Origin: an uncultured Clostridia bacterium
GTDB taxonomy: Bacteria; Bacillota; Clostridia; Christensenellales; Christensenellaceae
Assembly (NCBI GenBank): GCA_944347775.1
Contig: CALVMT010000084.1
Location: 1 to 46,964, forward strand
DNA length: 46,964 nucleotides
Direction of reading: 5' to 3'
Shown here: positions 1 through 46,964 of the stretch, one piece after another
How the letters are laid out: every line of letters starts with the position of its first letter
Position numbering within the stretch: the stretch's first letter is position 1
Notes under the pieces: generated by a model
Database searches by the model: none
What the model was told of the DNA's origin: nothing
What the model saw: the letters and a program-made list of their open reading frames with translations, nothing else
Program-made: the position numbers and the translations under genes

Positions 1-134
1 AATTTCCACAGCCTGCCGATCTTCGTGGCGGGCATTTCTCTTTTGTCTATCCAAGCGAGTACGGTATCACGGCTGACACCGAGATATTCACAGATTTCTT
101 TCATGGAGTACCAGCGTTCGATGTTAATGTCCAT
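1..134 (-). CDS. Excisionase-family / MerR-like helix-turn-helix DNA-binding protein, 3' part cut off by window edge
   Basis: Reading leftwards from an ATG at 134, 44 codons are visible before the window ends. The peptide has the compact winged-helix signature of excisionase-family proteins: a WYSMKEICEYLGVS stretch (residues about 8-21) giving the first helix-turn-helix, then TVLAWIDKREMPATKIGRLWK with the usual tryptophans and the basic wing. A GAGAGG ribosome binding site lies about 7 bases before the ATG. Such proteins are found next to integrases and restriction-modification genes, but also as stand-alone regulators, so the role cannot be fixed from this fragment. It is the only hint of an accessory element at this edge. 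Confidence 0.75.
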   Translation of the reverse strand, partial: MDINIERWYSMKEICEYLGVSRDTVLAWIDKREMPATKIGRLWK

Positions 135-246
135 TCTTAAACCTCTCTTTCAGGTAGATACAATAATACAGAATAATTATACATAAATCTTTATCTAAAA
201 TCAATGATTTTTGTAGATTTATACAGAATAAAAACGATTAAGATTT

Positions 247-284
247 AAAAAATATGTCCACAATTACTGGAGGGCATATTTTTT
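247..284 (+). terminator. Hairpin with flanking A and T runs, terminator-like
   Basis: A 13-bp stem (247-259 pairs with 272-284, one G-U pair) with a 12-base loop. The T run continues past the stem on the plus strand and an equivalent run exists on the minus strand, so it could stop transcription either way. No gene that obviously needs it is visible, since the leftward excisionase gene begins further left. Confidence 0.5.
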
Positions 285-797
285 TACCTTTTTTCAAAAT
301 TTTTTCTTAAAAACAAAGGGCGTTTGGGCATCCCAATTCCAAATAAGTGAAAGACTTTTTTACTGTAGCTTGAAAATTGAATAATCATCCGAACTTGTTA
401 TGACTGTGCCACAACCTTCCGAAAGAAGTGAGCACAGCGACGCCGCTTGACGCAGGCTGGGATAAAAGAAGAGGAAAAAGTTTTTACTTCAAAGTTTTCT
501 TTGCCGCAAAAAAATAATTCCTAATAATGAATATTCTCGTCAACCTCGTAAGCAAAGAAAAAGTATAGAATTAATTATTAAAAATAATATTGGTAGACAA
601 AAAATTTAAAATAGAAATGATCTTTATATCTCATACTGTTTTCTACAATAGAAATTATATACCAACAATCAAAGCTTTTATCAATATACCGAAAACTTCA
701 GAAAATTTAAATTACTGATAAATTATTTTAATTTTGTAATAGAAAATATTTTTAAAAACAAATTTTCCATGATATTATAAACGTTTTTTGCTTCCTC

Positions 798-826
798 TTG
801 TGAGAAAAAATTTTTTACGATATAAT
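798..826 (+). promoter_or_regulatory. Sigma-A type promoter for the zinc-ribbon gene
   Basis: TTGTGA at 798-803 and TATAAT at 821-826 are separated by 17 bases. The predicted start of transcription is about 40 bases before the coding region at 871, which has a GTGAGG ribosome binding site at 856-861. Confidence 0.75.
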
Positions 827-870
827 TCCATAAGAGAGAGGTTATTTATATAAAAGTGAGGCAGTAAAAA

Positions 871-1260
871 ATGAATTACCTAAAATGTAAATATTGCGGA
901 TGTGTTTTTGATGCCGAATTAAAAAAGTGCCCGGATTGCGGAACCAAAGTAAAACGTCAAGATGCGAACCAATACTATACTGGTCCACTGAATTTAAAAA
1001 CGGTTGCTACCGCTTATAGCATTCCAGAAAAAGATATTATTTGTGCAATTCTTGAGTCTGAGCATATTCCTTTTTTGCTTGACTATCCCGAGGGAGGCAT
1101 CTCTTCTTCTATTTTAGGCGATCAATCAACTCTAATCCATATTCAAGTAAAAGAACAGGATTTTACAAAAGCACAGAATTTATTAACTGAAATACAGCAT
1201 GAAACGGAAGAAATTGATTGGGATTCTATTGACGTTGGAGAACCACTGGATGAAGAATAA
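871..1260 (+). CDS. Zinc-ribbon plus DUF2007-like (putative signal-transducing) protein
   Basis: A 129-residue soluble protein. The N-terminus carries two CxxC knuckles (CKYC at residues 6-9 and CPDC at about 20-23) forming a zinc ribbon. Residues about 43-110 resemble the DUF2007 family (putative prokaryotic signal transducing protein), a small alpha/beta fold: an 'AYSIPEKDIICAILESEHIP' type start, a glycine-containing loop, then 'IHIQVKEQDFTKAQNLL'. The tail is strongly acidic. The gene stands alone, with its own promoter upstream and a hairpin terminator just after the stop codon. The biochemical role of the family is not established; the domain call rests on sequence pattern only. Confidence 0.7.
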   Translation: MNYLKCKYCGCVFDAELKKCPDCGTKVKRQDANQYYTGPLNLKTVATAYSIPEKDIICAILESEHIPFLLDYPEGGISSSILGDQSTLIHIQVKEQDFTKAQNLLTEIQHETEEIDWDSIDVGEPLDEE

Positions 1261-1297
1261 AAAAAGTAAGCAGTATTTAAAATACTGCTTACTTTTT
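1261..1297 (+). terminator. Rho-independent terminator of the zinc-ribbon gene
   Basis: Begins right after the stop codon: AAAAAGTAAGCAGTATT pairs with AATACTGCTTACTTTTT around a short AT loop, ending in a T run. It is nearly symmetrical, so it may also stop leftward transcripts running on from the SRP RNA gene. Confidence 0.85.
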
Positions 1298-1323
1298 TGC
1301 AAATAAATATAGTTCTATATAAG

Positions 1324-1594
1324 AAAACCGTACACCCATCTTTGTGCTGCATGCACAACAGGGGTTTCGGCAGCCAGCTCAGAACAGATTACTCTGCGGC
1401 ACACATAAAAATCCTCTTACTGCTGCTTCCGTCAAGACCTGACAGGGTTCGTGGTTTTATGTTGCACAGGATCCATTCCTCAACACCGCTTACCGACTCC
1501 ATACATCACACAATACAACCCTAAGATGGGGATTCAGCCTCGCTATAGCGGATTGCGAGTACAGGGCACCGCTAACTCCCCGCTTAGTACGGCG
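1324..1594 (-). ncRNA. ffs: Signal recognition particle RNA, large Bacillus/Clostridium (6S/scRNA) type
   Basis: The minus strand contains the hallmark SRP domain: GTCAGGTC followed by GACGGAAGCAGCAG (around 1421-1446), forming the conserved asymmetric loop and tetraloop that bind Ffh. Upstream on the same strand, the segments CTAAGCGGGGAG, AGCGGTGCCCTGTA and AATCCGCT match the Alu domain of Bacillus scRNA. The 5' CCGTAC (about 1588-1593) can pair with the GTACGG near the 3' end (about 1326-1333), closing the long molecule. The size of about 270 nt agrees with the Gram-positive large form that keeps an Alu domain. The RNA scaffolds Ffh and FtsY in co-translational targeting of membrane proteins. 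The exact 3' end is uncertain by a few bases. Confidence 0.95.
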
Positions 1595-1600
1595 CTATTT

Positions 1601-1629
1601 ATTATATACTATTCTTTATTATTTCGCAA
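1601..1629 (-). promoter_or_regulatory. Promoter of the SRP RNA
   Basis: On the minus strand TTGCGA (1624-1629) and TATAAT (1601-1606) are 17 bases apart. The predicted start falls near 1594, exactly where the conserved 5' end of the SRP RNA lies. Confidence 0.85.
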
Positions 1630-1746
1630 CCTTTTCCAACTTATCACAAGCATTCTTTTCTTTTTCTCAATTAAAGGTCAAATTATCTTCTTTCTTTTGT
1701 TCTTCTAACAAATTTGTATGATTATCATAAAAATCTAAAAATAAAT

Positions 1747-1780
1747 AAAAAACGGCAAGAAAACCCCTACCGTTTTACAA
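1747..1780 (-). terminator. Terminator of the upp gene cluster
   Basis: On the minus strand AAAACGGTAGG pairs with CTTGCCGTTTT around a six-base loop, followed by T residues. It lies about 50 bases after the upp stop codon and closes the leftward housekeeping block. Confidence 0.75.
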
Positions 1781-1827
1781 AAACTTTTTATTTATACTTA
1801 TAATCAAAACCAGAGTTGGTTCTGTTT

Positions 1828-2457
1828 TCAAAGCGTACCAAAAATACGATCTCCCGCATCACCTAAGCCCGGGACAATATAAGCATTTTCATTTAATTTT
1901 TCATCTACTGCCGCTGTATAGATATCTACATCCGGATGCACATTCTGCAATGCACTAATTCCTTCCGGCGCAGCAACCAAACACATAAATTTAATATTTT
2001 TTCCACCCCGCTGCTTAATCAAGCTAATCGCATCTATTGCACTGCCTCCCGTTGCCAACATAGGATCTACAACAATCAATTCACGGTTTTCAATACCTTG
2101 CGGCAGTTTGCAGTAATATTCTACCGGTTTATGCGTTTTTGGATCACGATATAATCCGATATGCCCTACTTTTGCTGCAGGAACTAATCGATGCAAACCA
2201 TTAACCATCCCTATTCCCGCACGAAGGATCGGAACAATAACCAGCGCCTTTCCGGAAATCATTTTTTGTGTCGTTTCACAAATTGGTGTCTTAATTTTTA
2301 CCTCCATTAAAGGCAAATCTCTCGTCACCTCATAAGCCATAAACATGGCTATCTCATCTAACAGTTCCCTAAAATCCTTACTGCTTGTCTCCTCTTTTCT
2401 CATCAGAGTAAGCTTATGCTGAATCATCGGATGATCAATTACATGCAGAACGCTCAT
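1828..2457 (-). CDS. upp: Uracil phosphoribosyltransferase
   Basis: A 209-residue cytosolic salvage enzyme making UMP and pyrophosphate from uracil and PRPP; the length is standard. The type I PRPP-binding loop reads [12 protein letters not shown] (about residues 129-140). The C-terminal uracil-binding segment [16 protein letters not shown] matches the family's conserved GDAGDR end. The ATG is preceded by GGAGG with 8 bases spacing. It is the last gene of the rho-to-upp block and follows rpiB by 17 bases, an arrangement also known in Bacillus, where glyA lies between them; glyA is missing here. Confidence 0.97.
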
Positions 2458-2474
2458 CGCATCTTCCTCCGCTT

Positions 2475-2933
2475 CTATTTATTATATTTTTTTTCAATTT
2501 CAGTAATTTTATCAATCCGGCGCTGATGTCTTTGTTCGTACGAAAAATCTGTATTAAGGAATTTATCTACAATCATGATAGCCAACCCTGCACCCATTGT
2601 CCGGCCACCTAATGCCATCATATTCGCATCATTATGTTCTCTTGTCATCTGTGCGCTATATATATCCGAAAGCATTGCGCAACGAATCCCTGGAACTTTA
2701 TTTGCTGAAATACCAATACCAATTCCCGTTCCACAAATCACAATTCCACGATCTGCCTCTTTATTCTTCACAGCCTCTGCAACAGCTAATCCAATATCCG
2801 GATAATCTACAGATGCCGTAGTATAAGTTCCGTAGTCTTTATATTGATATCCTTTTTCTTTAAAATATTCAATAATTTCTTTTTTTAATTCAAATCCACC
2901 ATGATCAGAGCCTATTGCAATTTTCATATTCAT
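2475..2933 (-). CDS. rpiB: Ribose-5-phosphate isomerase B
   Basis: About 152 residues, RpiB/LacA/LacB fold. It interconverts ribose 5-phosphate and ribulose 5-phosphate in the pentose phosphate pathway. Diagnostic features are the start [15 protein letters not shown], the catalytic cysteine in [15 protein letters not shown], and GGRTMG. I chose the ATG at 2933 because GAAAGG lies 8 bases before it; the longer reading would start at a GTG (2939) only 2 bases from that site. It sits between ywlE and upp in the same direction, with short gaps that suggest co-transcription. Confidence 0.95.
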
Positions 2934-2962
2934 AACCACTACCTTTCATTTTTTATTTCCCT

Positions 2963-3454
2963 TTATTTATGAAGATTTTCCAATTCTTCCACCAATCCAT
3001 CAACACACCGTTTAATTTCGGATGCACAAGCCCGATATGTTTCCAAATCCTCCCCGTAAGGGTCCTCGATATTATAATATTCTTCACTTTCTTTTTGGGC
3101 TTTCCCTTTATATGCAAAACTTTTCAACGGCATAATTTTATCTATTGCTTCCGGAAACATCACTTGCATCTGTTCCAATCCATATCCGTCCATCGTCAAT
3201 ATAATATCGGCCCATTCAACCAATTCCTGATCTACCTGTTTTGAACGATACCGATCTATATTAAGCCCCATCTCTTTCATCACAGCTTTTGCATATATTG
3301 CGGGCTCACTGCCATCAAACGCAAACGTTCCTGCGGAATCAGTTTTAATTGTTCCATCTAATATATCACTCTCACTGATTGCCTTATCCAACATCGCTTC
3401 CGCCATAGGGCTTCTGCATGTATTACCCGTGCATACAAGCAATATGTTTTTCAA
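2963..3454 (-). CDS. ywlE: Low-molecular-weight phosphatase, YwlE-type protein-arginine-phosphatase
   Basis: A 163-residue LMW phosphatase. The P-loop near the N-terminus is CTGNTCRSP. The general-acid Asp sits in the IEDPYGED stretch near residue 130. In this fold the threonine inside the P-loop (CTGNTCRS, where tyrosine phosphatases have isoleucine, CLGNICRS) is the known determinant of phosphoarginine specificity in Bacillus YwlE, so arginine phosphatase activity is the better inference. Gene order tsaC-ywlE-rpiB also matches Bacillus. The start is an unusual TTG at 3454, preceded by AAGGAGG at 6-base spacing inside the end of tsaC, giving a 32-base overlap. No McsB kinase gene is visible in this window. 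Confidence 0.9.
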   Translation of the reverse strand: MKNILLVCTGNTCRSPMAEAMLDKAISESDILDGTIKTDSAGTFAFDGSEPAIYAKAVMKEMGLNIDRYRSKQVDQELVEWADIILTMDGYGLEQMQVMFPEAIDKIMPLKSFAYKGKAQKESEEYYNIEDPYGEDLETYRACASEIKRCVDGLVEELENLHK

Positions 3455-4508
3455 CTTCTACCTCCTTATCGGCATTTACTACATCAAAACCCGCGGCCCT
3501 GATAATTCTATTGGCAATAGCTAGCCCAATACCTTCATGTTCTACACCTTCAAAATAGATCGAATCGATACCCTGTTTATCGGCTTCTCGCAACGCAGTA
3601 AACAATACTTTTGCCGCATCTTCGGGAGTTGCACCTAAACTGTATATTCTGCGATTTTTATAAACTACTACACGCTCGGCCGAGCAAAAAATACATGGTT
3701 TTTTTCCATCTTTATCTTCCTTATCATACATGGATTTTACCACATTTGCAATAGCTTCTCTATTCCCCTCAATAATACGGACTTTTGCCTTTGGCGCATA
3801 ATGTTTGTACATCATCCCAGGAGACGGCGCATTTTCTCCTGGAGCAACCCCATGCAAAACTGCATGAGAAATTTTTACAATTCCTGCTTGTTCTTCGATC
3901 ATTTCCGCAGTAATACCACCCGGACGCAAAATCACGGGAATATCATCTGTAATTTGGCAAACCGTGGATTCTAAACCAACACTACAAACTCCCCCATCAA
4001 GAATAATCGGAACTTTGCCTTGAAAATCATCTAAACATTGCTGAGCAGTTGTTGTGCTTGGAGAACCTGATAAATTCGCGCTCGGTGCCACAACAATCTT
4101 TCCACTTCTACGAAGCATCTCTCTCGCATAAATATCAGATGGCATCCGGACTGCAATCGTATTAAGCCCTCCCGATACACTTTTAGGCAATACACCTTTA
4201 CTATGCAGCACAACGGTAAAAGGACCGGGCCAGAAGGCTCTCATTAGTTTCATTGCAAGCGGCGAAATTTGATCTGCAATTTGTTCTATTTGTTGAAAAT
4301 CCCATATATGTGCTATGAGAGGATTATTAGAAGGTCGACCTTTTACTGCATAAATTTTCGCCACCGCCTGTTCATTTTTGGCATCTGCTCCAAGACCATA
4401 TACTGTTTCCGTAGGAAAAATGACTAGCTCTCCGCGGCACAGCGCATTTTTTGCCGCTTCCATTCCTTCTTCATATTGTGTTTTTAAATCATAAACCTCT
4501 GTATTCAT
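3423..4508 (-). CDS. tsaC: Threonylcarbamoyl-AMP synthase (Sua5/YrdC/YwlC family, long form)
   Basis: A 361-residue protein that makes L-threonylcarbamoyl-AMP from threonine, bicarbonate and ATP for t6A modification at position 37 of ANN-decoding tRNAs. The N-terminal YrdC domain (residues about 15-200) shows FPTETVYGLGADA, the KGRPSNNPL nucleotide-binding loop and SANLSG. Residues about 220-355 form the C-terminal Sua5 domain, so this is the Sua5/YwlC long type rather than short TsaC. The ATG at 4508 has only a distant AGGAG, so translation may be coupled to prfA, which ends 9 bases upstream. Its 3' end overlaps ywlE. Essential in many bacteria. Confidence 0.95.
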   Translation of the reverse strand: MNTEVYDLKTQYEEGMEAAKNALCRGELVIFPTETVYGLGADAKNEQAVAKIYAVKGRPSNNPLIAHIWDFQQIEQIADQISPLAMKLMRAFWPGPFTVVLHSKGVLPKSVSGGLNTIAVRMPSDIYAREMLRRSGKIVVAPSANLSGSPSTTTAQQCLDDFQGKVPIILDGGVCSVGLESTVCQITDDIPVILRPGGITAEMIEEQAGIVKISHAVLHGVAPGENAPSPGMMYKHYAPKAKVRIIEGNREAIANVVKSMYDKEDKDGKKPCIFCSAERVVVYKNRRIYSLGATPEDAAKVLFTALREADKQGIDSIYFEGVEHEGIGLAIANRIIRAAGFDVVNADKEVEVEKHIACMHG

Positions 4509-4517
4509 GCTGTTTTA

Positions 4518-5585
4518 CTATTGCGTCTCCTTTAGATGCATTTCTTTCCCTGCATAAATAAGTGCATCTATCAATTCATCCATATCCCCATCTAGAAAAG
4601 CTTCCAACTTATAAAGGGTAAGACCAATTCGATGATCTGTTACTCTACCTTGCGGAAAATTGTATGTACGAATTCTTTCACTTCGATCTCCACTACCAAT
4701 TTGATTCCTGCGACTTTGAGCGTGTTCTTCTTCCGCTGCCTTTTTTGTCATATCATATAATCGGCTGTATAGTACTTTCATTGCTTTTTCTTTGTTCTTT
4801 AACTGCGATTTTTCATCCTGACATGTCACAATCAATCCCGTAGGCAGATGCGTAACCCTTACTGCAGAGTCTGTCGTGTTTACAGATTGCCCTCCATGCC
4901 CGCTAGCATGAAAGACATCAATCCGTACATCATTAGGTTCTATATGTACATCCACCTCTTCTGCTTCCGGCAAAACGGCAACCGTTGCCGCAGATGTATG
5001 AATCCTCCCCTGTGTTTCGGTTTCCGGAACACGTTGGACACGGTGTACACCACTTTCATATTTTAATCTTGAAAACGCATTTTTCCCTGAAACAGAGATA
5101 ATAACTTCTTTTACTCCGCCAAGTTCAGTATAATTGGATGATAATATCTCCATCAGAAAACCATGCCTTTCGGCATAGCGCATATACATTCGCAATAGAT
5201 CAGAACCAAAAAGGGCCGCCTCCTCTCCCCCTGTACCTGCTCGTATTTCCAATATAACATTTTTTTCGTCATTTGGATCTTTAGGAATGAGTAATACTTT
5301 CAATTCTTCAATCAGTGTTTCAAGTTTTTTCTTTTCGCTTGCATATTCCTCTTCTGCCATCCAGCGCAGCTCTTCTTCTTCTTCCTGATCTATCATTTCT
5401 TCCAGACTTTCTATTTCTTGCTGAACTTGTAAATATTCTTCATATTTTGCCACTACTTCTTCAAGTTCAGCATGTTCTTTCATTAATTTACGCCAGTATT
5501 CCTGATTTGCAATAATCTCCGGTTTTGCAATTTCTTCTGAAAGTTCATTATAACGTTCTTTCAAAGCTCTAAGTTTTTCAAACAT
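4518..5585 (-). CDS. prfA: Peptide chain release factor 1
   Basis: A 355-residue class I release factor recognising UAA and UAG. The GGQ motif that triggers peptidyl-tRNA hydrolysis is at residues 231-233 (SGHGGQSVN). The codon-recognition tripeptide is of RF1 P-x-T type, PET at 187-189 (RF2 would have SPF). The first 100 residues form the acidic helical domain 1. AGGAG lies 9 bases before the ATG. It follows prmC, whose product methylates the GGQ glutamine; the pairing is a conserved functional neighbourhood. Confidence 0.98.
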
Positions 5586-5607
5586 TTCTATCTGCTCCTA
5601 TCAGCAA

Positions 5608-6450
5608 TCAACCCAACCATTGTGCCCATACTATACGATCTAGTTTTGCATAGTCCTGCTTAATCTGTATATTAGAAAATCCCGCTTCCAACAATATGTT
5701 TCTAACTTTATCCGCCTGATCATAACCTATTTCTTGAACAAGATACCCGCGCAAATTTAAATATTCAGATGCTTTTTCGGCAATTTTTCGATAAAAAATC
5801 AATCCATCTTCCCCGCCTTGCAATGCTAGCGCAGGCTCATAATCCCGGACACTTCTATCCAAATTTTCATACGCCTGAGCATCGATATACGGAGGATTCG
5901 CTGTTATCATATCATATTTCCCTTGTACGTTCAAAAAAAGATCAGACTGTATAATATCAATTTTTACTTCATGAATATTTGCATTTTTTTGTGCAACCGC
6001 AACTGCAATCGGACTAATATCAGCTGCACAGACTTTCGCATTTGTAAATTTTGCAATCGACACCCCTATACAACCAGATCCTGTACATATATCCAAAACT
6101 TTTTGCAAGTTTTCTTGTTTAATTTTGCAGATCACTTCTTCACACAACAACTCCGTTTCTTGTCGAGGGATCAACACTCCCGGCTGTACAAAAAAAGGAA
6201 TTCCCATAAAGTAGCGCTCACCTAAAATATAAGCAAGCGGTTCTCCATTTCGCCGCTGTTGTAAAATATATTGCAATTGCTGATTTTCCTGTTGGGAAAG
6301 TTGTTTATCTCCTTGCAAATACAGCATACTTACAGAAATTTGCAAAACAAATGTAATTGCATATTTAGCCTCTGAAAAAGCTTCTTGTTTGTCCATTCCT
6401 TCAGAAATCAGCACATCGCTCATTTTTTTTAACATTTCAAGTCTTGTCAT
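5608..6450 (-). CDS. prmC: Release factor glutamine N5-methyltransferase
   Basis: A 280-residue class I SAM-dependent methyltransferase that methylates the GGQ glutamine of release factors. An N-terminal helical substrate-binding domain (about 1-80) is followed by the Rossmann fold. The SAM-binding motif is DICTGSGCIGVSIA (about 120-133). The NPPY catalytic motif is at 185-188, diagnostic for N-methylation of a planar amide. The SD before the ATG at 6450 is weak. It precedes prfA by 22 bases in the same operon. Confidence 0.96.
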   Translation of the reverse strand: MTRLEMLKKMSDVLISEGMDKQEAFSEAKYAITFVLQISVSMLYLQGDKQLSQQENQQLQYILQQRRNGEPLAYILGERYFMGIPFFVQPGVLIPRQETELLCEEVICKIKQENLQKVLDICTGSGCIGVSIAKFTNAKVCAADISPIAVAVAQKNANIHEVKIDIIQSDLFLNVQGKYDMITANPPYIDAQAYENLDRSVRDYEPALALQGGEDGLIFYRKIAEKASEYLNLRGYLVQEIGYDQADKVRNILLEAGFSNIQIKQDYAKLDRIVWAQWLG

Positions 6451-6462
6451 GCTCTTTTTTAT

Positions 6463-7503
6463 TTATTCGGCATCTGATTCTGTTCTTTGCCGTTCATGTA
6501 GGCAGTGCTGTTCTTGGGGTTCTTCTTTATTCCTTATGACATATTTACAGCGCAATTGTTCTATCTCTTGCTCTGTTTTTTCTGCCAATGCCGCTTCAAA
6601 TGCAACAATTGCTACATTAATCATATCCTCATCCGGTTCCGCCGTTGTCAAACGTTGCAACTGCATTCCCGGCCAACGCAATATGCGTACAAAAACATTA
6701 TCCCCTCTTGCCAGAAGTTTAAGAACTTCATAAGATACTCCGGCTATTAATGGTAAAAGAATAATTTTGGTCAACATTCTCAATAAAAGATTTTCTCCCC
6801 AGGGAAAACAGGAATAAATTATTGTTGATAATACCATCACCAGTAATAAATAGCTGGTTCCGCAACGCGGATGCAACCTTTTTTGCTGTCGAACATATTC
6901 TGCTGTTAAAGGCAGATCATTTTCATAACAATAAATTGTTTTATGTTCAGCTCCATGATATCGAAATACTGTTTTTATATCCGGTAGAAATGAAACACTT
7001 AAAATATATCCCAAAAATATGACAATGCGAATTCCCCCATCAATCAAATTAATTAAAAAATTATTTTGAATATTTCCCTTAAAAATACCGGTCAATAAAG
7101 TAGGCAAAACAAAGAAAAGACCTACTGCCATAACTAAAGCAATAAATACGGAAAAAAATATCATTACATCTTCTACCGATTTATTTGTTTTCTCTGCAAT
7201 CACCTTTTCCATTTTAGTGGGATGCTCACCTTCAATACTATCTTCGGCCATTTTTGCCGAATCCATTAAAACCGAAACACCAACCACCATCATTTCAATA
7301 AAAGAAAGTATACCTCTGATAATGGGAATTTTATAGAATACTGACGTATGCTTTTTATTTTCCCACACTTTTAATTCTATTTCACCTGAAGCTTTGCGGA
7401 CTGCCAATGCGCTTTTTCCCAAAGAACGCATCATAATACCATTCATTACCCCTTGCCCGCCAATACTACATTTTTTCATTTTCCTAATTTTCTCGACTTC
7501 CAT
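6463..7503 (-). CDS. DUF1385 family membrane protein (YqhQ-like)
   Basis: About 346 residues. The conserved family start GGQGVMNGIMMRS (near residue 15-28) and the central RYHGAEHKTIYCYE block with its histidines identify DUF1385, known in Bacillus as YqhQ, whose function is not established. Four or so hydrophobic segments (around residues 110-175 and 215-260) suggest an integral membrane protein. The start is uncertain: GTG 7506, ATG 7503 and an internal ATG at 7479 are all possible and none has a good ribosome binding site. It lies between rpmE and prmC, a common clostridial arrangement, and begins just after the rpmE terminator. Confidence 0.85.
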   Translation of the reverse strand: MEVEKIRKMKKCSIGGQGVMNGIMMRSLGKSALAVRKASGEIELKVWENKKHTSVFYKIPIIRGILSFIEMMVVGVSVLMDSAKMAEDSIEGEHPTKMEKVIAEKTNKSVEDVMIFFSVFIALVMAVGLFFVLPTLLTGIFKGNIQNNFLINLIDGGIRIVIFLGYILSVSFLPDIKTVFRYHGAEHKTIYCYENDLPLTAEYVRQQKRLHPRCGTSYLLLVMVLSTIIYSCFPWGENLLLRMLTKIILLPLIAGVSYEVLKLLARGDNVFVRILRWPGMQLQRLTTAEPDEDMINVAIVAFEAALAEKTEQEIEQLRCKYVIRNKEEPQEQHCLHERQRTESDAE

Positions 7504-7522
7504 CACTATATTATTTTTTGTA

Positions 7523-7553
7523 TAAAAAAACAGACCGACAGGCGGTCTATTTT
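7523..7553 (-). terminator. Terminator of rpmE
   Basis: On the minus strand AGACCG, a 5-base loop, CGGTCT, then a run of seven T. It separates the rpmE transcript from DUF1385 and prmC; some readthrough must occur, or a separate promoter must exist, since no other promoter for the downstream genes is clear. Confidence 0.85.
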
Positions 7554-7561
7554 TTTTAACA

Positions 7562-7762
7562 TTAATCTATTCCGTATCTCTTCTTGAAACGGTCTACACG
7601 CCCACCTGTATCAACGAGCTTTTGCTTGCCCGTAAAGAACGGATGGCACTTGGAACATACGTCCACTTTCATCTCTTTTTTTACGGAGCCGGTCACAAAG
7701 GTTTCTCCACATGCGCATTTTACAACGCATTCTCCGTACTGAGGATGTATATCAGGCTTCAT
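7562..7762 (-). CDS. rpmE: Ribosomal protein L31, zinc-binding (C+) form
   Basis: A 66-residue 50S subunit protein. The four zinc cysteines of the C+ paralogue are all present: C16 and C18 (KCAC) and C36 and C39 (CSKC). The [25 protein letters not shown] tail (residues 40 onward) is typical. A cysteine-free zinc-starvation copy is not in this window. It has its own promoter at 7800-7827 and its own terminator, so it is probably expressed separately from rho, as in Bacillus. Confidence 0.98.
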
Positions 7763-7799
7763 AAGTATTCACCTCTTCCTTTTAAAGTAAGCATAAATA

Positions 7800-7827
7800 A
7801 GTATATCATAATTTTAATACATTGCAA
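7800..7827 (-). promoter_or_regulatory. Promoter of rpmE
   Basis: On the minus strand TTGCAA (7822-7827), a 16-base spacer and TATACT (7800-7805), with TGA just before the -10 giving an extended -10 element. It lies between the rho stop codon and rpmE. Confidence 0.75.
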
Positions 7828-7847
7828 GGGATTTTTTAAAAAATTGT

Positions 7848-9308
7848 CTAATATCTGGGGGTGTTCAGTTTATATCCCTGTTTTTCCCATGCTCTTTGCC
7901 AATCTTGAAGTCTCATTAAAAACTCCTGATTACTTTTTGTACGCGCAATCATAGAAATCAATTGTTCGGTAGCATCTGATGTATCTCCCGATGAAAGTAT
8001 CTTTCTAATTGTCCAAATACCTTCCAATTCCTCTTTTCCAAGCAACATTTCTTCTCTGCGCGTACCAGATTTTGCTAAATCTAGTGCCGGAAAAATCCGT
8101 TTTTCGGAAAGCTTTCGATCTAAATGCAATTCCATATTACCGGTTCCCTTAAATTCTTCAAATATAATATCGTCCATGCGGCTTCCCGTCTCAATCAATG
8201 CTGTTGCAATGATTGTTAGACTTCCTCCATGCTCTATGTTTCTTGCAGCACCAAAAAAATGTTTCGGCTTATATAGCGCGCTAGGATCTAAACCACCGGA
8301 AAGTGTTCTTCCCGAAGGCGGTACAGTCAAATTGTATGCACGTACCAGTCTAGTAATACTATCTAGTAAAATGACTACGTTCTTCCCATGTTCTACAAGG
8401 CGTTTAGCTCTCTCGATAACCATTTCGGAAACTCTCACATGATTTTCCGGCCGTTCGTCAAACGTCGAATAAATAACGTCTCCTCGTATTGACCTTTGCA
8501 TATCTGTCACTTCTTCCGGACGTTCATCAATCAATAATACCAACACTTCGGTATCAGGATAGTTTTCAGTAATTCGATTTGCAATTTTTTTTAAAATTGT
8601 TGTTTTCCCCGCTTTAGGTGGGGCAACAATCAACCCTCTCTGACCCATACCAATAGGCGCAACCAAATCAATCAGCCGAATCGAAAGATCTTTTTCTTCC
8701 TGCGTATGTTCTAAAGTATAACGTTTTTCCGGAAAAATCGGAGTTAGTTCATCAAAATTTGGGCGATTAAAACATTCCTTAACGGGAAAATCATTAATTT
8801 TTTCTACATAAAGCATCGCCAGTAAACGATCGGCTTCCTTAGGTGGACGTGTTTTCCCTCGAATTTTATCTCCCGGGCGTAGTCCTAATTTTCTAATCTG
8901 CATCATAGATACGTAGACATCTTTACTGCCCGGTAAATAATTATTATTCCGCAAAAATCCATACCCATCTGAATGAATTTCCAAAATCCCCTCTGCCTCA
9001 GGGCATTCTTGGCTCTTCACATTTTCTATATTTCTTCCATGGCGTTGTTGCGTTTGCTTTTGCGCATTTAATTTTTGTTCTTCTTGATTTTCTTCAGTTT
9101 TTTCCTGTGTAATTGATTCTTCAACTAGAGTTGGACCAGCTAAATTTTGCTCAGCATGACCATCCGGCGTTATATCCGCTATATTTAGCTCCTTCAATTT
9201 TTCAATTAATTGTTCTTTTCGATAAGTTGTAATAGATTTCACTCCGGCCATCTTTGCGATTACACGCAAATCTGCAAGTGTTTTTTTGGCAAGGAAATCC
9301 AGATCCAT
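7848..9308 (-). CDS. rho: Transcription termination factor Rho
   Basis: A hexameric RNA helicase that ends transcription. Numbering from the longer reading (ATG 9320, 490 residues), the parts are: an N-terminal Rho-N helix bundle (about 8-45), a hydrophilic Gln/Glu-rich insert (about 55-108), the cold-shock RNA-binding domain with [14 protein letters not shown] (about 111-124), Walker A PPKAGKTT (about 234-241), and the catalytic RecA core. The lineage-specific insert makes the protein longer than the enterobacterial one. I prefer ATG 9308 (486 residues) because TGGAG stands 6 bases before it, whereas ATG 9320 has no ribosome binding site. The leader from the promoter is about 110 nt, room for autoregulation. 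Confidence 0.97.
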
Positions 9309-9436
9309 ATTATTCTCCATATCTTAGGCAAAATAAAGCTCAGCTATTGCAGCGATAATTTAAAACAATTTATTTTTTATAAATCAAATAATGGGTAAAT
9401 AAAAAAATTAAATTTCATGAAATAATAATATATTTT

Positions 9437-9465
9437 ATTATGAAAGAGTTTCTAATGTTTGTCAA
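9437..9465 (-). promoter_or_regulatory. Promoter of rho
   Basis: On the minus strand a perfect TTGACA (9460-9465), 17-base spacer and CATAAT (9437-9442). It lies about 115-130 bases before the rho start codon, giving an AT-rich untranslated leader. Confidence 0.85.
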
Positions 9466-9502
9466 GAAATCTGCTAAATTCTGTTCTATTTCTATTTTTT
9501 TC

Positions 9503-9536
9503 GATAAAAGCCGGTTTTTTAAACCCGGCTTTTTAC
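9503..9536 (-). terminator. Terminator after the MBL-fold hydrolase gene
   Basis: AAAAGCCGG at 9506-9514 pairs with CCGGCTTTT at 9525-9533 around a ten-base loop; T residues follow on both strands. It separates the 9557-11280 gene group from the rho promoter. Confidence 0.75.
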
Positions 9537-9556
9537 ACAATGTTATTCCAAGTAAC

Positions 9557-10216
9557 TTATGTCTCATCCATCATACTGTTATCCATAAAAATTACTCTAG
9601 TTCTCTTCTTTTTATCAGCTGCTGTATACTCAAAATGATTTTTTCCCAGCACCGAACAATCAAAGTATCCCTTTATCGCTTCATCAAAATGATACCGCCG
9701 TGCAATTTCCACTTGTAATCCAGGCGTTTTATAATGCATTGGCAAAATAATATTTGGTTCTATTTTTTTACAAATTTCAAAAGCCTGTTGTGCATCAATG
9801 GTATAATTTCCTCCTATCGGAATCATCAACACATCAGTTCCATATAGCTCTTTATATAACGCCTCATCAGGCATATGCCCTAAATCTCCTAAATGCGTTA
9901 AAGTCAATCCTTCAGCTGTGATTCTAAAAATAATATTTTTCCCACGTTTTGAACCAAATACTTCATCATGATAACTGGGAATTCCTTTGATTTTTACACC
10001 TTCAAACTCAAAACTGCCTTCTGTATCAAACACACGAAAATTGCCCATGACATTTTCTACCGCATTATGGTCATAGTGTCCATGACTAATAAATACCATA
10101 TCAGCAGTAACCTGAGGCATTTTATATCCAATGTTACCAAAGGGATCAAACAGCAAACATTTCCCGTTTTCCAAAGTTATTTTAAAGCATGAATGCGCAA
10201 TCCATTGAATAATCAT
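9557..10216 (-). CDS. Metal-dependent hydrolase, UPF0173-like metallo-beta-lactamase fold
   Basis: A 219-residue single-domain MBL-fold protein of the UPF0173/YtkL kind. Zinc-binding residues are visible in SHGHYDHN (HxHxDH, about residues 46-53), in the GDLGHMP loop, and in the late LPMHYKTPG histidine. The opening IQWIAHSCFKI is typical. The substrate is not known for this family. The start at ATG 10216 has AGGAGG 5 bases upstream; the longer ORF begins with TTG 10234 and would include that site. It lies 24 bases after DUF1934 and is probably co-transcribed. Confidence 0.85.
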   Translation of the reverse strand: MIIQWIAHSCFKITLENGKCLLFDPFGNIGYKMPQVTADMVFISHGHYDHNAVENVMGNFRVFDTEGSFEFEGVKIKGIPSYHDEVFGSKRGKNIIFRITAEGLTLTHLGDLGHMPDEALYKELYGTDVLMIPIGGNYTIDAQQAFEICKKIEPNIILPMHYKTPGLQVEIARRYHFDEAIKGYFDCSVLGKNHFEYTAADKKKRTRVIFMDNSMMDET

Positions 10217-10240
10217 TTTTCCTCCTATCTGCAAAAATCT

Positions 10241-10657
10241 TCAGCAATGCTTTCCATAGATTAGCTGTAATCTGTTGATTGTTTGTATATCCGCGATATT
10301 TGTAATATACTCCAGTTCAATTTCTCCCTGCATATCTGTTTCGCTAAGATGAATCAGTGTAGGATATACCTGAACTGCTACTATACCAAGCGGAGTATGA
10401 TAAAAACTTGAATAAACTTTCCCGTCTTCTAATACAATAACTGCCGTATCCTGTGCGTCGCTCTCTTGTTTTTTTAAAATAACCGCATCATGATCCAGCG
10501 TAATCTCGGTAAAATCATCCTCACCCGACGCGCCCGAATATGAAAGAATTTTTTTCCCATTCATCATTTTTATGTTTCCCCTGGTAAGAAATTCCGTTTC
10601 TTCCGTCTGCCCGTTTCGGATCAGGCTTCCTTTCACATTTACTACTATATTATTCAT
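10241..10657 (-). CDS. DUF1934 family protein (YwiB-like beta-barrel)
   Basis: A 138-residue protein matching the DUF1934 pattern: an N-terminal strand NIVVNVKGSLI, a GNIKMMNGKKILSYSGASGE stretch, and a C-terminal EGEIELEYIT-like segment (here MQGEIELEYIT) typical of this calycin-like barrel family, known as YwiB in Bacillus. No enzymatic residues are evident and the function is unknown. It precedes the MBL-fold gene. No signal peptide. Confidence 0.75.
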   Translation of the reverse strand: MNNIVVNVKGSLIRNGQTEETEFLTRGNIKMMNGKKILSYSGASGEDDFTEITLDHDAVILKKQESDAQDTAVIVLEDGKVYSSFYHTPLGIVAVQVYPTLIHLSETDMQGEIELEYITNIADIQTINRLQLIYGKHC

Positions 10658-10770
10658 TATTTTCTTTTATCACTTTTCCTTTATTTCTACCATATTATAC
10701 TACCTTTTTTATTTTTGCAAGACTTTAATACAGATTATTCCATTATTTATTACTATACTTACTTGCATTT

Positions 10771-11280
10771 TTAAGAGAAAAGCTTTTCCAGCCATGTAAG
10801 CAATAATGATGTATATTCCAGTTCTTCTCCCGGTGCTGCCTCTGTTTGAACCAAACATAGAGGAGGAAACATCACACACCACCAATTTTCTCCCGACCCC
10901 TCTCCTAAGATCACACGTACCGCATCATATTCTCCAGCAGGATAATATATTGTTCCATAATTTTTATCCGGAAACATACTTTTCCCAATTTGTATGTGTG
11001 CCGTATATGATTTCCCATGTTCTCTTAGAATTTGATTGGCCGCTCGTTCTAATTTTGCCGTATCCGAAGAAATTACCTGTATTGCCTCGTTTTTATCCTT
11101 ACAAGAGGCCAGTAATTCTCTTTCCTGTTTTAAAATACAGTCCCGTATCTCCAACTTAATCTGTTGATCCTCTAAAGAATTGCTGTTTGCAATAATATGC
11201 AGTCGTAACGGATTTATCCCGTTTACAATAATAACTAAACAACTGAATAATGCGATAATCGTTAAAATTATTTTTCTCAT
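10771..11280 (-). CDS. spoIIR: Stage II sporulation protein R
   Basis: A 169-residue secreted signalling protein. In the forespore SpoIIR is made under sigma-F control and activates the SpoIIGA protease in the mother cell, which processes pro-sigma-E. An N-terminal hydrophobic segment (residues 3-20) is the export signal. The family core LRLHIIANSNSLEDQQIKLEIRD is at about 25-47. The C-terminal signature WWCVMFPPLC is at about 132-141. It is shorter than Bacillus SpoIIR (about 220 residues), ending soon after the signature. In Bacillus the gene sits between prmC and tsaC; here it is displaced a few kb upstream of rho. A sigma-F promoter was not identified. Confidence 0.93.
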   Translation of the reverse strand: MRKIILTIIALFSCLVIIVNGINPLRLHIIANSNSLEDQQIKLEIRDCILKQERELLASCKDKNEAIQVISSDTAKLERAANQILREHGKSYTAHIQIGKSMFPDKNYGTIYYPAGEYDAVRVILGEGSGENWWCVMFPPLCLVQTEAAPGEELEYTSLLLTWLEKLFS

Positions 11281-11378
11281 TTTATGTTATGCCTCTCAAT
11301 AATCTCTTTGCATTATTATTGGCAAATTTTACCGCATCTATACTTTTGAATTGATTGATCACTAAAAATTTTTCATCA

Positions 11379-11433
11379 TAAAACACCTGCCAGCATACGA
11401 GTTTTCTCTTCGTCGCTTTCACAGGTGTTTTTA
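11379..11433 (-). terminator. Hairpin terminator after the DUF2156 gene
   Basis: AAAACACCTG (about 11380-11389) pairs with CAGGTGTTTT (11422-11431) with an internal region able to fold further; T residues follow on the minus strand. It starts about 16 bases after the DUF2156 stop codon. Confidence 0.65.
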
Positions 11434-11448
11434 TCGGAAATATTTATT

Positions 11449-12333
11449 CTAATCATTTTTAAAGGTCAATTTGTACACTTCATTAAAACGAACCGGATGA
11501 TAAGATTCCTTTGCCTTACGCAATCCCTCATGGCCCATGTCTTCTTCTCGGTTTACAAAAACCGTATCTACCCAAGCATTTGCCAAAAATTCTCGATTAA
11601 TTGCAGCATATGCTCCATTATACTGAATATCCGCTTTTTCTATAATAATATGCGCAGTATCTGGAGAACTTAATTCCCCTATTGAAAATGCGCAAACTTC
11701 TCCGTTTACTTTCAAAGCGCCGGCTCTTAATTCTAATTGATCAAAGTTTTCTATCAAAGTATTAATAACCTGTTTTTCATCAAAAAAGACGTTATTGACA
11801 TCCGAATGTTGTGCAAACCACCTATCCATCATCGGCCGACACTGATCAAAGTTTTTCTTATTCACCGGAATATATTCATAATCATAAGTGTTGACAAATT
11901 TTGAATAATGATTCTTTTTTGCATGATATTTTTTTCCAGATAACTGAATCAGCTCCTGTGTACTATATACATAGTCAAAATCTCCCCGAGAAATTTCAAC
12001 GCTAAACATTTCTGGACATTCTGATTCAATCTGCGGCAATTTCTCTGAAGGAATATAGAAACGCTTAATTCCTATTTCTTTTCTCAAAGTCTGGAATGCA
12101 TGACGCAATTTTGCTTCTTCGGCATTAAACGGAAAAAAGCCATATGCATCTTCTAATGAGGTAGGCGGCAAAGCCATCAAACAAAATGCTCCGTCTATAT
12201 CTGCATATTTTAGATGTGAACAATCCTTAGCCATAAAAATATTGCTGAAGCGATAAAACGAAGTAGGAATATCTCCCAACATTTTTTCATAGTTTTCTTT
12301 TAAATCCAATGTAATTTCATTTAATATCAGCAT
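11449..12333 (-). CDS. DUF2156 / phosphatidylglycerol-lysyltransferase-C-like GNAT-fold protein
   Basis: A 294-residue soluble protein with two GNAT-like halves, as in DUF2156 proteins related to the C-terminal catalytic domain of MprF. Features are an N-terminal half with SFYRFSNIFMAKD and a DYVYSTQELIQLSGKKYHAKKNHYSKF block (about residues 120-145), then an acyltransferase-like half ending in EEDMGHEGLRKAKESYHPVRF. The KKYHAKKN motif is typical. It lacks the membrane domain of MprF, so lipid aminoacylation is not assured; the family is also predicted to act as a soluble aminoacyl- or acyltransferase. Single gene with its own promoter and terminator. Confidence 0.75.
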   Translation of the reverse strand: MLILNEITLDLKENYEKMLGDIPTSFYRFSNIFMAKDCSHLKYADIDGAFCLMALPPTSLEDAYGFFPFNAEEAKLRHAFQTLRKEIGIKRFYIPSEKLPQIESECPEMFSVEISRGDFDYVYSTQELIQLSGKKYHAKKNHYSKFVNTYDYEYIPVNKKNFDQCRPMMDRWFAQHSDVNNVFFDEKQVINTLIENFDQLELRAGALKVNGEVCAFSIGELSSPDTAHIIIEKADIQYNGAYAAINREFLANAWVDTVFVNREEDMGHEGLRKAKESYHPVRFNEVYKLTFKND

Positions 12334-12370
12334 ACATTAAGTTTTCTCCCAAATATGGTTTACCTTTTTT

Positions 12371-12400
12371 ATTATAACATACCTCTTCTCTACTCAACAA
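12371..12400 (-). promoter_or_regulatory. Promoter of the DUF2156 gene
   Basis: On the minus strand TTGTTG (12395-12400), an 18-base spacer and TATAAT (12371-12376), with TGT before the -10 (extended -10). Confidence 0.7.
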
Positions 12401-12446
12401 AAAATATTTTTATTTTTTCAGCAGGATTTTCATAATTTATATAGAA

Positions 12447-12492
12447 TATATAATATGAGAAATAAAAAAGAGTTTGTTTCTCATATTATATA
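12447..12492. repeat. Perfect 16-bp inverted repeat, 14-base loop
   Basis: TATATAATATGAGAAA (12447-12462) and TTTCTCATATTATATA (12477-12492) are perfect reverse complements. The left arm contains TATAAT (12449-12454), so the repeat may overlap a plus-strand -10 element and act as an operator, or form a hairpin in the transcript. It does not match a terminator, as no T run follows. It lies 35 bases before the small ORF at 12528. Confidence 0.7.
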
Positions 12493-12527
12493 AGTAATTT
12501 AATCAAAAAAAGAAAGAGGTGAGTCCA

Positions 12528-12632
12528 ATGAACAATGATCTGTCTACGGAAAATGAATGTATATTTTTTATAAAAAAAGGATTGGGCTTTGGCACCTCAA
12601 AAGTCGCCGGGGTATCAAATCGTATCTCATGA
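12528..12632 (+). CDS. Small hypothetical ORF, 34 codons
   Basis: An ATG at 12528 is preceded by a strong ribosome binding site (AAAGAGGTGAG, about 5 bases away) and opens a 34-residue frame ending in TGA. The peptide begins MNNDLSTENECIFF, contains one cysteine, a hydrophobic/basic middle (IFFIKKGLGFG) and a polar tail. I recognise no family. Context: a possible -10 and the 16-bp inverted repeat lie upstream, and a good plus-strand terminator closes the region 250 bases later. It could be a small protein, a leader peptide, or a chance frame inside a regulatory RNA; no relative is visible in the window. Confidence 0.4.
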   Translation: MNNDLSTENECIFFIKKGLGFGTSKVAGVSNRIS

Positions 12633-12883
12633 TGTAGTAATTTACATGATGCAAAGTACATAACATTTGTTGCGTAAATGTGTACAGGTCATAAAAAAGG
12701 CGGAGCGATTTTTATCTTTCCTGTTTGGTATTGAAAATATTTTATTCATTTTCTTTAATAAATATCAGTAATAAGCAATAATTTTGACAATTACATGCTG
12801 AAATATGCATAGATAGTCCGTTTGGGAAAAACTGCATAGAATGCTGATATGCCTGATCAAAATAATTGCAAATTGTGTTTTCT
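12633..12883. other. Non-coding stretch of possible plus-strand transcript
   Basis: No ORF of note. A TTGACA at about 12784-12789 and repeated short words (GCATAGA twice, and ATGCTGA followed by ATATGC twice, between about 12796 and 12852) occur before the terminator, so a short RNA of about 100 nt starting here is possible. No known RNA family was recognised. Confidence 0.3.
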
Positions 12884-12917
12884 AGCCGGTTTAATAAAAT
12901 AAACCGGCTTTTCATTT
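12884..12917 (+). terminator. Plus-strand terminator of the small unit
   Basis: AGCCGGTTTA (12884-12893) pairs with TAAACCGGCT (12900-12909), followed by TTTTCATTTTT on the plus strand. On the minus strand the hairpin is followed by TAGAAAAC rather than T, so it serves rightward transcription better, although it also lies directly after the stop codon of the leftward lipoprotein gene. Confidence 0.75.
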
Positions 12918-13796
12918 TTGAAATTCCCGCAATTGTTTAATTTCCGGGAAATCTAGATTATCGCGACAAACTATCTGCCAGCCCCCAGAAAATTCCCGTG
13001 GGGCATTTTCAAGTAATCTATATCCTATTTCTCGTCCTATTGCTTGAGGATCTTCCAATACTGTGCCGTAAACCATTGTTCTTCGGATCATTTGTTCCAC
13101 TTCCCCAGAATATTCCAAAGAAAAAATACTGAGTTGGTATTGTCTTCCTACATCAATTGCACATTCATATAACCATTCTACTGTCTGCAAATCTGCTCCC
13201 ACTACAGCAATTATCCCCTGATGCTGCTCCAGCCATAGCGCAATTTCTTCTTTTTTCGAAAAAGAATCCATTATTTGCTCTATATTGCTTTTCTCCATCA
13301 AAAAACCTTTATTTATTTCATTAAATAGCTGTTTATCCCTTTCATTAGGCAAATTACTGCCGAGCCAATATATCTGGTAATCTTCTGCGTCTCGGAGCTC
13401 TACATCTTCTCTTATTTTTTCCCCTGCTTTTTGTCCGAAATTTTCTACATTTAACAAAGTATCCAAAAATATAATTTCCCCTGTGTAATCCAAGAAAAGC
13501 ATTGCATATGAATAATAAGTGATGAGAATATCTGCTTGCATTGCCTGGCTTGGCAAATCCGCAACCATAATATTAATTTGCATACTCTTATTATTATGTT
13601 CCAGCAAAAAACTCTCTATGCCATGCAGAAGTTGTTCTTTAAAATTCGTACTTTCTTCAGCAAGATAAATTACCACTTCCTTTTTTTTATTATGTCCATC
13701 TGTGCCGGGAATTTTTTGAACACATCCGCCTAATATTGTCATCATATATACAGCAAGGAATATCTTAGCAAACAAATATGTGTTTTTACTATACAT
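12912..13796 (-). CDS. Lipoprotein with periplasmic-binding-protein-like fold
   Basis: A 294-residue predicted lipoprotein. Residues 1-25 form a signal peptide ending in the lipobox LGGC (Cys25), so it should be anchored outside the membrane. The rest resembles the sugar-binding/LacI-type periplasmic domain: KEVVIYLAEESTNFKEQLLHGIESFL at the start of the first lobe, GIIAVVGADLQTVEWLYECA in the middle, and a late REIGYRLLENA helix. No transporter genes adjoin it, so it may be a sensor or orphan binding protein. It follows the serine hydrolase gene by 15 bases, suggesting one transcript and a joint envelope function. Fold assignment is by pattern only. Confidence 0.6.
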   Translation of the reverse strand: MYSKNTYLFAKIFLAVYMMTILGGCVQKIPGTDGHNKKKEVVIYLAEESTNFKEQLLHGIESFLLEHNNKSMQINIMVADLPSQAMQADILITYYSYAMLFLDYTGEIIFLDTLLNVENFGQKAGEKIREDVELRDAEDYQIYWLGSNLPNERDKQLFNEINKGFLMEKSNIEQIMDSFSKKEEIALWLEQHQGIIAVVGADLQTVEWLYECAIDVGRQYQLSIFSLEYSGEVEQMIRRTMVYGTVLEDPQAIGREIGYRLLENAPREFSGGWQIVCRDNLDFPEIKQLREFQK

Positions 13797-13811
13797 TATT
13801 TTCTCTCTTCA

Positions 13812-15320
13812 TTATATGCGTATACCAATTAATTCGCTGTTCGCTTCCGCAACAAACCCCACATTTCTCTTTGTTTTTATTTTAATACCATGGGGTAAAA
13901 AAGTACATTCCCACTCCAATATATAACAGGTTTCATAGAACGCCAATACAACATGATATTTTTGTTCACGCCATGCGCTTGCACAGGCAACTTGTCTATA
14001 AATAAGTTGGTTATGCGTATCCATATATTGATTTTCTTCCACTGCTGTTTCACCATATTCCCAGTAGTTATATCCGAGAATCAGCTCCGTCTGTTTTCCC
14101 TCTATCTCTAACAGCAGTTTATCCTGTGTTCCAAATTGAAAGCAAACTGAAGTTATCCCAAATAAATTTGACCCAAACACATAACGCAAACCGGTATATT
14201 GTTGTGCCCGGGGCATATCCCATGAACTAATTCCTTCCGGCAAATACATCGATTCCATTTCCCGATTTGTATTTAAAGATGTGATTTTATTTTCCCTTTC
14301 CCCTGCCGCTGGTTCTTCTAACGCAGCTTTTAAATCACCCATAATGACATCTAATGCTTTCATATATGTCCTGCTGGCCCCATACATAATAAACACTGCA
14401 TCAAGTTTTGGAAACACAATATACATTTGGCCAAAAGCGCCAATACCACCATAATCTCCGCTTTCTCCTAAAATCCAAACCTGATATCCAAACGCTTTTT
14501 CCCATTTAGCTGAGCGATTGGCAATATGTGTATGGCTTTGCGTCATTTCTTCTACATATGATTTATCCAATAATTGTTTTCCTTCCCAAAACCCTTGTTG
14601 TAACATAAATTGTGCAAATTTTGCCAAGTCCTCATTATTAAGACTCATCCCCCATCCGCCAACGTTTCGGTTTTGGCTACATACCTGCCATTGCACCCGC
14701 TCGATATGCAGCGGTTCCAATAATCGTGGGCGCAAATAGTCAAGCAATGTTAACTTTGTTATTTTTTGAATTATAGCTGACAGCATATATGTACAGGCAC
14801 TTGAATAAATAAAACGATTTCCAGGTTCTTCACTAATATAAGAATGCAAAAAGTCTTTTGCCCAATCAATAGTATCTGAAAAATGTAAATTTGCATAGGA
14901 ATAGGGAAAATCATTAACAACCTCACCCGGATATTTTCTCTTGAAATCATCCGGAGCTCGATCAAAACCTGCAGCCATCATAAGCAAATGTCTGATACGT
15001 AATTTTTGCATATTTTCACATGGCTCACCTTTAAAATATTCCGGAAAATAGCGATATACCAAATCATCCAGTGTCAACAACCCTTCTTGTTTAGCAAACC
15101 CTACTGCTATAGCAGTAAAACTTTTGCTAACAGAAAAAAGGCAGTGCATTGCCCCCTCCTGGTAAGGGGCACGATATCTCTCCGCCACAACTTTTCCATG
15201 GCGAAGTAACATCAACGCTTGTGCCCCGTAATATGGCTGGGCCAACTTATCCAATGCTATTTTTAGTTTCTTTTCATCAATTCTTTCCATATCGGGTTTT
15301 ATTCGTTCAAAATATCTCAT
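13812..15320 (-). CDS. Serine hydrolase, beta-lactamase/class C-like family
   Basis: A 502-residue protein. Residues about 20-340 form a penicillin-binding-like serine hydrolase domain. The SxxK nucleophile motif is SVSK (FSVSKSFTAIAVG, about residues 64-76). The second motif, normally YxN, reads YSS (FIYSSACTYMLSA, about 168-180), and GGIGAFGQ (about 291-298) stands at the third motif. The C-terminal 130 residues are a beta-rich region with no clear family. No signal peptide is evident at the start, so the protein may be cytosolic. Substrate is unknown; relatives include esterases and D-amino-acid peptidases. AAAGGA precedes the ATG, and a promoter lies at 15364-15391. Confidence 0.82.
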   Translation of the reverse strand: MRYFERIKPDMERIDEKKLKIALDKLAQPYYGAQALMLLRHGKVVAERYRAPYQEGAMHCLFSVSKSFTAIAVGFAKQEGLLTLDDLVYRYFPEYFKGEPCENMQKLRIRHLLMMAAGFDRAPDDFKRKYPGEVVNDFPYSYANLHFSDTIDWAKDFLHSYISEEPGNRFIYSSACTYMLSAIIQKITKLTLLDYLRPRLLEPLHIERVQWQVCSQNRNVGGWGMSLNNEDLAKFAQFMLQQGFWEGKQLLDKSYVEEMTQSHTHIANRSAKWEKAFGYQVWILGESGDYGGIGAFGQMYIVFPKLDAVFIMYGASRTYMKALDVIMGDLKAALEEPAAGERENKITSLNTNREMESMYLPEGISSWDMPRAQQYTGLRYVFGSNLFGITSVCFQFGTQDKLLLEIEGKQTELILGYNYWEYGETAVEENQYMDTHNQLIYRQVACASAWREQKYHVVLAFYETCYILEWECTFLPHGIKIKTKRNVGFVAEANSELIGIRI

Positions 15321-15363
15321 TAAATAATATTTCCTTTGACTTTATGGTTTTTCTTCTATCCTT

Positions 15364-15391
15364 AGTATAAAGAAGATACCGCAAAAATCAA
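15364..15391 (-). promoter_or_regulatory. Promoter of the serine hydrolase-lipoprotein pair
   Basis: On the minus strand TTGATT (15386-15391), 16-base spacer, TATACT (15364-15369). Confidence 0.6.
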
Positions 15392-15402
15392 GAAATTACC
15401 AT

Positions 15403-15431
15403 TTTACTTTTTACACACTTTATGCTATTCT
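15403..15431 (+). promoter_or_regulatory. Likely promoter of the hotdog thioesterase
   Basis: TTTACT (15403-15408), 17-base spacer, TATTCT (15426-15431) with TGC before it (extended -10). The predicted transcript would start near 15438, after the ATG at 15422, which supports the internal ATG at 15461 as the true start. Confidence 0.55.
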
Positions 15432-15460
15432 TTTTAAAAACAAAAAAGAAAGTGCGTTTT

Positions 15461-15883
15461 ATGGATATTCAATTATTTTTGGAAAATTTTAGCCGTACTG
15501 ATGCATTGAGCCGGGAAATGGGTATACAAGTATCCAAAGTATCCCCCGAGGGTGCAGAAGCCGAGATGTATATTACCGACAAGCAAAAAAATTATATGGG
15601 GATGCTTCATGGAGGCGCCTTATTTACTATTGCCGACGTTGTTGCCGGACTTTGCGTTTCATACTACGGCGAACAGTGTGTAACACTTAGTTCAAATTTA
15701 AATTATTTAAAGGCTGTAACCTCAGGCAAAATTATTGCTCGTTCTTCGCTTTCCCGTAGAGGAAGAAAAATATGTGTCTGTGAAATTCGTATCTATTCAG
15801 AAGAAGAAATGCTGATTTGTACTGGGACATTTACCATGTATATGTCGGGCATTCCCGTAGATACTGCTCTTCCGCAAATGTAA
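15461..15883 (+). CDS. PaaI-family hotdog-fold thioesterase
   Basis: A 140-residue hotdog protein. The active-site signature MLHGGALFTIADVVAG (about residues 47-62) carries the conserved HGG and the acidic residue on the central helix, as in PaaI/YdiI acyl-CoA thioesterases. The LSSNLNYLKAVTSGKIIARS segment is the typical dimer strand region. It hydrolyses a short or aromatic acyl-CoA; the substrate cannot be read from sequence. I prefer ATG 15461 over 15422, because the upstream part is a Lys-rich, promoter-overlapping extension. It is divergent from the serine hydrolase and appears monocistronic. Confidence 0.85.
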   Translation: MDIQLFLENFSRTDALSREMGIQVSKVSPEGAEAEMYITDKQKNYMGMLHGGALFTIADVVAGLCVSYYGEQCVTLSSNLNYLKAVTSGKIIARSSLSRRGRKICVCEIRIYSEEEMLICTGTFTMYMSGIPVDTALPQM

Positions 15884-15900
15884 ACTTTTTATGCCAAGCA

Positions 15901-15929
15901 TATACAACTATTCCATTTTAGCGTATAAT
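15901..15929 (+). promoter_or_regulatory. Possible promoter of the NlpC/P60 gene
   Basis: TATACA (15901-15906), 17-base spacer, TATAAT (15924-15929). It ends about 30 bases before the coding region. Confidence 0.55.
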
Positions 15930-15960
15930 AATAGGGTGTTGTGATAAATACTCACAGGAA

Positions 15961-17745
15961 ATGAAGGAGAATATGAAAGAAAAATTATCATCTATGTGTA
16001 AAACCATGAGGAATAAATGTTCCTCATGTATTGCAAAAATCCAAAACTTTTTTTCTAAAAGAAAGTCAGGTCATTATGCAACAACATCGAAGGTAAAAGT
16101 ATCCGACAGGACAACCGCTCGTCGACCGCTTGTACATCAGGTATCGAATAGACATCATTCTTTTTCCGAATGGGGTCCTGCTCATACAGTCATTTCTATG
16201 TTTCGTAATTTATCGAATTACTACCATAGTTTAGGAAGACATCGGTTGCTTTACGTATTAACAGCATGCCTTCTGTTAATAATGACTCCCTTTTCTATTG
16301 CATTTTGTATCCCGTTTAACTCTGCTTCCGCTGGAACAGACGTTTCGTTACATATCAATAGTTCCGGCGTTCTGTCAGCGGCAGAAGTAGAAGCTTCCGA
16401 ACCGACCAAAATTTATTCCGCAGAGCCTGGTTTTGTCAATGACGTTGTCATAGATATACAAGAGAGGCTTATGGAATTATCCTATATGGGAGAAGATGAG
16501 CCTTCAAATTACTATGGAGATGAAACGGTCGAAGCCATTAAACGTTTCCAGCGTACACATGGTTTAGAGATGACAGGGGTTGCTGATTATGTTACTTTTG
16601 ATCTGTTATTTTCTGACGAGGCTAAGCCTTATGCCGTTACTAAAGGTGCAGAAGGCGAAGATGTATTAGAATTGCAGTTACGTTTAGTGGAACTCGGGTA
16701 TCTTGAGGAAGCCAATGGTATTTTTGATGATGCCACCACAAGTGCAGTAGAACTATTCCAGCAGAGGAATGCTCTTTCTGTCGATGGTACAATTGGTCAA
16801 AAAACAAGAGAAGCATTGTATTCCGATGATGTTAATGCATACGCATTATATCTTGGAGAAGAAAGTAGTGAAATTCTTTCTTTACAACAGCGTCTTTCCA
16901 CGCTTGGTTATCTTACTACTACTCCAGATGGCAAATATGGCCAAGATACCGTCTCTGCAGTTAAACGTTTTCAGGAACGAAACGGTTTGATTTCTGATGG
17001 ATATTTGGGCAATGCAACCAAACAACTGCTTCTTTCAGACAGTGCTCAGGCAAATAGTATTAGTTTAGGCGATAGCGGTAACGATGTGACCCGCATTCAG
17101 GAACGTCTAGTTGCATTAGGTTATATGCGTAGTGCAACAGGTTATTTTGGCGAAAATACCGTATCTGCTCTAAAATCTTTCCAAAAGCGTAATGGGCTTA
17201 CTGCAGATGGTAAATTTGGTGTTTCAACAAATCATAAATTGTTTTCTGATTCAGCCATTAAAGCCGCCTCTTCGAGTAGCAGCAATACGAGCAATAGCAG
17301 CAATAATAACAGCAGTAGCAGTAGTAATAATAGTAGCAGCAGTAGCAGTAATAACAATAGTAATTACGAATATTCAGGATCTGGTAGTGTTTCTGCCTTA
17401 ATAAAAGCTGCAGAATCCCGACTTGGATGTAAATATGTATTGGGTGCAAAAGGACCAAACCAATTTGACTGTTCAGGGCTGGTTTATTGGTGTTTGAATA
17501 ACGCTGGCGTTAAGCAAAGTTATATGACTTCTTCTGGTTGGAGAAACTGTTCTAAATATCAAAGAATTACTAGCCGGAGTCAGGTAAAGGCCGGAGATAT
17601 TCTTGTCTTTACAGGGCATGTTGGTATTGCTGTTAGCAATAGTATGATGATTGATGCTTCAACAAGTAATGGCAAAGTTGTTAAGCGCTCATCTTATGGT
17701 TCTTATTGGGATTCGCGTTGGATTTGCGCGTATAGAATATTCTGA
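15961..17745 (+). CDS. Membrane-anchored NlpC/P60 peptidoglycan hydrolase with four peptidoglycan-binding repeats
   Basis: A 594-residue envelope enzyme. Order of parts: a basic, Cys-containing cytoplasmic N-terminus (1-95); one membrane segment (about 97-118, LYVLTACLLLIMTPFSIAF); four PG_binding_1 repeats of about 70 residues (starting near 158, 225, 295 and 365), each with the Q-RL--LGY and AV--FQ-R-GL pattern; a Ser/Asn linker (about 436-468); and a C-terminal NlpC/P60 cysteine peptidase. Catalytic Cys504 (FDCSGL) and His553 (TGHVGI) are present; the third polar residue is probably Asp in MIDAS. The family cleaves peptide stems of peptidoglycan. The start could also be the ATG at 15973; both have an AAGGAG or AGGAA too close. 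A terminator follows. Confidence 0.9.
   Translation: MKENMKEKLSSMCKTMRNKCSSCIAKIQNFFSKRKSGHYATTSKVKVSDRTTARRPLVHQVSNRHHSFSEWGPAHTVISMFRNLSNYYHSLGRHRLLYVLTACLLLIMTPFSIAFCIPFNSASAGTDVSLHINSSGVLSAAEVEASEPTKIYSAEPGFVNDVVIDIQERLMELSYMGEDEPSNYYGDETVEAIKRFQRTHGLEMTGVADYVTFDLLFSDEAKPYAVTKGAEGEDVLELQLRLVELGYLEEANGIFDDATTSAVELFQQRNALSVDGTIGQKTREALYSDDVNAYALYLGEESSEILSLQQRLSTLGYLTTTPDGKYGQDTVSAVKRFQERNGLISDGYLGNATKQLLLSDSAQANSISLGDSGNDVTRIQERLVALGYMRSATGYFGENTVSALKSFQKRNGLTADGKFGVSTNHKLFSDSAIKAASSSSSNTSNSSNNNSSSSSNNSSSSSSNNNSNYEYSGSGSVSALIKAAESRLGCKYVLGAKGPNQFDCSGLVYWCLNNAGVKQSYMTSSGWRNCSKYQRITSRSQVKAGDILVFTGHVGIAVSNSMMIDASTSNGKVVKRSSYGSYWDSRWICAYRIF
17266..17365 (+). repeat. Low-complexity AGT/AGC/AAT triplet tract coding for a Ser/Asn linker
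   Basis: About 100 bases of almost pure AGY and AAY codons inside the NlpC/P60 gene, encoding the flexible linker between binding repeats and catalytic domain. Such triplet tracts can change length in frame by slippage. Confidence 0.85.
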
Positions 17746-17761
17746 TTTTAATTAATACTAT

Positions 17762-17797
17762 AAAAATAAGGCAGTAACTGCCTTATTTTTATTTTTT
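17762..17797 (+). terminator. Terminator of the NlpC/P60 gene
   Basis: AAAATAAGGCAG pairs with CTGCCTTATTTT around TAA, followed by a long T-rich run. Confidence 0.9.
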
Positions 17798-17946
17798 TAC
17801 ATAAAAGATAAATGTGCGGTGCGATATTACGCTATACATACAAAATTAATTTTTTAAACATCAGGATCATAAAGAATTGTTCTCTTTTTATTTATTGGCA
17901 ATCATTTTTATTCGGCAATTTCCCTCTCATTTAATTATGTCATAAA
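17798..17946. other. Short spacer between convergent genes, no gene seen
   Basis: The gene-free interval 17746-18068 holds two terminators facing each other (17762-17797 and 17947-17986). Between them there is AT-rich sequence with no ORF or RNA that I can recognise. Confidence 0.6.
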
Positions 17947-17986
17947 AAAGAAAAACGGTATAGAAAACTATACCGTTTTTCTTTAA
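17947..17986 (-). terminator. Terminator of the sugar operon
   Basis: AAGAAAAACGGTATAG pairs with CTATACCGTTTTTCTT around AAAA; on the minus strand it ends in TTTTTCTTTTTT. It lies about 85 bases after the isomerase stop codon. Confidence 0.9.
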
Positions 17987-18068
17987 ATAGTTACATTTAT
18001 CATATACCTTATTTATGACAGCATTCATATACACTATTCATTTATTTTAAACAATTCATAAAAGAAAT

Positions 18069-19034
18069 TTATGCCCAAAACATTCCCTGCGGAGCTTCTT
18101 TCATCACACATTGTTTTAAGGTATTAATCGCTGTATCCAAACCCTCCAATTTACTCATCAGAGCATCTTCATGTTCAACACTCATCACTTTATCATATCC
18201 GGCAAGACGCAATTCTGCAACAATATTTCTCCAGAATAATAAATCATGCCCACAACCAACAGAACGGAATCTCCAAGAACGATCCTCCGAATAATGGCGC
18301 GTATCCAAAACACCATTAATTGCTTTATTATACTCATCCACTTTAGTATCTTTTGCATGGAAATGATAGATTGCATGATGTTTTCCCAATTCACGAATTG
18401 CCGCAACAGGATCTACACCTTGCCAAATCAAATGACTCGGATCAAAATTTGCGCCAACAACAGGCCCAACTGCTTTGCGCAGCTTTAATAATGTATATGG
18501 ATTATAGACACAAAATCCCGGATGCATTTCAAAAGCTATTTTGGAGACACCATATTTTTTCGCCTCTTCAACTTTTTTCTGCCAGTAGGGTATCAGTACT
18601 TTGTTCCACTGCCAATCTAATATTTCAAGGTAATCATCCGGCCATGAACAGGTAACCCAATTGGGCTTTTGACTTGTTTCACTATCCCCGGGGCAGCCGG
18701 AAAAAGTAACAATTGTATCTATCCCCATTTTTTGCGCCAATTTAAAGGCTTTTGTCAGTTCTTTATCTGCAAAATCCGCAATTTCTTTATTTGGATGCAC
18801 AGGATTATTATGTGTAGATAAAGCACAGATGCTCATCTGATATTTCTTCAACGTATTCATAAATTCCTGGTATTTGTTTTCATCATACAACAAAATATCA
18901 GGATCACAATGTTTTTTCCCCGGCGAACCGCCGCAGCCCATCTCAATAGAATAGACCTCTCGCGCTGAAAGAATTTGACACATCTCCTCTAACGATTCTG
19001 TTTGAAAAACAGGGTTCATTACTGCAATATACAT
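18069..19034 (-). CDS. Sugar phosphate isomerase/epimerase (xylose-isomerase-like TIM barrel)
   Basis: A 321-residue TIM-barrel protein of the AP_endonuc_2/IolE-like superfamily. Metal and substrate residues can be seen in FEMHPGFCVYN (about residues 167-177), GANFDPSHLIWQG (about 193-205), IYHFHAKDTKV (about 217-227) and the late SVEHEDALM (about 283-291), giving the expected Glu, Asp, His, Glu/His pattern. An opening GCGGSPGKKHCDPD segment lies near residue 34. Substrate is unknown. It is the third gene of an operon with a LacI regulator and a Gfo/Idh/MocA dehydrogenase, so the pair probably oxidises and isomerises an inositol- or hexose-like sugar. AAGGAAGG precedes the ATG. Confidence 0.85.
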   Translation of the reverse strand: MYIAVMNPVFQTESLEEMCQILSAREVYSIEMGCGGSPGKKHCDPDILLYDENKYQEFMNTLKKYQMSICALSTHNNPVHPNKEIADFADKELTKAFKLAQKMGIDTIVTFSGCPGDSETSQKPNWVTCSWPDDYLEILDWQWNKVLIPYWQKKVEEAKKYGVSKIAFEMHPGFCVYNPYTLLKLRKAVGPVVGANFDPSHLIWQGVDPVAAIRELGKHHAIYHFHAKDTKVDEYNKAINGVLDTRHYSEDRSWRFRSVGCGHDLLFWRNIVAELRLAGYDKVMSVEHEDALMSKLEGLDTAINTLKQCVMKEAPQGMFWA

Positions 19035-19058
19035 GCTTTTTTTACCTTCCTTCTTTAT

Positions 19059-20141
19059 TTAATCAAAATAAATCGTTTTTCCCGTCTTGGCTGAGCGGTA
19101 AATTGCTTCTAAAATTTGTGTGACAACCAACGCCTGTTCCGGCTTTACAACCTGATCTACCCCATCTTTTACAACATGATAAAAGACGTCCTGCTCTACA
19201 TCAGGTGCATCTTCTCCTTCTCCGTCATAAAAAGCAACACCAGCCGGATCCAACGCCGGAATCTCTACGACTTGTTTATTATACTTTATTGTATTAATGC
19301 GTAAACCGTCTTTCATATCTGCGCCTGCTTTGGTTCCGCAAAGAGAAGTCTTGGCTTCATCAACATCCAGCGTATTTAATGCCCAACTGGCTTCCAAAAC
19401 AATTGTAGCCCCATTTTTCATTTTAATAAAACCAAATGCGGAATCTTCCACCGTAAACTTATCACGATCCCAATCACCCCAAGCATTACCGGTATTGGTT
19501 TGATCACTTAACTTTTTAAAAGTTGAGCCCGTTACAGATGCAGGTTCATAGTTATTCATCATCCATAACGTAAGATCTAGCGCATGTGTTCCAATATCAA
19601 TTAATGGTCCACCACCTTGTTCCTCTTCATTAAGAAAAACTCCCCAAGTGGGCACAGCCCGGCGGCGAAGCGCATGTGCTTTAGCATAATATATTTCCCC
19701 AAGATCTCCATTTTCACATGCAGCTTTCAGATATCGAGAATCTGGACGATATCGGTTTTGATAACCGATATTTAAAATTTTTCCGGTTTCTTTTGCCGTT
19801 TTAACCATTTCCACCGCATCTGCATAAGTCTTTGCCATCGGTTTTTCACACATAACATCTTTTCCTGCTTTCATTGCATCAATTGAAATAAAACTGTGCG
19901 AACGATTGGGCGTCAAGACATATACCGCTTCAATATCTTTTTCTTTTTCAAGAAGTTCTTTGTAATCTGTATAAACACGCGTATTTTCTGTACCGTATTC
20001 TTCTTTTGCTTTAATCGCCCTTTCCTCCAACAGGTCACATACTGCCGCAATTTCAAATTTCCCATTTTTTTTCATTGCAGGCAAATGCTTCCCATTTGCA
20101 ATGCCGCCGCATCCAATAATACCAACTTTTAATTTTTCCAT
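19059..20141 (-). CDS. Gfo/Idh/MocA family NAD(P)-dependent sugar dehydrogenase
   Basis: A 360-residue oxidoreductase. The N-terminal Rossmann fold opens with KVGIIGCGGIANGKHLPAM. The family EKP motif appears in DVMCEKPMAKTYADAVEM (about residues 93-110), where the lysine is catalytic. The C-terminal alpha/beta domain contains GGGPLIDIGTHALDLTLWMM (about 176-195), with the conserved D-GTH-D signature. The ATG at 20141 is chosen since AAGGAG is 8 bases upstream; the longer ORF starts at GTG 20147 only 2 bases from it. It lies between the LacI gene and the isomerase with short gaps, so it is operonic. The actual sugar is unknown. Confidence 0.9.
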   Translation of the reverse strand: MEKLKVGIIGCGGIANGKHLPAMKKNGKFEIAAVCDLLEERAIKAKEEYGTENTRVYTDYKELLEKEKDIEAVYVLTPNRSHSFISIDAMKAGKDVMCEKPMAKTYADAVEMVKTAKETGKILNIGYQNRYRPDSRYLKAACENGDLGEIYYAKAHALRRRAVPTWGVFLNEEEQGGGPLIDIGTHALDLTLWMMNNYEPASVTGSTFKKLSDQTNTGNAWGDWDRDKFTVEDSAFGFIKMKNGATIVLEASWALNTLDVDEAKTSLCGTKAGADMKDGLRINTIKYNKQVVEIPALDPAGVAFYDGEGEDAPDVEQDVFYHVVKDGVDQVVKPEQALVVTQILEAIYRSAKTGKTIYFD

Positions 20142-20196
20142 ACCCACAACTCCTTTTTATTTCAATAATAAAGCTAAAATAACTACTAACATCAAC

Positions 20197-21219
20197 TTAT
20201 ACAGATAAACGGGTAGAATCCCGCTCTACTAATTCATGCTTAAGCACTATACTTTTGGTTACATGACCGCTTATACGCTCAAATAATAATTCCATTGCAG
20301 TTAAACCAATCATATATTGGGGTTGCCCAATTGTCGTCAGGGATGGTTGATATACTTCGCTCATTGCGGTATTATCAAACCCAACAACAAAAATATCCTC
20401 AGGTACACGAATTCCTCTTACCTTCAGTGCTCGAATTGCCCCTATTGCTCCTGCATCGGAAAATGCAAAAATTGCATCCGGCAATCTTTTTAATTTCAAA
20501 ATATCCCAAACACTGCTGGCGCCATCTTTATAAGTCAAACCTTTTGGAAAGAAAAGCGTTGTATCTACCGAAATGTGCGCCTCTTCCAAAGCTTTTTTAT
20601 AGCCTATTTCCCGCAAAGCAGCTGATCCATATTGATGAATTTTTTGATCGGTTTTTTTTAAATCAAAATTGACACCCATAAGCGCAATTCGACGTTTCCC
20701 TCGCTCAATCAAAAATCGAGTAGCATCATAAGCTGCTTGAATATTATCAATGCTAACACATGAAATTTCGGTATCTTCAACCGGTTCACACGCACATACA
20801 ACAGGGTAATTACGGTTGAGTTCACTGATTTGCTCTTCTGCATGCAGTGTGGTCATAAAAATTGCACCATCAACAATTTTGGTCTGTATCATTGTAATTG
20901 CTTCTAAAATATTTTTTTGAAGATTACGAGTTGTCATCATCAATACATTGTAATCAAACTCTCTCGCTTTATCTTCAATCCCCTGTACAACACGCGAGTA
21001 AAATTGATTAGAAATTGTGTTTAAAACTACTAAAATCCGTTTTGTTTGATGTTGTCGAAGATTTTTTCCTAAAAAATTCGGTGTGTAATTCAACGCCTGT
21101 ACTGCTTTCAACACCTGTTCTTGGGTCTTTTTTTTTACACTTTGTGGCTGATTGAGAACCCGAGATACAGTTGCTACAGAAACGCCCGCATAATGCGCTA
21201 CTTCTTTCATTGTCGCCAT
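20197..21219 (-). CDS. LacI-family transcriptional regulator
   Basis: A 340-residue regulator. Residues 1-48 form the LacI helix-turn-helix and hinge: MATMKEVAHYAGVSVATVSR, then VLNQPQSVKKKT and YTPN. The effector-binding domain (about 60-335) is of periplasmic-binding type, with FVVGFDNTAMSEVYQPSLTTIGQP near the C-terminus. GGAGG lies 8 bases before the ATG. It is the first gene of the operon with dehydrogenase and isomerase, and a perfect LacI-type palindrome covers the start of its own transcript (21242-21257), which indicates autoregulation and control of the operon. The inducer is probably a sugar or derivative handled by those enzymes. Confidence 0.95.
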   Translation of the reverse strand: MATMKEVAHYAGVSVATVSRVLNQPQSVKKKTQEQVLKAVQALNYTPNFLGKNLRQHQTKRILVVLNTISNQFYSRVVQGIEDKAREFDYNVLMMTTRNLQKNILEAITMIQTKIVDGAIFMTTLHAEEQISELNRNYPVVCACEPVEDTEISCVSIDNIQAAYDATRFLIERGKRRIALMGVNFDLKKTDQKIHQYGSAALREIGYKKALEEAHISVDTTLFFPKGLTYKDGASSVWDILKLKRLPDAIFAFSDAGAIGAIRALKVRGIRVPEDIFVVGFDNTAMSEVYQPSLTTIGQPQYMIGLTAMELLFERISGHVTKSIVLKHELVERDSTRLSV

Positions 21220-21241
21220 ATCATATTCCTCCCAGCCAATT

Positions 21242-21257
21242 TTGTAATCGATTACAA
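21242..21257. promoter_or_regulatory. LacI-type operator, perfect 16-bp palindrome
   Basis: TTGTAATCGATTACAA is a perfect palindrome with the central CG typical of LacI/GalR family sites. It lies 4 bases downstream of the -10 element of the operon promoter, so binding would block initiation. Confidence 0.88.
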
Positions 21258-21261
21258 TTAA

Positions 21262-21290
21262 AATATACTATACAAAAATAAAAAACACAA
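21262..21290 (-). promoter_or_regulatory. Promoter of the lacI-type sugar operon
   Basis: On the minus strand TTGTGT (21285-21290), 17-base spacer, TATATT (21262-21267). Confidence 0.75.
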
Positions 21291-21311
21291 TCTTTTTTCA
21301 AAAGAAAATCA

Positions 21312-21341
21312 TTGTATATTTTTTATTTATTCTGATAGAAT
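21312..21341 (+). promoter_or_regulatory. Promoter of the GNAT gene
   Basis: TTGTAT (21312-21317), 18-base spacer, TAGAAT (21336-21341), about 40 bases before the ATG at 21383, which has TAGGAG upstream. Confidence 0.65.
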
Positions 21342-21382
21342 AGTGATAAATTTAGCTATATTTTATTTTAGGAGAAATAACT

Positions 21383-21970
21383 ATGCTGGATAAAAGTGTT
21401 CCGTATGTAAATATACTGATGTGTCGTCCGCCGGAAGCAAAAAAAGTGAATTTTACATTGCCCGAATCTTTTTCCTATGCCATGTATCAGCCAGGAGATG
21501 AAAAAGACTGGGCGGAAATTGAGACCTCCGTTTTGGAATTTGACCGAAGCGTGGATGCCTTGTGTTTTTTTCAGGACTATTTCATGGGTTCAGTACGCGA
21601 ATTGGAACGCCGCTGTCTATTTATTCAAAATGCGGAAAAGAAAAAAATTGCAACAGCTACAATATGGTGGGAATATTCAGGAATGCGAAGAGATCCTTGG
21701 GTTTCCTGGGTTGCCGTACGCCCTGAATACCAGGGTCTCGGACTCAGCAAAGCGTTAATGTCCAGATTATTGGATATAACAGAAAAAATTGAAGGCAAAC
21801 GAAATATCTACCTTCACACACAATCTTGGAGTCATCGTGCGGTCAAGGTTTATGAAAAATTTGGATTTCAGATTACACGTGAACCAAATCTTTTTAAATA
21901 TGCAAATGACCAATATGAAGAAGCAATTAAACTTCTTTCTAAAATTTATAGTAATTATCCTAACCGATAA
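21383..21970 (+). CDS. GNAT family N-acetyltransferase
   Basis: A 195-residue protein. The acetyl-CoA binding part is clear: WVAVRPEYQGLGLSKALM (about residues 110-127) has the VxPxxQGxGLxKxLM pattern, and IYLHTQSWSHRAVKVYEKFGF (about 146-166) is the typical end of the fold. The N-terminal third (about 1-60) is less typical and may hold substrate residues. Substrate unknown. It is divergent from the LacI operon and upstream of the aldolase gene, which has its own promoter. Confidence 0.85.
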   Translation: MLDKSVPYVNILMCRPPEAKKVNFTLPESFSYAMYQPGDEKDWAEIETSVLEFDRSVDALCFFQDYFMGSVRELERRCLFIQNAEKKKIATATIWWEYSGMRRDPWVSWVAVRPEYQGLGLSKALMSRLLDITEKIEGKRNIYLHTQSWSHRAVKVYEKFGFQITREPNLFKYANDQYEEAIKLLSKIYSNYPNR

Positions 21971-21986
21971 ATAACTTAAAATATAC

Positions 21987-22015
21987 TTGTTGCATTTGTT
22001 TTTCTTTGCTATAAT
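21987..22015 (+). promoter_or_regulatory. Promoter of the class II aldolase
   Basis: TTGTTG (21987-21992), 17-base spacer, TATAAT (22010-22015). A GTAAT/ATTAC inverted repeat follows at the expected transcription start. Confidence 0.75.
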
Positions 22016-22022
22016 AAGTAAC

Positions 22023-22037
22023 AGTAATTTGATTACT
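22023..22037. promoter_or_regulatory. Inverted repeat at the aldolase transcription start, possible operator
   Basis: AGTAAT-TTG-ATTACT is a perfect 6+3+6 inverted repeat placed 7 bases after the -10. Its half sites resemble those of the LacI operator at 21242 but the centre is one base longer, so binding by the same protein is uncertain. Confidence 0.5.
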
Positions 22038-22100
22038 ATCAGAATAAAAAGGGTTCCCCTTTTTCTATTATATCTATTGTTGAAAGGACAAAGAGGTAAA

Positions 22101-22979
22101 ATGTTAGTATCAATGAAAGAAATTCTTGATCGTGCCAGCAAAGAAAACTATGGCGTGGCTGCTCCCAATGTATGTAGTGAACTTGATGCAAGAGCTGTTA
22201 TTGAAATTGCGGAGGAATTGCGTGCTCCAATTATTTTGGATGTTGCTCATGGTGCAACGCCTGACATTAAATTTCTTGGTAGCTATTTGACTATCCTCGC
22301 CGACAAAGCAAATGTCCCTGTTGCGATAAACTTGGATCACGGTGCTACCTATGAACACGCGATTGATGCCATTGCATCTGGTTTTACTTCTATAATGGTA
22401 GACCGTTCTAGTTTGCCTTATGAAGAAAATGTCGCCCAAGTAAAAGAATTAGTAAAAGTTGCTCATGCAACCGGAGTCAGTGTTGAAGCTGAGCTTGGTC
22501 ATGTTGGGCAAGGTGATAATTATGCTGTAGATGGAAAACAAGCTTTAACTGACCCTGCTGAAGCGAAAAAATATATTGAGGAAACCGGTATCGACATGCT
22601 CGCTGTCGCAATTGGTACTGCACATGGTGAGTATATCGGCACTCCTCATATTGATTTCGAACGTTTGACTGCAATTAAGCAAGCTGTTGGCCAGGATTTT
22701 CCTCTGGTGTTGCATGGTGGTTCTGGATCCGGAGATGAAAATTTAGCAAAAGCTTGTCGGATGGGAATTAACAAGGTTAATATTTACACAGATTTAGCCA
22801 AGTCGGCCGTCAAAAAAGTTAAGGAAATGCCAAAACCAGGGATGATATGGTCCGCAATTATTGCTGGAATTAAGGAACAGATTGGTTATTACATCGAATT
22901 GTTCGGGGGCAAGGGTAAAGCATGGGTTCCTGCAGATAAAGGTGTTTCCGGAACTATTGTTGATATGATTGAAAAATAA
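22101..22979 (+). CDS. Class II (zinc) ketose-bisphosphate aldolase
   Basis: A 292-residue class II aldolase of the fructose/tagatose-bisphosphate family. It cleaves a ketose bisphosphate to dihydroxyacetone phosphate and an aldehyde. Zinc ligands and catalytic residues are visible: NLDHGATYEH (about residues 77-86), the AIGTAHGEYIG histidine (about 170-180) and VLHGGSGSGDE (about 202-212). The NKVNIYTDL phosphate-binding segment follows. Specificity between fructose, tagatose or another sugar cannot be settled. The start at ATG 22101 has AGAGGT 4 bases before it; an upstream in-frame extension overlaps the promoter. Separate promoter and terminator. Confidence 0.92.
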   Translation: MLVSMKEILDRASKENYGVAAPNVCSELDARAVIEIAEELRAPIILDVAHGATPDIKFLGSYLTILADKANVPVAINLDHGATYEHAIDAIASGFTSIMVDRSSLPYEENVAQVKELVKVAHATGVSVEAELGHVGQGDNYAVDGKQALTDPAEAKKYIEETGIDMLAVAIGTAHGEYIGTPHIDFERLTAIKQAVGQDFPLVLHGGSGSGDENLAKACRMGINKVNIYTDLAKSAVKKVKEMPKPGMIWSAIIAGIKEQIGYYIELFGGKGKAWVPADKGVSGTIVDMIEK

Positions 22980-22996
22980 AGAAAAATCTTTTAAAA

Positions 22997-23025
22997 AAGA
23001 AAGGGAAGCCCCCTTTCTTTTTTTG
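22997..23025 (+). terminator. Terminator of the aldolase gene
   Basis: AAGAAAGGG pairs with CCCTTTCTT around a short loop, followed by a T run. Confidence 0.88.
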
Positions 23026-23065
23026 TAAAGTTTTATCTTTTAGTTTTGTATATTAAGGAAACGCC

Positions 23066-23094
23066 TTGTAAATTTTTTGTGTATGAATTAAAAT
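23066..23094 (+). promoter_or_regulatory. Promoter of the membrane pyrophosphatase
   Basis: TTGTAA (23066-23071), 17-base spacer, TAAAAT (23089-23094). The start codon is at 23150, preceded by GGGAGG. Confidence 0.7.
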
Positions 23095-23149
23095 GTATGT
23101 GGTGATATTTGCTTTTATATATCATGAGATTTGATTTAGGGAGGTTTAT

Positions 23150-25186
23150 ATGAACTGGGCGATTATTTCGTTAGTTGTTTCCTCTCTGGCATTAGGTATT
23201 GCTGCCTATTTTTATTATTGGGTCAGTAAATTGCCTACAGCTGAAGGAAAACTTGACAGTATTGGTAAGCTTATTCGGCAGGGTTCTTTTACATTCCTTA
23301 AACGCGAGTATAAGATTTTGACTATATTTGTGTTAATTGTAAGCTTAATTATTCTTTTATTTTATCCTTCTCCATTTTGGGATGGCAGTATTGCGGAAAA
23401 TTTAAAAATGGTTATTGCTTATATTTTAGGTTCTGTATTTTCTGCTTTTGCCGGAGCAGTAGGTATCAGTATTGCGACAATTGCCAATGTTAAAGCAGCT
23501 ACCGCAGCAAAAAAAGGACTAGCGCCTTCATTTATGGCCGGTTTTCGTGGAGGTGCAGTTATGGGGATGGCTGTTGTTGGTACATCTCTTGCAGGACCTG
23601 CTTTATTATATTTAATTACAGGAGATTCCGGAATTGTCTTGGCTTTTAGCTTTGGGGCCAGTACTCTTGCTTTGTTTGCCAAAGCAGGCGGAGGTATTTT
23701 TACCAAAACTGCAGATATTGCAGCAGATCTGACAGGTAAGGTTGAATTGGGAATTGCCGAAGACGATCCGAGAAATCCGGCTGTAATTGCCGATAATGTC
23801 GGCGATAATGTAGGTGATGTTGCAGGTATGGGAGCAGATTTATTTGATTCTAATGTTGCATCTATCGCAGCCGCTATGGTTATTGCAGCTACATTGGGGC
23901 AAATCCAACTTCTTTTTTGCTTTGGTGCTCTTGGTTTATTTTCATCAATTATTGGTGTCCTTGTTGCCCGTGTTGGTAAACATGGAGACCCTGGAAAAGC
24001 TCTTAATAGCGGAACATATTTAACCTGTACTATTTTTGGTTTTCTCACACTGGCTGCTTGCCTTATTTGGAATTATGAGTTGCGTTTGTGGGGCGCAGCC
24101 ATAGTCGGTATGCTTGCCGGTGTAGCAATTGGCATTACCAGCGATTTTTTTACCGGAGACGATAAAACACCGGTAAAAATGGTTGCCCGAGCTTGTCAAA
24201 GTGGTCCCGCTTTTACCATCCTTTCTGGTTTTTCTTATGGATTATTAAGCTCTTTTCCTTCTTTAGCGGGAATCGGCATTGCCACTTTAGTTTCTTATAA
24301 ATTGTGTGAGCCTCTAGGTAGTAATTATGCGCTCTTAGGGATTTCTGTTGCGGCGATTGGAATGCTCTCAATTGTTGGTATGATCATATCCAACGACGCT
24401 TATGGCCCCATTGTGGATAACGCTCGCGGCGTTGCAGAAATGAGCGATTTGGGAGAGGATGTCATTGAAATTACAGATAAATTAGATGCTGCAGGCAATA
24501 CTTCAAAAGCCATTACCAAAGGATTTGCCGTGGGAGCAGCAGGATTGACCGTTATTGCCTTACTCTCAGCCTTTGCCGAAATTATTTCTAATGCGGGAAT
24601 GGAGTTTAACGGATTTGATTTAATGAATCCTCTAGTATTTTTTGGAATGCTGATCGGGGCCGCAGTTCCGGCTGTCTTCTCTGCTATGCTTATGATGGGT
24701 GTTAATCGCAATTCGCAAAAAATGGTCAAAGAAATTCATCGTCAATTTGATACTATTGAGGGTTTAAAAGAAGGCAGGGATGGTGTATCGCCAGAATACA
24801 ATAAGTGTATCGATATTGCAACTATTGGTTCCCTAAAAGAATTGATTCCTGCTGGCTTGGTTGCCATTCTCACAACCTTACTTGTCGGCTTTATTGGTGG
24901 TATTAATGCTGTAGGCGGATATCTTGCCGGCAATATTATTTCCGGTCTACTTTTAGCGATTTTAATGGATAATGCTGGCGGGTTATGGGATAACGCAAAA
25001 AAATATATAGAATCTGGTCACTTTGGTGGAAAAGGGTCCGATGCACACAAAGCAGCTGTAATTGGCGATACCGTAGGTGATCCGTTTAAAGATACAGCTG
25101 GGCCTTCAATCAACACGCAGATTACTGTGGTTTCTCTTGTTGCATCATTGGCGGCTACACTATTTATGGCCTGTTCATTATTTTAA
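23150..25186 (+). CDS. hppA: Membrane-bound ion-translocating pyrophosphatase
   Basis: A 678-residue integral membrane pump (about 16 membrane segments, typical length) that hydrolyses pyrophosphate and exports cations. The pyrophosphate/magnesium sites are intact: DNVGDNVGDVAGMGADLFDS (near residues 213-232) and GDTVGDPFKDTAGPSIN near the C-terminus. The GNTSKAITKG motif has Lys453 at the position that distinguishes K+-independent enzymes from K+-dependent ones (Ala there). K+-independent members known so far pump protons, so a proton pump is the better guess. The Na+-decarboxylase subunits that follow suggest a local ion-energetics function. Confidence 0.96.
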   Translation: MNWAIISLVVSSLALGIAAYFYYWVSKLPTAEGKLDSIGKLIRQGSFTFLKREYKILTIFVLIVSLIILLFYPSPFWDGSIAENLKMVIAYILGSVFSAFAGAVGISIATIANVKAATAAKKGLAPSFMAGFRGGAVMGMAVVGTSLAGPALLYLITGDSGIVLAFSFGASTLALFAKAGGGIFTKTADIAADLTGKVELGIAEDDPRNPAVIADNVGDNVGDVAGMGADLFDSNVASIAAAMVIAATLGQIQLLFCFGALGLFSSIIGVLVARVGKHGDPGKALNSGTYLTCTIFGFLTLAACLIWNYELRLWGAAIVGMLAGVAIGITSDFFTGDDKTPVKMVARACQSGPAFTILSGFSYGLLSSFPSLAGIGIATLVSYKLCEPLGSNYALLGISVAAIGMLSIVGMIISNDAYGPIVDNARGVAEMSDLGEDVIEITDKLDAAGNTSKAITKGFAVGAAGLTVIALLSAFAEIISNAGMEFNGFDLMNPLVFFGMLIGAAVPAVFSAMLMMGVNRNSQKMVKEIHRQFDTIEGLKEGRDGVSPEYNKCIDIATIGSLKELIPAGLVAILTTLLVGFIGGINAVGGYLAGNIISGLLLAILMDNAGGLWDNAKKYIESGHFGGKGSDAHKAAVIGDTVGDPFKDTAGPSINTQITVVSLVASLAATLFMACSLF

Positions 25187-25197
25187 TTAGCTTTAGA

Positions 25198-25235
25198 TTC
25201 GTACACTTTTGCTATTATTAGTAAAGGTGTACGAA
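25198..25235 (+). other. Intergenic hairpin between hppA and oadB
   Basis: TTCGTACACTTTT (25198-25210) pairs with AAAGGTGTACGAA (25223-25235) over 13 bp with one G-U pair. It is followed by A residues rather than T, so it is not a typical terminator. It may protect or separate the two mRNA parts, or serve as a binding site. Confidence 0.6.
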
Positions 25236-25262
25236 AAAAATATAACAAAGGAATTTATAAAC

Positions 25263-26408
25263 ATGGAAACTTTCTTAAACAACATGGGTGCATTATTTGA
25301 AAATGTGACCAATATTACATGGCAAATGGTTGTCATGTGGTTAATCGGCGCAGTTCTGATTTATTTGGCAATAAAAAAAGAGATGGAGCCCTCTTTACTT
25401 TTGCCAATGGGCTTTGGTGTTATTCTTGTTAATTTGCCCTTTTCTGGTGCAATTACACAAGGTACCGAAGAGGGTGCATTAAGCGTTTTATTTAATGCCG
25501 GTATTGCGAATGAACTTTTTCCGCTATTGCTGTTTATTGGTATTGGCGCGATGATTGACTTTGGTCCGCTTCTTTCAAATCCAAAAATGTTGTTATTTGG
25601 TGCAGCTGCACAATTCGGCATTTTTTTTGCCTTAAGCATGGCCAGTTTATTGGGATTTGAGTTAAAAGATGCCGCTTCTATCGGTATTATCGGAGCTGCC
25701 GATGGCCCGACTTCCATCTTTGTCGCAAACTTTTTCCAATCTAATTATTCAGCCGCCATTACGGTGGCCGCTTATTCTTATATGGCCCTTGTTCCAATGA
25801 TTCAACCACCGATCATCAAAATGATTACAACTAAAAAAGAACGCTTAATCCGCATGAAATACACACCTAAGGATATTTCTCCGGCTGTACGTATTTTATT
25901 TCCTATTATTGTTACCGTAATTGCAGGACTTGTAGCCCCAAAATCTGTTGCATTAATTGGTTTCTTAATGTTTGGTAATTTAATTCGCGAATGTGGTGTA
26001 TTGCGTTCTCTTTCCGAAACAGCACAAAATATATTAGCAAATCTGATTACCATTTTCCTCGGTATTACTGTTGCTGTTAATATGAACGCTGAAACTTTCT
26101 TGCGCTGGGAAACAATATTGATCTTTATTCTTGGATTAATTGCCTTTGTCTTTGATACAATTGGCGGCGTTTTATTCGCTAAGTTGCTTAATTTATTTAG
26201 CAAGAATAAAATTAATCCGATGATTGGCGCAGCTGGAATTTCCGCTTTCCCTATGGCCTCCCGTATTGTGCATAAAATGGGACGCGATGAGGATCCGAAT
26301 AACTTCTTACTTATGCATGCAGCGGGCGCAAATGTTGCAGGTCAGGTTGGTTCAGTTATTGCCGGTGGTTTAGTTATGACACTGGTCAGCGCTGCATTGG
26401 GAATGTAA
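25263..26408 (+). CDS. Sodium-translocating decarboxylase beta subunit (OadB/GcdB/MmdB family)
   Basis: A 381-residue integral membrane protein of about 11 segments, normal length for the beta subunit that carries Na+ across the membrane while decarboxylating carboxybiotin. Family motifs include GIGAMIDFGPLL (about residues 95-106), GAADGPTSIF (about 144-153, with the functionally important Asp), and GAAGISAFPMASRI (about 322-335). The start at ATG 25263 follows AAGGA; the upstream extension of 18 residues lies in the leader. No alpha or biotin-carrier subunit is in this window, so the carboxyl donor is unknown; the partners must be elsewhere. A small OadG-like gene follows at 26427. Confidence 0.92.
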   Translation: METFLNNMGALFENVTNITWQMVVMWLIGAVLIYLAIKKEMEPSLLLPMGFGVILVNLPFSGAITQGTEEGALSVLFNAGIANELFPLLLFIGIGAMIDFGPLLSNPKMLLFGAAAQFGIFFALSMASLLGFELKDAASIGIIGAADGPTSIFVANFFQSNYSAAITVAAYSYMALVPMIQPPIIKMITTKKERLIRMKYTPKDISPAVRILFPIIVTVIAGLVAPKSVALIGFLMFGNLIRECGVLRSLSETAQNILANLITIFLGITVAVNMNAETFLRWETILIFILGLIAFVFDTIGGVLFAKLLNLFSKNKINPMIGAAGISAFPMASRIVHKMGRDEDPNNFLLMHAAGANVAGQVGSVIAGGLVMTLVSAALGM

Positions 26409-26426
26409 TTAAAGGAGGTTTTCACT

Positions 26427-26573
26427 ATGTCAATTAATATATCAGCATTTTTAGATTCGTTAAACATTATGCTAAGCGGTATGGTGAGCATTTTTATTGT
26501 TATGCTTGTTATCTATGGCATTATCATTTTAATGGGCAAAGTATTTTCACCAAAGAAAAAGAAAAGCAAATAA
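26427..26573 (+). CDS. Small OadG-like gamma subunit of the decarboxylase, 48 residues
   Basis: The frame starts at ATG 26427 with AAAGGAGG 8 bases upstream and encodes one hydrophobic membrane span (SGMVSIFIVMLVIYGIIILM, about residues 17-36) followed by a basic tail (KKKKSK). This matches the architecture of OadG/gamma subunits, which are short single-span proteins that assemble the beta and alpha subunits. The position right after the beta gene and the strong ribosome binding site support a real gene despite its small size. A terminator follows 10 bases after the stop codon. Confidence 0.82.
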   Translation: MSINISAFLDSLNIMLSGMVSIFIVMLVIYGIIILMGKVFSPKKKKSK

Positions 26574-26583
26574 ATATAATGAA

Positions 26584-26620
26584 AGGCACCTGTATCAGCA
26601 AACAGGTGCCTGTTTATTTT
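26584..26620 (+). terminator. Terminator of the hppA/oadB unit
   Basis: AGGCACCTGT pairs with ACAGGTGCCT, followed by GTTTATTTT on the plus strand. It stands between this unit and the convergent transporter gene, whose stop codon lies at its right edge. Confidence 0.85.
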
Positions 26621-27530
26621 AGCAAAATTTATTTTTCTTTTTTCTTTCCGGGATCTGCGCTAAAATAATTGCTGTAAACATAAATAAACATCCTATCGCT
26701 TCTCGCAAAGAAGGCAATTGCTTTAATATTATTATTCCAGCCAAAACAGCAAATACAGATTCCAAACTCATAATCAGTGAGGCGATTGCCGGTTTTGTAT
26801 ATTTTTGTCCGATTACTTGTAAAGTATATCCGATACCACATGAAAAAACTCCCCCATATAAAATCGGCGCCCACGCAGCAAAAATCTCCTCAAGACGAGG
26901 TGATTCTGTTAAAAACATTGGAATCACCGCAAAAAGCCCGGCGACCAAAAATTGCAAGCAAGAAAGTTTAAGCCCATCTACTCTACTCGCATAATAATCA
27001 ACAACCATAATATGTACTGAAAAGGCTAAGGCACATAGGACAATATATGTATCTCCCTTAAATAAAGCCAGACGATCTTGCATGCACAACAGGTATAACC
27101 CAATTATTGCAATGCCAATACATCCCCAAATTTTTAGCGGAACTCTTTTTTTAAAAAAAATACCCAGCACAGGAACAATCAATATATATAACGCAGTAAT
27201 AAACCCAGCTTTTCCCACAGTGGTATACTGAATTCCCACCTGCTGTAAACAAGAGGCTAAGCCGAGAATAATCCCGCAAATGATCCCTCCGATCCAAAGT
27301 TGTTTTTTCTCTTTCTTTTCCATATAGATATTCATATTTTCTTTTTTCTTCTTTCTATCCGTAATAAAAATCAGAGGTAACAATGTAATAGCGCCTAATA
27401 TAGAACGAATCGTTTGGAATGTAAATGGCCCTACATATTCCATTCCTACACTTTGTGCTACAAAAGCACAACCCCATACTACTGCAGTAATCAACAGCAA
27501 CAAGTTTCCATGCATTTCTCTAGTCTTCAT
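26619..27530 (-). CDS. EamA-family (DMT superfamily) transporter
   Basis: A 303-residue membrane protein with ten predicted segments in two EamA halves: the first begins at LLLITAVVWGCAFVAQSVGM, the second at about residue 160 (VLCALAFSVHIMVVDYYASR). The late segment PAIASLIMSLESVFAVLAGI is typical for this family. Likely a metabolite or amino-acid exporter; substrate unknown. The start at ATG 27530 has GGGG 7 bases upstream; the longer reading starts at TTG 27536. Transcribed leftward, separated from the GATase gene. Confidence 0.85.
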   Translation of the reverse strand: MKTREMHGNLLLLITAVVWGCAFVAQSVGMEYVGPFTFQTIRSILGAITLLPLIFITDRKKKKENMNIYMEKKEKKQLWIGGIICGIILGLASCLQQVGIQYTTVGKAGFITALYILIVPVLGIFFKKRVPLKIWGCIGIAIIGLYLLCMQDRLALFKGDTYIVLCALAFSVHIMVVDYYASRVDGLKLSCLQFLVAGLFAVIPMFLTESPRLEEIFAAWAPILYGGVFSCGIGYTLQVIGQKYTKPAIASLIMSLESVFAVLAGIIILKQLPSLREAIGCLFMFTAIILAQIPERKKKNKFC

Positions 27531-27595
27531 TAACAAACCCCATTTAATTAATTTTTAACCATGCCTGTTCGGACGCCAAAAAATCCCCTATAAAA

Positions 27596-27632
27596 AAGCA
27601 AAAAGGCACTCTTAAGCGCCCTTTTAAAGGTT
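27596..27632 (-). terminator. Terminator after the GATase-M42 operon
   Basis: On the minus strand AAAGGGCGCT and AGTGCCTTTTT form a stem with two G-U pairs around TAAG, followed by TTTTT and a further T run. It follows the GATase stop codon directly. Confidence 0.7.
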
Positions 27633-28358
27633 TTATCTGCATTCTTCAACAAACAATTTAAAAAGGTTTAAAAACTCCGGATCTTCTTGAGCCATATTTT
27701 CCGGATGAAATTGTACCCCCCAAATTTTAGCTTGCGGATTTTCTATAGCTTCAACAATTCCATCCTGTGCCCTTGCTGTTATATAAAATCCTTCAGCAAC
27801 CCGATCAACCGCCTGATGATGGAAAGAATTTACCTCAACCTTTTCGCGCCCAAACACCTGATATAGTTTACTTTTCTTATTTATAATTTCAATTTGGTGC
27901 CATGGTTTCGCCCGTTGTTCCATTTTTCCAAAATGCTGAGCATATGCTTCATCTGCACTCGGAATATCTTGAATTAAATCCCCCCCAAATGCAATATTCA
28001 ATACCTGCATACCACGGCAAATTCCAAAAATCGGTTTTTTCAGTTCTGCCATTTTCTTAGTTAATATCAATTCCGTATGATCTCGAATCTCGCTGACACG
28101 ACCTAATTTCTCATGCGGATTCTGGCCATAATATTTAGGGCATACATCTTCTCCACCAGGCAACAAAAGTCCATCTAAAAAATCAGCATATTCTTCAATT
28201 AGCTTTTTTTCCTGTATAACCGGAACAACAATAGGAATCGCCCCTGCAGCAATTATCGAGAGTACATAATCTCTTCCTACAATATTTTGGCTCAAAGGCA
28301 GATTCTCCTTATTTTCATGAAACGATGCGGTAATTCCAATTAAAATTTTTTCTTTCAT
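27633..28358 (-). CDS. Gamma-glutamyl-gamma-aminobutyrate hydrolase family (class I glutamine amidotransferase-like)
   Basis: A 241-residue peptidase C26 protein. The nucleophile is in FGICRGMQVLN (about residues 116-126), and the His-Glu pair in QFHPE (about 217-221). The YGQNPHEKLGRVSEIRDHTEL and NSFHHQAVD segments are typical of PuuD-like enzymes that hydrolyse gamma-glutamyl amide bonds. The physiological substrate is unknown. AAAGG precedes the ATG. It lies 24 bases after the M42 trio and before a terminator, so these four genes form a peptide-degrading operon by inference. Confidence 0.9.
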   Translation of the reverse strand: MKEKILIGITASFHENKENLPLSQNIVGRDYVLSIIAAGAIPIVVPVIQEKKLIEEYADFLDGLLLPGGEDVCPKYYGQNPHEKLGRVSEIRDHTELILTKKMAELKKPIFGICRGMQVLNIAFGGDLIQDIPSADEAYAQHFGKMEQRAKPWHQIEIINKKSKLYQVFGREKVEVNSFHHQAVDRVAEGFYITARAQDGIVEAIENPQAKIWGVQFHPENMAQEDPEFLNLFKLFVEECR

Positions 28359-28382
28359 TTTTAACCTTTTTTATTCTTAATT

Positions 28383-29399
28383 TTAAATCGTATCCGGCAA
28401 TTGTTCTTTTGATACGATTACACGTATAAGTTTGACCGTATTTTCGACATCATCCATATCCACTACCTCGACTGGTGTATGAACATACCTGGATGGAATA
28501 GAAATACATCCTGCTAAAATACCTTTTTGGGTCTTTTGAATTGCTGCAGTGTCTGTTCCTCCGGCCCGTAAAACTTCTCTTTGGTATGGAATATCAGCCT
28601 GTTCGGCACAATCAATCATAAACCTACGCACAGCAATCGGAACGATAACCGATGAATCCATCATTTTTATTGCAGGTCCTTTGCCCAAAGCGACACTCAT
28701 CGCCGGCGTTTTAGGCGTATCACCCGTAAGGGTCACATCCAAATTAATGTTTAAATCCGGGCTTATCGCATAGGCTGCTACCCCTGCTCCGCGTAAACCG
28801 ACTTCCTCCTGTACGGTAAACACAGCATAAACGTCGTGCGACGATTGCATTTCTTTCATCGCTTCAACAATAATTGCACAGCATACCCGATTATCCATCG
28901 CCCCAGAAGCAACACGTTTTCCCATATCCACATAGTTACTTACAAATATGCACATATCGCCAATCTGTACTTTCTCTTCCGCTTCCTCACGGGAAGTGCA
29001 GCCAATATCAATATACATATTAGGAACTGTTGCTACTGCTTTAGCATCTCTTGTTTCTGGAGTTTCAAAATAAGTTACACCTCTTACTCCGTTTTCAAAA
29101 ACCACTTCTCTGGCAACACTGAGAGGAGGTAAAATCCCACCAACATTTGCAATACGCAAAAAACCATTTTCATCAATATCTACTACAATAAAACCAATTT
29201 GATCCATATGAGCAGACAGCATTATTTTTTTGCCAGATATTCCTTTTTTATGGCAAATTAAATTTCCTAATACATCAACCCACAATTCATCACAATACGG
29301 CCGCATATATTCTGCCAGAATCCGAGCAGTCTTGTGTTCATTTCCCGAAGGGCCATATGCCTGTAAAATATCTATCAACATCTTCTTAAACATATTCAT
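28383..29399 (-). CDS. M42 family metallopeptidase (paralogue 1 of 3)
   Basis: A 338-residue TET-type aminopeptidase (also called CelM-like). Metal-binding and catalytic residues are complete: AHMDQIG (about 66-72), GAMDNRVCCA (about 176-185), VQEEVGLRGAG (about 207-217), NLDVTLTGDTP and the final SRYVHTPVE histidine. These enzymes remove N-terminal residues from peptides and form 12-subunit tetrahedral cages. Its ATG overlaps the stop codon of the preceding paralogue (ATGA), with GAGG just upstream, indicating coupled translation. Confidence 0.92.
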   Translation of the reverse strand: MNMFKKMLIDILQAYGPSGNEHKTARILAEYMRPYCDELWVDVLGNLICHKKGISGKKIMLSAHMDQIGFIVVDIDENGFLRIANVGGILPPLSVAREVVFENGVRGVTYFETPETRDAKAVATVPNMYIDIGCTSREEAEEKVQIGDMCIFVSNYVDMGKRVASGAMDNRVCCAIIVEAMKEMQSSHDVYAVFTVQEEVGLRGAGVAAYAISPDLNINLDVTLTGDTPKTPAMSVALGKGPAIKMMDSSVIVPIAVRRFMIDCAEQADIPYQREVLRAGGTDTAAIQKTQKGILAGCISIPSRYVHTPVEVVDMDDVENTVKLIRVIVSKEQLPDTI

Positions 29400-30403
29400 T
29401 TCACCTCTTCTATTTTATGCCCTGTTAAAAAAGCGTCCGCTAATTTTATTGTATTCTCATAATCCGAAATATCTGCAACAGCTATCGGGCTATGAATATA
29501 TCGGCATGGTATCGAAATCCCAATAGCCCATGCCCCCCCGCAAGCTTTATGTATTGCGCCCGCGTCTGTCCCGCCTTTTGTTCCCTGACGGATTTGATAC
29601 GGAATTCCGTTTTCTTCTGCTGTCTGTTTCATCTTTCTAAACAGCTTTGGCGTGACAATTGTAGCGCTATCCATCATAGAAATTGCAGGGCCTTTACCAA
29701 GCTTTGTAACATATTGATGCCCTTCGAGCTCCGGCATATCATTTGCCGTTGTTCCTTCAAAAATCAATGCAAATTCCGGTTGTATTTGATATGATGCAGC
29801 CATTGCACCACGCATACCCACTTCTTCCTGTACCGTAAAAACCGCGTAAAAATCATAATCATATTTTTTCTTTAAAAGTTCTAATATGACTGCACACCCC
29901 AATCGATCATCAAGCGCTTTCCCTTTTATTCTTCCATTACCAAAATAAGAAAATGCCGTATCAAAACAAATATAATCACCTACATTTACGTATTTCATCG
30001 CATCTTCCTTATTTTCCGCGCCGATATCCACAAACAATTCTGCATGCGGAATAGCTTTGGACAGTGCATCACGTCCTTGCAAATGAATTGCTTTTGATCC
30101 GATAACACCAGGTATTTTATCCTTTCCTACAAAAACGCGCTTGGAAACACATACGCGTGAATCTATTCCAACAGAACTATAGGCTAGCAATCCTTCTTCC
30201 GTAATACCCTTTACCATCATTCCAACTTCATCCATATGCGCACAAACCATAACTTTTTTCCCCATTCCCTTTTTATGCACATACAAGTTCCCCATCGTAT
30301 CCGTCCATATATCATCGCAGGGCGTCACCAATTCTTTTAATACAGTACGAATTTCCTTTTCATTGCCACTTACGCTTACTGCTTCGCTCAATCGTCTAAG
30401 CAT
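29396..30403 (-). CDS. M42 family metallopeptidase (paralogue 2 of 3)
   Basis: A 335-residue protein homologous to its neighbours. Motifs: AHMDEVGMM, KALDDRLGCA, VQEEVGMRGAMAASY and SIPCRYIHSPIA. The second metal ligand, normally Asp (as in NLDVTL of paralogue 1), is Glu in LIFEGTTANDMPE; a carboxylate is kept, as in some known M42 proteins. The start at ATG 30403 has a GGAGGAGG site just upstream; the longer reading from 30418 begins before it. Its start overlaps the end of paralogue 3 by 16 bases. Confidence 0.92.
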   Translation of the reverse strand: MLRRLSEAVSVSGNEKEIRTVLKELVTPCDDIWTDTMGNLYVHKKGMGKKVMVCAHMDEVGMMVKGITEEGLLAYSSVGIDSRVCVSKRVFVGKDKIPGVIGSKAIHLQGRDALSKAIPHAELFVDIGAENKEDAMKYVNVGDYICFDTAFSYFGNGRIKGKALDDRLGCAVILELLKKKYDYDFYAVFTVQEEVGMRGAMAASYQIQPEFALIFEGTTANDMPELEGHQYVTKLGKGPAISMMDSATIVTPKLFRKMKQTAEENGIPYQIRQGTKGGTDAGAIHKACGGAWAIGISIPCRYIHSPIAVADISDYENTIKLADAFLTGHKIEEVK

Positions 30404-31437
30404 AATGCCTCCTCCCAATTTTCGTCAATATCTCCAATCATCCCGCTGATCACTTTTGCACAAGCATGAAGTGTGTCTATACGGATTGTCTCCACGGAAG
30501 TATGCATATAACGCAAGGGCGGAGAAACAATTGCACAAGGAATTCCACCCCGTTGTACTTGCATTGTCCATGCATCTGTTCCTGTCGGCCCCATCGCGAT
30601 TTCTAATTCAATTGGGATATTCTGTGCTTTTGCTGAATCTTGCAACATTTTTAGTAATTTTTCATGGATATTGCTTCCTTTTGTCAACACCACTTTATCC
30701 ATCGGTGCCGTTTCAAAAGGCTTCACTCCCGGCATCGATCCATGACATACGTCTATAGCAATAGCCATATCCGGATGTACAGAGTAGGCACCTATTATTC
30801 CGCCCAAACCACTACGTTCTTCCTGAACCGAAGCACAAAATACAACCGAACACTTAAGTTTTCGCTTATTCAAATATTCCATACATTCCAACATTACTGC
30901 AATCAAAGCGCGATCATCAAGTGTTTTGCAAGAAAGATATCCGTTTTTTAATTGAAGAGGTGGCTTAGGCGCAAATGTGATATAATCCCCTACATGAACC
31001 AATTTTCTTGCCTCCGGCCCATCATAACCTATATCACAAAATAGATCTTCAATTCTATAGGCAATATCTGTTTGCTCTTTATTTAAAAGATGTGGCGGAA
31101 CCGCGCCAATAACGCCCGGCAATGGTTTATCTCCAAAAACAACCACCTCGCTTCCCGGCAGTACCCTTGGATCTACTCCACCTACATTGATCATTCTAAG
31201 CATCCCATTGTTTTCAATTTTGGTAACCATTAAGCCGATCTCATCCATGTGGGCCATAATTAAAATCTCAGGCTTAGTTTTTTCCCCAATACGTCCATAA
31301 ACATTTCCATATTGATCCTTCCAAACATCTTTTGTATACGTCAAAAAATATTGTTCAACCAATTGTCCTATTTCCTGCTCTGCTCCCGTAACTCCCGGTT
31401 TTGCTGTTAAGCAAGATATTGCATCCAACATATCCAT
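30388..31437 (-). CDS. M42 family metallopeptidase (paralogue 3 of 3)
   Basis: A 349-residue member, most divergent of the trio. It keeps AHMDEIG, KTLDDRALIA and RYMHTSVET, while the catalytic pair is in VQEERSGLGGIIGAY, with two extra residues after EE compared with VQEEVG in the others, and AIDVCHGSMPG carries the Asp ligand. I start at ATG 31437, with GGAGGAG 9 bases upstream; the TTG at 31455 lies within this site. It is the first gene of the peptidase operon, with an extended -10 promoter at 31470. Confidence 0.9.
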   Translation of the reverse strand: MDMLDAISCLTAKPGVTGAEQEIGQLVEQYFLTYTKDVWKDQYGNVYGRIGEKTKPEILIMAHMDEIGLMVTKIENNGMLRMINVGGVDPRVLPGSEVVVFGDKPLPGVIGAVPPHLLNKEQTDIAYRIEDLFCDIGYDGPEARKLVHVGDYITFAPKPPLQLKNGYLSCKTLDDRALIAVMLECMEYLNKRKLKCSVVFCASVQEERSGLGGIIGAYSVHPDMAIAIDVCHGSMPGVKPFETAPMDKVVLTKGSNIHEKLLKMLQDSAKAQNIPIELEIAMGPTGTDAWTMQVQRGGIPCAIVSPPLRYMHTSVETIRIDTLHACAKVISGMIGDIDENWEEALCLDD

Positions 31438-31469
31438 AGGCAGACGCTCCTCCAATCTTTCTTACACAA

Positions 31470-31478
31470 ATTATACCA
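31470..31478 (-). promoter_or_regulatory. Extended -10 promoter of the M42 operon
   Basis: On the minus strand TGG-TATAAT (TATAAT at 31470-31475) without a good -35 hexamer. About 25 bases before the ribosome binding site. Confidence 0.5.
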
Positions 31479-31517
31479 CGTTTCTTTTACACAAAGTACA
31501 TTTTTATATATTTTTCC

Positions 31518-31546
31518 TTGCAAAATACCCTCTCAGATTATATACT
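31518..31546 (+). promoter_or_regulatory. Promoter of asd
   Basis: TTGCAA (31518-31523), 17-base spacer, TATACT (31541-31546). The asd ATG at 31613 has GGAGG about 7 bases upstream. Confidence 0.75.
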
Positions 31547-31612
31547 GAATTCAATGTTAAAAAATTTTAGAAACTAATTTATATATAAGCATTTTTTATT
31601 TGGAGGTTTGTA

Positions 31613-32692
31613 ATGAAGCATTATAATGTCGCTGTAATTGGCGCAACCGGAATGGTTGGGCAGCGTTTTGTAAGTCTGCTGGAACATCATCCTTGGTTTA
31701 TGGTTACTACTCTGGCAGCTTCTCCCCGTTCTGCCGGAAAAACATATGCCGAGGCCGTCGACAGTAGATGGGTTATGCCGACTCCTATACCTGAAAAAAA
31801 TAGAGACATGATTGTCCTGGATGCCTTAAACGATGCAGAGAAAATTGCCTCTGCAGTTGACTTCATCTTTTGTGCGGTAGATATGCCTAAAGCAGAAATT
31901 CGCGCGCTTGAAGAGCGGTATGCCAAACTGGAATGCCCTGTTATATCAAATAACTCCGCACATCGTCATACAAAAGATGTTCCAATGATTGTTCCTGAAA
32001 TTAATGCTGAGCATGCAGAAATTATTCATGCCCAAAGAAAACGACTGGGAACAAAAAGAGGCTTTATTGCTGTAAAATCCAATTGTTCCTTGCAGAGCTA
32101 TGTCCCCGCATTACATCCTCTTTTATCATTTGGCATAACAAACGTTCTTGCCTGCACATATCAAGCGATCTCCGGAGCTGGAAAAACATTTGCCACCTGG
32201 CCTGAAATGATTGATAATGTTATCCCGTTTATCGGCGGAGAAGAAGAAAAAAGTGAAATTGAACCTTTAAAGCTTTGGGGACATATTGAAGGTAATGAAA
32301 TTGTTGATGCAGTATCTCCTAATATAACAACGCAATGTTTACGTGTCCCTGTCAGCGATGGACATATGGCCGCAGTTTTTGTTTCGTTTAAAAACAAACC
32401 CTCCATTGACCAAATTAAACAAATTTGGTCTGAATTCCGTGGACCTGCTCAAGACATGCAGCTTCCTTCTGCACCTAAGAAATTCCTTCATTATTTTGAA
32501 GAAGACGATCGTCCTCAAACCAAATTAGACCGTAATTTAGAAAACGGAATGGCTGTTTGCATCGGTCGTTTACGTGAAGATAAACAGTATGACTATAAAT
32601 TTGTTTGCCTTTCTCACAATACTCTGCGCGGAGCGGCTGGCGGTGCCATACTAATGGCCGAGTTACTTGCCAAGCTCGGTTATATGGATTAA
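31613..32692 (+). CDS. asd: Aspartate-semialdehyde dehydrogenase, archaeal/fungal-like form
   Basis: A 359-residue NADP-dependent enzyme making aspartate 4-semialdehyde from aspartyl phosphate, the branch point to lysine, diaminopimelate, threonine and methionine. The Rossmann motif VIGATGMVGQRFV is at about 9-21. The catalytic Cys158 is in KSNCSLQSY. The C-terminal DGHMAAVFVSF and late CLSHNTLRGAAGGAILMAE segments fit the archaeal/fungal-type subgroup rather than the classic enterobacterial one. An aldo/keto reductase gene starts 5 bases after the stop codon. Confidence 0.94.
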   Translation: MKHYNVAVIGATGMVGQRFVSLLEHHPWFMVTTLAASPRSAGKTYAEAVDSRWVMPTPIPEKNRDMIVLDALNDAEKIASAVDFIFCAVDMPKAEIRALEERYAKLECPVISNNSAHRHTKDVPMIVPEINAEHAEIIHAQRKRLGTKRGFIAVKSNCSLQSYVPALHPLLSFGITNVLACTYQAISGAGKTFATWPEMIDNVIPFIGGEEEKSEIEPLKLWGHIEGNEIVDAVSPNITTQCLRVPVSDGHMAAVFVSFKNKPSIDQIKQIWSEFRGPAQDMQLPSAPKKFLHYFEEDDRPQTKLDRNLENGMAVCIGRLREDKQYDYKFVCLSHNTLRGAAGGAILMAELLAKLGYMD

Positions 32693-32696
32693 TGCA

Positions 32697-33875
32697 ATGA
32701 ATTACAGTATACACCCTAAAACAGGGGAAAAGATTTCTATCCTTGGGTATGGCTGCATGAGATTTACTCGAAAAGCCGGTAGTATAGATCAGGAAAAAGC
32801 AGAAAAAGAAATGATTTACGCCATAGAGCATGGCGTAAATTATTTTGATACCGCTTATATTTATCCAGGAAATGAAGTTACTTTAGGTAAATTTTTTGCC
32901 AAAGGGTGGAGAAATAAAGTTTATCTAGCAACTAAAGTTCCACACTATAAAATTCGTTCTCTATCCGATTTAGAAAAAATCTTTTTAGAAGAACTGAACC
33001 GTCTGCAAACAGATTATATCGATTATTACCTGATGCATATGTTGCCTAATGTAGAAACTTGGGAACGATTAAAAAATTTAGGCGTCCAAACTTGGCTGGA
33101 ACAAAAAAAAGCAGAAGGCAAAATTCGCCATATCGGCTTTTCATATCATGGCGGCACACATCATTTTAAGCAGCTAATTGATGCTTACGACTGGGATTTT
33201 TGTCAAATACAGTATAATTATATTGACGAATATGCACAAGCTGGTAAAGAGGGTTTACGATATGCCTTTTCAAAAAATATTCCTGTAATGATTATGGAAC
33301 CTTTAAAAGGGGGGCGGCTAGCCAATCGCCTTCCTAAAGATGCAATTAGTGCATTTAATTCTTCCGGGAAAAGACGTTCTCCTGCAGAATGGGCGTTACG
33401 CTGGCTTTGGGCACAAAAGGAAGTTTTTTTATTGCTTTCTGGTATGAACGATATTACACAAATACAAGAAAACATTCGTATAGCTTCCATCCCCAGACAA
33501 GACATGCTAGAACAAACAGACTATCCCTTTTTTTCTAAAGCAATTGCCTCTATCCGTCGTGCATCAAAAATTGACTGCTCTGCTTGCGGGTATTGTATGC
33601 CCTGCCCTTCCGGAGTGGATATTCCCGTCTGTTTTCGATGCTATAATAATTTATATGCTGAAGGATGGTACATTGGTTTTAAAGAATATCTTATGTGTAC
33701 AACATTAAAATCCAAATCTTCGTCCGCATCACAATGCATCGGATGCGGTAAATGTGAGCAGCGCTGCCCGCAACATTTGCCCATTCGCGAAAACTTAAAA
33801 AAAGTACGAAAAAAAATGGAAACTCCATTATATACTTTGATTAAAATTTGCGCCAACAAATTTTTTAAATTTTAA
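32697..33875 (+). CDS. Aldo/keto reductase with C-terminal 2[4Fe-4S] ferredoxin domain
   Basis: A 392-residue protein. Residues about 1-270 form an aldo/keto reductase TIM barrel, with the catalytic Tyr in DTAYIYPGNE (about 49-58), a Lys in TKVPHYK and His in DYYLMHML. Residues about 285-375 hold ferredoxin-like cysteines: CSACGYCMPCPSGVDIPVC and, after a spacer, CIGCGKCEQRCP, which could bind two iron-sulfur clusters. This fused family is widespread in anaerobes; the substrate is unknown. I chose ATG 32697, just after the asd stop codon; the longer reading would begin inside asd. Confidence 0.92.
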   Translation: MNYSIHPKTGEKISILGYGCMRFTRKAGSIDQEKAEKEMIYAIEHGVNYFDTAYIYPGNEVTLGKFFAKGWRNKVYLATKVPHYKIRSLSDLEKIFLEELNRLQTDYIDYYLMHMLPNVETWERLKNLGVQTWLEQKKAEGKIRHIGFSYHGGTHHFKQLIDAYDWDFCQIQYNYIDEYAQAGKEGLRYAFSKNIPVMIMEPLKGGRLANRLPKDAISAFNSSGKRRSPAEWALRWLWAQKEVFLLLSGMNDITQIQENIRIASIPRQDMLEQTDYPFFSKAIASIRRASKIDCSACGYCMPCPSGVDIPVCFRCYNNLYAEGWYIGFKEYLMCTTLKSKSSSASQCIGCGKCEQRCPQHLPIRENLKKVRKKMETPLYTLIKICANKFFKF

Positions 33876-33888
33876 TTTTTAAAAAAAA

Positions 33889-33916
33889 TTAAGGGGTAAA
33901 ATATTTTACCCCTTAA
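33889..33916. terminator. Palindromic terminator between convergent genes
   Basis: TTAAGGGGTAAAAT and ATTTTACCCCTTAA form a 28-base perfect palindrome, with A/T runs on either side, lying between the convergent aldo/keto reductase and AI-2E genes. It could stop transcription from both sides. Confidence 0.75.
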
Positions 33917-33971
33917 ACTATATTATTTTTAGCATTCATATGCAATAAGAAATAATAGTTCAAGTATATTT

Positions 33972-35099
33972 TCACGTGCTCTTGTTATTCTGTAATTTTT
34001 CTTGAAATATCTCTTTCTTGCGCACACTGTTCTTAATCATACGATATACTGCCGCTGTAATCGGGACTGCCAGTACCATGCCTAAAACTCCATATATACC
34101 CCCTCCTACAATAACAGCAACAAAAACCCAGATTCCCGGAAGTTTTAAAGACTCTCCTACAACTCTAGGATAAATCAAATTTCCCTCTACTTGCTGTAGT
34201 ATAACCAGATAAAGCAGGAAAAAAAACGCCTTAATTGGAGAAATTGTCAATATCAATAAAAACCCTACCGCTCCACCTATATAAGCTCCCCAAATTGGTA
34301 TCAATGCCGTTGTTCCAATAACAAGGCCAGTTGTTGCCGCATAAGGAAATCCAAAAATCAACATCCCTACGGCACACAGTACTCCTAAAATCACTGCTTC
34401 TATACTTTGCCCTACGATATAGCTATGGAAGCAATCGTTAAAAACCGCAAGAATATGTTTTGTCTTTTTGACAAAGTTTAGGTTGAAATATCTTTCTTGA
34501 AGACAATTCATTTGCAGTTTTAATTTATCTTTGCCCAACAACAAATAGACAGAAAAAATCAACCCGACAATTAAATCTGTTAAAAATGTGATGAGATCTG
34601 CTGCTAAATTTACAGTACCGCCTATTCCATCATAAATAAACCCAATCAATTTTGAAATAAGTTCATTCCAATTTATATTTTTAAATGTATCAAGTAAATC
34701 GTTTTGAATAAATTCCAATTTGCCAAGTTCTTCTGTTAAATGCACCATGGTTGTCGGAAATTGTGCTATAACCAATTGTATACACGAGCCTATCGCCGGA
34801 ATTACAATCCAAAAAAATACAACTACAATTCCTAAAAGAGTGACAAATGAAGCAAACATACAGACCGGCCTTCGGCTTTTGGCTATCCATCCATTTTTTT
34901 GCTTTTGGAAATAATACTTTTCATAAAAGCTCATCAAAATATTAACAATATAAGCAATTGCCAAGCCAATTAAAAGCGGTGTAATTGCTTTCCATAATAA
35001 TAATAGTAACTTAGATACAGCAGACCAGTAGTAAATACATAAAAATAATATAAACAAAAATATCCCTATTCGAAAATATGTTTTCCATTCTTTTTTCAT
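33972..35099 (-). CDS. AI-2E family transporter (YdiK/PerM-like)
   Basis: A 375-residue polytopic membrane protein with about eight segments. Family features are the N-terminal pair of spans (about 10-55), a long amphipathic section (about 100-170), and the C-terminal YLVILQQVEGNLIYPRVVGESLKLPGIWV block (about 297-325), diagnostic for this family. Family members include exporters of AI-2 and Na+(Li+)/H+ antiporters; which applies cannot be told. A short basic C-terminal tail faces the cytoplasm. It lies 47 bases after the GH4 gene, so co-transcription is possible. Confidence 0.9.
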   Translation of the reverse strand: MKKEWKTYFRIGIFLFILFLCIYYWSAVSKLLLLLWKAITPLLIGLAIAYIVNILMSFYEKYYFQKQKNGWIAKSRRPVCMFASFVTLLGIVVVFFWIVIPAIGSCIQLVIAQFPTTMVHLTEELGKLEFIQNDLLDTFKNINWNELISKLIGFIYDGIGGTVNLAADLITFLTDLIVGLIFSVYLLLGKDKLKLQMNCLQERYFNLNFVKKTKHILAVFNDCFHSYIVGQSIEAVILGVLCAVGMLIFGFPYAATTGLVIGTTALIPIWGAYIGGAVGFLLILTISPIKAFFFLLYLVILQQVEGNLIYPRVVGESLKLPGIWVFVAVIVGGGIYGVLGMVLAVPITAAVYRMIKNSVRKKEIFQEKLQNNKST

Positions 35100-35146
35100 T
35101 TGTGTCTCCTGTTGTTATCGCATTTCCGCAAATTCTCTATATCCAT

Positions 35147-36535
35147 TTACAGTAACGAATCACCAAAAAACTGAGGCAAATACTCTTGAAATGCCTTTAA
35201 ACTATCCTGCAAAATATTTTTTGCAACATCTAAATCATCTACCATCGGATCCAATGCTAATGCCTGCAAGGCTAAATTTCTATCTCCTTTAACTGCCGCT
35301 TCTACGGCTATATCAACAACATCCTTTTGCTTATTGCAAAAAGATGCGGCGATTCTTGGAATTTCCCCTACAGCAATTCCTCTAACGCCATGTAATCCCA
35401 TAACAGCAGGAACCTCAACAACGGCATCCCTTGACATATTTTTTATATATCCGGCAGTATTTGGTAAATTTACGGCATAATCATAGCTATTCGCTCCTGA
35501 AACAACAGCAGCCATAATACACTCAGCCCGTTCACTATAAGCCGTTTTTAAAAAATCTATTTCTTCGTTTCCTTGTGCCATGCGACCTATTTTTTCCCAT
35601 AATACGTCTCGTTCTATTTTTCTTTCATCCAGCGGATACATTTGAATATTCATTTTTTTCCAACTACCTCTTGCCATATTTGAAGTATAAGGCATATATT
35701 CCAAAAAATGAGCATCTCCGGAAGTTGGGCATTCTCCAAAAACTTCAATAATAGAGCGAGTGTAAGGTTCAAAACGATCTTGCGCCAAAAACAATTTTTT
35801 AAACAGAGGTAATAATTCCTCGCCAGTCTGTTTATCTTTGATTGATAAAAACCATGTAAAATGGTTAATTCCCGCAGCCAAGATATCGAGACGCTCATGT
35901 GCAGCTGCAGCAATCTTTTTCTCATCGGGATTATGATCCCAGCGAAACACATAATTATGATTAATGTTTAATCCTAACGTACGCCCTAATATACGCCCTG
36001 CCATCATATACCCAAAATCAATTTGATGGCATATTCCAACCATATTAACTTTCGTATATTTTAAAGCTGCCGTACAAATTCTTGTCATTGGATTCGTAAA
36101 ATTGAGCACAATAGCCTGAGGCGCCATACTTTCAATATCTTTTAACACAGGCATAAGTAATGCGATATTTCTCGCCAAATGAAAAAATCCCCCCGGCCCG
36201 CCGTTCTCGGCATAATGAATAAGGCCATATTTCTGACTGATTGCAAAATCTTTTTTCCAACAAATCTCCCGATCTATAGCAACCGATATAATCACAAAAT
36301 CCGCATCCGCAAGCAAATCCTTACGATTTGTACTGGCCATAATACGCATGTTTGATCCCCATTCTCTATTTATGCGTTCCGCAAGCTGGGTAATTTGCTC
36401 CAACCCTTTCTCGTTTAAATCGCATAAGCAAAGTGTACCACCATACAATTCTTTTGTACGCAAAATTGCACCCAAATTAGTTAAACCAAAACTTGCGCTG
36501 CCTGCGCCAATCACTACAATTTTAGGCCCTTTCAT
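35147..36535 (-). CDS. Glycoside hydrolase family 4 (alpha-glucosidase/galacturonidase type)
   Basis: About 462 residues. GH4 enzymes use NAD and Mn2+ for an oxidation-elimination mechanism. The NAD-binding loop GAGSASFGLT is near the start; NGGPGGFFHLARN (about 113-125), NFTNPMTR, the metal-binding Cys-His in GICHQ (about 176-180) and GINHFTWFLSI (about 233-243) are all present. The GICH motif points to the alpha-glucosidase/alpha-galacturonidase branch rather than 6-phospho-beta-glucosidases. I prefer ATG 36535 with AGGA 8 bases upstream; ATG 36550 is an alternative. Near NudC and the AI-2E gene, no sugar transporter seen. Confidence 0.88.
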   Translation of the reverse strand: MKGPKIVVIGAGSASFGLTNLGAILRTKELYGGTLCLCDLNEKGLEQITQLAERINREWGSNMRIMASTNRKDLLADADFVIISVAIDREICWKKDFAISQKYGLIHYAENGGPGGFFHLARNIALLMPVLKDIESMAPQAIVLNFTNPMTRICTAALKYTKVNMVGICHQIDFGYMMAGRILGRTLGLNINHNYVFRWDHNPDEKKIAAAAHERLDILAAGINHFTWFLSIKDKQTGEELLPLFKKLFLAQDRFEPYTRSIIEVFGECPTSGDAHFLEYMPYTSNMARGSWKKMNIQMYPLDERKIERDVLWEKIGRMAQGNEEIDFLKTAYSERAECIMAAVVSGANSYDYAVNLPNTAGYIKNMSRDAVVEVPAVMGLHGVRGIAVGEIPRIAASFCNKQKDVVDIAVEAAVKGDRNLALQALALDPMVDDLDVAKNILQDSLKAFQEYLPQFFGDSLL

Positions 36536-36563
36536 CTTTTCTTTCCTCATTCCTTCTATCGCT

Positions 36564-37394
36564 TTAAAGTTTATGCTCTTTAAATTTTTGAATTAATTCA
36601 CTCCCAATACTTGCCTGATTTAAATGATCGGGAATATCTTTTCTATTAATCCACTTTGCTTCGGCAATCTCCTCTTCTTGAATGGCAAACGGCATACGCT
36701 TCCCATCCAACTGGGCAGTAAACCCGATCATAACCGTATCCGAAAATGCCCAAGGCTGGCTTTTATAATATTTTATATTTTTTATCTTTACTCCAACTTC
36801 CTCCATTACTTCACGAGCAACTGTCTGTTCAAATGTTTCTCCCACTTCAACATAACCTGCAATCAAATGATAACGAGAAGAAGTAGAACCCGGGCTTTTA
36901 ATCATCAGCAAATCATCACCATCTGATACAGCAACAATAATTGCGGGATTAATTTTCGGGTATTCTCTTGTTTGGCAATTCGTACATACAAAGGCCCGTT
37001 CTTTCCCACTCCTTCGCATTAATGCACCGCATTTGCCACAATACCGATGAGCCTGTTCCCAACGATATAACTGCCACCCGGTAATGCCTGCGAAGCCGAT
37101 CCATTGTTCCGCTTCTCGCATAAGCTGTATCGATTGCATACACAACAAATGATCTTTTTGTATATGCGGTTGTTCGTGTAGGAGATAGCATCCCTCTCCA
37201 TCTATAGAAAAGAGATATTCTGCTCCATCCTTCGCAGAATCCTTTAGCTGATAAAAACGTGGCAAAGCAATCTTTTTATCTTTTAATATCAATAACATCG
37301 TTTGATCTTCGTAATACAATGCAATATCATTTTGTTTAGGTGTATATTGATGAAAACTGTTATCATAGCTATGGGGTTGTATTTCATGTATCAT
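36564..37394 (-). CDS. nudC: NAD+ diphosphatase / deNADding enzyme NudC
   Basis: A 276-residue Nudix hydrolase. It splits NAD(H) to NMN(H) and AMP, and in relatives removes NAD caps from RNA. The zinc ribbon has four cysteines in CGKC and CTNC (about residues 118-138). The Nudix box is GYVEVGETFEQTVAREVMEEVG (about 174-195), and the NudC-specific SQPWAFSDTVMIGF motif follows near 208-221. The first 90 residues form the usual divergent N-terminal domain. It is separated from GH4 by 28 bases. Confidence 0.95.
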   Translation of the reverse strand: MIHEIQPHSYDNSFHQYTPKQNDIALYYEDQTMLLILKDKKIALPRFYQLKDSAKDGAEYLFSIDGEGCYLLHEQPHIQKDHLLCMQSIQLMREAEQWIGFAGITGWQLYRWEQAHRYCGKCGALMRRSGKERAFVCTNCQTREYPKINPAIIVAVSDGDDLLMIKSPGSTSSRYHLIAGYVEVGETFEQTVAREVMEEVGVKIKNIKYYKSQPWAFSDTVMIGFTAQLDGKRMPFAIQEEEIAEAKWINRKDIPDHLNQASIGSELIQKFKEHKL

Positions 37395-37611
37395 AATTTA
37401 TATATCCCTTATTCCTTTCCTCTCATTCACACTTTGATAATATCAAACTTTTTTTTTTAGAACAATATCATTTTGCATAAATAGCGGCACAATCATTTTT
37501 TATGCATTGATAAGAATCTATAATTGGCTTTTGCCCAATACTTTATTTTATCCTATTAGAGGGATATCCATTTTTTTCGTTGCATAGATTTAGAAAAAAG
37601 AGGATTTAGCC
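37395..37611. other. Divergent intergenic region of nudC and the unknown gene
   Basis: Contains AT-rich promoter-like words but no clear single promoter that I can defend; no ORF or RNA. Confidence 0.4.
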
Positions 37612-38358
37612 ATGACATATCAATCAAGAAAATATCAAAAAATTTCCATGATTCTTAAAGGAAAAAAGATGGGTATATTAATTTTAGAAGAGCAACAAAA
37701 TCTTCATTATGAATTTAATTGTAATAGTACTGTTAATGACGGAAAATTGATACTATTCCTTAAAGATGGTTCATATGTTATTTTACCCGATTTAAATGGA
37801 GAAAGTTCAAAAATTCATCTTTCTTCTATTAAGGCAGCCGCATTATTTGAGAATTCCGAAGTAGTAATGAAATCACAATTAGGTTCTTTTAATTGGCCGG
37901 CCGCATTAAAAATGCTTAAACAACCACAAACGGAAAAAATACAGCCTGTATCCACTAATAATCCAACTAACGATAATTCCCCCTCACTTACTATGACTTT
38001 GAATAATTCAACGGAGCATAGCGATTGCCCATGTCAACAGGCAGAGCAATCTGTCTACTCTTATAATCCATTTTCTTATTATATCAAAAATGCCGTTTGG
38101 AAACGGATAGAATATCCTTATTTCGCAAACGGCAGTCATTATTTAGTAGGAGAAATTTTTGATCATGGAGTTCTAATCGCTACTGCCTTAGCAGTTCCCG
38201 GCGAATATGCAATAACCCCTCCTCCCTGGCTTAAAGGCTTTAATTGTTTTTTAAACAGTCTCCAAGATGCGCAGGGATATTGGTTGTTTGTCAAAGACTG
38301 TCAAACCGGCAATCCTGTTTCTATCCAATCGCTTGCCCAACGGGAAGCGCTGGGATAA
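37612..38358 (+). CDS. Uncharacterised two-domain protein
   Basis: A 248-residue soluble protein of unknown function. Its N-terminal third (1-100) is beta-rich; a low-complexity Asn/Thr/Ser stretch with a CPC motif (about 103-146) separates it from a C-terminal domain (about 155-248), in which VWKRIEYPYFANGSHYLVGEIF and VPGEYAITPPPWLKGFNCFL resemble a module common in clostridial hypothetical proteins. I do not recognise a named family. GAGG precedes the ATG. Its last 38 bases overlap the convergent veg gene, so simultaneous transcription of both strands is expected to interfere. Confidence 0.7.
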   Translation: MTYQSRKYQKISMILKGKKMGILILEEQQNLHYEFNCNSTVNDGKLILFLKDGSYVILPDLNGESSKIHLSSIKAAALFENSEVVMKSQLGSFNWPAALKMLKQPQTEKIQPVSTNNPTNDNSPSLTMTLNNSTEHSDCPCQQAEQSVYSYNPFSYYIKNAVWKRIEYPYFANGSHYLVGEIFDHGVLIATALAVPGEYAITPPPWLKGFNCFLNSLQDAQGYWLFVKDCQTGNPVSIQSLAQREALG

Positions 38359-38575
38359 CTTTTACTCTTTTAGTCAAGATTTCACTATACGAATAGCAAT
38401 ATCTGCGCGTATAACCATCTTGATCAGTTATAACAATAAAAATATCTGAGTAGACACCTTCCAAAATTCCAAAAATATCTATAATTTTATTTCTTTCACC
38501 AATAGCATAAAGGCGAACCATACAACCTTCATAATTGGATAAGACAGATTTTATATGTTTTAATTGGTTGGGCAT
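38321..38575 (-). CDS. veg: Veg family protein
   Basis: An 84-residue protein matching Bacillus Veg (DUF1021): an opening LKHIKSVLSNYEGCMVRLYA, a middle IIDIFGILEGVYSDIFIVIT and the SYSYSEILTKRVKV end correspond to conserved positions. Veg stimulates biofilm-matrix expression in Bacillus by affecting SinR; other lineages have not been studied. It is probably expressed from its own promoter: AGGAG lies 10 bases before the ATG, and a TATAGT (38622-38627) stands about 45 bases upstream. A DnaA-box-like site lies exactly where the -35 would be. Its 3' end overlaps the convergent unknown gene. Confidence 0.88.
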   Translation of the reverse strand: MPNQLKHIKSVLSNYEGCMVRLYAIGERNKIIDIFGILEGVYSDIFIVITDQDGYTRRYCYSYSEILTKRVKVIPALPVGQAIG

Positions 38576-38644
38576 TATATTTATTCTCCTTTTTATTCAT
38601 ATCATGCCCATATTTCCCAAGACTATACTTTTAAAAGTGCAATC

Positions 38645-38829
38645 TTATCCACTTATTCATTCAATCTTTGCCAAAAGAATAAATTTGTGCATAACTTATT
38701 TTTTCAATAGAAAGTTATGCACATTATCAACATAATTAATAAAAATCCATTGGATAAGCCATTATTTCTGTTGATAAATCCACAAAGTTATCAACAATAT
38801 CAACATTTTTTCTTTTTTATTGTGTATAA
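38645..38829. promoter_or_regulatory. Cluster of about eight DnaA-box-like sequences
   Basis: Within 185 bases between veg and spo0A: TTATCCACT (38645-38653, +), TTATGCACA (38686-38694, minus), TTATGCACA (38715-38723, +), TTATCAACA (38724-38732, +), TTATCAACA (38769-38777, minus), TTATCAACA (38788-38796, +), ATATCAACA (38797-38805, +) and TTATACACA (38821-38829, minus). Three fit the consensus TTATNCACA exactly, and the rest deviate by one base. The density is far above expectation even for AT-rich DNA. A replication-control or DnaA-titration site, or DnaA control of veg, are possible. No dnaA or dnaN gene is near, so it is probably not the main origin. Confidence 0.75.
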
Positions 38830-38874
38830 CTTATGTCTAAAACAGAAAAATCATAGCAAAAAATGAATATTCGA

Positions 38875-39645
38875 TTATGCAGATTGTTCGAGAGTTAAGC
38901 GATCTGCAATAAGAGCAATAAATTCTCCGTTTGTCGGCTTGTCATTTTTTGTATAAATATTATATCCGAATATCGTGTTTAAATTTTCAATTCTTCCTCT
39001 ATTCCAAGCAACTTCTATTGCATGGCGAATCGCTCGCTCTACTTTGCTTGAAGTTGTTTCAAAGTTCTGTGCAATAGTAGGATAAAGTTGTTTAGTAATG
39101 CTGTTAATCATCTCGGGCTCCTTAATTACAATTTTTATTGCTTCTTTTAAAAACTGATACCCTTTAATATGCGCAGGAATCCCAATAGAAAGAAAAATAC
39201 TTGTAATACGTTCATCTAATGATTTACTTTTTACCAAAGTTGTTTTTTTCTGTAGATTTAAGCTTCTCAAATCAAAAAAGTCCAATATTCTTTGATATAA
39301 CGTTTCCATAACAAACGGCTTGTTCATATAGTACGTAGCCCCAAGAGCAATCGCCCGTGCATAAAGGTTCTCACTGCTGATTGCTGAAAGTATAATAATT
39401 TTGGGGATTTCCCCGTATTCACCAGACGCAATCTTTTCCAACAAAAAAAATCCATCTGATTCCGGCATAATTAAATCCGCTACAATAGCATTGGGATGCA
39501 ATAGTTTAACCATTTCCAACGCTTCCTTTGCATTTTCCGCAATTCCGACTACCTCAATTTCCTGTTGTGAATTCATAAACTGACTAATTTGAGAAGCCAG
39601 TTCATGATTGTCATCTACAATCAACAATCTAATCTGCTTTGACAT
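38875..39645 (-). CDS. spo0A: Stage 0 sporulation protein A, master response regulator
   Basis: A 256-residue response regulator. The receiver domain (about 5-120) has the acidic pocket DD11-12, phosphoacceptor Asp57 (VADLIMP), Ser87 and Lys109 (MNKPF). The Spo0A-specific effector domain (about 145-256) shows GIPAHIKGYQFLKEAI, ITKQLYPTIA and the DNA-recognition helix region TTSSKVERAIRHAIEVAWNRGR. When phosphorylated it binds TGTCGAA-type sites and drives entry into sporulation. GGGAG precedes the ATG. In many clostridia spoIVB lies next to it; here it is flanked by the Gld-type operon and the DnaA-box cluster. Confidence 0.97.
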   Translation of the reverse strand: MSKQIRLLIVDDNHELASQISQFMNSQQEIEVVGIAENAKEALEMVKLLHPNAIVADLIMPESDGFFLLEKIASGEYGEIPKIIILSAISSENLYARAIALGATYYMNKPFVMETLYQRILDFFDLRSLNLQKKTTLVKSKSLDERITSIFLSIGIPAHIKGYQFLKEAIKIVIKEPEMINSITKQLYPTIAQNFETTSSKVERAIRHAIEVAWNRGRIENLNTIFGYNIYTKNDKPTNGEFIALIADRLTLEQSA

Positions 39646-39708
39646 ATACGATCTCCCAATTGATGAACTTTTTTTGCTGCAGCATTTGCCGTTTTCGGCT
39701 TCAATGGC

Positions 39709-39717
39709 ATTATATCA
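39709..39717 (-). promoter_or_regulatory. Extended -10 promoter of spo0A
   Basis: On the minus strand TGA-TATAAT (TATAAT at 39709-39714), about 65 bases before the start codon. A convincing -35 hexamer is missing. No clear sigma-H element or Spo0A box was found. Confidence 0.5.
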
Positions 39718-39770
39718 TGGTCAAGCCAAAAAAATATAGTTATAAAAAGTCATAAATTTTTTATTTTTTT

Positions 39771-39806
39771 AAAAATGCCCCTTTTTTTTTTTAAAAAGGA
39801 GCATTT
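39771..39806 (-). terminator. Terminator of the Gld-type ABC operon
   Basis: On the minus strand AAATGCTCCTTTTT pairs with AAAAAGGGGCATTT, followed by TTTTT. It lies directly after the last gene. Confidence 0.75.
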
Positions 39807-39810
39807 CCAT

Positions 39811-41253
39811 TCATTTTTTCCATTTTCTTGTCCGCATACGTATTCCAATGTAAAATACAGCAATCGGTAATAAAATCATTCCTGCCAGAATAAATAACCC
39901 TTCTGGTTTTAAATCCGAAAGCTGAAGCTCAGGAACCACTAACTCTTTACTCTCGATAGAAATTAATGTTTCTAATGGGGAAAGTTTTTTAAGCAGGTTT
40001 TCAAAAAACAAGTGATTTCCAGGAGCAGATAAAGCCTCATCACCAATACATTGAGAATCTGTAATCACAGCCAGTTGAGAAGTCACTTTTTCTGATAGGG
40101 CTCCAACAATAAATACACCTTGCCGATCCCCTTCCTGATAATTAAAATTTTCTATCTTACTGCTTAATTTCTTTGCAAAGCAATCTGAATCTGCTGCCAA
40201 TAACATCTGCACTTGTACCCCTTCTTTTTCCAAAAAACTAAGACTTGCCGCTTCATTTACAACAACAGACCAATGATTATCACATAATTCTTCCGTTAAG
40301 ACGTTCATTAAGGGCGTTGCCCGAAAAGATGTTCGCCGCAGATTGATTGAGTCTACACTTCGCGAAATAATCAGGTCATCATTAATTTTTATATTATAAT
40401 CGGCTAATAATTGAGAAAATAGTGGCATTTCCGTCGTATAAATCTGCAAAATACCCTGAGTCATATTAAAACTTGAACGATCCAAAAATAATAGAATACG
40501 CCCTCCCTGCTGCATAAATTGTGAAATTGTTTCATACTCACTATGTTCTAAGTCTGCTTTTGGTGAAACAATAACCAAAATATCTGTTTGGGCATCCAAC
40601 TGCTGTGTCGATGTAGACAGATCATAACTATCTATCTGAAAATTTCCGATATCCAATAATTGAATAAATCTTTCAAGTTCGTTTCGCGTAGTTTCTCCAT
40701 GCCCCGTTAATAAGCGTATATTACAAAACGCACCTCGAACTATTCCCTGTATTGCCGCAGTAATTTTTGTCTCTGCTTTAAAACTAATATTTTGCCCCTC
40801 ATCGTTTCTTAAATAGAAATCCTCATATGAAAAAATTTGCTCAATCGACCGATCTTTATTTGTAATAATTACACCGTTTTCTATATCTAACAGAGGAGGC
40901 CTCTCCGATGTCGATTGTAGTATTTCTTGCGACAAAAAAATTACTTTTACTTTAGATGATGATGCCCCGTATTCCGCCAATAGTTCTTGTATGCGAAAAT
41001 CAATATTTCCTGGGGAATAAATCATATAAATATAAATTTCTTCTTCCAAATTTTGTAAAATTTTGCATGTTTCTTCTGATAAGGTATACAATTTGTTTCC
41101 CGTTAAATCAATTTTTAGTGCTTTTTTCCTCTCTATGGAAGGAAAAATTATATTAATTCCGAAAATCAGAACTAAACATATACTAAAAAAAATATTAAAA
41201 CCGACGGTGTATCTATTTAAAATTTTATTTTTATGTTTTTTTATCCAATTCAT
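39811..41253 (-). CDS. GldG-like auxiliary protein of an ABC system
   Basis: About 480 residues. An N-terminal transmembrane segment (about 15-40), a large extracytoplasmic domain and a C-terminal segment (about 455-475, LFILAGMILLPIAVFYIG) followed by a basic tail match GldG-like proteins (ABC-type uncharacterised transport). Typical strands are LTGNKLYTLSEETCKIL, IYMIYSPGNIDFRIQELLAEY and LLTGHGETTRNELERFIQLL. The start at ATG 41253 overlaps the permease stop codon (ATGA) with GGAGG 10 bases upstream; the longer reading from 41271 includes that site. It is the last gene of the ATPase-permease-GldG operon. Substrate is unknown. Confidence 0.82.
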   Translation of the reverse strand: MNWIKKHKNKILNRYTVGFNIFFSICLVLIFGINIIFPSIERKKALKIDLTGNKLYTLSEETCKILQNLEEEIYIYMIYSPGNIDFRIQELLAEYGASSSKVKVIFLSQEILQSTSERPPLLDIENGVIITNKDRSIEQIFSYEDFYLRNDEGQNISFKAETKITAAIQGIVRGAFCNIRLLTGHGETTRNELERFIQLLDIGNFQIDSYDLSTSTQQLDAQTDILVIVSPKADLEHSEYETISQFMQQGGRILLFLDRSSFNMTQGILQIYTTEMPLFSQLLADYNIKINDDLIISRSVDSINLRRTSFRATPLMNVLTEELCDNHWSVVVNEAASLSFLEKEGVQVQMLLAADSDCFAKKLSSKIENFNYQEGDRQGVFIVGALSEKVTSQLAVITDSQCIGDEALSAPGNHLFFENLLKKLSPLETLISIESKELVVPELQLSDLKPEGLFILAGMILLPIAVFYIGIRMRTRKWKK

Positions 41254-41960
41254 GACCTTCTCTGCCTCCATATCCGCAAAGATTGCATCGTTAATAACTG
41301 GAACAATAACACTACCGACAATAGATAAATCATTGAAGAATAACTAAATAGCCCTGACTGAAATTCCGAAAAACGAGTAAACAAAGAAACTATATTAAAT
41401 AAGCGCTGGAATAACAAGCTTCCTATATACGGTAACAATGCATCGATCATCCACCAAGCAAACAACCCAGACATTGTCACTAACAATGCACGAAAAAGAT
41501 GAGAAGAGAGAGATGAAATAAATATACCAAAAGCGCAGACCGCGCCGCCAAGTAATAAAACCCCGATATAGAGCAGCAATAATTCCGTCCAATAAATGCC
41601 CGACAAAAGCATCATAATCATCGGGAATAATAACGTCATTGTGCAAAAAAACATATAACTAAAAAAAACAGCAAAAAATTTCGCCCACACAACCGTATGC
41701 ATATAAACTGCTGAAGAAAAAAGTAACCGGTCTGTTCCATTATATTTTTCTGAAGCAAAACTTCCCATCGTCAACAATGGAATAAAGAGTATCAGAATAT
41801 ATGAAACTTCTATAAATACAGTACGTATATTGACAATTTCCGAAGAAAAAAACACATTACTAAAGCGGAATCCACAATATAACATTAACCCTGAAGCAAC
41901 GATATATAATAATATATCATGAAAATAATGCCGCATCTCTTTTTTTATTATTATGCCCAT
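41250..41960 (-). CDS. ABC-2 type permease (GldF-like)
   Basis: A 236-residue membrane protein with six predicted segments. The opening GIIIKKEMRHYFHDILLYI is typical for ABC-2 permeases of the GldF/NosY type, as is the FIPLLTMGSFASEKYNGTDRLLFS block (about 60-83). The start is ATG 41960 or the TTG at 41969 (GGGGAGG nearby); the ATPase stop codon is 5 bases before the ATG. The middle gene of the three-gene operon. The partner ATPase is degenerate, so energisation is open. Confidence 0.83.
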   Translation of the reverse strand: MGIIIKKEMRHYFHDILLYIVASGLMLYCGFRFSNVFFSSEIVNIRTVFIEVSYILILFIPLLTMGSFASEKYNGTDRLLFSSAVYMHTVVWAKFFAVFFSYMFFCTMTLLFPMIMMLLSGIYWTELLLLYIGVLLLGGAVCAFGIFISSLSSHLFRALLVTMSGLFAWWMIDALLPYIGSLLFQRLFNIVSLFTRFSEFQSGLFSYSSMIYLLSVVLLFQLLTMQSLRIWRQRRS

Positions 41961-41965
41961 TACGC

Positions 41966-42913
41966 TCAAATGTCCTCCCCTTGGTTTTGCCCTGTCAACT
42001 GCAAAAACATATCTTCTGGCGAAATATGCAAATATCTCATTTCCAAAACAGGTACTTTTGCTGTTGCCGCCGCAAACCAAATCTGTTTGCGGATATCCTC
42101 TCCATTCTCAGAATCAATTAAAACATCCCATACTCCCTGCTCAGGAGCACTGCGAAAATCAATATCTCTTATTCCCGGGATAAATTGAAATGCTGCCTTT
42201 GCTTGCGAAGGTACACATGCAATACGCAAGCGAATACGCGCTTTCGTATCTGCCATTGAAAAAAGATTCACACCGTCATTAGAGACAAGCCTTCCTTTAT
42301 TTAAAACCAAAGTTTGTTTACATACATCCGAAAAACCTGCAATGGAATCGGAGGCAATAACTAATGTTGTCCTTTGTGCTACAGCCTTTAAAAATACTTG
42401 GTGAACCCTAACTTCATCCATCCGTAATCCGTAAAAAGGTTGATCAATTAATAAAATTTTTGGCGATGTCGCCAATGCAGCTGCAATAGCCGTACGTGCA
42501 CAATCCAATGCATTAAGCGCTCGGATCGGGTATTCCGAAAGAGAATAAATTCCAGCAAAAGACAATTCATCATCAATTGCTTTTCTACATTGCATCCCTT
42601 TTACTTGATTTATTCCGCAAAAAAAGGTCATATATTCTCTTACAGACATTTCTGGGAATAATTTGTTACCTTCCGGAATATATGCAATTTGTTTTCGGCA
42701 AAAAGCCGCCTGCTTCTTTATATTTATTCCGCAAAATTCTATATTCCCTGTATATCGCAACAAATACCCAGAGATTATATCCAGCAACGTTGTCTTCCCT
42801 GCAGATTTCATCCCAAAAATTCCTGTCGTTTCTCCTTGCTTTATATGAAAAGAAACGCCGCTTAACGCGGCAGTATCTCCATAGTGTTTTGAAACGTTTT
42901 TAACTGTCAGCAT
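41966..42913 (-). CDS. ABC transporter ATPase-like protein (GldA-like), with altered catalytic motifs
   Basis: A 315-residue ATPase-like protein. The ABC domain (about 1-210) keeps Walker A (GMKSAGKT, residues 34-41) and a recognisable Q-loop region (AYIPEGNKLFPEMSVREY, about 77-94). The signature motif expected near 133-137 (LSGGQ) reads LNALD. Walker B is LLIDQPF, with Gln158 in place of the catalytic Glu. The D-loop reads GLRMD. The H-loop His is Asp (SD, residue 189). The C-terminal 100 residues (about 220-315) are a GldA-like accessory domain. By family knowledge these changes should impair hydrolysis, though ATP binding may remain. The start at 42913 has a weak ribosome site. Confidence 0.85.
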   Translation of the reverse strand: MLTVKNVSKHYGDTAALSGVSFHIKQGETTGIFGMKSAGKTTLLDIISGYLLRYTGNIEFCGINIKKQAAFCRKQIAYIPEGNKLFPEMSVREYMTFFCGINQVKGMQCRKAIDDELSFAGIYSLSEYPIRALNALDCARTAIAAALATSPKILLIDQPFYGLRMDEVRVHQVFLKAVAQRTTLVIASDSIAGFSDVCKQTLVLNKGRLVSNDGVNLFSMADTKARIRLRIACVPSQAKAAFQFIPGIRDIDFRSAPEQGVWDVLIDSENGEDIRKQIWFAAATAKVPVLEMRYLHISPEDMFLQLTGQNQGEDI

Positions 42914-43093
42914 ACCTGATTCACTTTCTTCTCCTGTTTTCTAAGAAAATTATATCAAACACTATATTTTCACGGTGTAAATAAATTATGAATAAACACT
43001 TTCAATAAAAACCAGGCATTTTTTCCCTTTTTTACAATACATATTAAGTAGGCCAATATAAGAAAAAGCCAGCTAAAAACACGGAGGTAGACT
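42914..43093. other. Divergent promoter region of the Gld-type operon and sipL
   Basis: No ORF. Expected promoters for both directions, including a mother-cell sigma-E element for sipL, could not be pinpointed by eye. Confidence 0.3.
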
Positions 43094-44608
43094 ATGGATT
43101 TAAATGTTAAAACAATTACTGCAGAAAACAGTAATTGGATCGCAAATTCACAAATTTTAATTGAAGGAAATTTAAGCCTTCCTGCAGAACTGGAAGCCAT
43201 TGAAACTTTGTTGGAAGTTTCAGGTACCAGCGAAATTACAGATATTCATATTGAGGAAAATAAGATTTATTTATCTGGAACTGCATATTTTAAAATCTTA
43301 TATATGGACGTACATGGTGAGTTTTCTGGCTTTGATGCAGATAGCGAATTTTCGCAAGAACTTGATTTTTCCGGAGCTGCTCCCGATACAAAAGTTTTAG
43401 CCTGGAGCTCGCTTGGTGATATTTCATATTCTCCTACAGATGGACGCAACTTATCCATTAAAGCTGTTGCGGAAGTAGATATCTACGCTGCTGGAAATCA
43501 ACAATATCAAATTCTGGATGGACAAAACCATGAAAAATATACTCAGATTAAAGAAAAAGAATTAACTCTTTCTCAAATCGGATGTATGAACTCTTCAAAA
43601 ACGTATATTAGTACTCAACTTCGCGTTCCTCAAAGCATGCCAGCGGTAAAACATATTTTATCTGAACGGGGATATGCAATTCTAAGAAAAATTGTCGTTG
43701 AAGATGGGCATGCCGCCATTGAAGGAGAACTAAAAATCTTTATTATTTATGAAAGCACCGATAAAAACGCTCCTCTACAACATTTTGAAGAAACTATTCC
43801 ATTTAGTGAGATTATCAAAGATGATGCCTTGCGTTCGGGGTCCAAGGTATTTGGAATTGCAAATCTTGAAACACTGGCAACACAGCCGGACACGCAAGAT
43901 CCCGATGTTCTTAATATTTCGGCAACGATTGGACTGTATCTCGTAAGCAGGCGCCATGAGCGGGTACAGGTTATTGAAGATCTTTTTGATGAAAAAAAGG
44001 ATGTTAATCTCTCTTATGAAGCTATTGATGCATGTGACATTTCCGAAGGCGAGTGTATGAAAAAAATCCTTCGCCTGAGCGCTGAAATTCCTGCTTCTGC
44101 ACCTGATATTTCGCGTATTCTCTTTTCCAGTGCATACCCAAGAATTCTTTCTTCACACGAAGAGGGTGGAGTTCTTTCTATGGATGGAATTATGAGCATA
44201 CTTCTTTGTTATACCACTACGCAATCCGGAATACAAAGCTTAAAACTGCAAATTCCTTTTGAAACCGAGCTTTCCTATGAAAAGAAAACGCCTGAAGCCG
44301 AATTATTTATCCGTTGCTTTGGAGAATACGCAATTTCTGAAGGTTCGGGAAGGGAAATAGAAATTAAATGTTGTATGGATCTATGTGTATGGGAGGTAGA
44401 ATTACATCATACATCGGCTGTACGCGCTGCAACATTTTCTACACCGGAGACCAAGAAACAAAACGGTATTATTATTTACTATGCGGACGGTCATGAAACA
44501 TTATGGGATATTGCCAAAAAATTTAAAGTTAATACAGAGCATATTCATAATGTACCTTCAGATGGAAATATACAAAAAGGACAAAAATTAATTTTAATTA
44601 GTCGATAA
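43094..44608 (+). CDS. sipL: SipL-like spore coat morphogenesis protein (DUF3794/SPOCS plus LysM)
   Basis: A 504-residue protein. The first 440 residues hold repeated DUF3794 (SPOCS) modules, each with IEGNLSLPAELEAIETLLEV-type or IEGELKIFIIYES-type strands, and a C-terminal LysM domain (about 457-504) ends in YYADGHETLWDIAKKFKVN and LILISR. In Clostridioides SipL binds SpoIVA and is needed for coat attachment around the forespore; it is made in the mother cell under sigma-E. The length agrees with that protein (about 520 residues). GGAGG lies 6 bases before the ATG. A terminator overlaps its stop codon. No spoIVA gene is visible here. Confidence 0.93.
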   Translation: MDLNVKTITAENSNWIANSQILIEGNLSLPAELEAIETLLEVSGTSEITDIHIEENKIYLSGTAYFKILYMDVHGEFSGFDADSEFSQELDFSGAAPDTKVLAWSSLGDISYSPTDGRNLSIKAVAEVDIYAAGNQQYQILDGQNHEKYTQIKEKELTLSQIGCMNSSKTYISTQLRVPQSMPAVKHILSERGYAILRKIVVEDGHAAIEGELKIFIIYESTDKNAPLQHFEETIPFSEIIKDDALRSGSKVFGIANLETLATQPDTQDPDVLNISATIGLYLVSRRHERVQVIEDLFDEKKDVNLSYEAIDACDISEGECMKKILRLSAEIPASAPDISRILFSSAYPRILSSHEEGGVLSMDGIMSILLCYTTTQSGIQSLKLQIPFETELSYEKKTPEAELFIRCFGEYAISEGSGREIEIKCCMDLCVWEVELHHTSAVRAATFSTPETKKQNGIIIYYADGHETLWDIAKKFKVNTEHIHNVPSDGNIQKGQKLILISR

Positions 44609-44637
44609 AAAGAGCGGGAAACCGCTTTTTTATCGAT
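44603..44637 (+). terminator. Terminator of sipL
   Basis: AAAAAGAGCGG, a GAAA tetraloop and CCGCTTTTTT, flanked by CGAT/ATCG, starting at the sipL stop codon. Confidence 0.88.
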
Positions 44638-44653
44638 TATAAAAGAAAACTAC

Positions 44654-44682
44654 TTGACACATTTTTTCGCTTTTATTATAAT
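44654..44682 (+). promoter_or_regulatory. Promoter of tRNA-Ser
   Basis: Perfect TTGACA (44654-44659), 17-base spacer and perfect TATAAT (44677-44682), the strongest-looking promoter in the window. Confidence 0.9.
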
Positions 44683-44703
44683 AGTGGACGGTAATGTTGG
44701 CTT

Positions 44704-44795
44704 GGAGTGGTATCGAAGTGGTCATAACGAGCACGACTGGAAATCGTGTTGCCGTGATGAGCGGCACGCGGGTTCAAATCCCGCCCACTCCGCCA
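44704..44795 (+). tRNA. tRNA-Ser (anticodon GGA)
   Basis: A 92-nt class II tRNA with encoded CCA (44793-44795). Acceptor GGAGTGG (44704-44710) pairs with CCACTCC (44785-44791), discriminator G. The anticodon stem is CACGA/TCGTG with the GGA anticodon at 44739-44741, reading UCC and UCU. The long variable arm (TTGCCGTGATGAGCGGCA) is typical for serine tRNAs. T-arm GCGGGTTCAAATCCCGC. Own promoter and terminator. Confidence 0.97.
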
Positions 44796-44814
44796 TATTG
44801 TGATATTTTTTCGA

Positions 44815-44847
44815 AAAAACTCCGTATGGAACGGAGTTTTTTTATTT
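44815..44847 (+). terminator. Terminator of tRNA-Ser
   Basis: ACTCCG and CGGAGT with a 7-base loop, preceded by A and followed by a T run. Confidence 0.88.
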
Positions 44848-44912
44848 TATCAAAGGTCTCTATTTTACTTATTTTTAATTTAAAAAATAAGCACTCATGT
44901 TTACAAAATACA

Positions 44913-44952
44913 TTAAAAAACTCTATGTAAATTAAAATTTTACATAGAGTTC
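44913..44952 (-). terminator. Terminator of glmS
   Basis: On the minus strand AACTCTATGTAAA pairs with TTTACATAGAGTT (44919-44931 with 44939-44951), followed by six T. It lies about 55 bases after the glmS stop codon. Confidence 0.85.
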
Positions 44953-45005
44953 AGATATACTTTTGCATATATGTATAAAAAGCAATGAAAATAAATCTGC
45001 CTATT

Positions 45006-46838
45006 TTATTCTACTGTAACCGATTTTGCTAAATTTCTTGGTTTATCGACGTCACAGCCTTTAAATACTGCAGTGTAATATCCATATAGCTGATAAGGAA
45101 CTGCCGCTAAAATAGGTGCAAATAAATCATCAATATCCGGCAATGGCAATACCATATCTGCTTCTTTTTCAACTGTTTCAACATTGCGCTGTTGTGTCAT
45201 TGCGACAACAAATGCACCTCTGGCTTTTACTTCTCTAATATTACTAATCAGCTTCTCCATTAGAACAGTTTGAGTCGCCAAAACCATGACTAAAGTATTT
45301 TGTTCGATAAGTGCAATTGGACCATGTTTTAATTCACCTGCCGCATAAGTTTCAGAATGAATATAAGAAAGTTCTTTTAATTTAAGAGACCCTTCCATCA
45401 TTAATGCATAGTCTGCTCCTCGACCAATAAAAAATTCATTAACATCCATAAAACGCTGTGAAGCCAGTTGTTGAATTTTTTCTTTGTCGCGTAATATTTG
45501 CTCTAACAGCGAGGGAATCTTCTTTAAATTTTCTATAAAATCAATATAATCGGCGTCATCAAGGGAACCTCTCATCCGACCGATTTCCGCAGCAATCATA
45601 TATAGACACAGCACTTGCGTCAAATATCCTTTAGATGTCGCCACAGCAATTTCCATTCCTGCCTGAGTATGCATCGTAAAATCTGCTTCTCTGGAAATTG
45701 TACTGCCCTTAACATTAGTAATCGCAATAACCTTTGCACCTTTACTTTGCGCTTCTCGTAATGCAGCAATTGTATCAGCCGTTTCTCCTGATTGGCTGAT
45801 GACAATAAATAAATCCTCTTTTGAAAGCAATGGCGATGGCATACGATAACGAAATTCAGAGGCTACGTCTACGTTAACCGGAATACGCGCAATATTTTCA
45901 ATAACATATTTCCCTAAAATTCCCGCATGGTAAGCACTTCCGCAGGCAACGATATGGATTCCCCGAATCCCTTTAATCAATTCTTCGGTAATATTAATTT
46001 CCGAAAGATCAATCTTTCCATCTCTCATGCGTGCCATCAACGTATCATGCATTGCTGTAGGCTGTTCATGAATTTCCTTAATCATGAAATGTTCCCAACC
46101 TCCCTTTTCAGCCTGCGCAACATCCCAATCAATTGTAAAATGTTCTTTTTCTATATGATTACCATACGAATCATAAACTTCGACATCTTTTTCTGTGATT
46201 ACCGCAATTTCTCCATCGTCCAGTAAATATACATCCTTTGTATATTCCAATAAAGCAGGAAAATCAGATGCAATTAAATTCTCACCTTTTCCCAATCCAA
46301 TAACAAGAGGACTATCTTTTCTTGCAGCAATAATCCGATGAGGTTCCTTTATGCTCATAACTCCCAAAGCATATGAACCTTCTAACATCTTAATTGCACG
46401 CATAACGGCGGTTTTTAAATCCCCTTCATCAAAATAATTAATCAAATGCGCTACAACTTCTGTATCCGTATCTGAAATAAAGTGAATTCCTTTCGCCTGC
46501 AACCATGTTTTCAATTTTGCAAAATTTTCTATTATTCCGTTATGAACTATTGCCAAATCTCCTGCCGCATCTGTATGCGGATGAGCATTGACATCCGAAG
46601 GTTCTCCATGCGTCGCCCAACGAGTATGCCCAATTCCTATTGTATTCTCTGCGACAACATCTCCCAGTTTCTTCTCCAAATTAGTCAATCTGCCCTTTGA
46701 TTTTACAATATGCATTTTATCATTTTGAATATAGGCAATTCCGGCACTATCATAACCTCTGTATTCCAGTTTCTGTAAGCCCCCTAATAAAACAGGAATA
46801 ACGTCACGTTTTCCTACATATCCAACAATTCCGCACAT
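45006..46838 (-). CDS. glmS: Glutamine-fructose-6-phosphate aminotransferase (isomerizing)
   Basis: A 610-residue enzyme making glucosamine 6-phosphate from fructose 6-phosphate and glutamine, the entry to cell-wall amino sugars. The N-terminal class II amidotransferase domain (MCGIVGYVG; nucleophile Cys2, exposed once Met is removed) covers about 1-230. Two SIS sugar-isomerase domains follow, with SQSGETADT (about 349-357) and the C-terminal DKPRNLAKSVTVE end. AGGAGG precedes the ATG by 7 bases. The glmM stop codon is only 18 bases upstream, so the two are co-transcribed; a glmS ribozyme of about 150 nt cannot fit between them. Confidence 0.98.
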   Translation of the reverse strand: MCGIVGYVGKRDVIPVLLGGLQKLEYRGYDSAGIAYIQNDKMHIVKSKGRLTNLEKKLGDVVAENTIGIGHTRWATHGEPSDVNAHPHTDAAGDLAIVHNGIIENFAKLKTWLQAKGIHFISDTDTEVVAHLINYFDEGDLKTAVMRAIKMLEGSYALGVMSIKEPHRIIAARKDSPLVIGLGKGENLIASDFPALLEYTKDVYLLDDGEIAVITEKDVEVYDSYGNHIEKEHFTIDWDVAQAEKGGWEHFMIKEIHEQPTAMHDTLMARMRDGKIDLSEINITEELIKGIRGIHIVACGSAYHAGILGKYVIENIARIPVNVDVASEFRYRMPSPLLSKEDLFIVISQSGETADTIAALREAQSKGAKVIAITNVKGSTISREADFTMHTQAGMEIAVATSKGYLTQVLCLYMIAAEIGRMRGSLDDADYIDFIENLKKIPSLLEQILRDKEKIQQLASQRFMDVNEFFIGRGADYALMMEGSLKLKELSYIHSETYAAGELKHGPIALIEQNTLVMVLATQTVLMEKLISNIREVKARGAFVVAMTQQRNVETVEKEADMVLPLPDIDDLFAPILAAVPYQLYGYYTAVFKGCDVDKPRNLAKSVTVE

Positions 46839-46856
46839 AATTTTGCCTCCTGAAAA

Positions 46857-46964
46857 CTAAAGTGTTTTTTCAATAAGCTCTGCGACTTTTCTGGCATGTT
46901 CGCGAATAAAGTCAATATCTTCGCCTTCAATCATTACCCTTATCAATGGTTCTGTACCTGAAGG
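46857..46964 (-). CDS. glmM: Phosphoglucosamine mutase, C-terminal end only
   Basis: The last 35 codons before a TAG stop (46857-46859); the rest lies beyond the window. The visible part begins with PSGTEPLIRVMIEGED, the phosphate-binding loop of the fourth domain of alpha-D-phosphohexomutases, here with the PSGTEPLIRVMIEG form typical of GlmM, and ends in HARKVAELIEKTL. GlmM converts glucosamine 6-phosphate to the 1-phosphate, the step after GlmS. The order glmM-glmS suggests one transcript. Confidence 0.9.
   Translation of the reverse strand, partial: PSGTEPLIRVMIEGEDIDFIREHARKVAELIEKTL

Follow-up and report, generated by a model that had tools for sequence, protein, structure and literature searches.

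Background

Clusters of DnaA boxes outside the replication origin are best known from Escherichia coli and Bacillus subtilis. In the latter, the six high-affinity loci outside oriC are the six DnaA-box clusters (DBCs) that are missing from a deletion strain. The high-affinity non-oriC regions listed for this species are sda, ywlC, ywcI/vpr, yydA, trmE, and gcp/ydiF, with spo0A absent from the list (PMC4447404), and deletion of all six clusters leads to early initiation (PMC5295017, PMC13220808). The gcp/ydiF region lies between the 3' ends of genes (PMC4447404), and sda is the route by which DnaA reaches Spo0A (PMC4447404, PMC5295017). The role of the B. subtilis clusters was rated as minor beside that of the E. 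coli sites in PMC5295017. In E. coli, the core of DARS1 and DARS2 has one DnaA box opposite two boxes of the same direction, and the essential boxes of datA share one direction (PMC5742627), while DnaA boxes are enriched near oriC, a distribution that favors titration (PMC12371093). The box consensus used here is that of work on C. difficile, in which three or more close boxes were regarded as a cluster (PMC7561715). At the level of listings and abstracts, the open-license literature contained no DnaA boxes beside spo0A and no work on DnaA in Christensenella.

The DNA analyzed here, referred to as the window, is the whole 46,964-nucleotide stretch of contig CALVMT010000084.1 from an uncultured member of the Christensenellaceae. 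The host is not a Bacillus; those of its near relatives that have names are uncultured Clostridia, Clostridiales, and Eubacteriales. An array of DnaA boxes between its veg and spo0A genes resembles the B. subtilis DBCs in that several DnaA boxes are found in one intergenic region away from dnaA, and, as in those clusters, three or more boxes are grouped outside the dnaA region. The array, which is read here from sequence alone, differs from the B. subtilis DBCs in its location at the 3' end of spo0A, in its repeated module, and in a spacing that is conserved between two genera.

DnaA boxes between veg and spo0A

The veg gene (38321-38575, minus strand; Pfam VEG, E 3.8e-15) is separated from spo0A (38875-39645, minus strand; Pfam Response_reg and Spo0A_C, the latter with E 2.3e-42) by an intergenic region of 299 bp with 24% GC, which the 3' end of spo0A faces. 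On the other side of spo0A is an ABC-transport auxiliary gene (39811..41271, minus strand; Pfam ABC_transp_aux), which by synteny is still next to the array in the related genomes G001 and G004, from which spo0A and veg are missing. Strict DnaA boxes were defined as TTATNCACA or TTATCAACA, and the weaker variants TTATCCACT, ATATCAACA, and AAATCCACA were counted apart. Six strict boxes are found inside 144 bp of the intergenic region.

One reading of the layout is a module that occurs twice and consists of a reverse box and, after it, two contiguous direct boxes; a last reverse box closes the array, and direct repeats of 23 bp and 29 bp underlie this layout. The first module begins with a reverse box at 38686..38694 (minus strand), followed by tandem pair 1 at 38715..38723 and 38724..38732 (both plus strand); the first two of these boxes are TTATGCACA, an exact TTATNCACA, and the third is TTATCAACA. 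The second module consists of a TTATCAACA reverse box at 38769..38777 (minus strand) and tandem pair 2, made up of TTATCAACA at 38788..38796 and the weak box ATATCAACA at 38797..38805 (both plus strand). A degenerate box, AAATCCACA, can also be read in the sequence at 38776..38784 (plus strand), where it overlaps the reverse box (TGTKGATAAATCCACA). The closing reverse box is TTATACACA, an exact TTATNCACA, at 38821..38829 (minus strand). Separate from the modules is a weak box, TTATCCACT, with one mismatch, at 38645..38653 (plus strand).

In dinucleotide shuffles of the 299-bp region, the mean number of strict boxes was 0.05 and the maximum 3, and none of 20,000 shuffles reached six. Over the whole window, 69 matches with no more than one mismatch were found and 68 were expected, which is no window-wide enrichment. 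The host genome (G000; 2.05 Mb in 172 contigs, 90% complete) contains 109 copies of TTATNCACA (places listed for 100) and 59 of TTATCAACA (all listed), or about one box per 12 kb. Among the places listed, only the rpmH-dnaA region (rpmH read by eye) equals the density of the array, with 5 strict boxes in 124 bp, and the next densest places, C80:55644 and C72:11930, have 3 boxes each. The cluster in the window is real and beyond chance. The two three-box groups (C80:55644-55675, L210, and C72:11930-11969, L211) lie between other genes.

A preliminary description of this DNA had counted eight boxes, three of them exact, in both orientations within 185 bp, and had asked how this density compares with the rest of the genome. 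The count was correct, the boxes being three TTATNCACA, three TTATCAACA, one TTATCCACT, and one ATATCAACA, and the genome-wide comparison given above bears out how unusual the place is among those listed. The same description had put a box over the -35 of a putative veg promoter. The overlap does exist, as the TTATCCACT box covers the -35-like hexamer in a candidate promoter of veg, at 38651-38622, that scores 9/12, but the promoter itself is weakly indicated: a promoter scan of the locus gave 6 matches, this candidate included, against 6.9 in shuffles, which is no excess, and the box at 38645 has no strict counterpart in the stretches of the relatives that were covered. No terminator-like sites were found in 38300-39750, where shuffles give 0.7. 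The sole Rfam match at 37400-39900 up to E 0.5 was to a snoRNA model at 38552-38628; it fell below threshold (26.2 bits, with a gathering value of 50) and was taken as chance.

Conservation of the array within the genus and family

A contiguous tandem box pair was present at the locus in all seven genomes of the window's genus (g1), and the reversed control pattern had no match in any of the 18 genomes of the family. With offsets counted from the first tandem box, the boxes in the window genome (G000) are at -29(-), 0(+), 9(+), 54(-), 73(+), 82(+, weak), and 106(-), and those in G003 are at -29(-), 0, 9, 55(-), 74(+, weak), 83(+), and 107(-). The pattern is common to both genomes, each having one weak box in its last direct pair. 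Five positions of the common pattern are strict in G008, which belongs to another genus: -30(-), 0, 9, 55(-), and 84(+). Boxes are found at 0, 9, 54(-), 73(+), and 82(+, weak) in G002, and at 0, 9, 55(-, weak), and 74(+) in G005 and G006. G001 has three strict boxes and G004 four, and both sets fit the second half of the layout, with steps of 46 and 19 bp as compared with 45 and 19 in the window. Contiguous tandem pair 1 is therefore matched as such in G002, G003, G005, G006, and G008, and the pair in G001 and G004 matches pair 2 by spacing.

The individual boxes could also be followed among these genomes. The first reverse box has counterparts in G003 (-29) and G008 (-30), and the reverse box of the second module is strict at +54/+55 in G002, G003, and G008 and has one mismatch in G005 and G006. 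At the position of the weak second box of pair 2, strict TTATCCACA is found in G003 (+83) and G008 (+84). The closing reverse box corresponds to TTATGCACA at +107 in G003 and lacks a strict counterpart in the stretches of the other relatives compared. In a seven-row alignment (A1), 15 of the 20 invariant columns fell in two box positions, eight in the second box of pair 1 and seven in the first box of pair 2, and the stretch read as the degenerate box was the same in G002 and G003. The spacing of the first module agreed within 1 bp among G000, G003, and G008. Across differences in base composition, the boxes largely keep their order and spacing, with a GC content of 37% in the window, 57% in the G003 stretch, and 47% in the G008 stretch. 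The sequences of G000 and G003 share only 57% identity over the 300 nt that follow spo0A, even with the boxes counted in; the 300-nt identity figures for G008 miss its array, which begins 266 nt after spo0A.

A spo0A orthologue is present in 13 of the 18 family genomes, and all but one of them (12 of 13) carry at least two strict boxes at this place. The 13 flanks contain 41 strict boxes, as compared with a mean of 0.42 and a maximum of 9 for 1000 permuted motif pairs, though these flanks are related, G005 and G006 being 99% identical there, and do not count as independent trials. In single genomes the counts can be less extreme: of 3000 shuffles, 1 reached the box count of G013, 6 that of G016, and 6 that of G017. 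Relative to spo0A, 32 of the 41 boxes are antisense and 9 sense. Strict boxes come directly after spo0A in 11 of the 13 genomes; in G002 they are displaced by one inserted gene, owing to which the stretch counted begins 1.4 kb after spo0A, and G015 has degenerate boxes only. The genomes of genera g4 and g5 have 2-3 strict boxes of the same direction, and the two-module layout is absent from them. No tandem match was found in the genome scan of G007, G011, and G012, which have no spo0A orthologue. These data show conservation at two levels: the array keeps its place and polarity over the family, and among the nearest genera its box order and spacing as well. The inserted gene of G002 (L147; seen in L036) has about 427 codons (MKQGNERSATW...), and the array still adjoins veg in that genome.

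Position relative to the replication origin

No dnaA gene was found when the window was searched with PF00308. The host genome has two PF00308 matches, of which the strong one is dnaA; both are on contig C72, separate from the contig of the array. The dnaA gene on C72 carries DnaA boxes of its own. When dnaA was sought by PF08299, it was found on a contig other than that of the array in G001-G005 and G008, and G006 and G011 gave no match. GC skew was negative in every 2-kb interval from 33 to 44 kb, without inversion at the array, and positive elsewhere in the window, at 15-18, 21-27, and 43-45 kb. On the evidence of the skew, which is not inverted, and of a dnaA gene that carries its own boxes on a different contig, the array is not oriC, and this identity was rejected; the array has neither a skew inversion nor dnaA and dnaN next to it. 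On both points, that no dnaA is near and that the cluster is a non-origin one, the preliminary description was right. A run of three DnaA-trio elements was not found at the array by a crude scan, which covered the rpmH-dnaA region as well, was equally negative there, and is therefore uninformative.

In genus g5, with oriC assumed to be at dnaA, the distance from dnaA to spo0A was available for five genomes, four of which have strict boxes: 147 kb of 2.56 Mb in G010, 255 kb of 2.97 Mb in G013, 258 kb of 2.77 Mb in G016, and, within one contig, 186 kb in G017 and 159 kb in G015, the one without strict boxes. In G018, from another family, the distance was 376 kb within one contig.

Neighboring genes and sporulation

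The gene next to the array is veg in five of the seven g1 genomes and FGGY-kinase-like in the other two, G001 and G004. It is serine-hydrolase-like in G008, a convergent rsmA-like gene in G009, a convergent HAD-like gene in G010 (the first large ORF), PadR-like in G013-G017, GNAT-like in G018, and sipL-like in G042 and G339, the names other than veg, spo0A, and sipL having been read by eye. With this variety of neighbors, no single gene always adjoins the array. Nor is the array just a promoter element, since the gene downstream changes among genomes and in two of them, G009 and G010, is convergent. The arrangement at sda, in which boxes are conserved upstream of one target gene, was not found here, since the downstream gene differs among genera.

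In G001 and G004, the array is at the syntenic place, with the same ABC-transport genes on one side and the same nudix gene on the other. Genome searches found no Spo0A_C and no SpoIVA match in either (completeness 97% and 85%), and the parts that were read, 18 kb and a 6-kb contig, showed no homologue of veg or sipL. SpoIVA was also without a match in all eight g4 and g5 genomes searched, including three single-contig ones. Six of these eight (G009, G010, G013, G014, G016, and G017) keep spo0A and strict boxes, G015 keeps spo0A with degenerate boxes, and G012 has no spo0A orthologue. G002 (80% complete) has spo0A and boxes and no SpoIVA match. SpoIVA is present in G000, G003, G005, G006, G008, G018, G042, and G339, so the array occurs both with and without it.

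Because the array is kept in relatives that apparently do not sporulate, a role in replication is more likely than one in spore formation. A sporulation switch as the sole function was rejected, as the boxes persist without Spo0A_C matches, SpoIVA matches, or both. From the position between the two genes, the preliminary description had proposed a link to entry into sporulation or to matrix formation, and this proposal was not supported by the comparison: the array is kept without Spo0A_C and SpoIVA matches in G001 and G004, and seven further genomes have spo0A and boxes without a SpoIVA match. Its other expectation, conservation between veg and spo0A, was borne out for the locus, which is kept in 12 of the 13 family genomes, but not for the veg side, which differs outside g1 and in G001 and G004. 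The array is thus a warning against inferring a link to sporulation from position alone. Since it is kept where the neighboring spo0A is missing, the deletion has in part already been carried out by evolution.

The presence of spo0A in genomes without a SpoIVA match, single-contig genomes among them (L156-L161 in genus g5 and L155 in g4), suggests that it has a role other than sporulation there. The gene is best explained as a long-standing neighbor of the array and not as its obligate target. TGTCGAA, the Spo0A-box core, was found in only 2 of the 13 family flanks (G003 and G008), and shared Spo0A boxes were rejected as an explanation. The host genome has four further Spo0A_C matches, on C5, C33, C68, and C103; that on C5 is a near full-length Spo0A paralogue with 35% identity, and the estimated contamination of this genome is 4.4%.

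Possible functions of the array

The box content and placement suggest that the array is probably a non-oriC DnaA-binding site that serves in titration or initiator control, of the type of the B. subtilis DBCs. DnaA would be expected to bind the boxes cooperatively. An array replicated soon after initiation would double early and take up free DnaA, and this uptake would help prevent premature re-initiation. In E. coli, the enrichment of boxes near oriC (PMC12371093) is similar in that the boxes in the relatives are fairly near dnaA, a position suited to titration; it is different in that the E. coli boxes are diffuse, whereas those here form one compact array. Titration alone does not explain why boxes come directly after spo0A in 11 of 13 genomes, nor the precision of the spacing. 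The array is a non-origin cluster of a known type with unusually clear evolutionary evidence, as it can be followed from genus to genus, its spacing holds despite shifts in GC content, and it persists where spo0A is missing. It offers a test of passive titrators against ordered regulatory assemblies.

Several other functions were weighed against this titration or initiator-control role. DnaA might control spo0A in cis, blocking read-through at its 3' end or controlling an antisense or 3' transcript, such that Spo0A output would follow the replication cycle. The location directly after spo0A in 11 of 13 family genomes, with one gene inserted in G002, the antisense orientation of 32 of the 41 strict boxes, the box pairs after spo0A in three other families (G018, G339, and G042), and the lack of a terminator-like site in 38300-39750 all fit such control, but the array persists in G001 and G004, which have no Spo0A_C match, promoter matches are not above those in shuffles, and the Spo0A-box core is in only two flanks, which together leave cis control a doubtful alternative. 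The sda checkpoint of B. subtilis, in which DnaA acts through Sda on Spo0A, is comparable as a case of DnaA boxes at a Spo0A-connected locus (PMC4447404, PMC5295017); here, in contrast, the boxes are 3' of spo0A, there is no conserved target promoter, and the boxes are kept in some genomes without Spo0A_C or SpoIVA matches. It is rather unlikely that the array changes the nucleotide state of DnaA, like DARS (reactivation) or datA (hydrolysis) in E. coli, instead of being a passive sink. The polarity of the module is that of the DARS1/DARS2 core, with box I opposite boxes II and III (PMC5742627), and appears as -29/-30(-), 0(+), 9(+) in G000, G003, and G008, where the first-module spacing agrees within 1 bp; however, the likeness is one of polarity only, E. 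coli is of a different phylum, there are two tandem modules here, and the polarity is absent in g4 and g5, where all strict boxes point one way. The flanks in g4 and g5 are like datA, another non-origin cluster, whose essential boxes have one direction (PMC5742627), again in a different phylum. The DARS polarity is a resemblance and not membership, and by analogy an active effect on the DnaA nucleotide state is possible. As a speculative extension with a similarly small chance of being correct, the array could be a two-module, DARS-like assembly site that is old and clade-specific and has outlasted the loss of sporulation, with Spo0A perhaps kept as a replication partner in lineages without SpoIVA, so that the array and spo0A would form a replication module separable from sporulation.

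The remaining explanations have far less in their favor than the titration or initiator-control role. That DnaA controls a veg promoter is very unlikely: a weak box overlaps the -35-like hexamer and veg is next to the array in five of seven g1 genomes, but the promoter matches number 6 against 6.9 in shuffles, the overlapping box has no strict counterpart in relatives, and a gene other than veg is next to the array in G008, G009, g5, G001, and G004. A second or relict replication origin, for which the AT-rich sequence and a box density equal to that of the rpmH-dnaA region might speak, is highly improbable given the uninverted GC skew at the array (negative from 33 to 44 kb), the shared direction of spo0A and veg, the dnaA gene with its own boxes elsewhere, and the lack of a DnaA-trio-like run, though the crude scan was equally negative at rpmH-dnaA. 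Chance accumulation in AT-rich DNA has a negligible probability; the intergenic region does have only 24% GC, but shuffles and permuted motifs fall far below the observed counts, arrays are found at loci with up to 57% GC, and conservation of the cluster in relatives refutes chance.

DnaA boxes at spo0A and elsewhere outside the family

The first 400 nt after spo0A were searched in 96 loci outside the family (104 located, 99 after removal of duplicates, less L046-L048), and 6 strict boxes were found in 4 loci (L054, L068, L011, and L022). L046, L047, L048, and L054 match G006, G003, G008, and G042, respectively; the family tally does not add them as further genomes. The box rate was 0.10 and 0.21 per kb in two 200-nt bins, as compared with 0.05-0.07 in the outer flanks, and the reversed control gave 2, which is a weak excess. 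A further 44 3' flanks of 400 nt each, 30 from the class and 14 from the order, contained one strict box in 17.5 kb. These counts do not support the array as a general feature of spo0A loci. The box pairs after spo0A in three other families are contiguous tandems in G018 and G339 and inverted in G042.

The contiguous tandem was found in 41 of 396 genomes of the order, at 48 places, and the reversed control at 10 places in 9 genomes. Thirteen of the 48 places are in the family and 35 outside it. Among 21 of the outside places that were examined, two are after spo0A (G339 and G018) and three at dnaN. Dense tandem arrays were also seen at L128 (family f4) and at L129, L133, and L135 (family f11), where queries for dnaA, dnaN, and spo0A were unmatched within the 3-kb loci; such clusters may therefore be widespread in the order. 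Within the last 800 nt up to the 3' end of spo0A, the loci outside the family had 19 strict boxes in 12 loci, and the reversed control had none. These 19 boxes are inside or near spo0A coding DNA, perhaps as a codon effect.
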